NCBI GenBank assembly: GCA_016791045.1
Contig: JAEUNO010000025.1
Location: forward strand, 27,106-91,105
Source of the DNA: Methyloversatilis sp.
GTDB lineage: Bacteria; Pseudomonadota; Gammaproteobacteria; Burkholderiales; Rhodocyclaceae
Direction of reading: 5' to 3'
DNA: 64,000 bases
A model generated the notes under the pieces. It was not told where the DNA came from, ran no database searches, and worked only from the letters and a program-made list of their open reading frames with translations. Position 1 is the first letter of the stretch, and every line of letters begins with the position of its first letter. Positions 1-64,000 of the stretch are shown here, piece after piece. The position numbers were made by a program, and so were the translations under genes.

Positions 1-1
1 G

Positions 2-289
2 GGTGGCGACACCACCTTCGTGCTCGGCGCGAGCGGCCACGTTGCCGGCACGATCAATCCGGTTTCGAAGGACAAGCGCTCGCACTGGACCGGTGGCGAT
101 GCATCGACTGCGCTGGAATGGCGCGCAGGTGCGACCGAACATCTGGGCAGCTGGTGGAAGCACTACGCCGTGTGGCTGGCGGGCAAGTCCGGCAAGAAGG
201 TCGCCGCCCCGAAAGCCCCCGGAAATGCACGATACGCCGTGATTGAAGCGGCGCCCGGACGGTACGTGAAAGGGCTTGCAACGACTTGA
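2..289 (+). CDS. phaC: PHA synthase class I, C-terminal end (partial)
   Basis: The gene is cut by the left window edge; about 95 C-terminal residues remain. PhaC polymerises (R)-3-hydroxyacyl-CoA into polyhydroxyalkanoate at the granule surface. The visible part begins GGDTTFVLGASGHVAGTINP, the conserved region around the catalytic His of class I synthases (the SGH motif), followed by a Trp-rich stretch (SWWKHY) and the usual basic, Ala/Pro-rich tail. The two acetoacetyl-CoA reductase genes immediately downstream, followed by phaR, confirm a PHA operon. The catalytic Cys and Asp lie outside the window, so integrity cannot be judged. Confidence 0.93.
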   Translation, partial: GGDTTFVLGASGHVAGTINPVSKDKRSHWTGGDASTALEWRAGATEHLGSWWKHYAVWLAGKSGKKVAAPKAPGNARYAVIEAAPGRYVKGLATT

Positions 290-357
290 GAAATGGCGGC
301 CTTAAAGAGGGGGGCCGCGGCAGCGAAATACCCTCAAAAAAATCGGAGGAGACAAGC

Positions 358-1098
358 ATGGCAAGAGTTGCACTGGTAACAGGCGGCATGGGCGGATTGG
401 GTGAAGCGGTCTGCATCAAGCTCGCTGCACTGGGTTTCCGCGTGGTCACCACGCACAGCCCGGGCAATACGAAGGCAGCCGAATGGCTGCAGGCGATGAA
501 CAACATGGGGTATGGATTCAAGGCCTACGCGTGCGATGTGTCGGATTTCGATTCGTGCAAGGCATGCGTGGACACCGTGACCCGGGAAGTGGGGCCGGTG
601 GATGTGCTGGTGAACAACGCCGGCATCACGCGCGACATGACTTTCAAGAAGATGACGGCGGCGGACTGGAAAGTGGTGATTTCGACCAATCTCGACTCCT
701 GCTTCAACATGACCAAGCAGGTCATCGACGGCATGACCGAGCGCAAGTGGGGCCGCGTGATCAATGTGTCGTCGGTGAATGGCTCGAAGGGCGCCTTCGG
801 ACAGACCAACTACTCGGCCGCCAAGGCCGGCATGCATGGCTTCACCAAGGCGCTGGCGCTTGAAGTGGCGCGCAATGGCGTGACCGTCAACACCATTTCG
901 CCGGGCTACATCGGCACCAAGATGGTGATGGCGATTCCGCAGGAGATTCTCGACAGCAAGATCCTGCCGCAGATTCCGGTGTCGCGTCTGGGCAAGCCGG
1001 AGGAAATTGCAGGCCTGGTGGCCTACCTGGCGTCGGACGAAGCGGCTTTCGTCACCGGCGCCAATATTGCAATCAACGGTGGTCAGCATATGGCCTGA
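358..1098 (+). CDS. phaB: Acetoacetyl-CoA reductase (first copy)
   Basis: A 246-residue short-chain dehydrogenase that reduces acetoacetyl-CoA to (R)-3-hydroxybutyryl-CoA with NADPH, the second step of PHB synthesis. Rossmann motif TGGMGGLG is at residues 8-15, NNAG at 86-89, catalytic Ser139 and the YSAAK pair Tyr152/Lys156. The PhaB signature NGSKGAFGQTNYSAAKAGMHG separates it from FabG. The ATG at 358 is chosen because a GGAGGA ribosome-binding site lies 8 bases upstream; an in-frame upstream extension has no family support. It lies 68 bp after phaC and 85 bp before a second phaB, so all are probably co-transcribed. Confidence 0.95.
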   Translation: MARVALVTGGMGGLGEAVCIKLAALGFRVVTTHSPGNTKAAEWLQAMNNMGYGFKAYACDVSDFDSCKACVDTVTREVGPVDVLVNNAGITRDMTFKKMTAADWKVVISTNLDSCFNMTKQVIDGMTERKWGRVINVSSVNGSKGAFGQTNYSAAKAGMHGFTKALALEVARNGVTVNTISPGYIGTKMVMAIPQEILDSKILPQIPVSRLGKPEEIAGLVAYLASDEAAFVTGANIAINGGQHMA

Positions 1099-1183
1099 CC
1101 GCCAGCGCGGATGTCCGCGCAAAACTTCCACCCCGTCCGGCGGGGGTGGAAGCTCACTGACGCAGCTGGCTGGGAGATGAGTG

Positions 1184-1924
1184 ATGACGAAAAGAGTGGC
1201 GCTGGTAACTGGCGGTATGGGCGGCCTGGGAACGGCAATCTGCAAGGCACTGGCAAAGGACGGCTACACCGTGGTGGCCAACTGTCTGCCCGGTTTCCCG
1301 CAGAAGGACGAATGGCTGACGAAGATGCAGACGGAAGGTTTCGACCTGAAGGCTGCCGAAGGTGACGTGTCGGACTATGAATCCTGCAAGGCCATGATCG
1401 AAAAGGTCGAGCAGGATTTCGGACCGGTTGACGTCGTCGTCAACAACGCCGGCATCACCCGCGACAAGTTCTTTTCGAAGATGGACAAGGGTCAGTGGGA
1501 CGCCGTGCTGACCACCAATCTCGACAGCCTGTTCAACGTGACCCATCAGGTCGCCGGCCGCATGGCCGAGCGCGGCTGGGGACGCATCATCAACATTTCG
1601 TCGGTCAATGGCGTCAAGGGTCAGGCAGGCCAGACGAACTACTCGGCCGCAAAGGCCGGCGTGATCGGCTTCACCAAGGCGCTGGCGGCTGAAATGGCCA
1701 CCAAGGGCGTCACCGTCAATGCCATTTCGCCGGGCTACGTCGGCACTGAAATGGTCATGTCGATCCGCGACGACATCCGTCAGAGCATCATCGACTCGGT
1801 GCCGATGAAGCGTCTGGGCAAGCCGGAAGAGATCGGTGCGGCGGTGTCCTATCTTGCGTCGGAACTGGCCGGCTATGTGACCGGCGCAACGCTGAACATC
1901 AACGGCGGGCTGTATTACCAGTAA
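1184..1924 (+). CDS. phaB: Acetoacetyl-CoA reductase (second copy)
   Basis: A 246-residue tandem paralogue of the preceding phaB with the same architecture: Rossmann TGGMGGLG at residues 9-16, Ser140 and Tyr153/Lys157 in TNYSAAKAG. It ends in the PhaB-like INGGLYYQ, whereas copy one ends INGGQHMA. The ATG at 1184 directly follows an in-frame GTG; a GGGAG element lies about 10 bases upstream. The copies have diverged in the cofactor-side residues 30-60 and around residue 100, so they may differ in chain length or in NADH/NADPH preference; that is inference. A strong hairpin follows the gene. Confidence 0.94.
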   Translation: MTKRVALVTGGMGGLGTAICKALAKDGYTVVANCLPGFPQKDEWLTKMQTEGFDLKAAEGDVSDYESCKAMIEKVEQDFGPVDVVVNNAGITRDKFFSKMDKGQWDAVLTTNLDSLFNVTHQVAGRMAERGWGRIINISSVNGVKGQAGQTNYSAAKAGVIGFTKALAAEMATKGVTVNAISPGYVGTEMVMSIRDDIRQSIIDSVPMKRLGKPEEIGAAVSYLASELAGYVTGATLNINGGLYYQ

Positions 1925-1965
1925 GTTTAGAGCGTAAAGAATTGTTGCACTAAGTATTGAGCCGG

Positions 1966-1996
1966 AGGCCTTATGCGGCACTGCCGCATAAGGCCT
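1966..1996 (+). terminator. Perfect inverted repeat after phaB2
   Basis: The 15-base arms 1966-1980 and 1982-1996 are exact reverse complements around a single base, so the real loop is 3-5 nt. A short T-containing tail (TTGCTTGCTGT) follows. It probably ends or attenuates phaCB1B2 transcription before phaR. Confidence 0.7.
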
Positions 1997-2075
1997 TTGC
2001 TTGCTGTATGATCAAAAATGCTGCGGGCGGAACCCACCGTCCCGACGAAGAGCCAACGAGCGAGGACAGGACACA

Positions 2076-2678
2076 ATGAGCGTTTCGCAAAGCCGCGAGG
2101 GGACCAGTTCCACCCACAGGCTGATCAAGAAATACCCCAACCGCCGGCTTTACGACACCCGTACGAGTTCCTACATCACGTTGTCCGACGTGAAGGAACT
2201 GGTCCTCGAAAACGCGGAATTCCAGGTGGTCGATGCGAAGACCGGCGACGACCTGACGCGCAGCATCCTGCTTCAGATCATCATCGAAGAAGAGAGTGAA
2301 GGCGTGCCGATGTTCACGTCGGACCTGCTGTCGCAGATGATCCGCTTCTATGGCAATGCGATGCAGGGCATGATGGGCAAATATCTGGAAGGCAACATCA
2401 AGGCCTTCACGGACGTACAGTCCAAGCTGCAGGATCAGGCACGCGCCATCTATGGCGACAACAACGCCATGAGCAAGGATCTGTGGGCGCAGTTCCTGAA
2501 CTTCCAGGGCCCGGCCATGCAGAGCATGATGGGTGCCTACATGGAGCAGAGCAAGCGCATGTTCGTGCAGATGCAGGAGCAGATCGAACAGCAGACGCGC
2601 TCCATGATGTCCGGCTTCAAGTTTCCGGGCTTCACGCCTCCGCAAAGTGGCGACAAGGGTCCGCCGCCGACCAAGTAA
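2076..2678 (+). CDS. phaR: PHA synthesis repressor PhaR
   Basis: A 200-residue regulator that binds both PHA granules and DNA and represses phasin and PHA genes until polymer accumulates. The N-terminal DNA-binding domain is explicit: HRLIKKYPNRRLYDT near residues 14-28, followed by the PHB-accumulation domain and a Met/Gln-rich helical C-terminus (MQEQIEQQTRSMM). The ATG at 2076 is preferred over an upstream in-frame start at 2001 because homologues begin close to the KYPNRRLYDT motif and a GAGGACAGGA ribosome-binding region precedes it. It is a separate unit between two terminator-like hairpins, but belongs functionally to the phaCB cluster. Confidence 0.95.
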   Translation: MSVSQSREGTSSTHRLIKKYPNRRLYDTRTSSYITLSDVKELVLENAEFQVVDAKTGDDLTRSILLQIIIEEESEGVPMFTSDLLSQMIRFYGNAMQGMMGKYLEGNIKAFTDVQSKLQDQARAIYGDNNAMSKDLWAQFLNFQGPAMQSMMGAYMEQSKRMFVQMQEQIEQQTRSMMSGFKFPGFTPPQSGDKGPPPTK

Positions 2679-2708
2679 GCGGCAACGGAAGATGGTGCGA
2701 ACCACTCA

Positions 2709-2739
2709 GAGCCGATCCGCAGGATCGGCTCTTTTGTTT
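2709..2739 (+). terminator. Rho-independent terminator of phaR
   Basis: A perfect 10-bp stem (2709-2718 with 2722-2731), three-base loop GCA, and a TTTTGTTT tail: a textbook intrinsic terminator 30 bp after the phaR stop. Confidence 0.92.
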
Positions 2740-2753
2740 GCGGAGCCGCCGCG

Positions 2754-3284
2754 TTGATCAATGCCTGCCTGCTCGCCGATCGGCTGTTGCTGGTGCCGAT
2801 GACGCACGACGATGCATCCGATCTTGCGCTGATCGCGGCCGACGCGTCGATTTTCCGCTACATCCCGGACATTCCGCAGCCATTCGACGCCGGGCGCTGG
2901 GTACGCAGCGTGGTCGCCAACGACGCACACCGCATCAAGCACGTGATCCGGCTCAGAACGGGCGAACCGGTCGGCTTCCTGCAACTCGGGCAACGGCGCA
3001 ACGGCGACCTGCAGATCGGCTACTTCCTCGCCCGCGCGCATTGGGGCAAGGGATTCGCTCGCGAAGCCTGCCTGTCCGCACTCGGGCTTCTCGCCGATCT
3101 GGGCGACGAACGGCCCGTGCATGCTGCAGTGCATCGCGACAATCTGACGTCGCTCCGCATGCTCGGATCGATGGGCTTTCGCCGCCTTGATTCGATGCCG
3201 CCCCATGCCGACTTGCCACGCGACATGATCGACCACGTCCGATCACCGGTCCGGGACGGGCGGGGCGGTATACTTGCGCGTTGA
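2754..3284 (+). CDS. GNAT family N-acetyltransferase (RimJ/RimL-like)
   Basis: A 176-residue protein of the RimJ/RimL-type GNAT fold, which transfers acetyl from acetyl-CoA to an amine. The N-terminus LLADRLLLVPMTHDDA is the typical first strand. Residues about 85-110 (GYFLARAHWGKGFAREA) form the acetyl-CoA pyrophosphate loop, and NLTSLRMLGSMGF is the conserved C-terminal Asn helix. The likely start is TTG at 2754; no in-frame ATG exists before the conserved first strand, and the gene begins only 15 bp beyond the phaR terminator tail. The substrate is unknown. It precedes rimO by 18 bp; rimO modifies ribosomal protein S12, but any ribosomal role for this enzyme is only suggested by position. 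Confidence 0.8.
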   Translation: MINACLLADRLLLVPMTHDDASDLALIAADASIFRYIPDIPQPFDAGRWVRSVVANDAHRIKHVIRLRTGEPVGFLQLGQRRNGDLQIGYFLARAHWGKGFAREACLSALGLLADLGDERPVHAAVHRDNLTSLRMLGSMGFRRLDSMPPHADLPRDMIDHVRSPVRDGRGGILAR

Positions 3285-3302
3285 TTTCCTATCGAGTGCT
3301 TC

Positions 3303-4634
3303 ATGAGCAAGAATCCGAGTGTGGGCTTCCTCAGCCTGGGGTGTCCCAAGGCCACGGTAGACTCCGAATCCATCCTGACCCGGCTGCGCTCCGAGGGCTA
3401 CGACATTTCACCGACCTACGACGGTGCGGACATCGTCGTGGTGAACACCTGTGGCTTCATCGATGCCGCGGTCGAGGAGTCGCTCGATGCAATCGGCGAG
3501 GCGCTGGCCGAGAACGGCAAGGTCATCGTGACCGGCTGCATGGGCGCTGAAGGTCCGAAGCGCCAGCAGGTGCTGGAAACGCACCCGCAGGTGCTGGCCG
3601 TGACCGGTCCGCACGCGACCGAGGAGGTCATGAATGCGGTGCATCGCCATCTGCCCAGGCCGCATGACCCGTTCACCGATCTGGTGCCGCCTCAGGGCAT
3701 TCGCCTGACGCCGTCGCACTATGCCTATCTGAAGATTTCCGAAGGCTGCAACCACCGCTGCAGCTTCTGCATCATTCCGTCGATGCGCGGCGATCTGGTC
3801 AGCCGGCCGATCGGCGACGTCATGCGCGAAGCCGAAACGCTGCGCGATGCCGGCGTGCGCGAACTGCTGATCGTGTCGCAGGACACCAGTGCCTATGGCG
3901 TCGATGTGAAGTACCGCACCGGCTTCTGGGGCGGCAAGCCGCTGCGCACCAAGCTGTACGACCTGGCCAGCGCGCTGGGCGAACTGGGCATCTGGGTGCG
4001 CATGCATTATGTATACCCGTATCCGCATGTCGACGACATCCTGCCGCTGATGGCAGAGGGCAAGATACTTCCCTATCTCGACGTGCCGTTCCAGCACGCC
4101 AGCCCGCGCATCCTGAAGGCGATGAAGCGGCCAGCAAACGCCGAGAACAATCTGGAACGCATCCGCGCGTGGCGCGACATCTGTCCGGACATCACGATAC
4201 GCAGCACCTTCATCGCGGGCTTTCCGGGCGAAACGGACGCCGAGTTCGAAGAATTGCTGCAGTTCCTCGGCGAGGCGCGGCTGGACCGCGTCGGCTGTTT
4301 CGCCTATTCCCCGGTCGATGGTGCGACCGCCAACGATCTTCCGGGGGCGGTGCCGGAAGAGGTGCGCGAGGAACGCAGGCAGCGTCTGATGGAGTTTCAG
4401 GAAGACATCAGCACGCAGCGGCTGGAAGAGAAGATCGATCGCGAAATGATCGTGCTGGTCGACGAAGTGGATGACGATGGCGCCGTGGCGCGCAGCGAGG
4501 GCGACGCGCCGGACATCGACGGTCTGGTGCACATCCTCGACGGCCAGGACCTTGATGTCGGCGACTTCGTACGCGTTCGCATCACCGACTGCGACGTGCA
4601 TGACCTGTATGCCGAGCTGGTCATCGAGGACTGA
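3303..4634 (+). CDS. rimO: Ribosomal protein S12 methylthiotransferase
   Basis: A 443-residue radical-SAM enzyme that adds a methylthio group to an Asp of ribosomal protein S12. The N-terminal UPF0004 domain carries Cys14 ([12 protein letters not shown]), Cys50 and Cys79, ligands of the auxiliary Fe-S cluster. The radical-SAM triad is Cys149-x3-Cys153-x2-Cys156 in [17 protein letters not shown]. The C-terminus is a TRAM domain ending [10 protein letters not shown]. The sequence [12 protein letters not shown] and the PSMRGD segment identify RimO rather than MiaB. The ATG at 3303 matches the family start. The next gene starts 2 bp after its stop. Confidence 0.97.
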
Positions 4635-4636
4635 CG

Positions 4637-6067
4637 ATGGAGCGCGAGCGCCTCGCTGACGCGCTCGCCGGATTGCGCGACCTCGTCGGCGACGCCCACG
4701 TGCTGACAGCCGCCGCCGATACCGCCCCGTACCTGACCGACTGGCGCGGCCGCTACTTTGGCGATGCGCTGTGCGTCGTGCGCCCCGCGACAACCGAAGA
4801 ACTGTCTCGCGTGGTGCGGCTGTGCGCCGATGCCGGGCTTCCGATGGTGCCGCAGGGCGGCAACACCGGCCTGTGCGGCGGCGCCACGCCGCGTGCCGGG
4901 CAGGGCGAGGTGCTGGTCAATCTGTCGCGCCTGAACCGCATCCGCACGCTGGACCGCGACAATGCGTCGATCACGGTCGAGGCCGGCTGCAAGCTGGCGT
5001 CCGTTCAGGCGGCGGCACGCGACGCGGGCCTGCTGTTTCCGCTCAGTCTCGCATCGGAAGGCTCATGCGAAATCGGCGGCAACCTGTCGACCAACGCGGG
5101 CGGCGTACATGTGTTGCGTCACGGCAATGCGCGCGATCAGGTGCTCGGGCTTGAAGTCGTGCTGCCGGACGGTCGCGTGTGGGACGGCCTGCGCGCCTTG
5201 CGCAAGGACAATACCGGCTATGACCTCAAGCATCTGTTCATCGGCGCCGAAGGCACCCTGGGCTTCATCAGCGCGGCCGTGCTGAAGCTGTCGCCGCTGC
5301 CGGCGCATTCGGCACTGGCCTGGGTGGCGCTGGAGGATGCGCAACGCGGCATCGATGTGCTGGCGCATCTGCGCGCACAGGCAAGCGATGTGCTGAATGC
5401 CTTCGAACTGGTCGGGCGCGAGGCGCTGGCGCTGGTGCTCAAGCACCTGCCCGCCGCGCGCGACCCCTTGCCTGGCGTTTCGCCCTGGTATGCGCTGATC
5501 GAGCTGTCCGGCAACCAGCCCGGGCTCGATGAACGTCTGGGTGAGCTGCTGGGCGCTCTGATGGAGCAGGGCGTGATGCGCGACGCGGTGATCGCACGGG
5601 ATCTTTCGCAGGCGGCTGCACTGTGGGCACTGCGCGAGAATATTTCCGAGGCGCAGCGCATCGAGGGTTTCAGCGTGAAGCACGACATCAGTGTGCCGGT
5701 CAGCGCGATTCCGTGTTTCATCGATCAGGCCGGGGAACGCATCGCGCAGGCGCTGCCCGGCATACGTATCGTGGCGTTCGGCCATGCCGGCGATGGCAAC
5801 CTGCACTACAACCTGTCCTTCCCCCAGGCGGACGACAACGCGCGGCTGATGGCCGACGCGGAAACAGCCAATGCACTCGTCTACGAAACGGTGCACGCGC
5901 TGGCGGGGTCGATATCCGCCGAGCACGGCATCGGCCAGCTCAAGCCAACGCTGCTGGCCGCGTGCAAAAGTCCGGTCGAGCTGGATCTGATGCGCGCAGT
6001 GAAACATGCGCTCGATCCACAAGCGCTGATGAATCCCGGGAAGCTGCTGCCACCTACTTCCACCTGA
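4637..6067 (+). CDS. FAD-linked D-2-hydroxyacid dehydrogenase (D2HGDH/GlcD family)
   Basis: A 476-residue flavoprotein that oxidises a D-2-hydroxyacid, such as D-2-hydroxyglutarate or D-lactate, to the 2-oxoacid. The N-terminal PCMH-type FAD domain contains PQGGNTGLCGGATP near residue 70 and SLASEGSCEIGGNLSTNAGG near 140. The C-terminal FAD-oxidase domain contains GHAGDGNLHYN (metal-binding His) near 380 and SAEHGIGQLKP near 425. The domain order and missing Fe-S region fit D-2-hydroxyglutarate dehydrogenase or a D-lactate/glycolate dehydrogenase subunit; sequence alone does not settle the substrate. It starts 2 bp after rimO and is probably co-transcribed. Confidence 0.88.
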   Translation: MERERLADALAGLRDLVGDAHVLTAAADTAPYLTDWRGRYFGDALCVVRPATTEELSRVVRLCADAGLPMVPQGGNTGLCGGATPRAGQGEVLVNLSRLNRIRTLDRDNASITVEAGCKLASVQAAARDAGLLFPLSLASEGSCEIGGNLSTNAGGVHVLRHGNARDQVLGLEVVLPDGRVWDGLRALRKDNTGYDLKHLFIGAEGTLGFISAAVLKLSPLPAHSALAWVALEDAQRGIDVLAHLRAQASDVLNAFELVGREALALVLKHLPAARDPLPGVSPWYALIELSGNQPGLDERLGELLGALMEQGVMRDAVIARDLSQAAALWALRENISEAQRIEGFSVKHDISVPVSAIPCFIDQAGERIAQALPGIRIVAFGHAGDGNLHYNLSFPQADDNARLMADAETANALVYETVHALAGSISAEHGIGQLKPTLLAACKSPVELDLMRAVKHALDPQALMNPGKLLPPTST

Positions 6068-6148
6068 AGGTACACTGCCGCGATATGCGGAAGCGCTACG
6101 CATATGGAATGTATGCGCGGGTCAGGCAAAAATAATCGCCTGGCTCAC

Positions 6149-6176
6149 TTTACAAAGCGCCCGGACTGCTTATAAT
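6149..6176 (+). promoter_or_regulatory. Sigma-70 promoter of the tRNA operon
   Basis: TTTACA (6149-6154), a 16-bp spacer and a perfect TATAAT (6171-6176) lie 16 bp upstream of tRNA-Ala. GC-rich sequence (GCGCG) follows the -10, as in stable-RNA discriminators. Confidence 0.88.
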
Positions 6177-6192
6177 GCGCGTCTCTTTCGAC

Positions 6193-6268
<76 letters not shown>

Positions 6269-6303
6269 GGCGAAAGAGAAACGGCAGTAGAAGCAAAAAC
6301 TAG

Positions 6304-6379
6304 GTCCCCATCGTCTAGAGGCCTAGGACACTACCCTTTCACGGTAGGTACCGGGGTTCGAATCCCCGTGGGGACGCCA
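6304..6379 (+). tRNA. tRNA-Glu(TTC)
   Basis: Acceptor GTCCCCA/TGGGGAC, anticodon TTC at 6338-6340 in a CTACC/GGTAG stem, T-loop GGTTCGAATCC and encoded CCA (6377-6379). It lies 35 bp after tRNA-Ala with no intervening promoter. Confidence 0.97.
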
Positions 6380-6434
6380 GTGATTACGCTGGTCAGTCAA
6401 GTGAGTCCGGAAATGCTAGTGCCGGCACCAACAA

Positions 6435-6511
6435 GGAGTGGTAGTTCAGTTGGTTAGAATACCGGCCTGTCACGCCGGGGGTCGCGGGTTCGAGTCCCGT
6501 CCACTCCGCCA
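6435..6511 (+). tRNA. tRNA-Asp(GTC)
   Basis: Acceptor GGAGTGG/CCACTCC, anticodon GTC at 6469-6471 in a CCGGC/GCCGG stem, T-arm GGGTTCGAGTCCC and encoded CCA (6509-6511). Last gene of the tRNA operon. Confidence 0.97.
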
Positions 6512-6550
6512 GCAATAACCGGGGCGCAGCACGCGCTTCGGTCAAAGAAG

Positions 6551-6577
6551 GGGCCGCTCATGCGGCCCTTTTCTTTT
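6551..6577 (+). terminator. Terminator of the tRNA operon
   Basis: GGGCCGC (6551-6557) pairs with GCGGCCC (6562-6568) around loop TCAT, followed by TTTTCTTTT. It is an intrinsic terminator 40 bp after tRNA-Asp. Confidence 0.92.
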
Positions 6578-6666
6578 CGATTGTTCCTTCTGGTTTTTCT
6601 TGTCGGTCCTGGCTGCTTCGGTTCTGCTGATTGTTCGGACCGTTGCGGACGATCGCTCCCGCCGAT

Positions 6667-7674
6667 TCAGAACAGTTCGATAGCACCGCAGTTGTCGACC
6701 TCGAGCACTTCATCGCTGCGCAGCAACGCCTCGTGCGAGTGCACCTGATTGCGACCGTGCTTCTTCGCGTGATACACGGCGCGGTCACCGCGGTCCACAG
6801 CGCTGCTTGCGTTGTCCATCGCGCGGACGCGCGTAAATCCCACGCTCGCGGTGACCGTGCCGACCTGCGGGAAGCTGAAGGCGGCAAGCTGTTCGCGGAA
6901 GAACTCGAACGCGAGCATGGCTTCACCTTCATGCTCGGCGCGCAACAGCACGATGAACTCCTCACCGCCGAAACGATAAAGCTGTTCGCTCTGGCGAAAT
7001 GCGCTGCGCAGCAGACGTGCGACCAGCAGCAACACTTCGTCGCCGATCAGATGACCGAAATTGTCATTCACCCGCTTGAAATGGTCGATGTCGATGACGC
7101 CCAGCCACCATGACAAGGGCCTGTCGTCCTTTGTCGGTTCAATGCATTTCAGGAACTGTTCGTCGAAGGTCTTGCGGTTCAGCAGGCCTGTCAGGCTGTC
7201 GCGTTCGCTGTAGTCGAGCAGCGTGATCTGGTTGCGATAGATCTTCAGCAGGCCGCTCACCAGACGCAGTTGCACCGGCAACAGTGGCTGCTCGCTGATC
7301 AGCTCGATGATGCCGAAGCGTCGCGGTCCGGCCCAGACGGCAAATAGATTGAGCCACGGACCCTCGTCGTCGCTCAGCGGCAGATCAAGCAGGGGTTCGT
7401 CCTGTGCGAAAGCCTGTTCGAACTGGAGGCGCGACGACAGTTGTGGCAGCGCTTCGAGCGGCGTCCAGGAAGGGTCGGCTGCAACCATGCCCTGACCTCT
7501 TTCCATACCGGCCTGCAGCAGAAGACGCAGGTCAGATCCGTCGCCGACGCAGCGATACAGATTCAGACGCAGCGGGTCGAGCCAGTCCCCGAGCACCGAA
7601 ACGAAGGTACTGTCGATGAGATCACGGTCGCGGTATCCGGTGAGATTGGCGACTGATCCGATGAGGTCTGACAT
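6667..7674 (-). CDS. Diguanylate cyclase with N-terminal sensor region
   Basis: A 335-residue soluble protein expected to make cyclic di-GMP from two GTP. The C-terminal GGDEF domain starts near residue 158 (DSLTGLLNRKTFDEQF), has the metal-binding GVIDIDHFKRVNDNFGHLIGD segment, and an intact active site RFGGEEF near 245. The usual inhibitory RxxD five residues upstream reads RQSE, so product inhibition may be weakened. Residues 1-150 have no membrane segment and look like a GAF-type sensor, not assignable further. It is a single minus-strand gene facing the tRNA operon. It is relevant to the c-di-GMP aptamer at about 50 kb in the same window. Confidence 0.92.
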   Translation of the reverse strand: MSDLIGSVANLTGYRDRDLIDSTFVSVLGDWLDPLRLNLYRCVGDGSDLRLLLQAGMERGQGMVAADPSWTPLEALPQLSSRLQFEQAFAQDEPLLDLPLSDDEGPWLNLFAVWAGPRRFGIIELISEQPLLPVQLRLVSGLLKIYRNQITLLDYSERDSLTGLLNRKTFDEQFLKCIEPTKDDRPLSWWLGVIDIDHFKRVNDNFGHLIGDEVLLLVARLLRSAFRQSEQLYRFGGEEFIVLLRAEHEGEAMLAFEFFREQLAAFSFPQVGTVTASVGFTRVRAMDNASSAVDRGDRAVYHAKKHGRNQVHSHEALLRSDEVLEVDNCGAIELF

Positions 7675-7834
7675 AAACGGCGACGTGCCCGGGAGGAAGG
7701 GATTCGTAGGGGTTATCGGCCCGCTTCGGCCTGCACTTTAGGGCGTCCAGGGCGCCGATCGTCCCGGGCGTACGGAGCGCCGCAGTCGCTGCGCGGTGAT
7801 ACGCTCCGCATTCCCAGTACCTGATGGATGCCGC

Positions 7835-10800
7835 ATGCCTGTCCAGATTCTCGAATCCCGCCCACGCCTTCGCAAGACACTGATCGGTTTGATCATTTTT
7901 CTTGTGTTATTCGGCCTGTTCGGCTTCTTTGCAGCGCCGCACATCGTGCGGTCACTGGCGGAAAAGCATGGCTCGGAATTTCTGGGCCGGCAGGTCACGC
8001 TGAAAGAGGTTTCGATCAATCCCTACACGCTTGAACTGTCGCTGGCCGGCTTGCGCATCCTGGAGTCGAACGAGGAAACCGAGGCACTCAGCCTTGCCCG
8101 GCTGGCGCTGGATGTCGAGTGGTCTTCGCTCTTCCGTGGTGCGCCGATCGTTCGCTCGGTAGAGATCGATCAGCCGCGCATTCGTCTCGCTCGCATCGAT
8201 GCATCGACCTACAACTTCAGCGACGTACTGAACAAGATTCTCGAGCAACCGTCGACCGATGACGAGCCAGCGCGCTTTTCGATCAACAACATCGTGCTGC
8301 GCGGCGGCCACATCGACATCGATGACCAGCCTCTGGGGCGTCAGCACACGATCAGCAACATCGAGATCGGTTTGCCCTTCGTGTCCAATCTGCCGTCCGA
8401 CATCACGCTTCATGTCGAGCCGTCGATTTCCGCGCGGGTCAATGACGCCGCGTTTGCGCTGCAAGGCAAGGTACGCCCCTTCACCGACGAGCGCGAGGCG
8501 ACGCTCAAACTGGAACTGAAGGCGCTGGATCTGGCGCGCAGCGACGAATACTCGCCGGTACCGCTGGACTTCCGAATCGCCACCGGCACGCTCGATACCG
8601 ATATAGAGATCGGTTTCCGGCAGCCGCTGGATGGCGAGCCACGCATCACACTGCGTGGAACGCTGGGCCTGCACGATTTCAGACTTGACGACAAGGCCGG
8701 TGCAGCACTGATCAAGCTGCCGGCGCTCGACGTCGTGCTCAACGAGATTGAACCGCTGATCGGCAAGGTCGATATCGCCAGCGTCCGCATCGACCAACCG
8801 GACATCGATGTCGCGCGCGCCAAGGACGGTCGCCTCAATCTGTTGTCGCTGATGCCCTCGGGCGGGACGGGGCCGACCGATATGGCCCCGGCTGACACCG
8901 CCGCCGCGGTGCAGCCGGCAGCTGCCACGAAGCCGGATATCAGGATCACCCTGCTCGAAGTGGTGCAGGCACGCATCGGCGTGATCGATGCGGTGCCGGT
9001 ACGTCCGTTCGCCTTCGTCGTCGAACCGATCGACGTCGTGCTGCGCGACTTTTCGCTGCAGGGCGAAGCGCCGGCCACGCTGGTGGTGGACGCGAAGGGC
9101 GATGGCGGCCTTCAGATCAAGGTGGATGCCCGTGTGACGCCCGCGACCATGACTGCCGACGGGGAGCTGTCCATCGCCGGCCTGGATATCCCGCGCTTTG
9201 CCGGCTATCTGCCGACATCGCTCGACTTCGTGATCGAGCAGGCGCAGGCGCGGCTCGGCGCGAAGCTGAAGATCGCGCTGGTCGAGGGCGTGCCGCAGGG
9301 TGAAGTGACGGTGACCGAAGCGGGGGTGGGCGGGCTCAAGCTGGTACGCAAGGGCGCCAAGCAGCCGTTCGTGCAGGCAGACGACATCGTGCTGTCGGGC
9401 GCGACAGTGGATCTGGCGGCCCGAACAGTGAAGGCGGACGCGTTCGATATCGTGCATCCGAAGCTGCGCGCGGCGCGTGAAGCCGATGGCAGCATCGACC
9501 TCGCTGGACTTGTCACGGCGTCGTCCCCGCCCGTGACGACGGCATCGACTGCAGGCGACCCCCAGCCGAACGGTGCGCCGTGGACCGCCTTGCTCGGCGC
9601 TTTCCGCATGAAGGAGGGTGCGGTCCGGTTCGAAGACCGCACGCTGGCCAAGCCCGGCGTGGTCGAACTGGACAAGATCGCGCTGACGGTGGACAACATC
9701 GGCACCGACAAGACCCTCAAGTCACGTATAGACCTGGCGTTCCGCGACGCGGCGGGCGGCCTGTTCGGTGCGCGCGGCGGCTTTTCGATGCAGCCGGTGT
9801 CGGCCAGCCTCAAGCTGGACGCGCGACGTCTTGACCTGCTGGCCGGACAGCCCTGGATGGCCGAGCGGCTCAACGCCGAATTGCTCCGCGGCAATGTCAG
9901 CCTGCGCGGTGATCTGGGCGTGCAGGTTGCCCCGGCAGGGACCTGGGCCCTGTCGTGGAACGGCGAGACGACGGTGGCCGATGTGCATCTGACCGACAGG
10001 ATCCATGCCTCCGACCTGCTGAAGTGGCGCACGCTGTTCATCGGTGCGGTGGCATTGAAGCTCGACAGCAGCAAACCCGATCTGCTGTCGTCGCTGTCGG
10101 TCGGCGAGGTTGCGCTGTCCGATTACTTCGCCCGCATCATCCTTTCGAAAGAGGGGCGCCTCAATCTGCAGGATATCGTCAAGCAGCCTGCCAGCGCCCC
10201 CACGTCCGTAGCACCGCCGGCCCCTCCGGTCGCCGCCGCCCAGCCGGCGCCGCCCAAGCCATCGGCCTCCCAGGGTGCAGCGCTGGCAAGGATGATCGAT
10301 GCGGCGCGGCCGCCGGTCGATGTGAAGACGATCGTACTGCAGGGCGGACAGGTCGATTTCAGCGACTTCTTCATCAAGCCGAACTACCGCGCGCAACTGT
10401 CGAAACTCGGCGGACGGGTGTCCGGCCTCAGTTCGAAGTCGGGTACCGCAGGCGAAGTCGAACTGCGCGGCGTGGTCGAAGGTTCGGCGCCGATCGACAT
10501 CACGGGCCGCATCAACCCGCTGGCCGGGCCGCTGTTCCTCGACATCAAGGCGAATGCGCGCGGCATCGAACTGGCGCCGCTGTCACCGTATTCGGGCAAG
10601 TACGTGGGCTATGGCATCGAGAAGGGCAAGCTGAGCGTCAGCATCGCCTACAAGATCGAGAATGACCAGCTCACGGCACAGAACAATGTGGTGCTCGACC
10701 AGCTCACCTTCGGTGCGCCGGTCGACAGTCCGGACGCGATCAAGGCACCGATCCTTCTTGCCGTGTCGCTGCTGAAGGACCGCAACGGCGTCATCGACAT

Positions 10801-11497
10801 CAATCTGCCGATCAGCGGTTCGCTGTCCGATCCACAGTTCTCGATCGGTGGTCTGGTGGTGAAGGTGATCGTCAACCTGATCGTCAAGGCCGTCACATCG
10901 CCATTCGCGCTTCTCGGCTCGCTGTTCGGCTCGGATGCCGACCTCGACCACGTTGCGTTCGAACCCGGACGGGCTTCGCTTGGCGACACCGCGCGCGGCA
11001 AGCTCGACACGCTCGGCAAGGCGCTGGCCGACCGGCCGGCGCTGAAGATCGAAGTCACGGGCCGTACCGACCGCGTGACCGACGTCGAGGGGTATCGCCG
11101 CGCGCTGCTCGACAGCAAGGTGAAAGCGGTCAAGGCGGCGAAAACGAAGGTGCCGGTGGACGAGGTGGTGGTTGATCCGGCGGAGTACCCGGATCTGCTG
11201 GAGACGGTGTACAAGGCGGCGTCGTTTCCGAAGCCGCGCAATATTGTCGGGCTGACGAAAAGCCTGCCGGTCGGCGAGATGGAAACCCTTCTGCTCACCA
11301 ATACCGAAGTGAGCGATGAAGATCTTCGCCTGCTCGGTCTGGCGCGTGCGCAGGCGGTGAAGGACTATCTCGCGCAGCAGGCGAAGGTCGATGACGCGCG
11401 GCTGTTCGTCATTGCACCGAATACGGTGACGAAAAACGGCGACAAGACAAGTGATGCCAAGACATCACCCGCTCGCGCCGATTTTTCGATCAAGTAG
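7835..11497 (+). CDS. Large DUF748 (AsmA-like) envelope protein
   Basis: About 1220 residues. One N-terminal membrane anchor (LIGLIIFLVLFGLFGFFAA, roughly residues 15-35) is followed by long repeated beta-rich DUF748/AsmA-like segments such as LSLAGLRILE and IRIDQPDIDVARAKDGRLNL. Near residues 1050-1130 there is a stretch resembling OmpA-type peptidoglycan-binding modules (LDTLGKALADRPALKIEVTG). AsmA-superfamily proteins form bridge-like structures in the Gram-negative envelope implicated in phospholipid transport; that role is inferred here from the family. The ATG at 7835 is preferred over GTG at 7796 because the membrane segment follows directly. Pro/Ala-rich linkers occur near residues 350 and 790. 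A smaller relative lies at 38818-39927. Confidence 0.85.
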   Translation: MPVQILESRPRLRKTLIGLIIFLVLFGLFGFFAAPHIVRSLAEKHGSEFLGRQVTLKEVSINPYTLELSLAGLRILESNEETEALSLARLALDVEWSSLFRGAPIVRSVEIDQPRIRLARIDASTYNFSDVLNKILEQPSTDDEPARFSINNIVLRGGHIDIDDQPLGRQHTISNIEIGLPFVSNLPSDITLHVEPSISARVNDAAFALQGKVRPFTDEREATLKLELKALDLARSDEYSPVPLDFRIATGTLDTDIEIGFRQPLDGEPRITLRGTLGLHDFRLDDKAGAALIKLPALDVVLNEIEPLIGKVDIASVRIDQPDIDVARAKDGRLNLLSLMPSGGTGPTDMAPADTAAAVQPAAATKPDIRITLLEVVQARIGVIDAVPVRPFAFVVEPIDVVLRDFSLQGEAPATLVVDAKGDGGLQIKVDARVTPATMTADGELSIAGLDIPRFAGYLPTSLDFVIEQAQARLGAKLKIALVEGVPQGEVTVTEAGVGGLKLVRKGAKQPFVQADDIVLSGATVDLAARTVKADAFDIVHPKLRAAREADGSIDLAGLVTASSPPVTTASTAGDPQPNGAPWTALLGAFRMKEGAVRFEDRTLAKPGVVELDKIALTVDNIGTDKTLKSRIDLAFRDAAGGLFGARGGFSMQPVSASLKLDARRLDLLAGQPWMAERLNAELLRGNVSLRGDLGVQVAPAGTWALSWNGETTVADVHLTDRIHASDLLKWRTLFIGAVALKLDSSKPDLLSSLSVGEVALSDYFARIILSKEGRLNLQDIVKQPASAPTSVAPPAPPVAAAQPAPPKPSASQGAALARMIDAARPPVDVKTIVLQGGQVDFSDFFIKPNYRAQLSKLGGRVSGLSSKSGTAGEVELRGVVEGSAPIDITGRINPLAGPLFLDIKANARGIELAPLSPYSGKYVGYGIEKGKLSVSIAYKIENDQLTAQNNVVLDQLTFGAPVDSPDAIKAPILLAVSLLKDRNGVIDINLPISGSLSDPQFSIGGLVVKVIVNLIVKAVTSPFALLGSLFGSDADLDHVAFEPGRASLGDTARGKLDTLGKALADRPALKIEVTGRTDRVTDVEGYRRALLDSKVKAVKAAKTKVPVDEVVVDPAEYPDLLETVYKAASFPKPRNIVGLTKSLPVGEMETLLLTNTEVSDEDLRLLGLARAQAVKDYLAQQAKVDDARLFVIAPNTVTKNGDKTSDAKTSPARADFSIK

Positions 11498-11521
11498 GCC
11501 TGCCGCAGGCGCGGCGCACGC

Positions 11522-12859
11522 TCAGTGCGTCGCGTCCTGCGCCGGAATGATGTGGGCAATCTGTTCGGTCGCTTCGCGCGTGCGTTCGGACAGCGTGCGC
11601 ACCTCGTCGGCCACCACCGAAAAACCGCGGCCGGCGTCACCGGCGCGCGCTGCCTCGATCGCCGCATTGAGCGCCAGGCGGTTGGTCTGGCTGGCGATGT
11701 CGCGGATCGTGGTGACGATTTCGTGAATCTTCTGCACGTTGTCCTTCAGCTGTTGGCGCTGGTTCAGTTCCAGTTCCTGCAGATGACGTTCGTTCAGTTC
11801 GCTGTCGATGCTGGTCAGCGCGCCGACCGCACGCAGCGGCGTGCCGTCGGCGGCGCGCCGGGTGCGGCCACGGGCGCGGAACCAGCGGTACTGATTGTCC
11901 TTGCAGCGCAGCCGGTAGTCGATGCAGTAGGGCGTGCGACCGCTGCGGTCCATCAGATGGTCGATGAAGGCCTTGAACACGGCCTGCTTTTCGTCCGGAT
12001 GCAGACGCGAAGCCCAGCTGTCGAGTACGTTCGGAAACTCCTCTTCGGTCTCGAATCCCACCAGCTGGCGGAACTGGTCCGACCACCAGAAGGTGTTCGA
12101 CGGATTGACCGGGTCGCCGGCGACGACGTCGAGGTCCCAGATGCCGTCGTTGAGCATTTCGCTGGCCAGCGTGAAACGGGTCAGCGTGATGTCCAGCATG
12201 GCTTCGTCTTCCCGGCGCTGCGTGATGTCGGTCAGCGATCCGGTAATGCGCAGCGACTGCCCTGATGCATCGAAGGCCGTCACGACGCGGCCGCGCATCC
12301 AGCGGTAGCTGCCATCCCTGGCGGCGATCCGGTACTGCATGTCGGGCCAGCTGCCCTCACGACGGTTGCACCAGGCGTGGCTCAGTGCCTCCAGGGTGGC
12401 CTTGCGGTCATCCGGATGCAGACGGCTCGACCAGCTCTCGAGCCGGTTCGGAAAGTCGGCTTCGCTGTCGAAGCCCAGCATGTGGCGCACGGTGTCGGAC
12501 CACCAGACAGATGCTTTCGGGTCCAGCGTGCGACTGTCGCCGGGCGTGGCTTCCCACAAACCCGCGTCGGACACCGATGCCATCATTTCGCTGCGCGTAC
12601 GCGCATGATCACCTGCCTCGCGCGCTTCGTTCAGTTCGGCCTTCGTGGCCGCGAGGTCGCCTTCCAGCTGCCGAACCTGCTCTTCCGCGTGGTGCAAACC
12701 CTTTCTCAGGCCATTCAGCGCAGTCGCCAGCGAACCCAGCAGCGCACGCTGTCGTGCGCCACCACGGGCTGGAGGTGCGTAGCCGTCGCCACGCGATGCG
12801 TTGTCTGCAATCTTCTGGATTTCCTGATGCAAGTTCGACCCGAAAAGGCTGTTCAGCAT
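11522..12859 (-). CDS. Soluble PAS-PAS protein with a chemoreceptor signalling tip
   Basis: A 445-residue protein without membrane segments. Residues 50-90 form a coiled coil. Two PAS/PAC modules of the same subtype follow (about 95-215 and 225-350; each contains WWSD, a hydrophobic GF/E segment, SW-SRLHPDD/E and Y-YR). The C-terminal 85 residues carry the highly conserved methyl-accepting chemotaxis hairpin tip ([29 protein letters not shown] with [12 protein letters not shown]). The signalling domain is very short and ends about 25 residues past the tip, so most of the normal coiled-coil stalk and the methylation helices are absent. BdlA-like energy or dispersal sensors are the nearest described type. 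The function is inferred. Confidence 0.85.
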
Positions 12860-13044
12860 GTTTTTATTCCCCCGTTATGTGTCCGCTTGTGGCGAACCTG
12901 TAGCAAGGCGATCGGCACGCCTTGTGGATTCGTGGTTAGCGGACACTACGACGGGATACTTGAAGCATTTCTTCACGCGGCAGGGACGATGATTGCGCGA
13001 AGAAATTCCGGATTCTGGGGCGCGACATGCTGCGCTGCGGCTGA

Positions 13045-13074
13045 GGGGGCGGATGCCTCGTGGTCTCCGCCCCC
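13045..13074 (-). terminator. GC-rich stem-loop downstream of cydB
   Basis: GGGGGCGGA (13045-13053) pairs perfectly with TCCGCCCCC (13066-13074), immediately after the cydB stop. There is no T-run, so intrinsic termination is uncertain; it may protect the 3' end or act with Rho. The rest of 12860-13081 shows no gene; in particular no cydX-like small ORF was seen. Confidence 0.5.
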
Positions 13075-13081
13075 CAGCGGG

Positions 13082-14077
13082 TCAGCCGTAGCGCAGTTCG
13101 GTGGCCTTGCCCCAGAACACGCGATGGGCGAAGAAGGTGTAACCCAGTATGGCCGGCACCGTGAAGGCGCAGCCGGCGAGGATGAGGTTGAGGGCAGCCG
13201 TTGAACTGGCGGCCTGCCAGATCGTGATGCGGTCCATGACGACGTACGGATAGAGGCTGTAGGCCAGGCCCAGGCCCCCCATGAGGAACACGCCGATGGT
13301 CAGGATGAACGGCAGCCAGCACAGCGTGCCCAGCGCGCGCGTGCCCGACAGGGTCCACCACAGCGCCACGAAGCAGGCGAAGGTGGCAAACGGTATGGGC
13401 AGCAGGCCGATCAATTGCGGCAGGCTGAACCAGCGCTCGGCAACCGTGCTGCTGACCCAGGGCGTGGCCAGCGAGATCAGGCCCATGCCGATGATTACCG
13501 GTATCAGCGCAGTCCGGCCCCACTGTGCGGCGCGACGCTGCAGCTCGCCGTCCGTCTTGAGCACCAGCCAGCTGGCGCCCATCAACACGTAGGCGCAGGG
13601 CAGGGCGATGGCGATGGCCAGCGCGAACAGGTCATAGACGGCGCCTTCGGCGAAGCCGGTGATGAAGCGTCCGAGCATCCAGCCCTGCGCCACCGAGGTG
13701 ACGGTCGAGCCGATGAAGAAGCCGCGGTTCCACAGCGGCTTGTGGGTGTCCTGCGCCTTGACCCGGAAATCGAAGGCGACGCCGCGCAGGATCAGCCCGA
13801 TCAGCATCAGCGCGATCGGCAGATAGAGCGCAGTCATCACGACACCGTGTGCCTTCGGGAAGGCGATCAGCAGAATGCCGACGCCGAGCACCAGCCAGGT
13901 TTCGTTGGCGTCCCAGAACGGTCCGATGGACGCGATCATCATGTCCTTCTGACGGTCGTCGGCGCGATGCAGCAGCATGCCGACACCCAGGTCGAAACCA
14001 TCCAGCACCACATAGAGGAACATCGACAGGCCCATCAGGCCCATGAAGATGACCGGCAGAAACTCGGCCCAGGTCAT
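13082..14077 (-). CDS. cydB: Cytochrome bd-type quinol oxidase subunit II
   Basis: A 331-residue membrane protein with about eight transmembrane helices. The N-terminal GLMGLSMFLYVVLDGFDLGVGML is the CydB signature. GPFWDANETWLVLGVG and the late FWGKATELRYG end are typical. With CydA it forms a quinol oxidase that reduces O2 without pumping protons and serves at low oxygen or when haem-copper oxidases are inhibited. Its start overlaps the cydA stop by 4 bp (ATGA), so the two are translationally coupled. The length fits the CioB/CydB class with short loops. Confidence 0.96.
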   Translation of the reverse strand: MTWAEFLPVIFMGLMGLSMFLYVVLDGFDLGVGMLLHRADDRQKDMMIASIGPFWDANETWLVLGVGILLIAFPKAHGVVMTALYLPIALMLIGLILRGVAFDFRVKAQDTHKPLWNRGFFIGSTVTSVAQGWMLGRFITGFAEGAVYDLFALAIAIALPCAYVLMGASWLVLKTDGELQRRAAQWGRTALIPVIIGMGLISLATPWVSSTVAERWFSLPQLIGLLPIPFATFACFVALWWTLSGTRALGTLCWLPFILTIGVFLMGGLGLAYSLYPYVVMDRITIWQAASSTAALNLILAGCAFTVPAILGYTFFAHRVFWGKATELRYG

Positions 14078-15459
14078 GCTTCACCTGCCTTGCGCGCCAG
14101 TTGCGCGCCACCGAGCACGGCCGCGCCGCCGGTGGGCGCCGGGTCGTAGGTGTCGGACGGCTTTTCAGCCATGTAGCGCAGCACGCCGATGTAGCAGGCG
14201 ATCAGCGCGGCGTACGTGATCAGATAGCCGGCCAGCGTGAGTGCGATGTAGGGCGCAGGCGTCGACGACGCGACGTCTGCGGTCTTGATCAGGCCCTGCA
14301 CGATCCACGGCTGACGACCGATTTCGGTCACATACCAACCGGCGACGGTGGCCACCCAGCCGGAAAAGGTCATGCCGGCAATCGACGCAATCAGCCAGCG
14401 CGGTGCCCGCTCCGGTTGCCAGCCGTGACGGCGCAGTATCCAGCAACCGACCCAGCTGACCAGCAGCATCAGCGTCCCGACCGCAACCATGATGCGGAAG
14501 CCGAAAAACAGGGGTTTGACCGGCGGGTGGTTCTCGAATTCGTTCAGTCCTTTCAGTTCGCCGTCCCATTCATGGGTCAGGATGAAAGAGGCCATCTTCG
14601 GAATGCCGATCGCGAAGTCGTTGCGCCGTTCCGCCTCGTTCGGCACTGCGAACAGCAGCAGCGGGGCGCCTTTCTCGGTTTCCCACACCCCCTCGATCGC
14701 TGCGATCTTCTGCGGTTGGTGCTGCAGGGTGTTGAGGCCATGCATGTCACCCACGACGATCTGCACCGGAATCAGCAGGGCGGCCAGCGTCAGTGCGGCA
14801 CGCAGTGCCACCGCACTGGACGGATTGGCCTTGCGCCGAAGTACCTGCCAGGCCGATACACCCGCCACCAGGAAGGACATGGTCAGGAAGGAGGCCAGCA
14901 GCATGTGCGCGAATCGCCACGGGAAGGATGGATTGAAGATGATTTCCAGCCAGCTGGTCACGTGGAATTCGCCATCGATGATTTCGTAGCCGACCGGCGT
15001 CTGCATCCAGGAATTGAGGACCAGGATCCAGAAGGCGCTCATGGTGGTACCGAAGGCCACCAGGAAGGTGGCCAGCATATGTATACGTTCGCTGACGCGG
15101 CCATGGCCGAACAGCATGACGCCGAGGAAGGTCGCCTCGAGAAAGAAGGCGGTCAGCACCTCGAAACCCAGCAGCGGACCGGCGATGTTTCCGACTTTCT
15201 CCATGAAGCCCGGCCAGTTGGTACCGAACTGGAAACTCATCGTGATGCCACTGACCACGCCCAGCGCGAAAGTGAGCGCAAAAACCTTGGTCCAGAAACG
15301 ATAGGCCGTCAGCCAGGGGCGCTGATTTGTCTTCAGCCAGCGCCAGCGCATGAACAGCAGCATCCAGCCGAGCGCGATCGTGATGGTCGGAAACAGGATG
15401 TGGAAGGTGATGTTGGCGGCAAACTGGATGCGCGCCAGCAGGACGGGATCGAGATCCAT
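14074..15459 (-). CDS. cydA: Cytochrome bd-type quinol oxidase subunit I
   Basis: A 461-residue membrane subunit carrying the haems and the quinol site. It begins LDPVLLARIQFAANITFHILFPT, with the conserved N-terminal haem-ligand His region, and contains SFQFGTNWPGFMEKVGNIAGPLLGFEVLTAFFLEATFLG, the GRQPW quinol-oxidase motif near residue 390, and about nine helices. At 461 residues it is shorter than E. coli CydA (522). This points to a short Q-loop of the CioA (cyanide-insensitive) subclass. It is placed 4 bp after a GbsR-type regulator gene and overlaps cydB, so the three form an operon. Confidence 0.96.
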   Translation of the reverse strand: MDLDPVLLARIQFAANITFHILFPTITIALGWMLLFMRWRWLKTNQRPWLTAYRFWTKVFALTFALGVVSGITMSFQFGTNWPGFMEKVGNIAGPLLGFEVLTAFFLEATFLGVMLFGHGRVSERIHMLATFLVAFGTTMSAFWILVLNSWMQTPVGYEIIDGEFHVTSWLEIIFNPSFPWRFAHMLLASFLTMSFLVAGVSAWQVLRRKANPSSAVALRAALTLAALLIPVQIVVGDMHGLNTLQHQPQKIAAIEGVWETEKGAPLLLFAVPNEAERRNDFAIGIPKMASFILTHEWDGELKGLNEFENHPPVKPLFFGFRIMVAVGTLMLLVSWVGCWILRRHGWQPERAPRWLIASIAGMTFSGWVATVAGWYVTEIGRQPWIVQGLIKTADVASSTPAPYIALTLAGYLITYAALIACYIGVLRYMAEKPSDTYDPAPTGGAAVLGGAQLARKAGEA

Positions 15460-15463
15460 CAGG

Positions 15464-16009
15464 TCACTCCTTGCTGCCGGATTTGAGCTGGCCGGTCAGT
15501 TCCAGCAGTTTTTGCACCTTGGAACCCATACGCATCAGTTTGGCGAGTGTCTGGGCATCGAGCCGCTGCACATCGTCGAACCACGTGCTCATCAGATCGA
15601 TCAGATCGTGCATGCTGCGCATGCGTTCCTGCGCGATGCGGTCGGCTTCGCTGCCCGGTTCTTCAAGCAGCGCGCTGCGCAGCATGGACAGTGTCGGTTC
15701 CATCTCGCGCCGGCGGCGTTCTTCGGCCAGCGTACGGAATACTTCCCAGGCATCGGTCGGGGCCTCGAAAAATTCCCGCCGGTCGCCCGCGACGTGCTTC
15801 ATCTTCACCAGCCGCCACGACTGCAGTTCCTTCAGCCCCATGCTCACATTGGAGCGTGAACAGGCGAGCGTGTCCGCAATCTCGTCGGCGCACAGCGCAG
15901 TCGGCGACACGAAGATCAGCGCATAGATCTGGCCGACCGTTCGATTGATGCCCCAGCGGCTGCCCATTTCGCCGAAGTGGCCGACAAAGCTCTGTACGAG
16001 TGGCGTCAT
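15464..16009 (-). CDS. GbsR/MarR-family transcriptional regulator of the oxidase operon
   Basis: A 181-residue winged-helix regulator. HTH residues about 38-65 (CADEIADTLACSRSNVSMGLKELQSWRLV) are followed by a wing (MKHVAGDRREFFEAP) and a long helical C-terminus likely to dimerise. The GbsR family includes choline/osmolyte and membrane-stress regulators. Here the gene is promoter-proximal to cydAB with a 4-bp gap, which argues that it controls the oxidase and itself. An inverted repeat TTTCAG-N6-CTGAAA 50 bp upstream is a candidate operator. The effector is unknown. Confidence 0.85.
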   Translation of the reverse strand: MTPLVQSFVGHFGEMGSRWGINRTVGQIYALIFVSPTALCADEIADTLACSRSNVSMGLKELQSWRLVKMKHVAGDRREFFEAPTDAWEVFRTLAEERRRREMEPTLSMLRSALLEEPGSEADRIAQERMRSMHDLIDLMSTWFDDVQRLDAQTLAKLMRMGSKVQKLLELTGQLKSGSKE

Positions 16010-16044
16010 GAACGTGTGGATTGCAAGGGCTGTTTGCGGTTTCG

Positions 16045-16058
16045 TTAATGTACATCAA
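16045..16058 (-). promoter_or_regulatory. FNR/ANR-type box upstream of the gbsR-cydAB operon
   Basis: On the minus strand the site reads TTGATGTACATTAA, matching TTGAT-N4-ATCAA at 9 of 10 defined positions. It lies 36 bp upstream of the regulator start codon, within its probable promoter. Oxygen-responsive control of a bd oxidase by FNR-family proteins is well established, so the site is plausible. Confidence 0.7.
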
Positions 16059-16059
16059 T

Positions 16060-16077
16060 TTTCAGTAATTTCTGAAA
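16060..16077. promoter_or_regulatory. Inverted repeat TTTCAG-N6-CTGAAA (candidate operator)
   Basis: Perfect 6-base arms, 16060-16065 and 16072-16077, lie 1 bp beyond the FNR-like box on the side away from the genes. The position would allow the GbsR-type regulator to compete with or assist the FNR-like activator. No experiment supports this; it is inferred from symmetry and position. Confidence 0.45.
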
Positions 16078-16221
16078 TTTCGATAACACCTTGAAGCAGT
16101 GACGTCGTCGGACAGCCGTGACGCCGATCCTCGACGTCAAGGGCGAAGACTTGTGGCCCCGGTCTTGCTACACTCTATGGTTGTCCTTCTACGTCCCGCA
16201 GCATTTTTCCGGAGATTCACC

Positions 16222-16647
16222 ATGGCAGCAGAACGCACCCTTTCGATCATCAAGCCCGATGCCGTCGCCAAGAACGTCATCGGCAAGATCTACCAGCGCT
16301 TCGAAGACGCCGGACTCAAGATCGCCGCATCGCGCATGACCCAGCTGTCGCGCGCCGAGGCCGAAGGCTTCTACGCCGTGCACCGCGAGCGTCCTTTCTT
16401 CAAGGATCTGGTCGATTTCATGATTTCCGGCCCGGTGATGATCCAGGTGCTGGAAGGCGAAGGCGCCATCCTCAAGAATCGCGACCTGATGGGTGCCACT
16501 GACCCGAAAAAGGCCGCGCCCGGCACCATCCGCGCCGATTTCGCCGATTCGATCGATGCCAATGCCGTGCATGGCTCGGACGCGCCGGAAACGGCCGCCG
16601 TCGAAATCGCTTACTTCTTTCCCGCGCTGAACGTCTACTCGCGCTGA
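16222..16647 (+). CDS. ndk: Nucleoside diphosphate kinase
   Basis: A 141-residue enzyme transferring the gamma phosphate of ATP to nucleoside diphosphates. It begins [15 protein letters not shown] and carries the active-site His117 in NAVHGSD, plus the [17 protein letters not shown] loop. Length equals the family norm. The ATG at 16222 is preceded by GGAGA at 8 bases. It is the first gene of the long housekeeping cluster and lies 10 bp before rlmN. A possible -10 (TACACT, 16169-16174) with a poor -35 is upstream. Confidence 0.97.
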
Positions 16648-16657
16648 GAGCCGCCGC

Positions 16658-17767
16658 GTGACCCGCACCAACCTGCTGCAGTTCGACGCCGAAGGGTTCG
16701 CAGACTTTTTCACCGGTCTTGGCGAGAAGCCCTTCCGCGCGCGGCAGGTCATGCGCTGGATTCACCGCAACGGCGAGGGGGAGTTCGCTCAGATGAGCGA
16801 CGTCGCCAAGTCGTTGCGTGCGAAACTCGAACAGATCGCCTGCGTGGAGGCGCCGGTGCCGGTGCGCGACAGCACCAGCACAGATGGCACGCGCAAGTGG
16901 CTGATCGATGTCGGCGCGGGCAACGCCATCGAAACCGTCTTCATTCCCGAAGAACGTCGCGGCACGCTGTGCATTTCGACCCAGGCGGGCTGTGCGCTCG
17001 ATTGTGCGTTCTGCTCGACCGGCAAGCAGGGCTTCAACCGGAATCTCGAGGTGTCGGAAATCATCGGCCAGCTGTGGCTGGCCAATCGTGCGCTGGGCGC
17101 CGTGCGCGGTGGCGAGAATGACGGCGAACGTGTGATCTCGAACGTCGTCATGATGGGTATGGGCGAACCGCTGGCCAATTTCGATGCCACGGTGAAGGCG
17201 CTGCGCCTGATGCTGGACGACAACGCCTACGGCCTGTCACGTCGTCGGGTGACGGTGTCGACCTCCGGCATCGTGCCGGCCATGGACCGCCTGGGCGAAG
17301 CCTGCCCGGTCGCACTGGCCGTGTCGCTGCATGCGCCGAATGATGCGCTGCGCGACGAACTGGTGCCGATCAACAGGAAGTATCCATTGCGCGAACTGCT
17401 GGCCGCCTGTGTCCGCTATCTCGATCACGCGCCGCGCGATTTCATCACCTTCGAGTACGTGATGCTGGACGGCTTGAACGACAGCGACGCCCATGCGCGC
17501 GAACTGATCGCGATTGCACGTCAGGTGCCGTGCAAGTACAACCTGATTCCGTTCAATCCGTTTCCTGCGGCGCCGTTCGGGCGGTCGTCGAAAGAGCGCA
17601 TCCGTGCGTTTTCGGACATCCTGATGGCGGAAGGCATCGTCACGACGACCCGCAAGACGCGTGGCGACGATGTCGATGCCGCTTGCGGGCAACTTGCCGG
17701 CCAGGTGCTCGACCGGACCCGACGTACGCAGAAAACCATTCCACTCGTGGAGGTTCCAGCACGGTGA
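16658..17767 (+). CDS. rlmN: Dual-specificity 23S rRNA (A2503-C2)/tRNA (A37-C2) methyltransferase
   Basis: A 369-residue radical-SAM methyltransferase acting at A2503 of 23S rRNA and A37 of some tRNAs. The Fe-S motif is Cys112-x3-Cys116-x2-Cys119 ([19 protein letters not shown]). [10 protein letters not shown] and [13 protein letters not shown] are family signatures. The conserved C-terminal Cys lies near residue 351 in [14 protein letters not shown]. The start is GTG at 16658, 10 bp after ndk; its first residues [13 protein letters not shown] match the family start. It overlaps the next gene by 4 bp (GTGA). Confidence 0.96.
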
Positions 17768-18624
17768 CCAGATTTTCAGCAGGTGTTGCGACCGTTCTGT
17801 CGCTCGCCGTCCTGCTCGCCGGATGCGCAGGCAGCCAGGGCGGGAACTCAACCGGCTCCACGACGGGCAATCCGAATACGACCACCACCGTGCAGAGTCG
17901 TACCGGTGCGCAGTCGTCGGAGTACAAGCCGCTGGAACCCATCGTGACGGGGGCGGCCCGCACGCGTGCGAAATCGCATACCGAGCTGGGCATGGCCTAC
18001 CTCGAGGCGGGAAATGTCGCGATCGCGCTTGAAGAAGGGCGCACGGCACTGCGCGACGACTCGTCCTACGGTCCGGCTTACAACCTGATGGGTCTGGCGC
18101 ACATGTACCTTGGCGAGAAGCAGCAGGCGCGCGACAACTTCGAGCGCGCGCTGCGTCTTGCGTCGAGCGATCCGGACATCAACAACAACTACGGCTGGTT
18201 CCTGTGCCAGAACGGCGACACCGCGCGTGCGATGCAGCTGTTCAACGAGGCGATCAGGAACCCGCTGTATGCCACCCCGACCCGTCCGTACACCAACGCC
18301 GGGCTGTGCGCATTGCAGGGGAATGACCTGCAGACTGCGGAAGTCAATTTCCTGCTGGCGATCAACGCCGATCCTGGCAATACGCAGGCGATCTACAACC
18401 TGGCGGCACTGCTGTATCGCAAGGGCAGCTATCTCGAGGCGCGCAAGCAATTGAGCAACTTCCACGCGCAGCGCGATTCGGTGGCGGAAAGTCTCTGGCT
18501 TGCCGTGCGCATCGAACGCAAACTGGGCGACAAGGTGTCGGAGGCCGGCTTCGCCAGCCAGTTGCGCCGCCGCTTCGCGGGCACGCCTGAACACCAGCAA
18601 CTGATGCAGGGGAACTACGACTGA
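17764..18624 (+). CDS. pilW: Type IV pilus biogenesis lipoprotein PilW/PilF (TPR)
   Basis: 286 residues. A lipoprotein signal with lipobox LLAGC (Cys near residue 20) is followed by a Gly/Ser/Thr-rich linker and tetratricopeptide repeats from about residue 75 ([72 protein letters not shown]). PilW/PilF is the outer-membrane pilotin that assembles the PilQ secretin. The rlmN-pilW-rodZ-ispG-hisS order is standard in beta- and gammaproteobacteria. The start is GTG at 17764, overlapping the rlmN stop. Confidence 0.92.
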
Positions 18625-19507
18625 TGTCTGAGCAGGACGAGGTGGTCGATCTGCCGCGCGATGCGCTCACAGGTTCGGTCGGCACGCGACTGAGGCAGGC
18701 GCGAGAAGCGCGCGGCATGTCCATCGACAGTGTCGGACGTGCCATCAAGCTGGCACCGCGTCAGGTTGAAGCCATCGAAGCGGACGATTTCGACAGCCTG
18801 ATGAGCCCGACCTACGTGCGAGGTTTCATACGCAACTACGCGGCGCTGATCGGTCTGGACGCGCAGACCCTGCTGGGCAGTCTGGACCAGCAGCATGTGA
18901 GGGCGACGCCGCAGCTGATCGAACAGGCCAATGTGGGCGTCGCCATGCCGGTGCAGTCGGCCCGGCGCAAGTGGCTGCTGCCGCTGCTTGCCATGAGCGT
19001 TCCGGTGCTGGCAGGGCTTGCGCTGTATGTCTGGTTCGAGTTCTGGCCTGCTGATGAGCCGGTCACCGGGCCGGCGGATATTTCGCTGCCCGATCCATCG
19101 CCGCTGGACGGCCCCGTGTCCGCGGAAGCCCCCGGCGATGTCCGGTTGGATCCGGCCGATGCATCGGCCAGCGACGTATTGCCGTTGCCGGCCGAATTGT
19201 CGAGTGATGCAGCCTCCGATGCGATCGTCCAGTCCGCGCCGTCGGAAGCCGTTTCCGCGGCAGCCCCCGGAGAGCATCGACTCGAATTCACCTTCAGCAC
19301 GGACTCGTGGGTGGAAATCCGCGATGCCAGCGACGCCATCCTGCTGTCGGACCTGAACCGGAGCGGCAGCACGCGGACGGTCAATGCCACCTTTCCGGTC
19401 TCCCTGGTCATCGGAAATGCGCGTTCCGTGACCCTGAAGGTCGATGGACAGCCGCATGATCTGGCGCCGTCGATCAAGGTTGATGTCGCGCGACTGAGGC
19501 TCGAGTA

Positions 19508-19508
<1 letters not shown>
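18624..19508 (+). CDS. rodZ: RodZ-like cytoskeletal/HTH membrane protein
   Basis: A 294-residue bitopic protein. The cytoplasmic HTH of RodZ type spans residues about 18-80 ([38 protein letters not shown]), a single transmembrane helix lies near 117-138, followed by an acidic Pro/Ser linker and a C-terminal DUF4115 domain ([23 protein letters not shown]). RodZ links MreB to the elongation machinery and maintains rod shape. Start and stop overlap neighbours by one base (TGATG before; TAATG at ispG), showing tight coupling. Confidence 0.92.
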
Positions 19509-20764
<1,256 letters not shown>

Positions 20765-20774
20765 ACGAAGAACA

Positions 20775-22076
20775 ATGAGCAAACTGCAAGCCGTTCGCGG
20801 CATGAACGACATCCTGCCGGACGAGGCAGAACGCTGGGAAGCCTTTGAGACCATCGTGCGCGACTGGCTGCGCGCCTACGGATACCGCCCGATCCGCATG
20901 CCGCTGCTCGAGCACACGCCGTTGTTCAAGCGTGCGATCGGCGAGGTCACCGACATTGTCGAGAAGGAAATGTATTCCTTCGAGGATGCGCTCAATGGTG
21001 AAAACCTGACGCTGCGCCCGGAAGGCACCGCCTCCTGCGTGCGCGCCGTGACCGAGCACAATCTGTTGTATGACAGCCCGCGCAAGCTCTGGTACATGGG
21101 CCCGATGTTCCGTCACGAGCGCCCGCAGAAAGGTCGCTACCGCCAGTTCCATCAAGTCGGCGTGGAAGCGCTCGGCTACGCCGGGCCCGATGTCGACGCC
21201 GAACTGATCATGATGTGCCAGCGCCTGTGGGACGACCTCGACCTGATGGGCATCCGGCTGGAAATCAATTCGCTCGGCTCGCCCGAGGAGCGCCTGCAGC
21301 ATCGCGCCGAACTCATCGCCTATTTCGAGGCGCGCCAGGAACAACTGGACGAGGACGCGAAGCGCCGCCTGCACAGCAACCCGCTGCGCATCCTCGACAC
21401 CAAGAACCCGGCCATGCAGGCGCTGGTCGAGGCGGCGCCGAAGCTGTCCGACTACCTGGGCAAGGAATCGCTGGCGCATTTCACCGCCATCCAGGACACG
21501 CTGCGCGCCGCCAACATTCCGTTCCGCATCAATCCGCGGCTGGTGCGCGGCCTGGATTACTACAATCTCACCGTGTTCGAGTGGGTGACCGATCAGCTTG
21601 GCGCCCAGGGAACGGTGTGTGCCGGCGGCCGCTACGACGGACTGGTTTCGCAGCTCGGCGGCAAGCCTGCCCCGGCAGCGGGCTTTGCAATGGGCATCGA
21701 ACGTCTGCTGTCGCTGTGGAATCCGGTGCAGGCCGACGCGCTGATCGAACGCCCGGAAGCCTATGTCGTCCACTCGGGCGAAGGCGTTCAGGCCGAGGCG
21801 TTCGCGCTGTCGGAGCAGCTGCGCGACGCAGGCTTCGCCACGCTGATGCATTGCGGCGGTGGCAGCTTCAAGTCGCAGATGAAGCGCGCCGACGCCTCCG
21901 GCGCTGCGGTCGCGCTGATACTCGGCGAAGACGAAGTCGCATCCGGCGATGTCACGTTCAAACCCCTGCGCGGGGGTGACCAGATGCGCATCAGCCGTGA
22001 CGACGTGGCCGAACACCTCGCCATGCTGCTGCTCGGTGGCGACGACACCGACGACGAAGAACCGTTGTTGCACTGA
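20775..22076 (+). CDS. hisS: Histidyl-tRNA synthetase
   Basis: A 433-residue class II synthetase. The start ([15 protein letters not shown]) and motif 2 ([21 protein letters not shown]) are clear. The His-specific [13 protein letters not shown] and motif 3 ([10 protein letters not shown]) follow, with a C-terminal anticodon-binding domain. Length and domains are complete. The C-terminal [11 protein letters not shown] tail is acidic. It sits 10 bp after ispG. A catalytically silent paralogue, hisZ, is found at 29332-30504. Confidence 0.97.
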
Positions 22077-22118
22077 AAATCAAACCACAACCGGAAACAC
22101 CGGACAGGAGTCCAGGAC

Positions 22119-22793
22119 ATGGCAGCACTCGATCTTGAAGAACAGGAACAGCTCTCGACCATCAAGGCGTGGTGGGCGGCTTGGGGCAATCTGATCACCT
22201 GGACGGTGATCGCGGTGTCGGCGTCTCTGATCGGCTACCAGGCGTGGAACTGGTACAACCGCGACCAGTCGGCGAAGGCCAGCATCGTGTTCGATGCGCT
22301 GCAGGACGCCGCGCTTGCCGGTGACCTGAAGAAGACCCGCGAAACCGCCGGGCAGCTGACCGAACATTTCGGCGGCAGTTCGTACGCGAGCCTGGGTGCC
22401 CTGCTGTCGGCCAAGCTGCATGTGGACAACGGCGACACCAAGACTGCTCGCGCACAGCTGGAATGGGTCAAGGCGAACGCGCCGGAAAACATGCTGCGCG
22501 ACCTCGGCCGCCTGCGACTTGCGTATGTGCTGATCGAGGAACAGGCGTTCGACGAGGCAACCAAACAGCTCGACGGCAAGGTCGATCCCACGCTTGAAGC
22601 GCGATTTCTCGAAGCGCGCGGCGACGTGCTGCTGATGCAGGACAAGCGTGACGAAGCCCGCACGGCCTACCAGTCCGCGCTGACGAAGATCGATGAGAAC
22701 GCCAAGGCGGGTGGCGCGCTGGACAGCGCGGCACCGCAGGGCTACCGCAATGTGGTCGAGATCAAGCTCGATGCGGTCGGTGGCGCCCGGTGA
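22119..22793 (+). CDS. yfgM: YfgM-type ancillary SecYEG translocon subunit
   Basis: A 224-residue bitopic protein: short cytoplasmic N-terminus with EEQEQLSTIKAWWAAWGN, transmembrane helix about residues 27-47, then a periplasmic TPR-like domain (DTKTARAQLEWVKANAPE; ARFLEARGDVLLMQDKRDEARTAYQSAL). YfgM associates with SecYEG and PpiD and helps export of outer-membrane proteins. Its position between hisS and bamB is conserved in proteobacteria. It overlaps the bamB start by 4 bp. Confidence 0.9.
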   Translation: MAALDLEEQEQLSTIKAWWAAWGNLITWTVIAVSASLIGYQAWNWYNRDQSAKASIVFDALQDAALAGDLKKTRETAGQLTEHFGGSSYASLGALLSAKLHVDNGDTKTARAQLEWVKANAPENMLRDLGRLRLAYVLIEEQAFDEATKQLDGKVDPTLEARFLEARGDVLLMQDKRDEARTAYQSALTKIDENAKAGGALDSAAPQGYRNVVEIKLDAVGGAR

Positions 22794-23941
22794 CGCGACT
22801 GACCGTTCTGCTGGTGGCCAGCGCACTGCTGGCGGGGTGTGGCTCAACGCTCGACAGCCTGGACAGCCTCAATCCGTTCAGCGGCCCGCCCAGGCCCAAG
22901 ATGCCGGTACTCGAACCGCTCGAATCCAGTGCCCCGGTGACCGAACTGTGGCGCTATGAAATCGGTCAGTCGGGCAATGCGGTGTTCGAACCTGCGGTGA
23001 TTGGCAGCAGCATCTTCGTCGCCGCGCGCGATGGCACGATCGCCCGTCTGGACGACGGCAGGCAGATCTGGAAGATCAACGCCGGCAAGCCCCTTTCCGG
23101 TGGCATCGGCGCCAATGAGCGGCAACTTGTCGTCGGCACTGAAAAGGGCGACGTGCTGGCATTCGACCTCGACGGCAAGCCGCTGTGGGAAGGTCTCGTC
23201 AGTTCCGAAGTGCTGAGCGCACCGCTGGTGACCGACGACATGGTGTTCGTGCGCAGTGCAGACAGCCGCATCCAGGCGTTCACCGCGATCGATGGCGCGC
23301 GCAAGTGGAATTACCAGCGACCGAATCCGTCGCTGACGCTGCGCACCCACGCCGGGGTGATCAGCACCCCGTCCTTGCTGATTGCAGGGTTCCCGGGCGG
23401 CAAGCTCGTTGCCATCAACCGCAGTACCGGCGTGGCGGTGTGGGAATCCAATGTGGCACTGTCGCGTGGCGCGACGGAACTTGAACGCATCGCCGACGTA
23501 TCCAGCCTGCCGGTCATCGTCGGTCGAGACGTCTGCGCCTCGGCCTTTCAGGGGCGGGTGGCGTGCTTCGAACTGAGTACCGGCAAATCCATCTGGACAC
23601 GCGACATTTCGAGCGCTGCCGGCATCGACATCGACGCGCAGAACCTGTACGTCAGCGATGACAATGGTGCCATCCATGCGCTGGATCGCGCGACCGGCGC
23701 CAGCGTGTGGAAGCAGGACAAGTTGAAGCGCCGCTATCCAGGGCGGCCACTCGCGCTCGAGGGCGTTGTTGCCGTCGCCGATGGCGAAGGGCTGCTGCAC
23801 CTGCTGAGTACCGAGAACGGCGCCTTCGTCGCGCGGGTCAAGGGTGACGGCAGCGCGCTCAATGCGTCGTTGCGTCCTTACGGCACCGCATTCGTGGCGC
23901 AGAGCCGCGCCGGCATCGTACGGGCCCTGGCGGCCCGCTGA
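22790..23941 (+). CDS. bamB: Outer membrane assembly lipoprotein BamB
   Basis: A 383-residue lipoprotein with signal LTVLLVASALLAGC (lipobox Cys near residue 17) and an eight-bladed PQQ-like beta-propeller whose repeats recur as GTIARLDDGRQIWKI, GDVLAFDLDGKPLWE, SRIQAFTAIDGARKW and GAIHALDRATGASVWK. BamB supports BamA in outer-membrane protein folding. The start is GTG at 22790, overlapping yfgM (GTGA). The der gene follows 9 bp later, the standard bamB-der arrangement. Confidence 0.95.
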   Translation: MTRLTVLLVASALLAGCGSTLDSLDSLNPFSGPPRPKMPVLEPLESSAPVTELWRYEIGQSGNAVFEPAVIGSSIFVAARDGTIARLDDGRQIWKINAGKPLSGGIGANERQLVVGTEKGDVLAFDLDGKPLWEGLVSSEVLSAPLVTDDMVFVRSADSRIQAFTAIDGARKWNYQRPNPSLTLRTHAGVISTPSLLIAGFPGGKLVAINRSTGVAVWESNVALSRGATELERIADVSSLPVIVGRDVCASAFQGRVACFELSTGKSIWTRDISSAAGIDIDAQNLYVSDDNGAIHALDRATGASVWKQDKLKRRYPGRPLALEGVVAVADGEGLLHLLSTENGAFVARVKGDGSALNASLRPYGTAFVAQSRAGIVRALAAR

Positions 23942-23950
23942 GGATCTAGC

Positions 23951-25279
23951 TTGAAACCTGTACTGGTACTCGTAGGTCGCCCGAACGTCGGCAAGTCGAC
24001 GCTGTTCAACCGGCTGACCAAAACCCGTGACGCCCTCGTCGCCGATTTCCCCGGCCTGACGCGCGACCGTCACTACGGTACCGGCCGCCTCGGCGACCGG
24101 CCGTTTCTCGTGGTGGACACCGGTGGTTTCGAGCCGACGGCCCGCGACGGCATCATGGTCGAAATGGCGGCACAGGCCGAACAGGCGATTGCCGAAGCGG
24201 ACGTTCTGATTTTCCTCGTCGATGGCCGGGCCGGCCTGACCGCGCACGACCGGGAAATCGCCGCCCGTCTGCGCCGTGTCGGCAAGCCTCTGGTGGTGGC
24301 GGTGAACAAGGCGGAAGGCATGCGGCAGGAAATCGTCGCGGCCGAGTTTCACGAGCTCGGGCTGGGTGATCTGCACGTGATTTCCTCCGCCCACGGCGAG
24401 GGCGTGCGCAGCCTGCTTGATCACTGCCTGAGCGGCTTTGCCGACGACGACGAGGTGGAACCGGATGACCGGGTCCCGAAGATTGCCGTGGCCGGTCGCC
24501 CGAACGTCGGGAAATCGACGCTGATCAATGCGCTGCTCGGCGAAGAGCGTGTCATCGCCTTCGACCAGGCCGGAACGACGCGCGACGCGATCAGCATCCC
24601 GTTCGAACGAAACGGCAAGCGCTATACGCTGATCGATACCGCCGGGCTGCGCCGCAAGGGAAGGGTGTTCGAAACGATCGAGAAGTTTTCGGTCATCAAG
24701 ACGGTGCAGGCGATCGAGCAGGCAAACGTGTGCGTGCTGGTGCTCGATGCAACGCAGGAAGTGTCCGATCAGGACGCCCATATCGGCGGCTTCATCGTCG
24801 AAAGCGGCCGTGCCCTGGTGCTTGCCGTCAACAAATGGGACGCAGTGGACAGCTACCGGCGCGAAATCTTCAAGCGTGAAATCGCACGCAAGCTGGGTTT
24901 TCTGGGCTTTGCGCGCCATCTGTACATTTCGGCGCTGGAAGGACTGGGCGTGAGCGGCCTGTTCGGCGCTGTGGACGCTGCCTACGCAGCAGCGATGACC
25001 AAACTTCCGACGCCTCGGCTGACGCGCGCGCTGCAGGCGGCGGTCGAGAAACAGTCGCCCCCGAAACACGGCCTGTTCCGGCCCAAGATGCGCTATGCCC
25101 ACCAGGGCGGAATGAATCCGCCGGTCATCGTCATTCACGGCGCCGCGCTCGAACATATTGCCGAAAGTTACCGGCGCTATCTCGAACACTATTTTCTGGA
25201 AATATTCCGACTTCAGGGCACGCCGCTGAGGGTCGAATTCCGTACCGCGCACAATCCGTTCGTCGCATCGAAGAAATGA
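23951..25279 (+). CDS. der: Ribosome biogenesis GTPase Der (EngA)
   Basis: A 442-residue tandem GTPase required for 50S assembly. G domain 1: GRPNVGKST near residue 8, DTGG, NKAEG. G domain 2: GRPNVGKST near residue 182, DTAG, NKWD. A C-terminal KH-like domain follows ([24 protein letters not shown]). The start codon is TTG at 23951; the sequence [17 protein letters not shown] leaves no room for a later start. This is the last gene before a 100-bp gap and hfq. Confidence 0.96.
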
Positions 25280-25379
25280 TGTCGCGATCGGGGATCAAAA
25301 TGCGTGGTCCGGGGTCCGAAGCTGCGGTGCATCAAAAAATCCAGTAGAGTCCTATTTCAAATAAACAAGAGGTGTCCAC

Positions 25380-25619
25380 ATGAGCAACAAAGGGCAAATG
25401 CTACAAGACCCCTTCCTCAACACCCTGCGCCGCGAGCACGTTCCGGTCGCGATCTACCTCGTGAATGGCATCAAGCTGCAGGGCCAGATCGAGTCGTTCG
25501 ACCAGTATGTTGTTCTGCTCAAGAACACGGTGACGCAGATGGTGTATAAGCACGCCATTTCCACTGTCGTACCCGCGCGTCCGGTCAATATCCAGCACGA
25601 TCAGGGCGACAGCGCTTGA
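25380..25619 (+). CDS. hfq: RNA chaperone Hfq
   Basis: A 79-residue Sm-like hexameric protein that pairs small RNAs with mRNAs. Sm1 ([27 protein letters not shown]) and Sm2 ([14 protein letters not shown]) are complete, with the conserved QDPFLN N-terminus. Ribosome-binding site AGAGGTG is 8 bases from the ATG. The adjacent hflX is 36 bp downstream, the classic hfq-hflX-hflKC arrangement. The 100 bp upstream hold no gene. Confidence 0.98.
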
Positions 25620-25655
25620 CCGGCGACAACGGTCACCTGCAGGCACTTCGCTCGC

Positions 25656-26954
25656 ATGATTGAGCGGCCAGAGACCGGCGAGCGCGCGGTCATCGTCCAG
25701 CTTGATCTCGGGAAAGGTGACTACGAAGACCGGCTGGACGAATTCACGCTGCTCGCGCTGAGTGCGGGCGCGGTGCCGGTCGCTCGCGCAGGGGGCAAGC
25801 GACAGGCCCCGGATCCAGCGACCTTTGCCGGAAAGGGCAAGGTGGCCGAGATCCTCGACCTCGCCAATGCCAACGAAGCTGACATCGTGCTGTTCAATCA
25901 CGAACTTTCGGCCAGCCAGCAGCGCAATCTCGAGCGCGCGCTGTCGCGGCGCGTCATAGACCGCAATGCGCTGATCCTCGACATCTTCGCGCTGCGTGCG
26001 CGCAGTCATGAAGGCAAGCTGCAGGTCGAACTGGCCCAGCTCGAACATCTGTCGACCCGTCTGGTCCGCGGCTGGACCCACCTGGAGCGGCAGAAGGGCG
26101 GCATCGGACTGCGTGGTCCGGGTGAGACGCAGCTCGAAACCGACCGCCGCCTGCTCGGCCACAGGGTGAAGGCGCTGAAAGAGCGACTTGAGAAGGTCGA
26201 GCGCCAACGCGGCGTCCGCCGGAAGTCGCGCGAGCGGCAGTCGACGCCGGTGGTCGCGCTGGTCGGCTACACGAATGCCGGCAAGTCCACGCTGTTCAAT
26301 GCACTGACGAAAGCGGGCAGCTATGCCGCCGATCAGTTGTTTGCCACGTTGGACACGACGTCGCGTCAGCTCTATCTCGGCGAATTCGGGCAGGTGGTGC
26401 TGTCGGACACGGTGGGTTTCATCCGCGACCTGCCGCATACGCTGGTTGCCGCCTTCCACGCGACGCTGGAAGAAACTGCCGGCGCCGACCTTCTGCTGCA
26501 TGTCATCGACTCGTCTGCGCCGGATCGCGAAGCACAGATCGAAGCGGTTGACCGCGTGCTGGCGGAGATCGGAGCCGACGCGGTGCCTCAGATAAGGGTG
26601 CTGAACAAGGTGGACCTGATGCCTGCGTTGCAGCCGGGAGCTGATCCGGCAGGCTGTGATAATATTTGCAAAGTTCGCGTGAGTGCTCGCACGGGTGCGG
26701 GTTTGGCCGATTTGCGGGCAGTCATCGCGTCACGTTTGCAGGCCGAAAAGGTCGCCGCTGCGCAGCGCGTGCGTCCGAACGACGATCCTCGAGGCCTGAA
26801 CCTGGAACCGCGGACGAATTCCGCACTCCGAGTGATCAGCTCATCAGAGAGCGGCGACACGTCTTCCACGGAAGGCGACGAACGCTCCCCTCAACTTTCA
26901 TCCTTACCTGACCAATCCGAACGTGCTGAATGCGATCTTGATGTCGCTGAATGA
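25656..26954 (+). CDS. hflX: GTPase HflX
   Basis: A 432-residue ribosome-splitting GTPase. The N-terminal HflX domain (KGDYEDRLDEFTLLALSAGAVPVARAGGKRQAP) is followed by the Gly-rich GKGKVAEI and GIGLRGPGETQLETDRR motifs. The G domain has GYTNAGKST near residue 207, SDTVGFIRDLP and NKVD. The C-terminus after about residue 360 is variable and low in conservation. Its end overlaps the hflK start by 14 bp. Confidence 0.95.
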   Translation: MIERPETGERAVIVQLDLGKGDYEDRLDEFTLLALSAGAVPVARAGGKRQAPDPATFAGKGKVAEILDLANANEADIVLFNHELSASQQRNLERALSRRVIDRNALILDIFALRARSHEGKLQVELAQLEHLSTRLVRGWTHLERQKGGIGLRGPGETQLETDRRLLGHRVKALKERLEKVERQRGVRRKSRERQSTPVVALVGYTNAGKSTLFNALTKAGSYAADQLFATLDTTSRQLYLGEFGQVVLSDTVGFIRDLPHTLVAAFHATLEETAGADLLLHVIDSSAPDREAQIEAVDRVLAEIGADAVPQIRVLNKVDLMPALQPGADPAGCDNICKVRVSARTGAGLADLRAVIASRLQAEKVAAAQRVRPNDDPRGLNLEPRTNSALRVISSSESGDTSSTEGDERSPQLSSLPDQSERAECDLDVAE

Positions 26955-28158
26955 CCCCCGCTGGGGCAATCAGGGCGGCAATGGCAATAAAGGCGGCAAT
27001 CAGGGACCTCCCGATCTGGAAGACCTGTGGCGCGATTTCAACAAGCGCCTCGCGGGGCTGTTCGGCGGCAAGTCGAACAACGGCGGTGGCGAAAGCCGTC
27101 CGCCTGTGACGCCGCGCCAGTTCGGCGGTGGCATCGGCGTGGTGCTCGGCCTGATCGTCATTGTCTGGCTGGCCAGCGGCCTGTACATCGTCGATGCAAG
27201 CCAGCGTGGTGTCGTGCTGCGTTTCGGCAAGCTTGTCGAAACGACAGATCCGGGCCTGCAGTGGCGCCTGCCGTATCCGATCGACTCGCACGAACTGGTC
27301 AACCTGACAGGCGTACGTACGGTCGAAGTCGGCTATCGCGGCGCGGAACGCAACAAGGTGCTCAAGGAAGCACTGATGCTGACCGACGACGAGAACATCA
27401 TCAATATCCAGTTCGCGGTGCAGTACATCCTGAAGGATCCGGTGGCTTATCTTTTCCAGAACCGCCTGCCGGAGGAATCGGTCGTGCATGCAGCTGAAAC
27501 CGCGATGCGCGAGGTAGTGGGCAAGAGCAAGATGGACTTCGTGCTGTACGAAGGGCGCGAGCAGATCGCAGCCGACGCGCAGCGCATCATGCAGCAGATA
27601 CTCGACCGCTATCAGACGGGCATCCAGATCAGCCGCCTGACGTTGCAGAATGCCCAGCCGCCGGAGCAGGTGCAGGCCGCATTCGACGACGCGGTCAAGG
27701 CCGGACAGGATCTGGAACGGCAGAAGAACGAAGGGCAGGCGTACGCCAATGACGTGATCCCCAAGGCGCGTGGTACCGCCTCGAGATTGCTTGAAGAGGC
27801 CAACGGCTACAAGGAACGGATCATTGCGACCTCGCAGGGTGACGCAAGCCGGTTCAAGCAGATTCTTGCCGAGTACGTGAAGGCGCCCGAAGTGACGCGC
27901 CAGCGTATGTATATAGACACGGTGCAACAGGTCATGATGAATACGAGCAAGGTGCTGCTCGACGCGAAGGGCGGCAACAACCTGCTGTATCTCCCGCTCG
28001 ACAAGCTGATGCAACAGGCGGGGGCCGCTGCGGTCGATGTCGCGGCAGGCAATCGGAGCAACGAAACGATGACGCTTCCGTCTATGTCGGGCGATGCGGC
28101 CGCTGCCGACATGCGATCGCGCGATGCGCTGCGCGCACGCGAGCGGGGAGAGCGTTGA
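26941..28158 (+). CDS. hflK: FtsH protease modulator HflK
   Basis: A 405-residue SPFH/band-7 membrane protein that, with HflC, forms a cage around FtsH and tunes its proteolysis. MSLNDPRWGN is the typical HflK start, so ATG 26941 is used although the frame is open from GTG 26923. It has a Gly/Asn-rich N-terminus, one transmembrane helix near residues 58-80, then the SPFH domain (GLYIVDASQRGVVLRFGK; RLTLQNAQPPEQVQAAFDDAVKAGQD). It overlaps hflX and shares TGATG with hflC. Confidence 0.95.
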   Translation: MSLNDPRWGNQGGNGNKGGNQGPPDLEDLWRDFNKRLAGLFGGKSNNGGGESRPPVTPRQFGGGIGVVLGLIVIVWLASGLYIVDASQRGVVLRFGKLVETTDPGLQWRLPYPIDSHELVNLTGVRTVEVGYRGAERNKVLKEALMLTDDENIINIQFAVQYILKDPVAYLFQNRLPEESVVHAAETAMREVVGKSKMDFVLYEGREQIAADAQRIMQQILDRYQTGIQISRLTLQNAQPPEQVQAAFDDAVKAGQDLERQKNEGQAYANDVIPKARGTASRLLEEANGYKERIIATSQGDASRFKQILAEYVKAPEVTRQRMYIDTVQQVMMNTSKVLLDAKGGNNLLYLPLDKLMQQAGAAAVDVAAGNRSNETMTLPSMSGDAAAADMRSRDALRARERGER

Positions 28159-29039
28159 TGCGCGAAAAACTGCCTCTCTTCTTCGGCGGCATCATCGTCG
28201 CCCTGATCGTACTTTCCAGTTCGCTTTTCACAGTTGATCAGCGCCAGTACGCCATCGTGTTCCAGCTCGGTGAAGTGCGCACCGTGATCGAGCAGCCCGG
28301 CCTGCATTTCAAGTGGCCGCTGGTGCAGAACGTGCGCCTTTTCGATCGCCGCATCCTGACGCTCGACAGCGCCGACCCCGAGCGCTACATCACGTCGGAA
28401 AAGAAGAACGTGCTGGTCGATCTGTTCATCAAATGGCGCATCACCGACGTCAAGCAGTACTACATCTCGGTCGGTGGCAATGAGCGACTTGCGGAAACGC
28501 GCCTGCTGCAGACCGTGAACGCAGGGCTGCGCGAGGAATTCGGTCGGCGCACGGTCAATGAGGTCGTGTCGGGCGAGCGCGAAAAGATCATGGAAGACAT
28601 GCGCAGCAAGGCCAATGTCGATGCGGTCAAGATTGGCGTGGAAATAGTCGATGTGCGGCTGAAGCGCGTCGATCTGCCGACCGAGGTGTCCGAGTCGGTG
28701 TATCGCCGGATGGAAGCGGAGCGCAAGCGTGTTGCCAACGAGCTGCGCTCGCTCGGTTCAGCCGAGGCGGAAAAGATCCGGGCAGACGCCGACCGTCAGC
28801 GTGAAATCATCGTCGCCGAGGCCTACCGGGAAGCCCAGAAGGTCAAGGGTGACGGCGATGCGCAGGCAGCGGCCATCTACTCCGATGCGTTCGGCTCCAA
28901 CCCGGAGTTCTATGCCTTCTACCGCAGCATGGATGCGTATCAGAAGAGCTTTCGCAACAAGAGCGACCTGATGGTCATCGAGCCGACGTCCGATTTCTTC
29001 CGCTATCTCAACAACAGCGGTCGGCAGCCGGTGAAATGA
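28158..29039 (+). CDS. hflC: FtsH protease modulator HflC
   Basis: A 293-residue SPFH protein, partner of HflK. The N-terminal transmembrane segment (residues about 6-25, FFGGIIVALIVLSSSLF) is followed by TVDQRQYAIVFQLGEV. The family motif GVEIVDVRLKRVDLPTEVSESVYRRMEAERKRVANELRS appears in the middle, and DFFRYLNN near the end. The ATG at 28158 is the second in-frame start codon of the reading frame and overlaps the hflK stop. Confidence 0.95.
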   Translation: MREKLPLFFGGIIVALIVLSSSLFTVDQRQYAIVFQLGEVRTVIEQPGLHFKWPLVQNVRLFDRRILTLDSADPERYITSEKKNVLVDLFIKWRITDVKQYYISVGGNERLAETRLLQTVNAGLREEFGRRTVNEVVSGEREKIMEDMRSKANVDAVKIGVEIVDVRLKRVDLPTEVSESVYRRMEAERKRVANELRSLGSAEAEKIRADADRQREIIVAEAYREAQKVKGDGDAQAAAIYSDAFGSNPEFYAFYRSMDAYQKSFRNKSDLMVIEPTSDFFRYLNNSGRQPVK

Positions 29040-29115
29040 GCATCGGAACCCCAGGCGTCCGCGCTGCTGTATAGTCCACCGGTTATTTATTCGCCGTACG
29101 GAATGAAAAGTCACC

Positions 29116-29140
29116 AGCCCGCAATGCGGGCTGTGCTTTT
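29116..29140 (+). terminator. Intrinsic terminator after hflC
   Basis: AGCCCGC (29116-29122) pairs with GCGGGCT (29126-29132), loop AAT, followed by GTGCTTTTTT. It sits 6 bp before the next start codon, so downstream genes depend on read-through or an unseen promoter. Confidence 0.8.
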
Positions 29141-29146
29141 TTCGTG

Positions 29147-29331
29147 ATGGATTCAATACTTCTCATCGCCTTGGGTTTGATGCTCGTCCTGGAGGGCGTG
29201 CTGCCTTTCGTGGCGCCGCGCCTGTGGCGTGAAACCTTTCGCAGAGCGACCGAGCTGGCCGACGGTCAGCTTCGTTTCGTCGGTCTGACCTCAATGATTA
29301 TCGGTATTGCGCTGATTGCGCTGTTCAAGTG

Positions 29332-29332
<1 letters not shown>
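29147..29332 (+). CDS. DUF2065 small inner-membrane protein (YjeT-like)
   Basis: A 61-residue protein with two predicted transmembrane helices (ILLIALGLMLVLEGVLPFVAP and LRFVGLTSMIIGIALIALF) joined by a basic loop. This matches the DUF2065/YjeT family that habitually follows hflKC. Its function is unknown. The ATG at 29147 is chosen over the in-frame GTG one codon earlier. It shares a one-base overlap (TGATG) with hisZ, so translation of hisZ is likely coupled to it. Confidence 0.9.
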
Positions 29333-31799
<2,467 letters not shown>

Positions 31800-31905
31800 G
31801 GGATGGCGGGGCCGGGGGCCGCATGTCCGTGAAGGCCATGCGGTTCATAATGGATACAGTGACCGATGCAGTCAGGAACGTCGGCAGGAAGAAAGCGGAC
31901 AGGAA

Positions 31906-31935
31906 AAGAAAAAAGCCGACATCGCTGTCGGCTTT
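31906..31935 (-). terminator. Bidirectional terminator between purA and tRNA-Leu
   Basis: AAAGCCGACA (31912-31921) and TGTCGGCTTT (31926-31935) form a 10-bp stem with loop TCGC. On the minus strand it is followed by a run of T, so it ends tRNA-Leu; on the plus strand it can also end purA. The rest of the 150-bp gap has no gene. Confidence 0.88.
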
Positions 31936-31948
31936 CGTCCTTGCTTCT

Positions 31949-32033
31949 TGGTGCCCAGGAGAGGACTCGAACCTCCACACCTTGCGGCACTAGTACCTGA
32001 AACTAGCGCGTCTACCAATTTCGCCACCTGGGC
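31949..32033 (-). tRNA. tRNA-Leu(CAG)
   Basis: An 85-nt class II tRNA on the minus strand: acceptor GCCCAGG/CCTGGGC, D-loop TTGGTAGACGC, anticodon CAG in a CTAGT/ACTAG stem, a long variable arm, T-arm GGTTCGAGTCC and encoded CCA (31949-31951). The sequence is complete. Confidence 0.96.
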
Positions 32034-32045
32034 AAGAGGCTGCGC

Positions 32046-32073
32046 ATTCTAAAGAAAGCATTCACGTTGTCAA
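32046..32073 (-). promoter_or_regulatory. Sigma-70 promoter of tRNA-Leu
   Basis: On the minus strand, a perfect TTGACA -35 (32073-32068), a 16-bp spacer and TAGAAT -10 (32051-32046) lie 12 bp before the tRNA. The -35 overlaps the probable rnr start codon on the other strand. Confidence 0.88.
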
Positions 32074-34793
32074 GAGAAACAGAGAAGAAGAATTCACCGA
32101 GCAAGATCCGACGCGCCGACCCGTTCTTCGAACGCGAGTCGACGCGTTACGACAATCCCCTGCCGAGCCGCGAGTACATCGTGCAGACGCTCGAAGAGAC
32201 CGGCATGCCGATGAGCGCCGACGAGCTCGTGCAGGCGCTGGACATCCAGCCCGAGGAGCGCGAGCACTTCGTGCGCCGCCTGAGCGCGATGGAGCGCGAG
32301 GCGCAGCTGATGCGCAACCGACGCGATGCCTACATCATTCCCGACAAGGCAGACCTCGTCGCGGGTCGAGTCGAAGGACACCCGGACGGGTTCGGTTTCG
32401 TCATTACCGGTGACGGCAAGGCGGACAAGAAGGGTGAGAAAGGCGACAAGGGCGACATTTTCCTCAGCGCGCAGGAAATGCGCAGCGTGCTGCATGGCGA
32501 CCGTGTGCTGGTGCGCGTCACCGGACTTGATCGCCGCGGCCGCCGTGAGGGCAGGGTGGTGGAGGTCACCGAGCGCGGCAATACGCGTCTGGTCGCCCGC
32601 GTCGTCGAAGAGCACGGCGTGCAGTTCTGCATCGCCGAGAACCGCCGCATCCGTCAGCAGATCGTGCTGGCCGCGCCCGAGAAGGGCAAGCGGGCACTGA
32701 AGGCCGCGGCCGGCAGCGTGGTCGAAGTCGAACTGATCGAACAGCCTACCCGCTACACGCCGCCGATCGGCCGCGTGGTCGAGGTCCTGGGCAATTTCGG
32801 CGATTCCGGCATGGAAATCGAAATCGCGCTGCGCAAGCACGACATGCCGCACGAATTTTCCGCCAAGGCACTGGCTGCGGCAAAACGCCTGCCCGACGAA
32901 GTACGGCCGGAAGACATCGGCAAGCGCGAAGATCTGCGCGCGCTGCCGCTGGTCACCATCGACGGCGAAACCGCGCGCGACTTCGACGATGCGGTCTACG
33001 CCGAACGCCAGGGCAAGGGCTTCCGCCTGATCGTCGCCATCGCCGATGTCAGTCACTACGTGAAGCCCGACGCGCCGCTCGACATCGACGCCTTCGAACG
33101 CGGCAATTCGGTGTACTTCCCGCGCCGCGTCATTCCGATGCTGCCGGAAAAACTGTCGAATGGCCTGTGCTCGCTGAACCCTGAAGTCGATCGCCTGTGC
33201 ATGGTGTGCGACATGGACGTGTCGGCCACCGGCGCCATCCAGCACTACAGCTTTTACGCTGCAGTGATGAATTCGAAGGCACGCCTGACCTACACCGAAG
33301 TGGCGGCGGCGATCTACGACAAGGACCCTGCGACGCGCGAACGCCTGAAGCCGCTGCTGCCACGCCTCGAAGCACTTGATGCGGTGTTCCGCGTGTTCGA
33401 GAAGGCGCGTGCCAAGCGCGGCGCAATCGACTTCGAAACGGTCGAAACGCTGATGCTGTTCAATGATGAAGGCAAGATCGACCGCATCGTGCCGTATGCC
33501 CGCAATGATGCGCACCGGCTGATCGAGGAATGCATGCTCGCGGCCAACGTGTGTGCGTCACGCTTTCTCGAGGACAGCAAGCAGCCGACGCTGTATCGCG
33601 TGCACGAAGGCCCGAGCGAGGACCGTTTGCAGAAACTGCGCGCCTTCCTCGGCGAATTCGGCTTCCAGCTCGGCGGTGGCGACAAGCCGCACGCGAAGGA
33701 CTACGCCGCACTGCTGACGCAGATCGGCGACCGTCCGGACCGCCAGCTGCTGCAGACCGTGATGCTGCGTTCGCTGCGTCAGGCGGTGTACAGCCCCGAC
33801 AACGTCGGCCACTTCGGTCTCGCCTACGAGGCCTACACCCACTTCACGTCGCCCATCCGTCGGTATCCCGACCTGCTGGTGCATCGCGCGATCAAGGCGG
33901 CGCTGGCGAAGAAGCGTTACGAGCCGGGTGACTGGTCGGACATCGGCCTGCACTGCTCGACCACCGAGCGGCGTGCCGACGAAGCCAGCCGTGACGTCCA
34001 GAACTGGCTCAAGTGCTATTTCATGCAGGATCGCGTCGGCGAAGAGTTCGAAGGCAGCGTGTCGGCTGTCGTACCGTTCGGTCTGTTCGTCGCGCTCGAC
34101 AACGTGTTCATCGAAGGACTGGTGCACATTTCCGAGCTGGGCGCCGACTACTTCCACTACGAAGAGGGCAAGCATCGTCTGGTCGGCGAACGCAGCGGAC
34201 GCATGTATCGCCTCGCTGACCGGGTGCGCATTCAGGTCGTGCGGGTCGATCTGGACAACACGCGCATCGAATTCAGGCTGGCGGGCGGTGGCGACGATTT
34301 CGGTCGCGTGCCCCGCGCATCGCTGACGCCGAAAGCCGGGCCGACCGGGCCTTCATCGCGCAAGCGGGTCGCCGTCGAACCGGTCGAGCCCACGCCGCCG
34401 CCGAAGGCGGTGAAGACCGGTCGGGGTCGGGCCGCCCGGAAGGCGGCTCAGGCGTCCGCGGCGGCTTCGTCCCCGTACGCGATCCCGGACAAGCCGTCCG
34501 TTGGCAAGAAACCGAAAGCGGCATCGAAGGCAGCGCCCGAGGCACCAGCCAAGTCAGCCAAAAGCAGCGCAAAGAAGGCTGCGAAACCCAAGGCTGCAAA
34601 ACCGGAGCCCGCGAAGCGCGAAGCTGCAAAATTGCAGACCACGAAGCCGTCCGCGAAAGCTGCTGGCAAACCCGCGGCCTTGCTGCTGTCGAAGTCGCCC
34701 GCCAAGTCATCGAAGCCGGCCGCAGCAAACGGCGGCGGGACGAAACCGGCCACGCCCGAGTCGGCCGCACCGAAGCGCGGTGGCCGGAAATGA
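32067..34793 (+). CDS. rnr: Ribonuclease R
   Basis: A 908-residue processive 3'-5' exoribonuclease that degrades structured RNA. Order: N-terminal HTH (YIVQTLEETGMPMSADELVQAL), cold-shock domains (GRVEGHPDGFGFVI), the RNB catalytic domain (TIDGETARDFDDAVYAE, with the catalytic Asp cluster, and AYTHFTSPIRRYPDLLVHR), an S1 domain (FEGSVSAVVPFGLFVALDNVFIEGLVHISEL), and a C-terminal tail of about 150 residues, mostly Lys/Ala/Pro. The likely start is TTG at 32067, since upstream codons run into the divergent tRNA promoter and no ATG is available before SKIRRADPF. It overlaps rlmB by 4 bp. Confidence 0.95.
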   Translation: MSRETEKKNSPSKIRRADPFFERESTRYDNPLPSREYIVQTLEETGMPMSADELVQALDIQPEEREHFVRRLSAMEREAQLMRNRRDAYIIPDKADLVAGRVEGHPDGFGFVITGDGKADKKGEKGDKGDIFLSAQEMRSVLHGDRVLVRVTGLDRRGRREGRVVEVTERGNTRLVARVVEEHGVQFCIAENRRIRQQIVLAAPEKGKRALKAAAGSVVEVELIEQPTRYTPPIGRVVEVLGNFGDSGMEIEIALRKHDMPHEFSAKALAAAKRLPDEVRPEDIGKREDLRALPLVTIDGETARDFDDAVYAERQGKGFRLIVAIADVSHYVKPDAPLDIDAFERGNSVYFPRRVIPMLPEKLSNGLCSLNPEVDRLCMVCDMDVSATGAIQHYSFYAAVMNSKARLTYTEVAAAIYDKDPATRERLKPLLPRLEALDAVFRVFEKARAKRGAIDFETVETLMLFNDEGKIDRIVPYARNDAHRLIEECMLAANVCASRFLEDSKQPTLYRVHEGPSEDRLQKLRAFLGEFGFQLGGGDKPHAKDYAALLTQIGDRPDRQLLQTVMLRSLRQAVYSPDNVGHFGLAYEAYTHFTSPIRRYPDLLVHRAIKAALAKKRYEPGDWSDIGLHCSTTERRADEASRDVQNWLKCYFMQDRVGEEFEGSVSAVVPFGLFVALDNVFIEGLVHISELGADYFHYEEGKHRLVGERSGRMYRLADRVRIQVVRVDLDNTRIEFRLAGGGDDFGRVPRASLTPKAGPTGPSSRKRVAVEPVEPTPPPKAVKTGRGRAARKAAQASAAASSPYAIPDKPSVGKKPKAASKAAPEAPAKSAKSSAKKAAKPKAAKPEPAKREAAKLQTTKPSAKAAGKPAALLLSKSPAKSSKPAAANGGGTKPATPESAAPKRGGRK

Positions 34794-35545
34794 GCGGCGA
34801 TACGCGTTACATCTTCGGCTTCCACGCGGTGACGGCGAAAATCCGTCATGCGGCGGACAGTGTGAAGGAAGTGTTCGTCTCCACGGCTCGGACCGACGGC
34901 CGCATGCGCGACCTCGTCCGCGCGGCCGAAGCGGCCGGTGTGAAGCTGGTGCAGACCGATCCGGCGCGGCTTGACGGGCTGGCGGGTGGGGCCGCCCGCC
35001 ATCAGGGTGTGGTGGCGCGCGTGCTGGCGCAGATTCCCTATCGCTCGCTGGACGACGTGCTCGATGCGCTGTCCGAACCGCCGCTGCTGCTGGTACTCGA
35101 CGGCATCCAGGATCCGCACAATCTCGGCGCCTGCCTGCGCGTCGCCGATGCGGCGGGTGCCCATGCCGTGGTCGCGCCGCGCGACCGTGCGGTCGGCCTC
35201 AACGCCACCGCGATCAAGGTGGCCAGCGGCGCGGCAGATACTGTGCCCTATGTGACCGTCACCAACCTCGCGCGCAGCCTGCGCGAAATGAAGGAGCGCG
35301 ACATCCTGACCATCGGTGCGGCCGGCGAGGCGACGCAGTCGATGTATGCCGTCGACCAGTCGGGTGCCGTCGCCTGGGTGCTCGGCGCCGAAGGCGACGG
35401 CCTGCGCCGGCTGACGCGAGAAACCGCCGACGTGCTGGCGATGATTCCGATGCATGGCACGGTCGAAAGCCTGAATGTATCGGTCGCCAGCGGCATCTGC
35501 CTGTTCGAGGCCAGACGCCAGCGCAGCGCCCGGTCCGGCTTGTGA
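34790..35545 (+). CDS. rlmB: 23S rRNA (guanosine-2251-2'-O)-methyltransferase
   Basis: A 251-residue SPOUT methyltransferase that 2'-O-methylates G2251. The N-terminal substrate-binding domain (YIFGFHAVTAKIRHAADSVKEVFVS) is followed by SpoU motifs: LVLDGIQDPHNLGACLRVADAAGAHAVV, WVLGAEGDGLRRLTRE and LNVSVASGICLFEA. The rnr-rlmB pair with ATGA overlap is common in proteobacteria. Confidence 0.95.
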   Translation: MSGDTRYIFGFHAVTAKIRHAADSVKEVFVSTARTDGRMRDLVRAAEAAGVKLVQTDPARLDGLAGGAARHQGVVARVLAQIPYRSLDDVLDALSEPPLLLVLDGIQDPHNLGACLRVADAAGAHAVVAPRDRAVGLNATAIKVASGAADTVPYVTVTNLARSLREMKERDILTIGAAGEATQSMYAVDQSGAVAWVLGAEGDGLRRLTRETADVLAMIPMHGTVESLNVSVASGICLFEARRQRSARSGL

Positions 35546-35569
35546 GGCCTTGATTTTCCGGGCTATAAT
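35540..35569 (+). promoter_or_regulatory. Probable promoter of rpsF-priB-rpsR-rplI
   Basis: A perfect TATAAT (35564-35569) with TTGTGA 18 bp upstream, overlapping the rlmB end. It leaves a leader of about 90 nt before rpsF that contains GC-rich repeats (CCGGACTCGCATGCCGGG; CTGCCGCAGGGCAG) and may be the autoregulatory S6:S18 binding site known in this operon, which is not demonstrable here. Confidence 0.6.
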
Positions 35570-35664
35570 GTCTGGCTTACCTTGCCTCACCGGACTCGCA
35601 TGCCGGGAGGCTTAACCGCCAGGTCTGCCGCAGGGCAGGCCGGCAAAAACCGCAAGGAGATTAC

Positions 35665-36066
35665 ATGCGACATTACGAAGTGGTTTTCATCGTCCATCCG
35701 GACCAGAGCGAACAGGTGCCCGCGATGGTCGAGCGCTACCGCACGCTCGTCACTGGCCGCAGTGGCAGCATTCACCGTCTGGAAGACTGGGGCCGCCGTC
35801 AGCTGGCCTATCCGATCCAGAAGGTGCACAAGGCTCACTACGTGCTCATGAACATCGAGTGCGACAACGAAACGCTGGCCGAACTCGAGCACGCCTTCAA
35901 ATTCAACGACGCCGTCCTGCGCCATCTGACGATCAAGATGCGCAAGGCTGTCGTGACGCCTTCGCCGATGATGAAGGAAGAGAAGTCGCGTTCGCTGCTG
36001 GCACCGTCCGCTGACTCGGCACCGGCTGCGGAAGCCGAGCCGGTCGCCGAACAGCCGGCCGCTTGA
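35665..36066 (+). CDS. rpsF: 30S ribosomal protein S6
   Basis: 133 residues. It begins [25 protein letters not shown] and contains [27 protein letters not shown], both diagnostic. It has an Ala/Glu-rich C-terminal extension typical of betaproteobacterial S6. AAGGAG lies 7 bases before the ATG. First gene of the S6-PriB-S18-L9 operon; it overlaps priB by 4 bp (TTGA). Confidence 0.98.
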
Positions 36067-36416
36067 TCGACGGCGGAACGGATACGGAGCGCAAGGCGAA
36101 TCCGCCCGGTCAGGCGATCAACAGTTTCACGTTGCACGCCACCCTGATCGAACGTGATGCGCTGAGGCATACACCGGCTGGCGTGCCGATCCTGCGGGGA
36201 TGTCTCGAACACCACTCGCAGCAGATCGAAAACGGCGTGCCGCGCGAAGTCAGGCTTGAAACCGACTTCGTGCTGCTCGGAGACCAGGCCGGATTGCTCG
36301 CCGCCGCACCGCTCGGAACCGCGTTGATCGCACAAGGATTCATGGCTGCCCGCAGCGCACGAAGCAGGCAGGCAGTCATGCACATGAACAGCATTGAATT
36401 CGTGACGGAACGCTGA
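36063..36416 (+). CDS. priB: Primosomal replication protein PriB
   Basis: A 117-residue OB-fold single-strand DNA-binding protein of the replication-restart primosome. [54 protein letters not shown] matches the PriB OB fold, and its place between rpsF and rpsR is the standard one. The likely start is TTG at 36063, overlapping the rpsF stop; no ATG or GTG occurs before the conserved core. The first 20 residues are weakly conserved. Confidence 0.9.
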
Positions 36417-36450
36417 CCCGCGAACCGTCGCAAAAATGGAAGGAACCACC

Positions 36451-36723
36451 ATGGCTTTCAGACCGAAGAACGCAAAGAAGAAGGACGATCGCGGATCGCG
36501 CAGCATGTTCAAGCGCCGCAAGTTCTGCCGCTTCAGCGCCGAGAAGATCGAAGAAATCGATTACAAGGACGTTGAAATCCTGAAGGATTTCATCTCCGAG
36601 AACGGCAAGATCATGCCGGCCCGACTGACCGGCACCCGTGCCGGCTATCAGCGCCAGCTGTCCACGGCCATCAAGCGCGCCCGCTTCCTTGCGCTGATGC
36701 CTTTCACTGACCTGCACCAGTAA
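36451..36723 (+). CDS. rpsR: 30S ribosomal protein S18
   Basis: 90 residues, starting [40 protein letters not shown]. It has the S18 core [34 protein letters not shown]. The ATG at 36451 is preferred because AAGGAAC precedes it; an in-frame ATG 15 bp earlier has no ribosome-binding site. It binds S6 in the small-subunit platform. Confidence 0.97.
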
Positions 36724-36737
36724 GCGAGGAGACGACC

Positions 36738-37187
36738 ATGCAAGTCATCCTGATGGATAAAGTGGCCAAGCTCGGCGATCTGGGCGATGTGGTGAAGGTG
36801 CGTGACGGTTACGCCCGCAATTTCCTGATTCCGACTGGCCGCGCCAAGCGCGTCACGCCGGAAAACCTGGCAGTGTTCGAAACCCGTCGCGCCGAGCTGG
36901 AAAAGGCGGCCGCAGAACGTCTGGCGGGCGCCAAGGCTGTTGCCGAAAAGATGGAAGGCGTGACCGTTCAGGTCGTGCGCAAGGCCGGTGTCGATGGCCG
37001 CCTGTTCGGCTCGGTGTCGACGTCCGACATCGCCGAGGCACTGGTCGCCCAGTCGTTCCCGGTCGACAAGTCGATGGTCCGCATGCCCGATGGTCCGCTG
37101 AAGACGACCGGCGAAAGCCAGTTCGAAATCGCGCTGCATTCGGATGTGCTGGTCAATGTGACGGTGGCAGTGGTCGGCGAAAGCTGA
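36738..37187 (+). CDS. rplI: 50S ribosomal protein L9
   Basis: 149 residues, of normal length. The N-terminal domain [43 protein letters not shown] is followed by the long connecting helix and the C-terminal RNA-binding domain ([16 protein letters not shown]). GAGGAGACG precedes the ATG. Last gene of the operon. Confidence 0.98.
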
Positions 37188-37223
37188 TCGTCGCCTCCGG
37201 CCGGCTGGCCGGATCGCAGCAAG

Positions 37224-37248
37224 AAAGCCACCTCAGGGTGGCTTTTTT
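37224..37248 (+). terminator. Terminator of the rpsF operon
   Basis: AAAGCCACC (37224-37232) and GGTGGCTTT (37237-37245) form the stem with loop TCAG; the T-run reaches 37248. It is a strong intrinsic terminator 36 bp after rplI. Confidence 0.93.
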
Positions 37249-37304
37249 GTTTTCGAGCTGGCGCCCGGAGGTACTTCCAGCACCCCAACATGGCTGCCCA
37301 CAGC

Positions 37305-37313
37305 TTATCCACA
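37305..37313 (+). promoter_or_regulatory. Perfect DnaA box upstream of dnaB
   Basis: TTATCCACA matches the high-affinity DnaA box consensus exactly and lies 82 bp upstream of the dnaB start codon, after the rplI terminator, where the dnaB promoter should be. The flanks repeat CCACAGC on both sides. It suggests DnaA control of helicase expression. A single box is not an origin. Confidence 0.6.
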
Positions 37314-37394
37314 GCTTGTGCCGTTGTGCCGCACGCCCGGCCGGACTAGATTGCCGGATTGACGGCACCGCTTCCAGGAAACGAAAACACCACA

Positions 37395-38810
37395 ATGAGC
37401 ATCGTGCGCAACGCAGGCAACCCCGACGCGCAGGCCGCGCAGGCTTCGCAGGACAGGCAGATCGCTGCACTGAAGCTGCCGCCGCATTCGATCGAAGCCG
37501 AACAATCGCTGATCGGCGGGCTGTTGCTCGACAACAGTACCTGGGACCGTGTCGGTGATCAGGTCGGCGAATCCGATTTCTACCGCGATGACCATCGTCG
37601 CATCTTCCGCCACATCGCCAAGCTGATCGAACAGGGCAAGCCAGCCGACGTCGTCACGGTGTACGAGTCGATCGAAAAATCCGACGAGGGGCAACAGACC
37701 GGCGGATTGGCGTATCTGGGCGAGATCGCCAACAACACGCCGTCGGCGGCGAACATCCGCCGTTACGCGGAAATCGTCCGCGAGCGCGCCATCCTGCGCA
37801 AGCTGGTCAGCGTGGGCGACGAAATCGCGGCAAGTGCGCTGTCGCCGCGTGGGCGCGATGCCAAGACCTTGCTCGACGAGGCGGAATCGAAGATTTTCGA
37901 GATTGCGGAAGCCGGTGCCAGCAGCGGCTCCGGCTTCGTCGCCATCCAGCCCTTGCTGGTCCAGGTGGTGAACCGTATCCAGGAACTGTACGACCGCGAC
38001 GATCCGTCCGACGTCACCGGTGTGCCAACGGGCTACATCGACCTCGATGCGAAGACGGCCGGCCTGCAGCCCGGCGACATGATCATCGTCGCCGGACGCC
38101 CGGCCATGGGCAAAACATCGTTCGCACTGAATATCGCCGAGCACATCGCCGTCGACATGGGATTGCCGGTGGCCATCTTTTCGCTCGAAATGCCGGGCAC
38201 CCAGCTGGCCATGCGTTTCGTGTCATCGGTCGCCAAGATCGATCAGAGCCGTCTGCGCACCGGACGACTGACCGACGATGACTGGGGCCGGCTGACGATG
38301 GCGCTCGGCAAGCTGCATGAGGCGCCCATCCATATCGACGAAACGGGCGGCATCAATCCGACCGACCTGCGCGCCCGTGCGCGGCGGCTGTACCGGCAAT
38401 GCGGCAAGCTCGGCCTGATCGTGGTCGATTACCTGCAGCTGATGTCGGGCACGCGCGACGGCGAGAACCGGACGGCGGAGATTTCCGAAATTTCCCGTTC
38501 CATCAAGTCGCTGGCCAAGGAACTGCATGTACCCATCATCGCGCTGTCGCAGCTGAACCGCGCACTGGAGCAACGCCCCAACAAGCGGCCCGTGATGAGC
38601 GACCTGCGCGAATCGGGCGCAATCGAACAGGACGCGGACATCATCATGTTCATCTACCGGGACGAGGTCTACAACCCGGACACGCAGGACAAGGGGCTGG
38701 CCGAAATCATCATCGGCAAGCACCGCAACGGCCCGACCGGCACGGTCACGCTCGGCTTCCAGGGCGAACACACCCGCTTCGTCAACGCGGCGCGGCCGGG
38801 TTCCTACTGA
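37395..38810 (+). CDS. dnaB: Replicative DNA helicase DnaB
   Basis: A 471-residue hexameric helicase. The N-terminal domain (LPPHSIEAEQSLIGGLLLDNSTWDRV) is joined by a linker to the RecA-like domain, with Walker A GRPAMGKTSFALN near residue 235 and Walker B LGLIVVDYLQLM. LSQLNRALEQRPNKRPVMSDLRESGAIEQDADIIMFIYRDE follows. The start ATG 37395 is chosen over an in-frame start at 37359 because MSIVRN leads directly to the family start. No intein is present. Confidence 0.97.
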   Translation: MSIVRNAGNPDAQAAQASQDRQIAALKLPPHSIEAEQSLIGGLLLDNSTWDRVGDQVGESDFYRDDHRRIFRHIAKLIEQGKPADVVTVYESIEKSDEGQQTGGLAYLGEIANNTPSAANIRRYAEIVRERAILRKLVSVGDEIAASALSPRGRDAKTLLDEAESKIFEIAEAGASSGSGFVAIQPLLVQVVNRIQELYDRDDPSDVTGVPTGYIDLDAKTAGLQPGDMIIVAGRPAMGKTSFALNIAEHIAVDMGLPVAIFSLEMPGTQLAMRFVSSVAKIDQSRLRTGRLTDDDWGRLTMALGKLHEAPIHIDETGGINPTDLRARARRLYRQCGKLGLIVVDYLQLMSGTRDGENRTAEISEISRSIKSLAKELHVPIIALSQLNRALEQRPNKRPVMSDLRESGAIEQDADIIMFIYRDEVYNPDTQDKGLAEIIIGKHRNGPTGTVTLGFQGEHTRFVNAARPGSY

Positions 38811-38817
38811 CGCGCAC

Positions 38818-39927
38818 ATGCGTTCCGGGCTGCGCCGCGCCGTTCTGCTCCTGGTCCTGACGGGCGTGGCGGTGCTCGGCGCCTTCCTGCTCGCGCCGCT
38901 TCTGCTTCGCAGTCAGATCGAGGCGGCTCTCGGGCCGCGCGGCGAGGTGGCGAAGATCGAGGTCGGATTCGGATCCGTCGTGCTGCACGACGTGCGCATT
39001 CGCGCCGTGCGCGATGGCAAGCAGGGATGGCCGACCGATGACGAACTGCGCGCGCGACGCGTCGACGTGCGTCCGCAGCTGCGCGACCTGCTGTCTGCGC
39101 GCGTGCGCATCGAGCGCATCACGATCGATGGCGCCTATCTGTCGATGTTGCGCACGCGTGACGGCGCACTTCGCGTGCTGCCAGCGTTGCTCGAGCAGTC
39201 GCCCGTCACGGACGACGCCCGGAACAGTTCATCCCGAACGCCTGTGCCGGTTCACGTGTCGCGGATCGAACTGCGCGATGCATCGCTCGACTTTCACGAT
39301 GCCAGCGTGCGCCGCACACCGCACCGACTCGCTCTGCAGGCGCTGAACGCCGAAATCGGGCCGGTCGATCTTCCCGCACTGGATACCGCCAGTACGCTCA
39401 AGCTGGAAGGCATCGTCAAAGGCGTGCGACAGGACGGCCGTCTGACGCTGCAGGGCGAAGTGGTGCCCTCGACACGCGATGCGCGGCTGGCGCTGTCGCT
39501 GCGCGATGTCGATCTGGTGGCCTTCCAGCCTTATCTGATCAAGGCGGCGGAAACCGGCGTCAAACGCGGCACGATGGATCTCGATATCCGGCCGGTCGTT
39601 GTCGACAAACGCCTCAAGGCGCCAGGCACGCTGACGCTGAACGGGCTGGAACTTGCCTCCGGCGGCTCGTTCATGGGCTTGCCGCGGGCGGCCGTGGTCG
39701 GGCTGATGAAGGACAGGGACGAGCGCATCAGCGTCGATTTCACGCTGGAAGGCCGCATCGATGATCCGTCGTTCTCGCTGAACGAAGGATTCGCCACCCG
39801 CGTCACCGGCGCCGTCGCGGAATCGGTCGGCGTCAGTCTTGGCGGCTTGGTGCGCGGGGTAGGCAGTGCCGGCAGTTCGGTCGTAAAAGGCGTCGGCGAA
39901 GCGGTGGGCAAACTGTTGGGCGACTGA
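38818..39927 (+). CDS. DUF748-like (AsmA superfamily) membrane-anchored protein
   Basis: 369 residues. An N-terminal membrane anchor (AVLLLVLTGVAVLGAFLLAPLLL) is followed by DUF748-type beta-rich segments: VVLHDVRIRAVRDG, VRPQLRDLLSARVRIERITIDGAYLSMLRTRDGALRV and DVDLVAFQPYLIKAAETGVKRGTMDLDIRP. The C-terminus is Gly/Val-rich and may be amphipathic. It is much smaller than its relative at 7835-11497. It starts 7 bp after dnaB and is probably co-transcribed. The role is presumably in the envelope; nothing more specific can be said. Confidence 0.75.
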   Translation: MRSGLRRAVLLLVLTGVAVLGAFLLAPLLLRSQIEAALGPRGEVAKIEVGFGSVVLHDVRIRAVRDGKQGWPTDDELRARRVDVRPQLRDLLSARVRIERITIDGAYLSMLRTRDGALRVLPALLEQSPVTDDARNSSSRTPVPVHVSRIELRDASLDFHDASVRRTPHRLALQALNAEIGPVDLPALDTASTLKLEGIVKGVRQDGRLTLQGEVVPSTRDARLALSLRDVDLVAFQPYLIKAAETGVKRGTMDLDIRPVVVDKRLKAPGTLTLNGLELASGGSFMGLPRAAVVGLMKDRDERISVDFTLEGRIDDPSFSLNEGFATRVTGAVAESVGVSLGGLVRGVGSAGSSVVKGVGEAVGKLLGD

Positions 39928-39953
39928 GTGGCTGGCCGCGAGCGACGGCTCGT

Positions 39954-40403
39954 TCAGCCGGCGCCGGCCTGATCGTGCTGCTTCAGATGCGCGCTCAGCA
40001 TGTGCAGTTCGGTACGCATCCGCGCAAACACGTCGGGTGGCAGACCGGATTGTTCGGCCACCCCGGCATGCACGGGCCGCGCCTGTTCCCGCAGCGCACG
40101 TCCGGCATCGGTCAGCCGGATTTCCAGCGCCCGCTCGTCGATCCGGCTGCGCGCCCGCGTGATGTAGCCGGCGCCTTCAAGCCGCTTGAGCAGCGGCGTC
40201 AGCGTGGGCGAATCGAGATCCAGACGTTCGGCAAGCGCCTTGAGCGTCAGCGCGTCTTCCTGCCACAGAACCAGCATCACCAGATATTGCGGGTAGGTCA
40301 GGCCGAGGGCCTTTAGCCCTGGCGAGTAACAACGGGTGATGGCATGCGTCGCGGCATAGAGGGCGAAACACAATTGCTGGTCAAGAAGCATCGGATCGAT
40401 CAT
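39954..40403 (-). CDS. ohrR: Organic hydroperoxide-responsive MarR regulator (OhrR-like)
   Basis: A 149-residue MarR-family repressor. [20 protein letters not shown] carries the peroxide-sensing Cys12, and [66 protein letters not shown] is the OhrR winged helix. OhrR normally represses ohr, an organic hydroperoxide reductase; no ohr gene is adjacent, so its target must be elsewhere or could include the nearby thiol peroxidase gene at 41924. Confidence 0.88.
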
Positions 40404-40437
40404 GGTTGCGGCTCCTTCATCACTTCACACATGGCAC

Positions 40438-41892
40438 TCATAGCACTTCGGCTGCGTGGTCGGCAAGGCGCGAGCGCTCACCGCGCTGCAAGGTCACATG
40501 ACCACTGTGCGGCCAGCCCTTGAAACGGTCAACGACATAGGTCAAACCTGAGCTGCCTTCGGTCAGGTAAGGCGTATCGATCTGCGCAATATTGCCCAGG
40601 CAGATCACCTTGGTGCCGGGGCCGGCGCGGGTGATCAGCGTTTTCATCTGCTTGGGCGTCAGGTTCTGCGCCTCGTCGATGATCAGGAACTTGTTCAGGA
40701 AGGTGCGCCCGCGCATGAAATTGAGCGACTTGACCTTGATCCTGCTGCGGATGAGGTCGAGCGTGGCGGCGCGGCCCCACTCCCCGGAGGCATTCGGATC
40801 GTCGGTCTTGTTCAGCACGTCGAGGTTGTCTTCGAGCGCGCCCATCCACGGCGTCATCTTCTCTTCTTCGGTACCCGGCAGGAAGCCGATGTCTTCGCCG
40901 ACCGGCACGGTCACGCGCGTCATGATGATTTCGCTGTAGAGCTTGCTCTCCAGCACCTGGGTCAGTCCGGCAGCCAGCGTCAGCAGCGTTTTTCCGGTGC
41001 CGGCCTGGCCGAGCAGCGTGACGAAATCAATGTCCGGATTCATCAGCAGGTTCAGCGCGAAGTTCTGTTCGCGGTTGCGCGCCAGAATGCCCCAGACCGA
41101 ATTCTTGTGGTGCCCGTAATCGACCAGCGTTTCCAGCACGGCGGTCTTGCCGCTGCGCTCCCGCACGGCGGCATGGAAGGGCTTGTCCTGCTTCGCACCC
41201 GCTTCCCGGTAAACGAATTCATTGATCAGCAGGTCGGGGCACAGCGGGCCCTTGACCCGATACAACGTGCGGCCGTTTTCCTTCCACGATTCGAGGTTGC
41301 CGCCATGCTCGTCCCAGAACTTCTCCGGCAGCTCGCGCGTGCCGGTGTAGAGCATGTCGGTGTCTTCGAGCACCTTGTCGTTGAAGTAATCCTGCGCATG
41401 CAGCCCGAGCGCGCGGGCCTTGATGCGCATGTTGATGTCCTTCGACACCAGGATGACCTGACGCGCCGGGTAGCGCTGCGACAGATGCATCACGACCGCG
41501 ATGATCTGGTTGTCCGCCTTGGCGGTGGGCAGTCCGGCCGGCAGCACGCCGTCGATCGCCTCGGTCTGAAGCAGCAGGTGGCCGCTCGCCAGGTCGCTCG
41601 ACGCCGCCGCCAGCGGAATCCCGAGCGCGATGCGGTCTTCCGCGCCACTGACGATCTCGTCCAGCAGCCGGCTGGCCTGGCGCGCGTTCCGCGCGACCTC
41701 GGTCATGCCCTTCTTGTTGTTGTCCAGCTCTTCCAGCGTCATGATCGGCACGAAGATGTCGTGCTCCTCGAAGCGGAACAGGCTGGTCGGGTCGTGCATC
41801 AGCACGTTGGTGTCGAGGATGAAGAGCTTGGTGGCCGGGGCGGACTTGCGGGTGCGCGGTGCGGGTGCTGCGGCGGGGCGTCGGGTGGCCAT
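40438..41892 (-). CDS. PhoH-family PIN-ATPase
   Basis: A 484-residue PhoH2-type protein: N-terminal PIN ribonuclease domain (residues about 22-160, KLFILDTNVLMHDPTSLFRFEEHDIFVPIMTLEELDNNKKG, with the acidic metal-binding residues) fused to a C-terminal PhoH ATPase (Walker A GQAGTGKT near residue 290, Walker B FLIIDEAQNLTPKQMKTLITRAG). Such PIN-PhoH proteins act as RNA helicase/ribonucleases. The basic Ala/Pro-rich N-terminus is likely disordered. It is upstream of ohrR on the same strand. Confidence 0.92.
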   Translation of the reverse strand: MATRRPAAAPAPRTRKSAPATKLFILDTNVLMHDPTSLFRFEEHDIFVPIMTLEELDNNKKGMTEVARNARQASRLLDEIVSGAEDRIALGIPLAAASSDLASGHLLLQTEAIDGVLPAGLPTAKADNQIIAVVMHLSQRYPARQVILVSKDINMRIKARALGLHAQDYFNDKVLEDTDMLYTGTRELPEKFWDEHGGNLESWKENGRTLYRVKGPLCPDLLINEFVYREAGAKQDKPFHAAVRERSGKTAVLETLVDYGHHKNSVWGILARNREQNFALNLLMNPDIDFVTLLGQAGTGKTLLTLAAGLTQVLESKLYSEIIMTRVTVPVGEDIGFLPGTEEEKMTPWMGALEDNLDVLNKTDDPNASGEWGRAATLDLIRSRIKVKSLNFMRGRTFLNKFLIIDEAQNLTPKQMKTLITRAGPGTKVICLGNIAQIDTPYLTEGSSGLTYVVDRFKGWPHSGHVTLQRGERSRLADHAAEVL

Positions 41893-41923
41893 TGGATCTT
41901 TTCTGTGTCGGTTGCGCCGGGTT

Positions 41924-42376
41924 TCAGAGTGTCTTGACGAAGTCGAGCACCTCGTCCGCGTGGCCCGGCACTTTCACGCCGCGCCACTCGCGCAGGATAA
42001 GGTTGCCGGTGCCGATCACGAAAGTGCTCCGCTCCACGCCACGCACCTGCTTTCCGTACATGTTCTTCATCTTCATGACGTCGAACAGTGCGCAGGCCGT
42101 TTCATCGGGGTCGGATATCAGTTCGAACGGGAGATCGAGCTTGGCCTTGAAATTCTGGTGCGACTTGATGCTGTCACGCGAAATGCCGATCACGCCGCAG
42201 CCGGCGGCAACGAACTGCGGATAAAGGTCGCGAAAGGCTGCGCTTTCGGTCGTGCAGCCCGGTGTACTGTCCTTCGGGTAGAAGTAGATGACCAGCGGCT
42301 TGGCGGCGGCGGACAGGTTGAAGTCCTGTCCCGAGGTGGAAGCGAGTGTGAAATCGTCGATCGGGGTGGTGCTCAT
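41924..42376 (-). CDS. bcp: Peroxiredoxin, BCP/PrxQ type
   Basis: A 150-residue thiol peroxidase that reduces H2O2 and organic hydroperoxides. FYPKDSTPGCTTESAAFRD holds the peroxidatic Cys41 in the P-x4-C context. The usual resolving Cys five residues later is Ala46, so this is a 1-Cys-like variant or uses a partner. GISRDSIKSHQNFKAKLDLPFELISD is typical. The ATG at 42376 is used; upstream in-frame codons lack homology. It lies 32 bp from phoH on the same strand. Confidence 0.92.
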   Translation of the reverse strand: MSTTPIDDFTLASTSGQDFNLSAAAKPLVIYFYPKDSTPGCTTESAAFRDLYPQFVAAGCGVIGISRDSIKSHQNFKAKLDLPFELISDPDETACALFDVMKMKNMYGKQVRGVERSTFVIGTGNLILREWRGVKVPGHADEVLDFVKTL

Positions 42377-42407
42377 CTGAGCCGTCTCTCCTTGAGTGGT
42401 TTCGGGG

Positions 42408-42797
42408 TCACGCTGGCGGCACTGCCTCCGGCAGGATGAGTGCTGCAGCCACGGCACGGCCTTCCGCGACCAGTATGTTGTAGGTGCGCGCAGCAGCCAG
42501 CGTGTCCATGACTTCAACGCCGATGCCCGCGTCGATCAGCGGACGCAGCAGGGAAGGGTGCGGGAACTGCTGTGTCGGGCCGGTGCCGAGCAGAAGAATC
42601 TGTGCATCGAGCGTGGTCAGTTGCGCAAAGTCGGCGGCATCGAGCTGGTCGATACTGCCGGCGCCCCAGTCCTCGCGCAGCAGTCCGGGGCCGAGCACCA
42701 CGGTGCGCGTCAGCTGGCGCTCGCCGATCTGCAGATAGCCATCACCGAATCCGGTGACAAGGTAGGTGGTCGGGCGCGGGTTCTGGTGCAGCTTCAC
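42408..42797 (-). CDS. Mth938-like (DUF498) domain protein
   Basis: About 129 residues with a GTG start at 42797 (VKLHQNPRPTTYLVTGFGDGYLQIGERQLTRTVVLGPG). The Mth938/DUF498 fold is recognised by LLLGTGPTQQFPHPSLLRPLIDAGIGVEVMDTLAAARTYNILVAEGRAVAAALI. The family includes respiratory-complex assembly factors in eukaryotes; the bacterial role is unknown. It is upstream of bcp on the minus strand, 31 bp apart, and divergent from alaA. Confidence 0.85.
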   Translation of the reverse strand: MKLHQNPRPTTYLVTGFGDGYLQIGERQLTRTVVLGPGLLREDWGAGSIDQLDAADFAQLTTLDAQILLLGTGPTQQFPHPSLLRPLIDAGIGVEVMDTLAAARTYNILVAEGRAVAAALILPEAVPPA

Positions 42798-42956
42798 GGT
42801 GGTTCGGTCGGAGAGGATCGAGGTGGTCTTCGGGTGCCGCCGGCAACCGGCTTTTGCCCTGCCTTGCGGGCTCGCATACAATCATATCTTTTTTCGCCGA
42901 CGGACAATGTAGTCCGCGCGACGGCGGTCATCCCGGTGGCCGCCGCAATCCCTCCC

Positions 42957-44228
42957 ATGCCCAGTCATCCAATCATCGCCTCTCCAGATCGCCCCATCGT
43001 GCATCCTCCGGTTTCGAAGTCTTCAAAGCTCGCCAACGTCTGTTACGACATCCGGGGCCCGGTACTCGCCCGGGCCCGCCAGATGGAGGAAGAAGGGCAG
43101 CGCGTCATCAAGCTCAACATCGGCAACCTCGCGCCCTTCGGGTTCGAAGCGCCCGAGGAAATCGTGCAGGACGTGATCCGCAATCTGCCCGACGCATCCG
43201 GCTACACCGATTCGCGCGGCCTGTTCGCACCGCGCAAGGCCATCATGCAGTACAGCCAGGAAAAGCGCATTCCGGGCGTGGGTGTGGACGACATCTTCAT
43301 CGGCAACGGCGCGTCCGAGCTCATCGTGATGGCCATGCAGGGCCTGCTCAACAGCGGCGACGAAGTACTCGTGCCGGCGCCCGACTACCCGCTGTGGACC
43401 GCGGCAGTGACGCTGGCCGGCGGCACGGCGCGTCACTACATCTGCGACGAAGGCGCCGACTGGATGCCTGATCTGGCCGACATCCGCGCCAAGATCACGC
43501 CCAATACGCGCGCCATCGTGATCATCAACCCGAACAATCCGACCGGCGCGCTGTATTCCGACGCGCTGCTGCAGGATCTGGTGGAGATCGCGCGCCAGAA
43601 CAACCTGATCGTGTTTGCCGACGAAATCTACGACAAGACGCTCTACGACGGCGCCACCCACACGTCGATCGCCTCGCTGGCCGACGACCTGCTGTTCGTC
43701 ACCTTCAACGGCCTGTCGAAGAACTACCGCGCATGCGGCTATCGCGCCGGCTGGATGGTCGTGTCGGGCGACAAGCGTCATGCGCGCGATTACATTGACG
43801 GGCTGAACATGCTCGCGTCGATGCGACTGTGCTCCAACGTGCCGGGCCAGTTCGCGATCCAGACCGCACTCGGCGGCTACCAGACGATTAACGATCTGGT
43901 CGCGCCGGGCGGACGACTGGCGCGACAGCGCGACACGGCGTGGGAACTGCTGACGCAGATCCCGGGCGTCAGCTGCGTCAAGCCGCGCGCCTCGCTCTAC
44001 CTGTTTCCGAGGCTTGACCCCAAGCTCTACCCGATCGAAGACGATCAGCGCTTCATTCTCGAACTGCTGGAAGAGCAACGCGTGCTGCTGGTGCAGGGTA
44101 CCGGCTTCAACTGGCCGCGGCCTGACCACTTCCGCGTCGTCTTCCTGCCGCATGAAGATGACCTGCGCGAAGCGATCGGGCGCATCGCCCGTTTCCTCGA
44201 CGGCTTCCGAAAGCGTCATGGCCGCTGA
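42957..44228 (+). CDS. alaA: Alanine/2-aminobutyrate-type aminotransferase (AlaA-like)
   Basis: A 423-residue class I PLP aminotransferase. KSSKLANVCYDIRGPVLARARQMEEEGQRVIKLNIGNLAPFGF is the AlaA N-terminal signature, NPNNPTGALYS and FADEIYDK are typical, and the PLP Lys lies in FNGLSKNYRACGYRAGW near residue 255. It converts pyruvate and glutamate to alanine. ATG 42957 gives a 20-residue Pro/Ser-rich extension compared with E. coli AlaA; GTG at 42999 would give the usual length. It overlaps the next gene by 11 bp. Confidence 0.9.
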   Translation: MPSHPIIASPDRPIVHPPVSKSSKLANVCYDIRGPVLARARQMEEEGQRVIKLNIGNLAPFGFEAPEEIVQDVIRNLPDASGYTDSRGLFAPRKAIMQYSQEKRIPGVGVDDIFIGNGASELIVMAMQGLLNSGDEVLVPAPDYPLWTAAVTLAGGTARHYICDEGADWMPDLADIRAKITPNTRAIVIINPNNPTGALYSDALLQDLVEIARQNNLIVFADEIYDKTLYDGATHTSIASLADDLLFVTFNGLSKNYRACGYRAGWMVVSGDKRHARDYIDGLNMLASMRLCSNVPGQFAIQTALGGYQTINDLVAPGGRLARQRDTAWELLTQIPGVSCVKPRASLYLFPRLDPKLYPIEDDQRFILELLEEQRVLLVQGTGFNWPRPDHFRVVFLPHEDDLREAIGRIARFLDGFRKRHGR

Positions 44229-44703
44229 GGTTACCGTCGTGCGGGTGGCCGGCAAGCGGGCCGTGCTGGAACCTTTGTGGCTGGCACGCGCCGAATCGGT
44301 ACATCGAGCACTCCGGCCGGATCTGCCGGCGGATTACGCAGGCACCTTGCAGGGTATTTTCGACGACGGCGGCGAAATGGCGGTGGCCGTCCGCGACGAC
44401 CAGGTTGTCGGCGTGGCGGTCTTCCGCTGCCATCGCAATACGTCGAGCGGTGTGCACTTCTATATCGATGACCTGGTCAGCGCACCAGAGACTCGCTCGC
44501 AGGGGGTCGGCAAGACCCTTCTCGACTGGCTGGCGCACGAGGCGACAGAACGCGGGGCCACGCGACTCAGGCTTGATTCCGGCACCCAGCGCGTCGATGC
44601 GCACCGCTTCTACCATCGCGAAGGCATGCACATCGCCTGTTTCCTATTTTCGCGGGATCTGGACACCGTCCCGCAACGACATTCCACACGAGGCAAGGCA
44701 TGA
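44218..44703 (+). CDS. GNAT family N-acetyltransferase
   Basis: 161 residues. GNAT core: VVGVAVFRCHRNTSSGVHFYIDDLVSAPETRSQGVGKTLLDWLAHEA contains the acetyl-CoA-binding R/Q-x-x-G-x-G/K loop, and LDSGTQRVDAHRFYHREGM is the C-terminal Asn-like helix. It overlaps alaA by 11 bp at its start and hom by 4 bp at its end. It is therefore translationally coupled within an amino-acid operon. The substrate is unknown; an amino-acid-derived amine is possible by context. Confidence 0.88.
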   Translation: MAAEVTVVRVAGKRAVLEPLWLARAESVHRALRPDLPADYAGTLQGIFDDGGEMAVAVRDDQVVGVAVFRCHRNTSSGVHFYIDDLVSAPETRSQGVGKTLLDWLAHEATERGATRLRLDSGTQRVDAHRFYHREGMHIACFLFSRDLDTVPQRHSTRGKA

Positions 44704-46013
44704 AACCCATCAATGTAGGTCTGCTCGGCATCGGCACCGTCGGCGGCGGAACCTGGACGGTCCTGACCCGCAACCAGGAAGAAATCACCCGCCGCGCCGG
44801 CCGGCCGATCCAGATCACGGCGGTCGCCGACCGCGATACCGCCCGCGCGCAGCAGCTGACCGGTGGCAAGGTGAAGGTGACCGGCGATGCCTTCGAGGTC
44901 GTGCGCGACCCCGACATCGACATCGTGGTCGAACTGATCGGCGGCTACACCATCGCGAAGGAGCTGGTGCTCGAAGCGATCGCCCACGGCAAGCACGTGG
45001 TGACCGCCAACAAGGCGCTGCTGGCCACGCACGGGCAGGAAATCTTCGCCGCGGCGCAGGCCAAGGGGGTCATGGTGGCATTCGAGGCGGCGGTGGCCGG
45101 CGGCATCCCCATCATCAAGGCGGTGCGCGAAGGTCTCACCGCCAACCGCATCGAGTGGGTGGCCGGCATCATCAACGGAACCACCAACTACATCCTGTCG
45201 GAAATGCGCGACAAGGGCCTGACCTTCGCGGACGCGCTGGCCGACGCACAGCGGCTGGGCTATGCCGAAGCCGATCCCACCTTCGACATCGAGGGCGTCG
45301 ATGCCGCGCACAAGATCACCTTGCTGTCGTCGATCGCGTTCGGCATCCCGGTCCAGTTCGACCGCGCGCACATCGAAGGCATCACGAAATTGACGGCCGA
45401 CGACATCCGCTACGCCGAAGAACTGGGCTATCGCATCAAGTTGCTGGGCATCACCAAGCGCAAGGCCGACGGTTTCGAACTGCGCGTGCACCCGACGCTG
45501 ATCCCGTCGAAGCGCCTGATCGCCAATGTCGAGGGCGTGATGAACGCGGTGCTGGTGAAAGGCGACGCGGTGGGTGCGACGCTGTATTACGGCCGCGGCG
45601 CCGGCGCCGAGCCGACGGCCAGCTCGGTGATCGCCGACCTGGTCGACGTGACCCGCCTGCACACGGCCGACCCGGAACATCGCGTGCCGCATCTGGCGTT
45701 CCGCGCCGACCAGCTGTCCGACACCCCCATCCTGCCGATCAGCGAAGTCGAAAGCGCCTACTACCTGCGCCTGCGCGTGCAGGACAGACCGGGGGTGCTG
45801 GCCGACATCACGCGCATCCTGGCCGACCAGGAAATCAGCATCGACGCCATGCTGCAGAAGGAGCCGTCGGAAGGCGAACAACAGGCGAACATCATCATGC
45901 TGACCCATGTCACGCGCGAGAAGAAGGTCGATGCCGCCATCGTCCGCATCGAAGCACTCGACAGCACGGTAGGCAGCGTGACGCGTCTGCGTCTTGAAGA
46001 GCTGAACGGCTGA
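44700..46013 (+). CDS. hom: Homoserine dehydrogenase
   Basis: A 437-residue monofunctional enzyme converting aspartate semialdehyde to homoserine. The NAD(P) domain has LLGIGTVGGGTWTVL and HVVTANKALLA. The catalytic region WVAGIINGTTNYILSEM, AEADPTFDIEGVDAAHKI and a C-terminal ACT domain (YYLRLRVQDRPGVLADITRILADQEISIDAML) follow; the ACT domain implies threonine feedback. The alaA-GNAT-hom block precedes thrC by 1.4 kb, with a minus-strand gene inserted between. Confidence 0.96.
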   Translation: MKPINVGLLGIGTVGGGTWTVLTRNQEEITRRAGRPIQITAVADRDTARAQQLTGGKVKVTGDAFEVVRDPDIDIVVELIGGYTIAKELVLEAIAHGKHVVTANKALLATHGQEIFAAAQAKGVMVAFEAAVAGGIPIIKAVREGLTANRIEWVAGIINGTTNYILSEMRDKGLTFADALADAQRLGYAEADPTFDIEGVDAAHKITLLSSIAFGIPVQFDRAHIEGITKLTADDIRYAEELGYRIKLLGITKRKADGFELRVHPTLIPSKRLIANVEGVMNAVLVKGDAVGATLYYGRGAGAEPTASSVIADLVDVTRLHTADPEHRVPHLAFRADQLSDTPILPISEVESAYYLRLRVQDRPGVLADITRILADQEISIDAMLQKEPSEGEQQANIIMLTHVTREKKVDAAIVRIEALDSTVGSVTRLRLEELNG

Positions 46014-46037
46014 ACCGGCGGGGCCGGCGTTCAGCCG
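46007..46037. terminator. Inverted repeat carrying both stop codons of convergent genes
   Basis: CGGCTGAAC (46007-46015) and GTTCAGCCG (46029-46037) form a perfect 9-bp stem with a GC-rich 13-nt loop. The hom stop lies in the left arm and the stop of the opposing gene in the right. It probably works as a bidirectional 3' end for both transcripts; there is no T-run. Confidence 0.55.
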
Positions 46038-47245
46038 GCCTGCGCCGGCGCGGCATCCGGTTCGACGTTCGACGCCTCGCTTTTTGCGTCGATCAGCGCC
46101 ATCCGGTGATACAGCGCCGCGACCAGATCGGTGCGGTCCAGCAGCCCGACCAGGCGGTCGGCGCCGTTGATCACCGGCACCGCCGTCTGACGGCCGGCAG
46201 CAATCGCCTCGGCTGCCGCGGCCACGCTGTCGTGCTGGCGCAACACCAGCACGCCGTCGCGCACGTCGCGCATCATCTGTCCGGCCACCTCCGCCTTGTC
46301 CGAATGCATCTGCGGCGAAGGCGCGAGCAGGTGGCGTACCGCATCGCCCATCGTGCGATTTGCATCAGGCGACACCTCGCGCAGGAAATCTTCCAGCGAC
46401 AGCAGACCGATCACTCGCCGGCTGCGATCGACCACCGGCAGCGTGTCGACGCGCAGCGTACGCATCAAGCGCCAGGCGTCGGCAAGCGGTGTGGCGAACT
46501 CCAGCGCCGGCGCGGCCCTGTCCGAACGCTCGATCAGGTCACTGCAGCGCATTTGATGGACGCGCATGAAGGCGTGTCTGAGCGTGCGTTCGTACAGGTC
46601 GACGAGGTCGTCTTCACGCACGTCGAGAAAACCGTCGATTTCACCCAGCGCCGCCTCGAGATCGCGGTGTGCGATCACCGGCGGCGCCCGGTGCATCCGC
46701 TGCTGCGCGGCAGGTGGCGTACCCTGCGGATAGTGGCGGCCGGGAATCAGGTTATTCACCACCATGACCGCCACCATGATGGCAATCGTGTTCGCGGCGG
46801 TCGCCATCAGCGCCGGCTCGATCGCAGCGCCCTGGGCGGCGGCCATCGCCATGGTCAGCGCCATCGCACCGGCCGGCGGATGGATGCAGCGCGCCCATGC
46901 GGTCAGCCAGATCGATGCGGCCAGTGCCACCGCCATCACCCAAGGCCCGCTCGGCAGCCAGTAACCGCAGGCGTAACCGAGCGGCGCGGATATCAGCAGA
47001 CCGCCGATGACTGACCAGGGCTGCGCCAGCGGGCTGTGCGGCAGCGCGAACAGGATGACCGACGTCGCGCCCAGCGGTGCCAGGATGCGTTTCTCGTCTG
47101 CGCCGAGCGGCAATACATGGAGCACGCCTTCGAACAGCAGCAGGCCGACAAGGCCGGCCAGCGTGCTGCGCCACCGTTCGGCGGGCGACAGCGGCGGGGC
47201 GTCGGATACCAGATGTCGGCGCAGCAGTTCGGACAGGCCGATCAT
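46031..47245 (-). CDS. HPP-family integral membrane protein with paired CBS domains
   Basis: 404 residues. The N-terminal HPP domain has four to five transmembrane helices and the name-giving motif in CIHPPAGAMALTMAMAAAQG; LAPLGATSVILFALPHSPLAQPWSVIGGLLISA is also characteristic. A C-terminal cytoplasmic CBS pair (residues about 235-390; ADAWRLMRTLRVDTLPVVDRSRRVIGLLS and VAAAAEAIAAGRQTAVPVINGADRLVGLLDRTDLV) likely binds adenosine nucleotides. Some plant HPP proteins transport nitrite, but the bacterial role is unresolved. It interrupts the hom-thrC pair on the opposite strand. Confidence 0.9.
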   Translation of the reverse strand: MIGLSELLRRHLVSDAPPLSPAERWRSTLAGLVGLLLFEGVLHVLPLGADEKRILAPLGATSVILFALPHSPLAQPWSVIGGLLISAPLGYACGYWLPSGPWVMAVALAASIWLTAWARCIHPPAGAMALTMAMAAAQGAAIEPALMATAANTIAIMVAVMVVNNLIPGRHYPQGTPPAAQQRMHRAPPVIAHRDLEAALGEIDGFLDVREDDLVDLYERTLRHAFMRVHQMRCSDLIERSDRAAPALEFATPLADAWRLMRTLRVDTLPVVDRSRRVIGLLSLEDFLREVSPDANRTMGDAVRHLLAPSPQMHSDKAEVAGQMMRDVRDGVLVLRQHDSVAAAAEAIAAGRQTAVPVINGADRLVGLLDRTDLVAALYHRMALIDAKSEASNVEPDAAPAQAG

Positions 47246-47435
47246 GGCAAGCTTCCAGTCGAAACGCTGCAGTGTAGCCCTGCGCCCTAACTTGGTGCAT
47301 TCATGTCGCCATAACCCGGGGAGCGTCGGCGCGGGCGGGGAGGGCGTGCTGTGCTAGATTAATGCCCCTTGTATTGACGCTGTCGAGCGCGCTGCGCCCG
47401 ACCGCCTCCCGACCACGACTCCGATGCACGACGCG

Positions 47436-48869
47436 ATGTATTACGTATCCACCCGCGGCCTCGCGCCGCAGAAGCGCTTCACCGACATCCTGCTGGGCGG
47501 TCTGATGGAGGATGGCGGTCTCGCCATGCCTGTGCACTACCCGACGTTCACACCGGCCGAGCTCGGCTCCATGCGCGGCATGGATTACCGCCAATTGGCT
47601 TTTGCGGTGCTGTCGCGCTTCGCCGACGATCTGCCGGCCGACGATCTGCGCACGCTGATCGAACGCACCTATCGGCCCGAGGTTTACTGCAACACCGTGT
47701 CAGGCTCCGACGCCCGTGACATCACGCCGCTGCACACGCTGGAGCCGGACCTGCACCTGCTCGAACTGTCGAACGGCCCGACGCTGGCGTTCAAGGACAT
47801 GGCGATGCAGTTGCTCGGCAACCTGTTCGAGTATGCACTGGCGAAAAATGGTGCCGAGCTGAACATCTTCGGCGCCACGTCGGGCGATACCGGTTCGAGC
47901 GCGGAATACGCAATGCGCGGCAAGCGCGGCATCCGCGTGTTCATGCTGAGTCCGCACGGCAAGATGAGCCGCTTCCAGAGCGCCCAGATGTTCAGTCTCC
48001 AGGACCCGAACATCTTCAACATCGCGGTGCGCGGTGTGTTCGACGACTGCCAGGACATGGTGAAGGCGGTGTCGAACGACCTCGATTTCAAGGCGAAGTA
48101 CCGCATCGGCACTGTCAATTCGATCAACTGGGCGCGCGTGTCAGCCCAGGTTGTCTACTATTTCAAGGCGTACTTCGCCGCGACGCAGCGCGATGACCAG
48201 CAGGTGAGCTTCACCGTGCCGTCCGGCAACTTCGGCAATGTGTGCGCCGGTCACATCGCCCGCATGATGGGCCTGCCGATCCGGCATCTGGTGGTGGCCA
48301 CGAACGAGAACGACGTCCTCGACGAGTTTTTCCGTACCGGCATCTATCGGCCGCGTGGCAATGCGGAAACGCTGCACACCACGAGCCCGTCGATGGATAT
48401 TTCCAAGGCGAGCAATTTCGAGCGCTTCATCTTCGATCTCACCGGTCGCGACACCGCTCAGGTGAGGGCGATGTGGAGCGAAGTTGATCGCGGCCGCCCG
48501 TTCGATCTGTCGGGCACCGGACTGTTCGGCAAGGTCGCATCCGAGTATGGCTTCCAGTCCGGTTCGAGCAACCATGACCATCGTGTGGCCACCATGCGGC
48601 TGGCGCATCAGCGATGGGGGCGCGCCATCGATACACATACCGCCGATGGCTTGAAGGTGGCGCTGGAGCGGCGCGAAGCCGGCGTGCCGATGGTGGTGCT
48701 CGAAACCGCACTGCCGGCCAAGTTCTCGGAAACCGTGGTCGAAGCCCTGGGCTGCGAGCCGGTCCGCCCGAGCGGCATGGAACACCTCGAGTCGCTGCCG
48801 CAGCGTTACGAGGTGATGGGTACGGACGTGGCCGCCATGAAGGCCTTCATTGCCCGCAATACCGGATAA
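47436..48869 (+). CDS. thrC: Threonine synthase
   Basis: A 477-residue PLP enzyme converting O-phosphohomoserine to threonine. MYYVSTRGLAPQKRFTDILLGGLMEDGGLAMP is the N-terminal signature, the PLP Lys lies in NGPTLAFKDMAMQLLGNLFEY, and FGATSGDTGSSAEYAMRGKRG and PSGNFGNVCAGHIARMMG follow. Two start codons are possible, ATG 47424 and ATG 47436; the latter fits the family start. It has its own upstream region of 190 bp with an AT-rich TAGATTAAT at about 47355. Confidence 0.96.
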   Translation: MYYVSTRGLAPQKRFTDILLGGLMEDGGLAMPVHYPTFTPAELGSMRGMDYRQLAFAVLSRFADDLPADDLRTLIERTYRPEVYCNTVSGSDARDITPLHTLEPDLHLLELSNGPTLAFKDMAMQLLGNLFEYALAKNGAELNIFGATSGDTGSSAEYAMRGKRGIRVFMLSPHGKMSRFQSAQMFSLQDPNIFNIAVRGVFDDCQDMVKAVSNDLDFKAKYRIGTVNSINWARVSAQVVYYFKAYFAATQRDDQQVSFTVPSGNFGNVCAGHIARMMGLPIRHLVVATNENDVLDEFFRTGIYRPRGNAETLHTTSPSMDISKASNFERFIFDLTGRDTAQVRAMWSEVDRGRPFDLSGTGLFGKVASEYGFQSGSSNHDHRVATMRLAHQRWGRAIDTHTADGLKVALERREAGVPMVVLETALPAKFSETVVEALGCEPVRPSGMEHLESLPQRYEVMGTDVAAMKAFIARNTG

Positions 48870-48986
48870 TCTGCCGGCAGGCAGGGGCAGCGCGAGCTGA
48901 ATCGGGGATCAAGTCCGGCCCGCACGCTGCCGTATACACAGACATCGAACCACATGCGCACCGCGGTGCGCCACGGAGAACATGTC

Positions 48987-49844
48987 ATGGGTGAGCCGGT
49001 GAATTCATCGCTTGAAGCACTGCAGCGGCTTTCAGCCGAACTTGAATCGGGCGACATCGTCTTCCCGACCAGCATCGATGTGTCCCTGCGCATCCGGCAG
49101 GCGCTTGAAAACCCCGATATCAACGTCAATGAGGTCTGCCGGCTGGTTGGCGCCGAGCCGGTGCTCAGCGCAAAAGCGCTGCGCCTCGCCAATTCGGTCG
49201 CCTACAACCGCAGCGGCAACGAAATCACCGACGTCCGTACCGCGGTGACGCGCGTCGGTACCGAACCGATCCGCATGCTCACGATGTCGCTCATCGTCCG
49301 CCAGATGGTCGATGCGCGCGCCGACGAACGCCTGCGCGTGCTGACGCATGACCTGTGGCGCCACACCATCCACGTTTCGGCGCTGAGCTACGTGATCGCG
49401 CGTCGCCTGTCGCGGCTGAACGCAGACACGGCCATGTTCGCAGGTCTGGTGCATGAAATCGGCCAGTTCTACCTGCTGGCCCGCGCCTCGGCCTTCCCGG
49501 CGCTGCTGCAGCGCGAAGCCGAACTGGGCGGGCTGATGTACAGTTTCAGCCAGAGCGTCGGCCGCGCCGTGCTCGAGTCGCTCAAGGTACCGGAACAGGT
49601 CATTTCCGCCGTCGACGCTCCGTCGTTCGAAGGGGCCGTCGTGCCGCCCCGCTCGCTGGGCGACGTGCTGTTCCTTGCCGAAAGCATGGCGGCATTTCCG
49701 AATCCATTCACCACGCTGTCGCCGGAAGAAGATGGTCTGCTTGCCGATGCGGCAACCTCGGACATCGACAACGAAACGCTGGAAGCGGTGGTTGCGGAAT
49801 CCAAGGAAGAGATCGACTCCATCATCGCCACATTGCAGATTTGA
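48987..49844 (+). CDS. HDOD domain signalling protein
   Basis: A 285-residue protein made almost entirely of an HDOD domain: FPTSIDVSLRIRQALENPDINVNEVCRLVGAEPVLSAKALRLANSVAYNRSGNEITDVRTAVTRVGTEPIRML is the N-terminal half, and HTIHVSALSYVIARRLSRLNADTAMFAGLVHEIGQFYLL the second. HDOD proteins are non-enzymatic relatives of HD-GYP domains linked to stress, motility and c-di-GMP signalling. The start ATG 48987 follows CGGAGAAC. It directly precedes the c-di-GMP aptamer region but ends 95 bp before the candidate sigma-28 promoter, so it is a separate unit. Confidence 0.88.
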   Translation: MGEPVNSSLEALQRLSAELESGDIVFPTSIDVSLRIRQALENPDINVNEVCRLVGAEPVLSAKALRLANSVAYNRSGNEITDVRTAVTRVGTEPIRMLTMSLIVRQMVDARADERLRVLTHDLWRHTIHVSALSYVIARRLSRLNADTAMFAGLVHEIGQFYLLARASAFPALLQREAELGGLMYSFSQSVGRAVLESLKVPEQVISAVDAPSFEGAVVPPRSLGDVLFLAESMAAFPNPFTTLSPEEDGLLADAATSDIDNETLEAVVAESKEEIDSIIATLQI

Positions 49845-49938
49845 GGGTTTGAATCTGTTCTCGTTTGACCGGTGCGTCGCGTTGCCCTGCGATGCGCCGA
49901 CTGTAGAAGTGATGTACGAATCAAATTCCTGCGGACCC

Positions 49939-49965
49939 TAAAGTCCGGCGCAGCGCAGTCGTTAA
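49939..49965 (+). promoter_or_regulatory. Candidate sigma-28 (FliA) promoter
   Basis: TAAAGTCC (49939-49946), 11 bp, then GTCGTTAA (49958-49965). The FliA consensus is TAAAGTTT-N11-GCCGATAA; each half matches 6 of 8 and the spacing is exact. The predicted transcription start near 49972 is just ahead of the aptamer. The 94 bp between the HDOD stop and this promoter hold no gene. Confidence 0.6.
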
Positions 49966-49984
49966 ATGATGTGACGACATATTG

Positions 49985-50088
49985 AAGCTGAACCAGGGCA
50001 AACCCACCGAAAGGTGGCGACGCAAAGTTTCCGGTCTACCGGGTGCCCAGCGCCCCACGACAGCGGGGCCGCCGCGAAGCTGTAACCC
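49985..50088 (+). ncRNA. Cyclic di-GMP-I riboswitch (GEMM-I) aptamer
   Basis: The conserved core is present: CAGGGCAAACC (49994-50004), a P2 stem CCACC/GGTGG capped by a GAAA tetraloop (50009-50012), GACGCAAAG (50019-50027), and CCGGTCTA (50031-50038), the tetraloop-receptor side of P3. P3 closes by AGTTTC (50026-50031) with GAAGCT (50076-50081); an internal GCCCC/GGGGC hairpin (50052-50056 with 50065-50069) extends it. The G of CAGGGC favours c-di-GMP over the cGAMP variant. It lies about 75 nt before a DUF1631 start codon. No terminator is seen, so control is probably translational or Rho-dependent. Confidence 0.88.
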
Positions 50089-50164
50089 CGCCTCGCGTCC
50101 GGTCCTGACTTTGCGCCCCGTTTCAGCCTTTACCGACCGCCGTGCGCGGCCGCAAAGGTGAATC

Positions 50165-52540
50165 ATGAGCGCTGTACCCCTGCCGAAACAGACTGCCGTA
50201 CCGCCCGAACGAGGGCGGGTGATCAGCGACTGCCGCGATTTCACGATCCGGCGCCTGCGTGATTCGCTGCGCGGCATGCTGGAAAAGATCGAAGAAGATC
50301 TGGTCGCCCGGGCCGAGGCGGAACTCGACCGTGACCAGCGCAACCTCTACATGTTCACCTGCGGCAAGGCCCGCCAGCAGTGGGCCGGCATCGAACAGAC
50401 CTTCATCGACCACCTGACCCGCTATTTCGACGCGCGCGTACGCGGCGAGCCGGTCGAATCGTCGCGCTCAGCGGTTCCGACTTCACTCGACGAACTCAGC
50501 CTGGTGGGCGAAGACGACCTGACGCAGGATCTGGCTGTCCATGAACTGACCCGCAAGCTGAAGGAACACTGCGACGAGGAACTGTTCGGCGTCGAACAGC
50601 GTCTGGGTTCGCTGCTTGGCAAGTCAGACCCGACCGATCAGGACAATCCGCTCGGCACCGAAGGCGTCGCCAAGGCGTTGCGCGCGGCGTGCGAAGAGGT
50701 CGATGCCAGCGTGCAGATGCGGCTGGTGCTTCTGCAATCGCTCGAATCGCAGATTTCACGCGAACTTTCAAAGCTTTACCAGGACCTCAACGTACGACTG
50801 CAGCGACAGAACGTCCTGCCGGGACTGCGTCGCGGCTTCCGCCGCAATGTCGGCGCGCGTGCAGGCGTGGCGGGCGTGCCGCCCGCGCAGGGCGTTGGCG
50901 CAGCCGGCGATCCGGCGGGAATGGCCAGCGGTGGTTTTGCGCCGTCGGCAAGCGGGCAGGGGGGCTTTCCTTCGACAGGCAGCGCCCAGGACTCAGGCTT
51001 CACCGCATCAATGCCCGGTTTCGGCATGTCGTCGGTCAATGGCGGCTTCGGCGAGCAGGCTGCGTTCGGTGGCGCCGCCGAAGCGGACGGCGACATCTAC
51101 GCCATGCTGTCGCAACTGGTCCAGGGCCAGATGGCGGCGCAGGGCATTGCGCTGCCGCCCATCGGCGCGGCCGGAGCCAGTCCGGCCGGGCTGGCATCAC
51201 CCTTCGTGTTCGAGGCCCTCAGCGCGCTGCAGTCCGACGCCGATCTTTCGGTGCCGGCCGCCGCGTCCTACAACCTCGGCATACCGCCCAATCTGCTGCG
51301 CAACTTCCGCACCTCGGAACTGGGCCGCCACCTCGGGCAGTTCGATGCGATCACGGTCGACATCGTCGCCATGCTGTTCGACCTCATCTTCGACGACGCC
51401 GATATCGCCGATCCGATCAAGGCGCTGGTCGGCCGGCTGCAGATTCCGCTGGTCAAGGTGGCCATGCTGGATCGCAGCTTTTTCTCCAGCAAGGCACATC
51501 CGGCGCGTCGATTGCTCGACCTGATTTCCAATTCGATGATGCGCTGGGGGCGCGACGTCGGTCACGAAGACCCGCTGTACATCAAGCTGGCTGAAATCGT
51601 CGATCGCATCCTGCGCGACTTCGACCGCGATCTGAGCCTGTTCGAGGCCTGCAGCGACGACCTGCGCGCCTTCGTCATCGAACTCGAGGCGGACGAGACG
51701 AAGCGCGCGGAAGCTGCGGCGCTGATCGCCAGCGCGCGCGAGCAGGAGCGGCTGCACCGCGAGGACGCGCGGCGCGCTGCCGACGACGAGATCGATGACC
51801 GGTTGCGCAAGCCGCTGCCCGGTGTCGTGCAAAGTCTGCTTGATGGCGTATGGCGCAGACTGCTGCGCAAGCACGTCGACGCCGGTCCGGACGCGGCGGT
51901 CGATTACCAGCAGGCGCTTGCCACCATCGACGAACTGATCTGGAGCGTGCAGGCCAAGGCCGATGCGGATGAACGCCGCGCCCTCGTGGTCGCGTTGCCC
52001 GGTTTGCTGCGCCGCCTCAACCAGGGCTTCGATCTGGCAGGCGCCCATCCGGCCGACAAGCTGATGCTGCTCAACGGCCTGTTCGACCTGCATGCGCAGT
52101 GGATCAAGCCCGGCGCGGCAGCCGCGCCGCCGGCGGTCGAACAGTGGGTGCCGGACGCGTACTCCGCGAATGACGATGTGCCGGCGCCTGAAGTCGTCAG
52201 CGAGCATGTCGAGCAGGACGGTCTTGAGCTGAATGACATTTCACTCAATCTGCCGGCGCCGCTCGACATCCAGGAGCAGGACCGCGTATTCGAACTCAAG
52301 CGCGGCGACTGGATCGAGTTCCGGCAGGCTGACGGCAGTTTCGTGCGCATGCGCCTGAACTGGGTCAGCCCGCAACGCGGCATCTACCTGTTCACCAATC
52401 CCGGTTCGACGCGGGCCACCTCGATCGCACCCGACGCGCTGGCGCTGCAGCTGGCCAACGGCGAAGCACGCGTGGTCAACAATGAGCCGATGTTCGACCG
52501 GGCGGTCAGCCAGGCGCTCGGCCAGCAGCGCGCGCGTTAA
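50165..52540 (+). CDS. DUF1631 family protein under c-di-GMP riboswitch control
   Basis: A 791-residue cytoplasmic protein matching DUF1631. The N-terminal helical region (ISDCRDFTIRRLRDSLRGMLEKIEEDLVARAEAELDRDQRNLYM) is followed by a low-complexity Gly/Ala/Pro/Ser linker (residues about 230-310), a helical core (SYNLGIPPNLLRNFRTSELGRHLGQFDAITVDIVAMLFDLIFDD), and a C-terminal beta-rich module (FELKRGDWIEFRQADGSFVRMRLNWVSPQRGIYLFTNP) that looks PilZ-like in layout but has no clear RxxxR motif. The function is unknown. The c-di-GMP aptamer and sigma-28 promoter upstream suggest a motility or attachment role. Ribosome-binding site AAAGGTG is 4-10 bases before the ATG. Confidence 0.88.
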   Translation: MSAVPLPKQTAVPPERGRVISDCRDFTIRRLRDSLRGMLEKIEEDLVARAEAELDRDQRNLYMFTCGKARQQWAGIEQTFIDHLTRYFDARVRGEPVESSRSAVPTSLDELSLVGEDDLTQDLAVHELTRKLKEHCDEELFGVEQRLGSLLGKSDPTDQDNPLGTEGVAKALRAACEEVDASVQMRLVLLQSLESQISRELSKLYQDLNVRLQRQNVLPGLRRGFRRNVGARAGVAGVPPAQGVGAAGDPAGMASGGFAPSASGQGGFPSTGSAQDSGFTASMPGFGMSSVNGGFGEQAAFGGAAEADGDIYAMLSQLVQGQMAAQGIALPPIGAAGASPAGLASPFVFEALSALQSDADLSVPAAASYNLGIPPNLLRNFRTSELGRHLGQFDAITVDIVAMLFDLIFDDADIADPIKALVGRLQIPLVKVAMLDRSFFSSKAHPARRLLDLISNSMMRWGRDVGHEDPLYIKLAEIVDRILRDFDRDLSLFEACSDDLRAFVIELEADETKRAEAAALIASAREQERLHREDARRAADDEIDDRLRKPLPGVVQSLLDGVWRRLLRKHVDAGPDAAVDYQQALATIDELIWSVQAKADADERRALVVALPGLLRRLNQGFDLAGAHPADKLMLLNGLFDLHAQWIKPGAAAAPPAVEQWVPDAYSANDDVPAPEVVSEHVEQDGLELNDISLNLPAPLDIQEQDRVFELKRGDWIEFRQADGSFVRMRLNWVSPQRGIYLFTNPGSTRATSIAPDALALQLANGEARVVNNEPMFDRAVSQALGQQRAR

Positions 52541-52553
52541 GGGCGGCCGACGG

Positions 52554-52886
52554 TCAGCGACGCATCTGACGGTCATGCTTCTGATGCCGGATGCCGGCAT
52601 TGGCGCGGTCCTGCATGCGTTCCATCCTGACCGCTTCCTTGCGATCGATCGCGCCATCGGCCAGTGCCCGGTTTTCCGCGCGATCGATATGCGCCTGCTG
52701 ATGTTCCAGCCGGGTGGCTTCGCGCGCGGTGACCGTCCCCTTTTCGATTCCGCGGTCGATCCGCGTTTCCTGTCTGTCCTGTCGGTTGTCGATGCGGGTT
52801 TCCATGCGATCGGACGGGGTGGTCTGAGCGAGTGCCGCGGTGCTGAAGGCAAGGGCGAGCAGGGCGGCGTGCGGAAGGGTTTTCAT
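52554..52886 (-). CDS. Small highly charged periplasmic protein
   Basis: 110 residues. A signal peptide (MKTLPHAALLALAFSTAALA, cleavage before QTTPSD) is followed by a mature part composed almost wholly of charged and Gln residues in a repeated R/E/D/Q pattern (RMETRIDNRQDRQETRIDRGIEKGTVTAREATRLEHQQAHIDRAE), likely helical. GIEKGTVTAREATRLEHQQ resembles small heavy-metal- or stress-linked periplasmic proteins of betaproteobacteria, without an assigned function. CTGGAG lies 8 bases before the start. It is divergent from the DUF3106-ECF sigma operon and may be its regulon member. Confidence 0.75.
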   Translation of the reverse strand: MKTLPHAALLALAFSTAALAQTTPSDRMETRIDNRQDRQETRIDRGIEKGTVTAREATRLEHQQAHIDRAENRALADGAIDRKEAVRMERMQDRANAGIRHQKHDRQMRR

Positions 52887-52933
52887 GGTGGTCTCCAGAA
52901 GATCGGCGGCGTGCGGATGCATCGCCTGCATCG

Positions 52934-52964
52934 CTTGAACGCTGCGCGCCCGCCGGTCCTTACG
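52934..52964 (-). promoter_or_regulatory. Candidate ECF promoter of the small periplasmic gene
   Basis: On the minus strand CGTAAGG (52964-52958), 16 bp, CGTTCAAG (52941-52934). The same two elements recur on the plus strand ahead of DUF3106. The predicted start near 52927 leaves a 40-nt leader. The spacing is typical of ECF promoters. Confidence 0.5.
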
Positions 52965-53013
52965 TTGCCCGCATGTAAGAGGATGTAAGGTTCTGCGGCG
53001 GCCCCGGATGTCG

Positions 53014-53042
53014 CGTAAGAATCCGTCGTCCGGCGCGTTCAA
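53014..53042 (+). promoter_or_regulatory. Candidate ECF promoter of the DUF3106-sigma operon
   Basis: CGTAAGA (53014-53020), 15 bp, CGTTCAA (53036-53042). Two further direct copies ATGTAAG lie upstream (52973-52979 and 52983-52989). Autoregulation by the ECF factor of this operon is the simplest reading. Confidence 0.5.
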
Positions 53043-53098
53043 TGCCGGTGACCGTGATGCCTGGAACCGATTTGTTCTCACTTTCCTCCGACGACGCC

Positions 53099-53557
53099 AT
53101 GTGCCGGCCGTACCGCCCGATCCCGATCCTGCTCCTGATCGCGTGCGTGCTCGCGTTCGGCATGCTGCCGGGCAGCGCGCAGGCCGCGCTGCCCGAAGTA
53201 CCCGACCCGCAGGCCTGGAGCACCCTGCCGGCCGCCGAGCGCGATGCGCGTGCGGGCGCCCTGCGCGAGAAGCTGCGCGCCGCCACGCCGGACGAGCGCC
53301 GGCAGTTTCGCGAACGTCTGCGCGAACGTCTGTCGGCGTTGCCGCCGGAGCAGCGGCGCGAAATCGCTGACCGGCTGCGCGAAGACTGGAAAGCCATGAG
53401 TGACGCTGATCGGGATCGCCTGCGTGCCGAGCGGCGGGAATACATCCGCTCCTTGTCGGCGGAGGAACGCAAGGCACTGCTGCGCGAGCGGCGCGAACTG
53501 CTTGACCGCATGGCGCCCGAAGAGCGTCGCCGATGGCAGCGCGAGATCGGACGCTAG
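53099..53557 (+). CDS. DUF3106 periplasmic protein
   Basis: 152 residues. A signal peptide (PIPILLLIACVLAFGMLPGSAQA, cleavage before ALPE) is followed by DUF3106-type repeated helices rich in Arg/Glu/Leu: WSTLPAAERDARAGALREKLRAATPDERRQFRERLRERLSALPPEQRREIADRLREDW. Each repeat of about 18 residues has the pattern L-P/S-x-x-E/D-R. Such proteins commonly accompany ECF sigma genes in betaproteobacteria and recall CpxP/Spy-like stress sensors in composition. The ATG at 53099 is chosen because it gives the best signal peptide. It overlaps the sigma gene by 25 bp. Confidence 0.8.
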   Translation: MCRPYRPIPILLLIACVLAFGMLPGSAQAALPEVPDPQAWSTLPAAERDARAGALREKLRAATPDERRQFRERLRERLSALPPEQRREIADRLREDWKAMSDADRDRLRAERREYIRSLSAEERKALLRERRELLDRMAPEERRRWQREIGR

Positions 53558-54171
53558 ACCCGTGGCCGCAGACATCCGTGGCTGCTGAATTCGGCCTGCC
53601 GGCACTCGATGGCCTGCTGCCGCGTGCGTGGCGCAGTGACGCTGCGTTGCTGCAGCAGGCGCATGCGGGGACGCGGGCCGCCTCCGACGAACTGGTGCGA
53701 CGCCTGCTGCCACAGGCACATGCAGTCGCGTGGCGGCTGACCGGCAACAGGGCGGACGCGGAGGATGTCGTGCAGGAGGCGTTCTGTCGTCTGTGGCAGC
53801 ACGCGCCGCGCTTCGAGCCCCGCGCATCGGTGTCGACCTGGTTCCTGACCATCGTGCGCAATCTGTGCATGGACCGCTTCCGCCGCGAAGTGGAACGCGC
53901 AGACCCATCGGTACTCGACGATCTGGTTGATCCGGCAGCCACACCGGAGCAGCACTGGCTGGCGGGCGTACGCAGCGCGCGCCTGCACGAGGCCCTCGAA
54001 CGGCTGCCGGCGCGCCAGCGCAGTGCGCTGATGATGTGGGCGTGGGAAGAATGCGACATCGCAGCCATTGCACGCGAGCTGGGGCTGGCCGAAAATGCAG
54101 TCCATCAACTGTTGTTCCGGGCCCGGACCCGGCTCAAGACCCTGCTGTCAGGAGGGGACGCACATGACTGA
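53533..54171 (+). CDS. ECF-family RNA polymerase sigma factor
   Basis: 212 residues. Sigma region 2 spans about residues 45-110 (RRLLPQAHAVAWRLTGNRADAEDVVQEAFCRLWQHAPRFEPRASVSTWFLTIVRNLCMDRFRRE), region 4 spans about 150-205 (ALERLPARQRSALMMWAWEECDIAAIARELGLAENAVHQLLFRARTRLKTLL). The 40-residue N-terminal extension is unusual but continuous. It is flanked by a DUF3106 gene (25-bp overlap) and a small membrane protein gene (8-bp overlap), forming a coupled stress-response-like operon. The stimulus is unknown. Confidence 0.93.
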   Translation: MAARDRTLDPWPQTSVAAEFGLPALDGLLPRAWRSDAALLQQAHAGTRAASDELVRRLLPQAHAVAWRLTGNRADAEDVVQEAFCRLWQHAPRFEPRASVSTWFLTIVRNLCMDRFRREVERADPSVLDDLVDPAATPEQHWLAGVRSARLHEALERLPARQRSALMMWAWEECDIAAIARELGLAENAVHQLLFRARTRLKTLLSGGDAHD

Positions 54172-54466
54172 ACCACTGTCGGGTATCACACCGGATGCCG
54201 CATCGGGCCTGTTCGCCGACGATGCGCTGCGCAGTGCGCTGCGCGCATTGCCTGAACCATCGCCGTCGCCGGACCTGCAGCGACGGCTGCTTGCCGGTAC
54301 GCCGCATCGTCGCCCACGCGTGCTGCGTGGCTGGATGACCGGGCTGGTGCTGTGTTCCCTGCTGGCCGCGGTCGCGCTCGGCGTGATCGAATACCGTGCC
54401 TGGCAGACCACCGAAGAGCTGGCCCGGCTGGACGAGCTGTCGGTGGCGTCCATGCTGCTGCTCTGA
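54164..54466 (+). CDS. Small single-span membrane protein, possible anti-sigma factor
   Basis: 100 residues: a soluble N-terminus (DALRSALRALPEPSPSPDLQRRLLAGTPHRRPRVLRG), one transmembrane helix (WMTGLVLCSLLAAVALGVIEY, about residues 58-78) and a short C-terminal tail with an amphipathic helix. The size and overlap with the ECF gene fit an anti-sigma role like the DUF3619-type partners of betaproteobacteria; the zinc-binding HxxxCxxC motif of ZAS anti-sigmas is absent. The assignment rests on context. Confidence 0.65.
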   Translation: MTEPLSGITPDAASGLFADDALRSALRALPEPSPSPDLQRRLLAGTPHRRPRVLRGWMTGLVLCSLLAAVALGVIEYRAWQTTEELARLDELSVASMLLL

Positions 54467-54535
54467 GCCGGGCGATGACGGTTGTCATCAAGCGCTGGTA
54501 ATCATCTTTGCAAGAATGGATCGACGGAGTGTTCG

Positions 54536-55078
54536 ATGCTGATTGACCGCCACGGATCGTCGCTGCTGCTGATCGACATGCAGGAGCGGCTGTTGCCCGC
54601 GATGGATGACGCGGGACGCCTGCTCGACAATGTCGTCTGGATGGTGCGCATCGCGCAACGCCTGTCGGTGCCGGTTTCGATCTGCGAGCAGAATCCGAAA
54701 GGTCTGGGCGCGACGGTGCAGGCGCTGCGCGACCTCGTGCCGGCTCAGTCCATCACGCCCAAAATGCATTTCTCTTGCGTCACCGATGGCTGCCTGGACA
54801 CGATGGCCGGGCTGCAGCGGCCGCAGGTCGTGATCTGTGGCATCGAAGCGCATATCTGCGTGCTGCAGAGTGCGCTGGCGCTGCAATCCAGCGGCAAGCA
54901 GGTGTTCGTCGCGGCCGATTGCGTCGCGTCGCGCGACCCGTCCAACCGCCAGGTGGCACTCGACCGCATGCGTCAGCACGGCGTGATCGTGGTGTCGCGC
55001 GAAATGGTGGCGTTCGAATGGCTGGGTGCGGCGGGCTCGGACGAGTTCCGCGAAATCAGCCGGACTTTCCTGCGCTAG
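54536..55078 (+). CDS. Isochorismatase-family hydrolase
   Basis: A 180-residue cysteine hydrolase: SLLLIDMQERLLPAM is the N-terminal Asp motif, TPKMHFSCVTD contains the Lys of the triad, and VVICGIEAHICVLQSALALQSSGKQVFVAADCVASRDP holds the catalytic Cys (AHICVLQ). It resembles the YcaC-like group rather than true isochorismatase, so the substrate is not assigned. The ATG at 54536 has CGGAG upstream. Its stop TAG overlaps the stop of the opposing gene in the palindrome CTAG. Confidence 0.88.
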   Translation: MLIDRHGSSLLLIDMQERLLPAMDDAGRLLDNVVWMVRIAQRLSVPVSICEQNPKGLGATVQALRDLVPAQSITPKMHFSCVTDGCLDTMAGLQRPQVVICGIEAHICVLQSALALQSSGKQVFVAADCVASRDPSNRQVALDRMRQHGVIVVSREMVAFEWLGAAGSDEFREISRTFLR

Positions 55079-56133
55079 GGGCTGCCGGGGCGGATGGCCG
55101 CCACGCTGGCATGGCCGCACAGCGCCATGCTCTGTTCCAGTTCGTCGCGCAACAGCCGCATGACGTGCGCAACGCCGAGCGCACCGTTGCCGGCCAGCCC
55201 CCAGATGCACGGTCTCCCGATCAGTACTGCATGTGCGCCCGCCGCCAGTGCGCGGTGCACGTCGATACCACTGTCGATGCCGCTGTCGAGCAGCACCGGT
55301 ACACCCGGCCCGACGGCACTCACGATGGCCGGCAGCGCCGACAGGCTGGCCGGTGCCCCGGGCAGCACGCGTCCGCCGTGGTTGGAGACGACAATGCCGT
55401 CACAGCCCCGACGCACCGCTTGCACCGCGTCGTCCGGGTGCAGCACGCCCTTGAGCAGCAGGGGCAGCGGCGTGAGGTCGCGCAGCCAGGCCAGATCGTC
55501 CCAGGTCGGTGCCTGCGCCATCAAGCCGTCGAACACCTGACTCTGGCCGTCGGCGAGGGCGATCGGACGCGCGGGTGCATCGAGATTGACCGCACCGACC
55601 TGCGCCGGCAGCGCCAGCGCGGTCTGCTTCACCGGCGCATCGACCGTGAACACCACCGCGCGGACGCCGGCAGCGAGGGCGCGATCGAACAGCCGGCGTG
55701 TCGCGTCGCGGCTGCCCTGCCAGTAAAGCTGGAACCACGGTGCGCGTTCTGCGGCCCGTGCGATCGTGTCGAACGGCTGGCTGGCCAGGGAGCTGATGAT
55801 CATCTGCCCGTCCTGCGCATTCGCTGCCATGGCACTCGCCTGCTCGCCGTCCGGGTGATACAGGCGCTGATAGGCGAGCGGGGCGAGCAGCATCGGATGG
55901 CCAAGCAGCTCGCCGAACAGTTCGATGCGGGTATGGCCGCCGCGCACATCGGTCAGCGGGCGCGGCATCAGCGGCGCGGCGTCGAAGGCGGCGCGATTGG
56001 CCCGTCCGCACGGCGAATCGCGGCCGTCGTCGAGGTACTGCCAGAGCTCGGGGTGCAGGCGCGCGCGCGCCAGCTCGCGATAGTCGGCGATGGAACGCGG
56101 CGCGGGCAGGGTCACGTTCAGGTGTCGCCCCAA
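55075..56133 (-). CDS. FMN-dependent 2-hydroxyacid oxidase/dehydrogenase
   Basis: A 352-residue TIM-barrel flavoprotein of the lactate-oxidase/glycolate-oxidase family. LLAPLAYQRLYHPDGEQASAMAAN, LYWQG, VFTVDAPVK, LKGVLHPDD (catalytic Lys), VVSNHGGR (catalytic His and Arg) and DSGIDSGIDVHRALAAGAHAVLIGRP are present in order. It oxidises an L-2-hydroxyacid such as L-lactate, passing electrons to O2 or quinone. There is no membrane segment. It is last in the TonB receptor-PiuC-oxidase order and overlaps the dioxygenase gene by 16 bp, so it is co-transcribed with iron-uptake genes. Confidence 0.88.
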   Translation of the reverse strand: MGRHLNVTLPAPRSIADYRELARARLHPELWQYLDDGRDSPCGRANRAAFDAAPLMPRPLTDVRGGHTRIELFGELLGHPMLLAPLAYQRLYHPDGEQASAMAANAQDGQMIISSLASQPFDTIARAAERAPWFQLYWQGSRDATRRLFDRALAAGVRAVVFTVDAPVKQTALALPAQVGAVNLDAPARPIALADGQSQVFDGLMAQAPTWDDLAWLRDLTPLPLLLKGVLHPDDAVQAVRRGCDGIVVSNHGGRVLPGAPASLSALPAIVSAVGPGVPVLLDSGIDSGIDVHRALAAGAHAVLIGRPCIWGLAGNGALGVAHVMRLLRDELEQSMALCGHASVAAIRPGSP

Positions 56134-56801
56134 CGACGCAGCAGGTTGTGATAGACGCCGGTCAGTCTGACCATGGATGGGGTTTCACCCAACTGCTGGC
56201 GCAGCGCCAGCAATTCCATGTCGAGATCGAACAGCAGGCGTCGCTGCTCGGCGTCACGCACCAGACTCTGGATGAACATGAAACAGCCGATGCGCTCACC
56301 GCGCGTCACCGGCTGCACCTGATGCACCGACGATGATGGATAGATGACCAGACTGCCGGCCGGCAGCTTCACTTCTTGGCGGCCGTAGGTATCTTCGATG
56401 ACCAGTTCGCCACCGTCGTAATCGGCCGGATCTGACAGAAAAAGCGTTGCCGATACATCGGCGCGCACATAACCGCTGCCATCCGGCAGGGCGCGCATCG
56501 AATTGTCGATGTGCGCACCATAGCGGTCGGCGTCACCGGCGTAGCGGTTGAAGCAGGGCGGCACGATGCGGTGCGGCAGCACGGCGGTGAAAAACATCGG
56601 CGAGCGGTTCAGTGCCGCCAGTACGATGCGCCGCAACTCCGGCAGCAGCGGCGCATCTTCGGCGATCTGCCGGTTGTTCTTGACGGTGACGGCCTGCGTG
56701 CCGGCGGTGGCCGCACCGCTCGACCACTCGGAGCGGTCGAGCAGGGCGCGCACCAGGGCGACTTCGTCGCCCGGCAGCAGGTCGTCGATTGTCAGCAACA
56801 T
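56118..56801 (-). CDS. Fe(II)/2-oxoglutarate PKHD-type hydroxylase (PiuC/YbiX-like)
   Basis: A 227-residue prolyl-4-hydroxylase-like dioxygenase. Iron ligands are in YGAHIDNSMRA (H-x-D) and SSSVHQVQPVTRGERIG (His and the 2-oxoglutarate Arg); TLFLSDPADYDGGELVIEDTYG is the PKHD core. PiuC/YbiX genes usually sit next to TonB-dependent siderophore receptors, as here, and are iron-regulated; the substrate is unknown. It follows the receptor gene by 78 bp. Confidence 0.93.
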   Translation of the reverse strand: MLLTIDDLLPGDEVALVRALLDRSEWSSGAATAGTQAVTVKNNRQIAEDAPLLPELRRIVLAALNRSPMFFTAVLPHRIVPPCFNRYAGDADRYGAHIDNSMRALPDGSGYVRADVSATLFLSDPADYDGGELVIEDTYGRQEVKLPAGSLVIYPSSSVHQVQPVTRGERIGCFMFIQSLVRDAEQRRLLFDLDMELLALRQQLGETPSMVRLTGVYHNLLRRWGDT

Positions 56802-56879
56802 GAATGGGCAAGGGCAGAACGAGTGAGGAAGGATCCAGGAGCTATCACAGGTTGCAGCAAGCCTGTCGCGTCGGTGATT

Positions 56880-58967
56880 TCAGAAGGTGTAGCGAATACC
56901 TGCGAACACCAGCCTTGGCATGCCAACCTGGATGCCGCGTGTGCGGTCGACAATGTAAGTCTTGTCGCCGAGGTTCTTCGCGGTCAGGAAAACGCTGAAC
57001 GCACGATCGAAGCGGTAGTTGAGGCTGGCATTCCAGATAGTGTAGGACGAGATTTCGCCACGCTGACCGTCAGCCGTAGGATTGGTCACGTTCGCAAAGT
57101 CTGAAAACTGGCTGCCGACGTACTGCGCTTCGAGCTCTCCGCGGAACGATCCCTTCTCGTAGCCGGCTGCTGCAGTGAGGGTGTTCCTCGGCGTGTAGGG
57201 CTGGCGCAGACCGGACTGGCTTCCGGCGATGACTGCCTGCGTTGCGACGTTTCTGAAAGACGTACTTTGCTCGGCGACCGGCAACCAGGTATAGGCGACG
57301 CGTGTGAATGCACCGCCTGCCAACGAGGCCTGACCTGAGAATTCGACGCCTTCGAACAACGCCTTTCCCTGGGACAGCGGCGTGTTGCCGCCAGCGATCG
57401 AACCCACCGCGATCAGATTGTCGAAATCAGACCTGAAATAGGCAGCCTGCAGCGCGATCTTGTCGGTCGGGCGCACGCGCGCTCCAAGTTCGAAGTTGGT
57501 CGACTCCTCCGGATCCACCTCGGTCACTGTCCCCGTACCACCAATCAGATCTTCCACGCGCGGAGGGGCAAAGCCCTTGTGTGCGCCGGCAAACACTGTA
57601 AGTGCATCGGATGGGTTCCAGGTAACGCCGATGCCCGGTGTCGTTTTGCTGACTCGCGTATCACCCGTGTCACCTGTCAGCCGGTTCCTGCGTTCAGCAT
57701 CGATGTCCTCATGACGAATGATGGGCGTGATGCTGAACGTTCCGATGTCGAAGCGGTTCGAGACATAGGCGCTGAACGCTTTGGTTTCGCGCAGATTGTT
57801 TTCCGTCACGGTGCCGGTGCGTCCGGTCGGTGACGTTGCATTGATCTGTACTCGGCGCTGTTCCTCGTAATGCATGCGGACGCCGGCCTGGAATTCACCG
57901 AACTGATGCTCTACGGTCAGCCTGGGCTCGACGCCCCAGGTGTCATATTCGCGCAGACGTCCCTGGATGGAGTTGCAGCTGTCCGGATCGACTGCGATGC
58001 CGGCGAGGCGGCTATCGCGGAATCCTGTTCCACACTGCGTGTCGGTGCTGTTGCTCGACTGTCGCCACCAGTCGCGATCGAAATGCGAGTAGTACAGATT
58101 GGTCGTCAGCACGGCTTTCTCGGTGACGGCGATTGCATGCGTCGCTGAGAAGCCGTGACGCTTGATGTCAAACCGGTCGTTCTTGAACGGGTTGTAGCGC
58201 GCACCAAAGCGATCAAATTCGGCTTGTGTCAGGCCCGTGTAGGTGAGTGTGGAGTTTTCTGTGTAGTAGTTTCCACGCAGCGTGAGAATCTGGTCACGGG
58301 TGAGGTTCATCACATATTTGACGTTCAGGTCGTCGAGTTCGTGATCAAGGTTGTCGCGCGCGCCATTTCCCTGCTTGCGCGTGTAATCAAGCAGCAGTCC
58401 GTGACCACCGATGTTGAACTTTGCATTTGCGTAGTCCCGATTGCCGACAGCGCCCTGTATGTACCCCCCTACCTCCTGCGGCGGTGCGGGAGTGATGTAG
58501 TTCACCGTGCCGCCCACCGTCTGCGGACCGAACAGCAGTGACCCCGGACCTTTCAGCACTTCGATGCGCTCGTAGCGATCGACCATCGGATGGTAGTAAC
58601 TCGCGTTGTCGCCATAAGGCGCATAGGCCAGCGGCACGCCGTCCTCAAGCAACGTCACCTTGGTTGAACGGGTCGGGTTGAGGCCACGGATGCCGATGTT
58701 GGGACGCAGTCCGAACCCTTCCTCGTCCCTCACGTTTACCCCTGTGACGCGCCGCAGTGCTTCATTGACCGTGAATACGCGGCTACCTTCAAGTTCCTTG
58801 CTGTCGATGATCTGCCCGGTCCCGGCAAGGTCCGGTAGCCGATTGGCAGTTCCGATGACATCTACGCGAGGCATGAGTATCGTCGGGCTCTCGTTCGCGA
58901 ATGTGGGGGATGACAGGGCAGCAGAAAGGGCGGCTGCGAGGGGAATGAGACGGGGCAGGTGCTTCAC
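56880..58967 (-). CDS. TonB-dependent outer-membrane ferric-siderophore receptor
   Basis: 695 residues with GTG start at 58967 and GGAG 10 bases upstream. A signal peptide (LIPLAAALSAALSSPTFA) is followed by the plug domain (VFTVNEALRRVTGVNVRDEEGFGLRPNIGIRGLNPTRSTKVTLLEDGVPLAYAPYGDNASYYHPMVDRYERIEVLKGPGSLLFGPQTVGGTVNYIT) and the 22-strand barrel, ending in the aromatic RYTF. The plug is FecA-like (ferric dicitrate class) but has no FecA-type N-terminal signalling domain, so it does not drive a FecR/FecI system. Length is normal. Confidence 0.94.
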   Translation of the reverse strand: MKHLPRLIPLAAALSAALSSPTFANESPTILMPRVDVIGTANRLPDLAGTGQIIDSKELEGSRVFTVNEALRRVTGVNVRDEEGFGLRPNIGIRGLNPTRSTKVTLLEDGVPLAYAPYGDNASYYHPMVDRYERIEVLKGPGSLLFGPQTVGGTVNYITPAPPQEVGGYIQGAVGNRDYANAKFNIGGHGLLLDYTRKQGNGARDNLDHELDDLNVKYVMNLTRDQILTLRGNYYTENSTLTYTGLTQAEFDRFGARYNPFKNDRFDIKRHGFSATHAIAVTEKAVLTTNLYYSHFDRDWWRQSSNSTDTQCGTGFRDSRLAGIAVDPDSCNSIQGRLREYDTWGVEPRLTVEHQFGEFQAGVRMHYEEQRRVQINATSPTGRTGTVTENNLRETKAFSAYVSNRFDIGTFSITPIIRHEDIDAERRNRLTGDTGDTRVSKTTPGIGVTWNPSDALTVFAGAHKGFAPPRVEDLIGGTGTVTEVDPEESTNFELGARVRPTDKIALQAAYFRSDFDNLIAVGSIAGGNTPLSQGKALFEGVEFSGQASLAGGAFTRVAYTWLPVAEQSTSFRNVATQAVIAGSQSGLRQPYTPRNTLTAAAGYEKGSFRGELEAQYVGSQFSDFANVTNPTADGQRGEISSYTIWNASLNYRFDRAFSVFLTAKNLGDKTYIVDRTRGIQVGMPRLVFAGIRYTF

Positions 58968-59025
58968 GGCTGTAGCTCCATTAGGGAAGTGACGTCGGTC
59001 GTCGAACGGCTTGAATCAGCTCCGT

Positions 59026-59054
59026 AATGTAAACGTATCGTAAATAGTTCTCAA
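59026..59054 (-). promoter_or_regulatory. Promoter with Fur-like box for the iron-uptake operon
   Basis: On the minus strand TTGAGA (59054-59049), a 17-bp spacer and TACATT (59031-59026). The -35 begins a Fur-type 7-1-7 sequence (TTGAGAACTATTTACGA, 59054-59038), with 7 of 8 matches in the left half and 5 of 8 in the right against TTGAGAAT-n-ATTCTCAA. The surrounding 59020-59090 is unusually AT-rich. The rest of 58968-59215 has no gene. Confidence 0.5.
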
Positions 59055-59215
59055 CTAGATTTAAAGAACCATTTCTATTTGTGTCGTGATTGAACCGCTT
59101 CCAGGCACGTGACGGGTCGTCACTGCTGGCCGGTTGACGGGCAGTCAGGATTTGCGGGGTAGCGGGTGTTCGCGCCGATGGTGGCTGGTGACCAGCACCG
59201 GTATGGCGCGCAGGC

Positions 59216-59353
59216 TTACAGGTAGAGCACCGCGGGGAATACGGTCACGGCCAGCACGAACACCAGCCATTCGATGTTGTTGCGGGCCAGAAAACCGGTG
59301 AAGTGCAGGATGAGTACGGTGATTGCAACGATGTAATACAGGATGAACCACAT
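59216..59353 (-). CDS. Small two-helix membrane protein (45 residues)
   Basis: On the minus strand the codons read MWFILYYIVAITVLILHF, then a turn TGFLARNNIE, then WLVFVLAVTVFPAVLYL. This predicts two short transmembrane helices with a basic turn. GGAG lies 10 bases before the ATG. It lies between the TonB receptor promoter and nadC, on the same strand as both. No family is recognised. It is too short for a standard ORF cut-off and may be missed by annotation pipelines. Confidence 0.6.
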   Translation of the reverse strand: MWFILYYIVAITVLILHFTGFLARNNIEWLVFVLAVTVFPAVLYL

Positions 59354-59395
59354 CAGCCCGGGTCTCCGCAGGTGTCGGTCGAGTGTGCCGGACGC

Positions 59396-60244
59396 TCAGC
59401 GTTCGACATGACGAAGGGAAAGGTCGATCGCGCGCACGTTCTTGGTCAGCACGCCGATCGAAATGCGGTCCACACCGGTTTCCGCAATGGCGCGCACCCG
59501 GTCCAGATCCACGCCGCCGGACGCTTCGAGTTCTGCCCGGTCGTCATTGATCGCCACCGCCTCGCGCATCTGGTCGATGCTCATGTTGTCCAGCAGCACC
59601 ATGGTGGCACCGGCGTCCAGCGCCTCGCGCAGCTGCGCCAGCGTCTCCACCTCGATCTGTATGAACGCGTTCGACGGTGCAATGCCGCGCGCCCGTGCCA
59701 GCACCGGGCGGATGCCGCCAGCCGCCATGATGTGGTTTTCCTTGATCAGGATGCCGTCATACAGCCCCATGCGGTGGTTCAGCCCGCCGCCGATGCGCAC
59801 CGCGTACTTCTGCGCCAGTCGCAGGCCGGGCAAGGTCTTGCGCGTATCGACGATGCGCGCCGAGGTACCGCCGATGGCATCGACGAAACGGCGCGTCATC
59901 GTGGCAGTGGCGGACAGCAGCTGCACGAAATTCAGCGCAGCACGTTCGGCGGTCAGCAGGGCACGCGTCTCGGACAGGATTTCGCACAGCTTCTGGTCCG
60001 GCGCCACCCATTCGCCTTCGGGTACGTGCCAGGCGACCGTCGCTTTCGGATCGAGCGCGCGCAGGCAGGCTTCGAACCAGTCGCGACCGCACAGCACCGC
60101 TTCCTCGCGCGCCGTCACCAGGCCCTGCGCAGCACGCCCGGGCGGAATCAGGCGCGCCGTCAGATCGCCGGTGCCGACATCCTCGGCGAGCGCCTGCGAC
60201 ACATTGCGCTGGATTTCGATGGACAGCTGTTCATTTTCCCGCAT
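59396..60244 (-). CDS. nadC: Nicotinate-nucleotide pyrophosphorylase (carboxylating)
   Basis: A 282-residue quinolinate phosphoribosyltransferase of NAD synthesis. EDVGTGDLTARLIP, ALLTAERAALNFVQLLSATATMTRRFVDAI, VDTRKTLPGLRLAQKYAVRIGGGLNHRMGLYDGILIKENHI and EVETLAQLREALDAGATMVLLDNMS are all family motifs. Length is normal. Start ATG 60244. It is the last intact core gene before the junction. Confidence 0.97.
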   Translation of the reverse strand: MRENEQLSIEIQRNVSQALAEDVGTGDLTARLIPPGRAAQGLVTAREEAVLCGRDWFEACLRALDPKATVAWHVPEGEWVAPDQKLCEILSETRALLTAERAALNFVQLLSATATMTRRFVDAIGGTSARIVDTRKTLPGLRLAQKYAVRIGGGLNHRMGLYDGILIKENHIMAAGGIRPVLARARGIAPSNAFIQIEVETLAQLREALDAGATMVLLDNMSIDQMREAVAINDDRAELEASGGVDLDRVRAIAETGVDRISIGVLTKNVRAIDLSLRHVER

Positions 60245-60325
60245 GGCAGTGACCGGTAGATCGAAGCGGCGGATTCTAGCATCGCGCTCGTGCGCGCCAT
60301 GCGGCGGCAGTCACACCGGACACGC

Positions 60326-60568
60326 TCAGCGTCGGTGCGCCAGCCAGGCACTCAGCAGTCCGCTGGCCACGATGATGGCCGCCCCGCCGATGGCACTGGC
60401 GCCCGGCAGGTCACCGAACACCAGCCAGCCCATCAGCGTCGCCCAGACCAGTTGTACATAGATGAGCGGGCTCAGCGTCGACGCCGGCGCTAAGGCCATC
60501 GCGCGGATCAGCAGGAAGTGGCCGGCCATGCCGCCATTGGCCATTACTCCTAAGTACGTCGGCAACAC
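60326..60568 (-). pseudogene. EamA/DMT-family transporter, C-terminal fragment
   Basis: Only the last quarter of a drug/metabolite-type transporter remains: GHFLLIRAMALAPASTLSPLIYVQLVWATLMGWLVFGDLPGASAIGGAAIIVASGLLSAWLAHRR, with two to three helices. A full protein would have about 290 residues and ten helices; upstream codons (minus strand, beyond about 60550) no longer match the family and soon hit a stop. The gene was cut by the event that brought in the sequence to the right. The frame opens at 60568, but the true homologous part begins near 60550. Confidence 0.8.
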
Positions 60569-60729
60569 GCTGGTTTGCGGACGCTGTTCGGAATTTTCGG
60601 GTCAATGGCAGTAGTTCAGGTATTCCTATGATGGTTGACACTTAACTACGTTGGATGTTGGAGCCTTCAGCGGTATCGGGGAAGAGATAACATGGTTTAT
60701 CGTCGTCGTCTTTTCAGAGTATCCAACGA
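60545..60729. other. Junction between core chromosome and metal-resistance island
   Basis: At about 60545-60560 EamA homology stops and base composition drops in GC. The 180 bp hold no recognisable gene, no known transposon end and no tRNA. Reading frames in it are short. It probably represents the left boundary of an acquired block. Confidence 0.6.
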
Positions 60730-62133
60730 CTACTGATGGATACAGGGTAAAGAGAGCGTGAAGCGTGTTTTTCCACCTTCCGAATTGACGCCCACATCCC
60801 CGCCATGAGCGAACCCAATAGATTGGGTTATCGCGAGCCCTAAGCCTGAATTTTCTGTCGTGCGCAGGCGCGAACTGTCGACACGGTAAAAACGATCGAA
60901 CAGACGAGGCAAATGTTCGGCCGGGATGTCGCTCCCTGTGTTCTCGACGGAGACCAGAATCCTGCCTTCACTGTTTTTCTCGATTCGAACGGTAACCTTG
61001 CCCTCGTTCGGTGTATGTCGCAGCGCATTGGATAGCAGATTGCTGACTGCACGGCGCAGCATCAATCGGTCCCCAGAGATTTGGCCGCCACCAGAGAGTG
61101 ACAGGGCGACCGACTTTTCTTCGGCAAGTACTTCGTAATACTCCAGCAAATCGCCGATTTCCTCGGCGAGATTGATCGGTTCCTGGTTCGGGATGATTTG
61201 CTTGTTGTCGGCCTTGGCAAGAAAGAGCATGTCCGAAATGGTACGCGACAAGCGCTCGAACTCTTCTGCATTCGACGCCAGGATGTCCCTATAGTCGTCC
61301 GCAGAGCGTGCTTTCGAGAGCGTGACCTGGGTCTGGGTCAATAGATTGCTGACCGGCGTGCGCAACTCATGGGCCAAGTCCGATGAAAAATCCGACAGAC
61401 GCTGAAAGGACTCCTCCAAGCGAGAAAGCATGCCATTCAGGGTGTCGGCCAGATCAGCCAATTCGCATGGGATGGCTTCGACCGGCAAGCGGGTATGCAG
61501 GCGATTGGCGGTAATCTCGGCAGCCTGGCGCTTAATGGCCAGCAACGGCAATAGGCCGCGCCGGACGACAAACCAGCCGAGCAATCCCATCGCCAGGGTT
61601 GCCAAGCTCATGAACCCCCACAAGGTCTGCCGAAAGGAAGTCATGAAGTGCTCGTGATGGGTGATTTCTGTGGCAATTGCCACGGCGTAACTGCCGCTAC
61701 CATCGGCACCAAGCTTGAGCATCGAGGAAATTCCCCGCCATGGCTGGCCGTCGTTAGTGCTCCATTTGACGGGTTGCTTGCGCCTTGATGTCGCGCCAAT
61801 GGTCAGTAGATCCTGCGGAAATACCATGGATTCGTTGGCATACAGCGTTTCGCCATTCTGGTCATAGACAGCAACGATCAGCCCATGATGCCCCGTCAGC
61901 GCATCGTCCAATTGCTGGGTCAGCGTCTCTTTCGGCTGACTGCCCGGATCTCGTTCCAGGATATGCCTCGCCAACTGCATTTTTCCATTTAACACATCCA
62001 AATCCTGCTCTTCGAAGTGGCGTTCAACCGCATTGCCAATAAGTAGGCCAAGCAGGAACAGCACAAAGGCTGAGGCCAGCGCAAACAGCAGGGTCAGGCG
62101 AAGCGTCAGTGAGGGACGGCGGGTTGGGGTCAA
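60730..62133 (-). CDS. Heavy-metal sensor histidine kinase (CusS/CzcS type)
   Basis: A 467-residue kinase: TM1 residues about 11-33, periplasmic sensor about 34-170, TM2 about 175-197, HAMP ([28 protein letters not shown]), HisKA ([38 protein letters not shown], phospho-His in AHELR), and HATPase ([48 protein letters not shown]). The family senses Cu/Ag or Cd/Zn/Co. The start is TTG overlapping the regulator's stop (TTGA). GC is lower and codon choice differs from the genes left of 60.5 kb. Confidence 0.93.
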
Positions 62134-62807
62134 TCAATAATCTCCAAAACATAGCCCATGCCACGTACGGTACGAATCAATTTGGGTTCGTATCCTTCAT
62201 CGATCTTGATCCGCAGGCGCTTGATCGCGACATCTATGACGTTGGTGTCGCTGTCGAAATTCATATCCCAGACCTGGGAGGCGATCAATGAGCGAGGCAA
62301 CACTTCACCCTGACGGCGCAGCAACAATTCGAGCAAGGCAAATTCCTTGGCGGTTAGATCGATGCGTTTGCCCGCCCGATTGACCCGGCGGCGCAGCAAG
62401 TCAAGTTCAAGGTCGGCAGCGCGCAGAAACTCGGATTCCTTGGCTTTTCCACCCCGACGCAACAGGGTTCTGACCCGAGCCAAAAGTTCGGAGAAGGCAA
62501 ATGGTTTGACCAGGTAGTCGTCAGCGCCCAGTTCCAGTCCCTTGACCCGGTCTTCCACCTGGTCGCGTGCCGTCAGAAACAGCACCGGCATTTCCTTGCC
62601 CGCCCGGCGAATGCCTTGCAACACCTGCCAGCCATCGATACCCGGGAGCATGACGTCGAGGATCGCTAGATCATAAGCCTCTGTCAGCGCCAGATGCAGC
62701 CCGTCGAGGCCGTTGACGGCCAAATCCACAACGAAACCTGCCTCGACCAAGCCCTGCTTGAGGTAGGTGCCGGTTTTGGTTTCATCTTCCACCACAAGAA
62801 TTTTCAT
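62130..62807 (-). CDS. Heavy-metal response regulator (CusR/CzcR/IrlR type)
   Basis: A 225-residue OmpR-family regulator. The receiver domain has the acidic pair in VVEDE, phospho-acceptor Asp51 ([10 protein letters not shown]), TARD and [10 protein letters not shown]; the winged-helix domain ends [41 protein letters not shown] is diagnostic for heavy-metal regulators. ATG 62807 gives the exact family start; the open frame extends further upstream without homology. It is divergent from the efflux gene at 63068, with a perfect palindrome between. Confidence 0.94.
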
Positions 62808-62874
62808 CGCTTTCTCCGCCATCCAGTGGCTATTGATGGCGCATTTTCCGTCGCTTTTAAAGGCCAAACGCCTA

Positions 62875-62892
62875 GATTACGAAAATGTAATC
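62875..62892. promoter_or_regulatory. Palindrome GATTAC-N6-GTAATC, candidate metal-regulator operator
   Basis: Perfect 6-base arms (62875-62880 and 62887-62892) spaced by GAAAAT lie in the 260-bp divergent region, 68 bp from the regulator start and 176 bp from the efflux start. TTAC-N6-GTAA palindromes are reported for CopR/CinR-type copper response regulators, to my recollection; that match is suggestive only. The rest of 62808-63067 is AT-rich and has no gene. Confidence 0.6.
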
Positions 62893-63067
62893 CGCAAGTC
62901 AGCAAAATGTTGGTTCGGCGAAAGCATGATATCTACCATGTGCTTCTAGCCGGAGCGCGTTGAAGCAAGATGTATTGACGGATCGTAGTTTATCGATCAG
63001 CTTCCAGTTAGGGAGTGCTCTGTACCATGTTGTCATTTGAACGAAAGCTTATTGTGAATTTACCTCA

Positions 63068-64000
63068 ATGAATTGCTATCAGCCAACCACAAAAATGAGC
63101 ACATGGATCAGTTGTCTGTTCTTTTTGCTGGCCACTCCAATTGGTTCCGCTCAGGCGGAAACCCTGCGCGATGTGTTTGAAAAAGCGTGGGCCAATTCCC
63201 CTCAAGGGAAAACAGTAGTCGCGAGACGCGAGGAAGCGACCGCCAGCCGCACCGTTGCCGAATCCTTGTTTCCCGGCACCCCGAGAATCGGCTTGGCGCA
63301 GCGCACTGACCGCTGGAACGACAATCTCGGCAAAGAAGAAAGCGAAATCGGCATTTCAGTTCCGCTCTGGCTACCCGGTCAAAAATCAGCCCGGATAGCG
63401 GTTGCCGATGCCGATAGCGACGAGAGTCAGCGGAGCATTGCCGCCACCCGGCTGGCCGTCGCCGGCGAATTGCGGACGGCCCTATGGACGCTCTATCTGG
63501 CGCAAAGTGAAGCGGCGGTTGCCGTTGAACGTCTTGAGGCAGCGGCCAAACTGGAAGACGATGTGGCCAAGCGGGTCAAAGTCGGTGAAATGGCCCGCTC
63601 CGATCTGCTTCTCGTCAAGCAGGAAACCAGCAACGCTCGGGCCGCTGCGGCCGAAGCGAACGCACGTGTAGTACGCAGCACGCAGCGCTACCGGGTCCTG
63701 ACCGGCAGCGACCGCTTGCCGGACAATCCGCAAGAGCTGGTTATGGCAGCAGCCGCTGAAGATGTTCATCCCCGCCTGGCGGCCGGGCAGGCCATTGCCG
63801 AGCGTGCCCGTGCCGCCATGAAACTGGCCCAAGAGTCGCGCCGCGATTCGCCCAGCATTGGCGTGCAATATCGACGGGAGCGCGATGCCTCCGGCGCCAC
63901 TCCACGCGACAGCATCGGTTTCGCCATCACCATTCCCTTCGCTGGCGAGGTGCGTAATGCGCCCTTGGTTGCCAGCGCCAACACGGCGCTGATCCAGGCC
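63068..64000 (+). CDS. TolC/CzcC-type outer-membrane efflux protein (partial)
   Basis: 311 residues visible, open at the right window edge. Signal peptide ISCLFFLLATPIGSAQA, then the outer-membrane efflux repeat (TLRDVFEKAWANSP; ESEIGISVPLWLPGQKSARIAVADADSDESQRSIAATRLAVAGELRTALWTLYLAQSEAAVAVERLEAAAKLEDDVAKRVKVGEMARSDLLLVKQETSNARAAAAEA) with long helical coils of the TolC tunnel. The position beside a heavy-metal two-component system suggests the outer component of an RND metal pump (CzcCBA/CusCBA type), with the pump genes beyond the window. Start ATG 63068; ATG 63095 is an alternative; neither has a strong ribosome-binding site. Confidence 0.88.
   Translation, partial: MNCYQPTTKMSTWISCLFFLLATPIGSAQAETLRDVFEKAWANSPQGKTVVARREEATASRTVAESLFPGTPRIGLAQRTDRWNDNLGKEESEIGISVPLWLPGQKSARIAVADADSDESQRSIAATRLAVAGELRTALWTLYLAQSEAAVAVERLEAAAKLEDDVAKRVKVGEMARSDLLLVKQETSNARAAAAEANARVVRSTQRYRVLTGSDRLPDNPQELVMAAAAEDVHPRLAAGQAIAERARAAMKLAQESRRDSPSIGVQYRRERDASGATPRDSIGFAITIPFAGEVRNAPLVASANTALIQA

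Follow-up and report, generated by a model that had tools for sequence, protein, structure and literature searches.

The leader of the DUF1631 gene in Methyloversatilis sp. probably acts as a conserved two-input gate, sigma-28 AND NOT c-di-GMP, in which the second input is exerted by translational repression. The evidence was obtained by computation within a window of 64,000 nucleotides (the whole stretch of DNA that was analysed) and among related genomes, and consists of a c-di-GMP aptamer, conserved promoter boxes, the occurrence of the promoter pattern ahead of flagellin and motA, an aptamer–gene unit and a shuffle-controlled loss of Shine-Dalgarno access. All features of the locus lie on the + strand. 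The DUF1631 gene (50165–52540) encodes a protein of 791 amino acids that matches PF07793 with 515.6 bits (cut-off 33.7), in agreement with a preliminary description that placed an aptamer ahead of a DUF1631 gene of this length. An HDOD-domain gene (48954–49844) lies directly 5' of the leader and is the same neighbor in all 13 genomes of the genus; it is regarded as context and not as part of the switch.

The aptamer was identified as a c-di-GMP-I (GEMM-I) aptamer at 49987–50076 by a covariance-model search of the window with RF01051 (score 57.5 bits, gathering cut-off 35, E = 1.3e-08, model positions 1–87 of 87), as the preliminary description had claimed. It is the single RF01051 match found in the genome that contains the window (91.94% complete). 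The letters G49998, A50025, and C50072 are present as expected for the G20, A47, and C92 types; we take them to be the counterparts of the ligand-contacting residues G20, A47, and C92 of Vc2. All 59 related aptamers contain the CGCAAA motif of the A47 type and a C of the C92 type, and the G20-type G was read in 45 with a strict motif that the remaining 14 did not match. A looser motif returned GG at this position in 56 aptamers and GC in two, the latter probably reflecting a shifted register, and failed in one. The aptamer at 49987–50076 is predicted to bind c-di-GMP.

The association of the aptamer with the gene extends well beyond the window. The aptamer lies between the HDOD gene and DUF1631 in all 13 genus genomes, and a search with RF01051, as proposed in the preliminary description, found it ahead of DUF1631 in 59 of 80 loci (the best 80 of 499 named relatives), nine of them within the genus and 50 among the 71 loci outside it. 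A 60th match (locus L229) is located downstream of the DUF1631 gene. Judged by this distribution, aptamer and DUF1631 gene are an old unit.

Upstream of the aptamer lies a sigma-28-like promoter. The consensus of sigma-28 (FliA) promoters is TAAAGTTT-N11-GCCGATAA, and the leader carries a −35 box TAAAGTCC (49939–49946) and a −10 box GTCGTTAA (49958–49965) separated by 11 nucleotides, matching 6/8 and 6/8 letters as originally described. This is the sole site with at least 12 of 16 consensus letters in the window, which contains none with at least 13; since 12 shuffled 64-kb windows contained a mean of 0.83 sites with at least 12 letters, the site is not significant on its own. A score this near to chance, together with the HDOD gene just upstream in the same direction throughout the genus, would fit an alternative in which the riboswitch unit is real, the sigma-28-like site is idle, transcription comes from the HDOD gene or depends on another sigma factor, and c-di-GMP is the sole input. 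Against this alternative, both boxes are recognizable in all 13 genus leaders whereas spacer and flanking sequence vary, as does the distance to the stop codon of the HDOD gene, and no sigma-70-like site was found at 49800–50200 under a strict rule. The sigma-28-like site carries weight because of this conservation: on average, the commonest base is shared by 82% of the 13 leaders at positions of the −35 box and by 88% at those of the −10 box, whereas the spacer reaches 55% and the 20 bases upstream reach 44%. The CGTTA core of the −10 box is invariant, and the exact N14 pattern is present in 12 of the 13 leaders, the spacer being one base longer in the other (genome G012, locus L156). Transcription would start approximately 7 nt past the −10 box, near 49972, where a TGA (49972–49974) is invariant in the genus. 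The Rfam aptamer starts 21 nt after the end of the −10 box and would thus begin approximately 15 nt into the transcript, at the lower end of the 15–20 nt that had been proposed. Start site and FliA dependence of the DUF1631 leader are both predictions.

The same promoter pattern recurs elsewhere in the genome, which further argues against an idle site. TMAAGTN14YCGWTA was found at nine sites in the genome itself (five for the reversed control) and at 110 sites across the 13 genus genomes (41 for the reversed control). Seven of the eight other sites in the genome lie at or ahead of genes for flagellin, MotA, MCPs (two), a YcgR-type PilZ protein, an EAL-then-GGDEF protein and a PAS-GGDEF protein, and a CCGTTA core is located upstream of flagellin and motA.

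Outside the genus, a strong sigma-28-like box (score ≥12, with weights and threshold set after the genus alignment was known and with spacers of 10–12 allowed at a penalty) is located upstream of 13 of the 50 aptamer-DUF1631 loci and is absent from the other 37, an absence that again favors an idle site. The same score is reached by one of 28 aptamers ahead of other genes (Fisher p = 0.014), which were the top-scoring ones outside the genus and not a random draw, and by four of 36 DUF1631 genes that have no aptamer, in a longer search of 280 nt. A plain 16-letter count on a separate set, which omits L070–L076, reached 12 letters at four of 16 loci outside the genus, two of which sit 59 nt from the aptamer. 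With the evidence on both sides considered, an idle sigma-28-like site is unlikely. The serial arrangement of promoter and aptamer that had been described for the window holds in all 13 genus genomes and at 13 of the 50 loci outside. A match to the flagellin domain, whose profile also matches other flagellar proteins, is missing in 11 of the 50 genomes, many of which are MAGs of unstated completeness. The box was found in 12 of 39 genomes with such a match and in one of 11 without, which is no significant association (Fisher p = 0.25). Given the 37 loci that lack a strong box and the 11 genomes that lack a flagellin match, the flagellar input looks lineage-dependent, and control of DUF1631 by c-di-GMP looks like the general rule.

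The second input was analyzed by computed folds of the leader. In the free minimum-energy fold of the window leader, the segment 49983–49999 (UGAAGCUGAACCAGGGC, the first leader nucleotides and the 5' strand of the aptamer) forms 15 pairs with 50115–50132 (GCCCCGUUUCAGCCUUUA), and a platform ACUUUGC (50108–50114), which is not found in all species of the genus, pairs with GCAAAGU in the aptamer core (50022–50028). With the aptamer enforced, a hairpin at 50122–50162 sequesters the Shine-Dalgarno sequence AAAGGUG (50154–50160; AAAGGU in 12 of 13 genus leaders) through nine pairs between 50122–50131 and 50154–50162 and six pairs between 50134–50140 and 50146–50152. The segment 50122–50131 is consequently claimed by two exclusive helices, one with the leader 5' strand and one with the Shine-Dalgarno region, and Shine-Dalgarno access falls from 0.44 in the free fold to 0.04. 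ACUUUGC was also considered as a lone switch between GCAAAGU of the aptamer and GCAAAGG at the Shine-Dalgarno sequence, and was rejected on the grounds that it is altered in L021, L014, L017, L009, L018, and L019; the toggling strand is 50122–50131.

These folds suggest the following mechanism. The sigma-28 (FliA) promoter would produce DUF1631 mRNA while the flagellar regulon is active, and the aptamer close to the 5' end would set translation through a single toggling strand. At low c-di-GMP, the helix between 49983–49999 and 50115–50132 would occupy UUCAGCCUUU (50122–50131), so that part of the Shine-Dalgarno sequence stays accessible. Once c-di-GMP is bound, the aptamer would retain its own 5' strand, and the released UUCAGCCUUU would pair with AAAGGUGAA (50154–50162) and lock the Shine-Dalgarno sequence in the hairpin. 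The preliminary description had proposed an AND/NOT gate with its sign left open; both inputs are indeed placed on one leader, and the computed folds predict an OFF sign at the level of translation.

The same direction is predicted for most relatives. Fifty-three of the 59 aptamer loci were folded (omitted were L209 with a partial protein match, L223 with no start, and L177, L179, L183, and L203 with an unmatched motif), with start codons chosen by the best Shine-Dalgarno match. Enforcing the aptamer decreased Shine-Dalgarno access by more than 0.1 in 32 leaders and increased it in two, with a change of 0.1 or less in 19, compared with 5–9 leaders hidden and 2–8 exposed in eight rounds with shuffled platforms. 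The mean fall in access was 0.154 (−0.003 to 0.024 with shuffled platforms) and 0.146 over 42 similarity clusters. c-di-GMP riboswitches of both ON and OFF sign are established, and the title of PMC9262584 refers to ON- and OFF-switches that share homologous aptamers. Together with the two leaders that fold in the opposite direction, this leaves room for an alternative in which c-di-GMP raises DUF1631 through an ON switch or through transcription termination. The predominant loss of access relative to shuffled platforms speaks against an ON switch, and terminator-like sites, absent from the window leader and found at three of 58 other loci, speak against termination, which makes this alternative quite improbable.

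Within the genus, a duplex test of the aptamer 5' strand against the platform gave ranks of 0–17 among 200 shuffles in all 13 leaders, and the Shine-Dalgarno hairpin contains two pairs that changed on both sides. One genus leader, L157, is opposite in direction (access from 0.50 to 0.61). In a full-leader calculation, in which the outer P3 pairs are one base out of register, L021 (from the organism of L157) and L016 were opposite, and L014 and L019 showed almost no change. In the same calculation, the aptamer 5' strand of the free leader paired with the platform at a level below 0.5 in three of 13 cases (L012, L014, and L019), and the enforced fold cost 8–18 kcal/mol. At such a cost, c-di-GMP binding would need to act during transcription. 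Covariation among nine distinct sequences was no higher than in shuffles by two of five measures, and a plain duplex test was not informative for 48 loci beyond the genus (mean z −0.58 for aptamer-platform and −0.19 for platform-Shine-Dalgarno). Switching in the cell is a prediction, as is the role assigned to DUF1631; with an OFF sign predicted for dozens of leaders, the question lends itself to tests with simple reporters.

Several known systems share parts of this arrangement. YcgR senses c-di-GMP as a protein, and YcgR and other late-flagellar effectors place c-di-GMP control inside the sigma-28 regulon, as would be the case at DUF1631. The YcgR-type gene of the same genome sits behind the same sigma-28-like pattern, but the DUF1631 mRNA would sense c-di-GMP before any protein is made. 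In Clostridioides difficile, a c-di-GMP-I riboswitch lowers flagellar gene expression and precedes the flgB operon, which leads to the flagellar sigma factor; the DUF1631 riboswitch has the same aptamer class but follows a sigma-28-type promoter and has a predicted translational platform. The Vc2 riboswitch of Vibrio cholerae tfoY also has an identical aptamer class, with a different target gene and platform. In the portions of the tfoY literature available, translational repression is reported (one cited title refers to a masked ribosome-binding site); of the four promoters given for the gene, two are VpsR-driven and none is a sigma-28 promoter. The merRNA of Bdellovibrio resembles the DUF1631 leader as a massively expressed c-di-GMP riboswitch RNA of the flagellated attack phase, in which approximately two thirds of the mapped promoters carry a FliA motif, and has been proposed to be a c-di-GMP reservoir, according to the accessible sections of the report (PMC3627812). 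By analogy, the DUF1631 leader might act mainly in trans, as a FliA-dependent aptamer transcript that sequesters c-di-GMP. However, merRNA has no conserved ORF behind it and Table 2 of that paper marks no FliA promoter for it (PMC3627812), whereas the leader is followed by an ORF whose Shine-Dalgarno hairpin is conserved within the genus, and most loci outside the genus also have the aptamer ahead of DUF1631; action in trans is accordingly considered extremely improbable. A literature search that had most subscription papers outside its reach returned no link between DUF1631 and a c-di-GMP riboswitch, and no c-di-GMP riboswitch directly behind the sigma-28 promoter of a coding gene.

For the DUF1631 protein, the whole structural model had a pLDDT of 75, a Foldseek search returned no match at E 0.001, and the best match to PDB sequences had an E value of 0.95. 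Its C-terminal domain was considered as a possible PilZ-type c-di-GMP receptor. A scan of neighbors, taken as the longest ORF nearby and perhaps including some non-genes, found no partner common to all: QueG was the upstream neighbor in 3 of 10 cases and ETF-QO the downstream one in 3 of 9. Mentions of DUF1631 found in the accessible literature are single table entries.

The preliminary description had placed DUF1631 in the switch from motile to sessile life. The regulation described here is consistent with such a role, and the loci and genomes that lack the box or a flagellin match restrict how widely it may apply. A gate of the form sigma-28 AND NOT c-di-GMP would assign DUF1631 to the motile, low-c-di-GMP state. 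In a broader proposition, for which confidence is evenly divided, DUF1631 is a widespread, unrecognized effector of this state in the Betaproteobacteria, under an ancient OFF riboswitch for c-di-GMP. In several lineages this riboswitch would have come to lie directly downstream of a FliA promoter, turning the mRNA into a coincidence gate. If true, DUF1631 would be made only in cells that are building flagella and whose c-di-GMP is still low. The leader would be a natural example of an RNA in which sigma-28, as flagellar checkpoint, and c-di-GMP, as signal of sessile life, are combined, and the uncharacterized family PF07793 gains a testable physiological setting.

The window carries a c-di-GMP-I (GEMM-I) aptamer at 49987-50076 (57.5 bits against a cut-off of 35), the only c-di-GMP-I match found in its own genome, and the next ORF, at 50165-52540, encodes a DUF1631 protein (PF07793, 515.6 bits), which confirms the arrangement proposed in the preliminary description. 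An HDOD-domain gene (48954-49844) lies directly upstream of the DUF1631 leader, and the aptamer is located between these two genes in all 13 Methyloversatilis genomes, the window's own included. Among the best 80 of 499 DUF1631 relatives, the loci closest to that of the window are Methyloversatilis records; an HDOD gene is found near DUF1631 in 17 of the 80 loci, nine of them within the genus. An RF01051-type search of the DUF1631 upstream regions, as earlier suggested, identified the aptamer in 59 of these best 80 of 499 relatives (9/9 within the genus, 50/71 outside) with a model (R1) built from 33 aptamers of such loci, partly from the same organisms; at least two of the 21 aptamer-less loci (L163 and L213) lie at a contig edge. 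By record title, Accumulibacter, Propionivibrio, Uliginosibacterium, Thiobacillus, Sulfuricella, Hydrogenophilales, and Burkholderiales are among the carriers, as are a few loci labelled Gammaproteobacteria.

A family sample of 199 genomes contained the aptamer in 101 and DUF1631 in 101, and pairs of the two were chosen by eye among the matches listed. Rfam confirmed the aptamer in 23 out of 23 outside-genus loci chosen for having both, and no aptamer was found in 17 DUF1631 loci chosen for having none among the matches listed, results that confirm the selected loci and do not represent a frequency. The c-di-GMP-I-GGC model (RF03167) scored better than RF01051 for six of the 23 aptamers (L057, L070, L071, L072, L073, and L074). 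The genes neighboring DUF1631 vary among the 10 loci scanned (QueG upstream in 3/10, ETF-QO downstream in 3/9) while the aptamer and DUF1631 remain paired, an indication that the riboswitch acts on DUF1631. Four loci (L062, L063, L067, and L068, in genomes G180, G203, G116, and G064) contain two adjacent DUF1631 matches behind a single aptamer, likely a duplication under one switch.

In the free fold of the window leader, 15 pairs join 49983-49999 to 50115-50132 and another seven join 50022-50028 to 50108-50114. When the aptamer helices are enforced, 50122-50131 pairs instead with the Shine-Dalgarno region at 50154-50162 (nine pairs) and the accessibility of 50154-50159 falls from 0.44 to 0.04. 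The pairing of the aptamer 5' strand with the platform has a mean probability of at least 0.5 in 10 of the 13 free genus leaders. Computed as a simple duplex, this pairing takes rank 0-17 against 200 shuffled platforms in every one of the 13, a set in which five leaders are closely related and another three almost identical. The Shine-Dalgarno hairpin displays a C-G/U-A and a C-G/G-C exchange within the genus; among 500 shuffles, 13 reached the number of cells with both-side changes and 13 the covariation score, while 181 reached the number of pairs changed on both sides and 442 the number of pair types. Among 53 DUF1631 leaders, 32 lost more than 0.1 of Shine-Dalgarno access when the aptamer was enforced, two gained access and 19 changed by at most 0.1 (mean fall 0.154), compared with means of -0.003 to 0.024, 5-9 falls and 2-8 rises in eight rounds of a control in which only the platform was shuffled. 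The mean fall was 0.148 for the 44 loci outside the genus and 0.146 for 42 similarity clusters (22 falls and two rises, from rounded values). Against the proposed switch stand the 19 leaders with little change, the genus leader L157, which folds in the opposite direction in this calculation, as do L021 and L016 in the full-leader calculation (outer P3 pairs one base out of register), and the cost of the enforced fold in full leaders, 8-18 kcal/mol. No terminator-like site was found in the window leader and such sites occur in 3 of 58 other leaders. The best reading of the modeled folds is that c-di-GMP represses DUF1631 translation, a sign of the switch that is supported by the shuffle-controlled computation.

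The FliA-type promoter proposed upstream of the aptamer (TAAAGTCC-N11-GTCGTTAA, 49939-49965) matches 12 out of 16 consensus letters and is the sole place of that quality within the window. Taken singly the site is little proof, because 12 shuffled windows contained a mean of 0.83 such sites each; more weight comes from conservation within the genus, from the recurrence of the pattern in the genome and from loci outside the genus. In the genus, the commonest base averages 82% and 88% of rows in the two boxes of the 13 leaders, unlike the spacer (55%) and the upstream flank (44%), which are not conserved. Comparison among relatives supports both promoter and aptamer well. A TGA at 49972-49974, in the putative start region, is invariant in the genus and the neighboring bases vary.

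The pattern TMAAGTN14YCGWTA occurs at nine sites in the window's own genome against five for a reversed control pattern, and at 110 against 41 sites summed over the 13 genus genomes. One of the nine is the DUF1631 leader itself and seven of the other eight are at or ahead of the following: a flagellin gene, a MotA gene, an MCP gene followed by CheY-like and CheA-like ORFs (judged by reading), another MCP gene, a YcgR-type PilZ protein gene, an EAL gene with a GGDEF gene after it, and a PAS-GGDEF gene that is the second ORF behind its site, after a small ORF (the last two being L127 on contig C24 and L125 on contig C2). The remaining site lies ahead of a weak outer-membrane match. In their CCGTTA core the flagellin and motA sites resemble several DUF1631 leaders; the core in the window is TCGTTA. 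The sites at L127 and L125 indicate that c-di-GMP turnover enzymes may belong to the flagellar regulon.

Of the other 12 genus genomes, nine have a second or third GEMM-I aptamer, which was not found in the genome of the window. In L003 it lies ahead of a reprolysin-like metallopeptidase ORF, and L002 and L005 resemble this locus by eye. A sigma-28-like box (score 11.4-12.0) ends 9-10 nt 5' of the extra aptamer in seven loci (L002, L003, L005, L006, L007, L008, and L015, around position 1501 of each); overall, 3 out of 11 other-gene aptamers of the genus have a box of 12.0 and seven more one of 11.4-11.9. Possibly, a second gene in the genus is under both sigma-28 and c-di-GMP inputs.

Outside the genus, a box scoring at least 12 was present in 13 out of 50 aptamer-DUF1631 loci, each matched by at most 1 of 200 shuffles, at 10-35 nt before the aptamer match in 12 loci and 52 nt in L232. 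Among 28 outside-genus aptamers of other genes, the top-scoring loci of the family-sample aptamer search, one had such a box, 81 nt away (13/50 vs. 1/28, Fisher p 0.014), and aptamer-less DUF1631 genes had one in 1/19 and 3/17 (280-nt search, two contig-edge loci omitted). The idea that one transcript would read both inputs is supported in the genus, where putative promoter and aptamer stand in series in 13/13 genomes; 37 of 50 outside loci have no strong sigma-28-like box. Since, in addition, 11 of the 50 outside genomes retain aptamer and DUF1631 with no flagellin-domain match, flagellar input is not the core of the aptamer-DUF1631 system.

The mechanism proposed for the DUF1631 leader is of the same kind as that of Vc2 of tfoY, a c-di-GMP-I switch reported to limit translation once bound (PMC7371385); here the target is new and sigma-28 is added as an input. 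The Bdellovibrio merRNA, as described in PMC3627812, is an RNA that carries a c-di-GMP riboswitch, belongs to a FliA-rich phase and lacks a conserved ORF. The scheme we infer for Methyloversatilis, from the point of transcription initiation and c-di-GMP binding to the dynamics of the switch and its biological role, is one in which FliA would produce DUF1631 mRNA in cells that are building flagella, the leader would be open to translation at low c-di-GMP, and a rise in c-di-GMP would shut the ribosome site.
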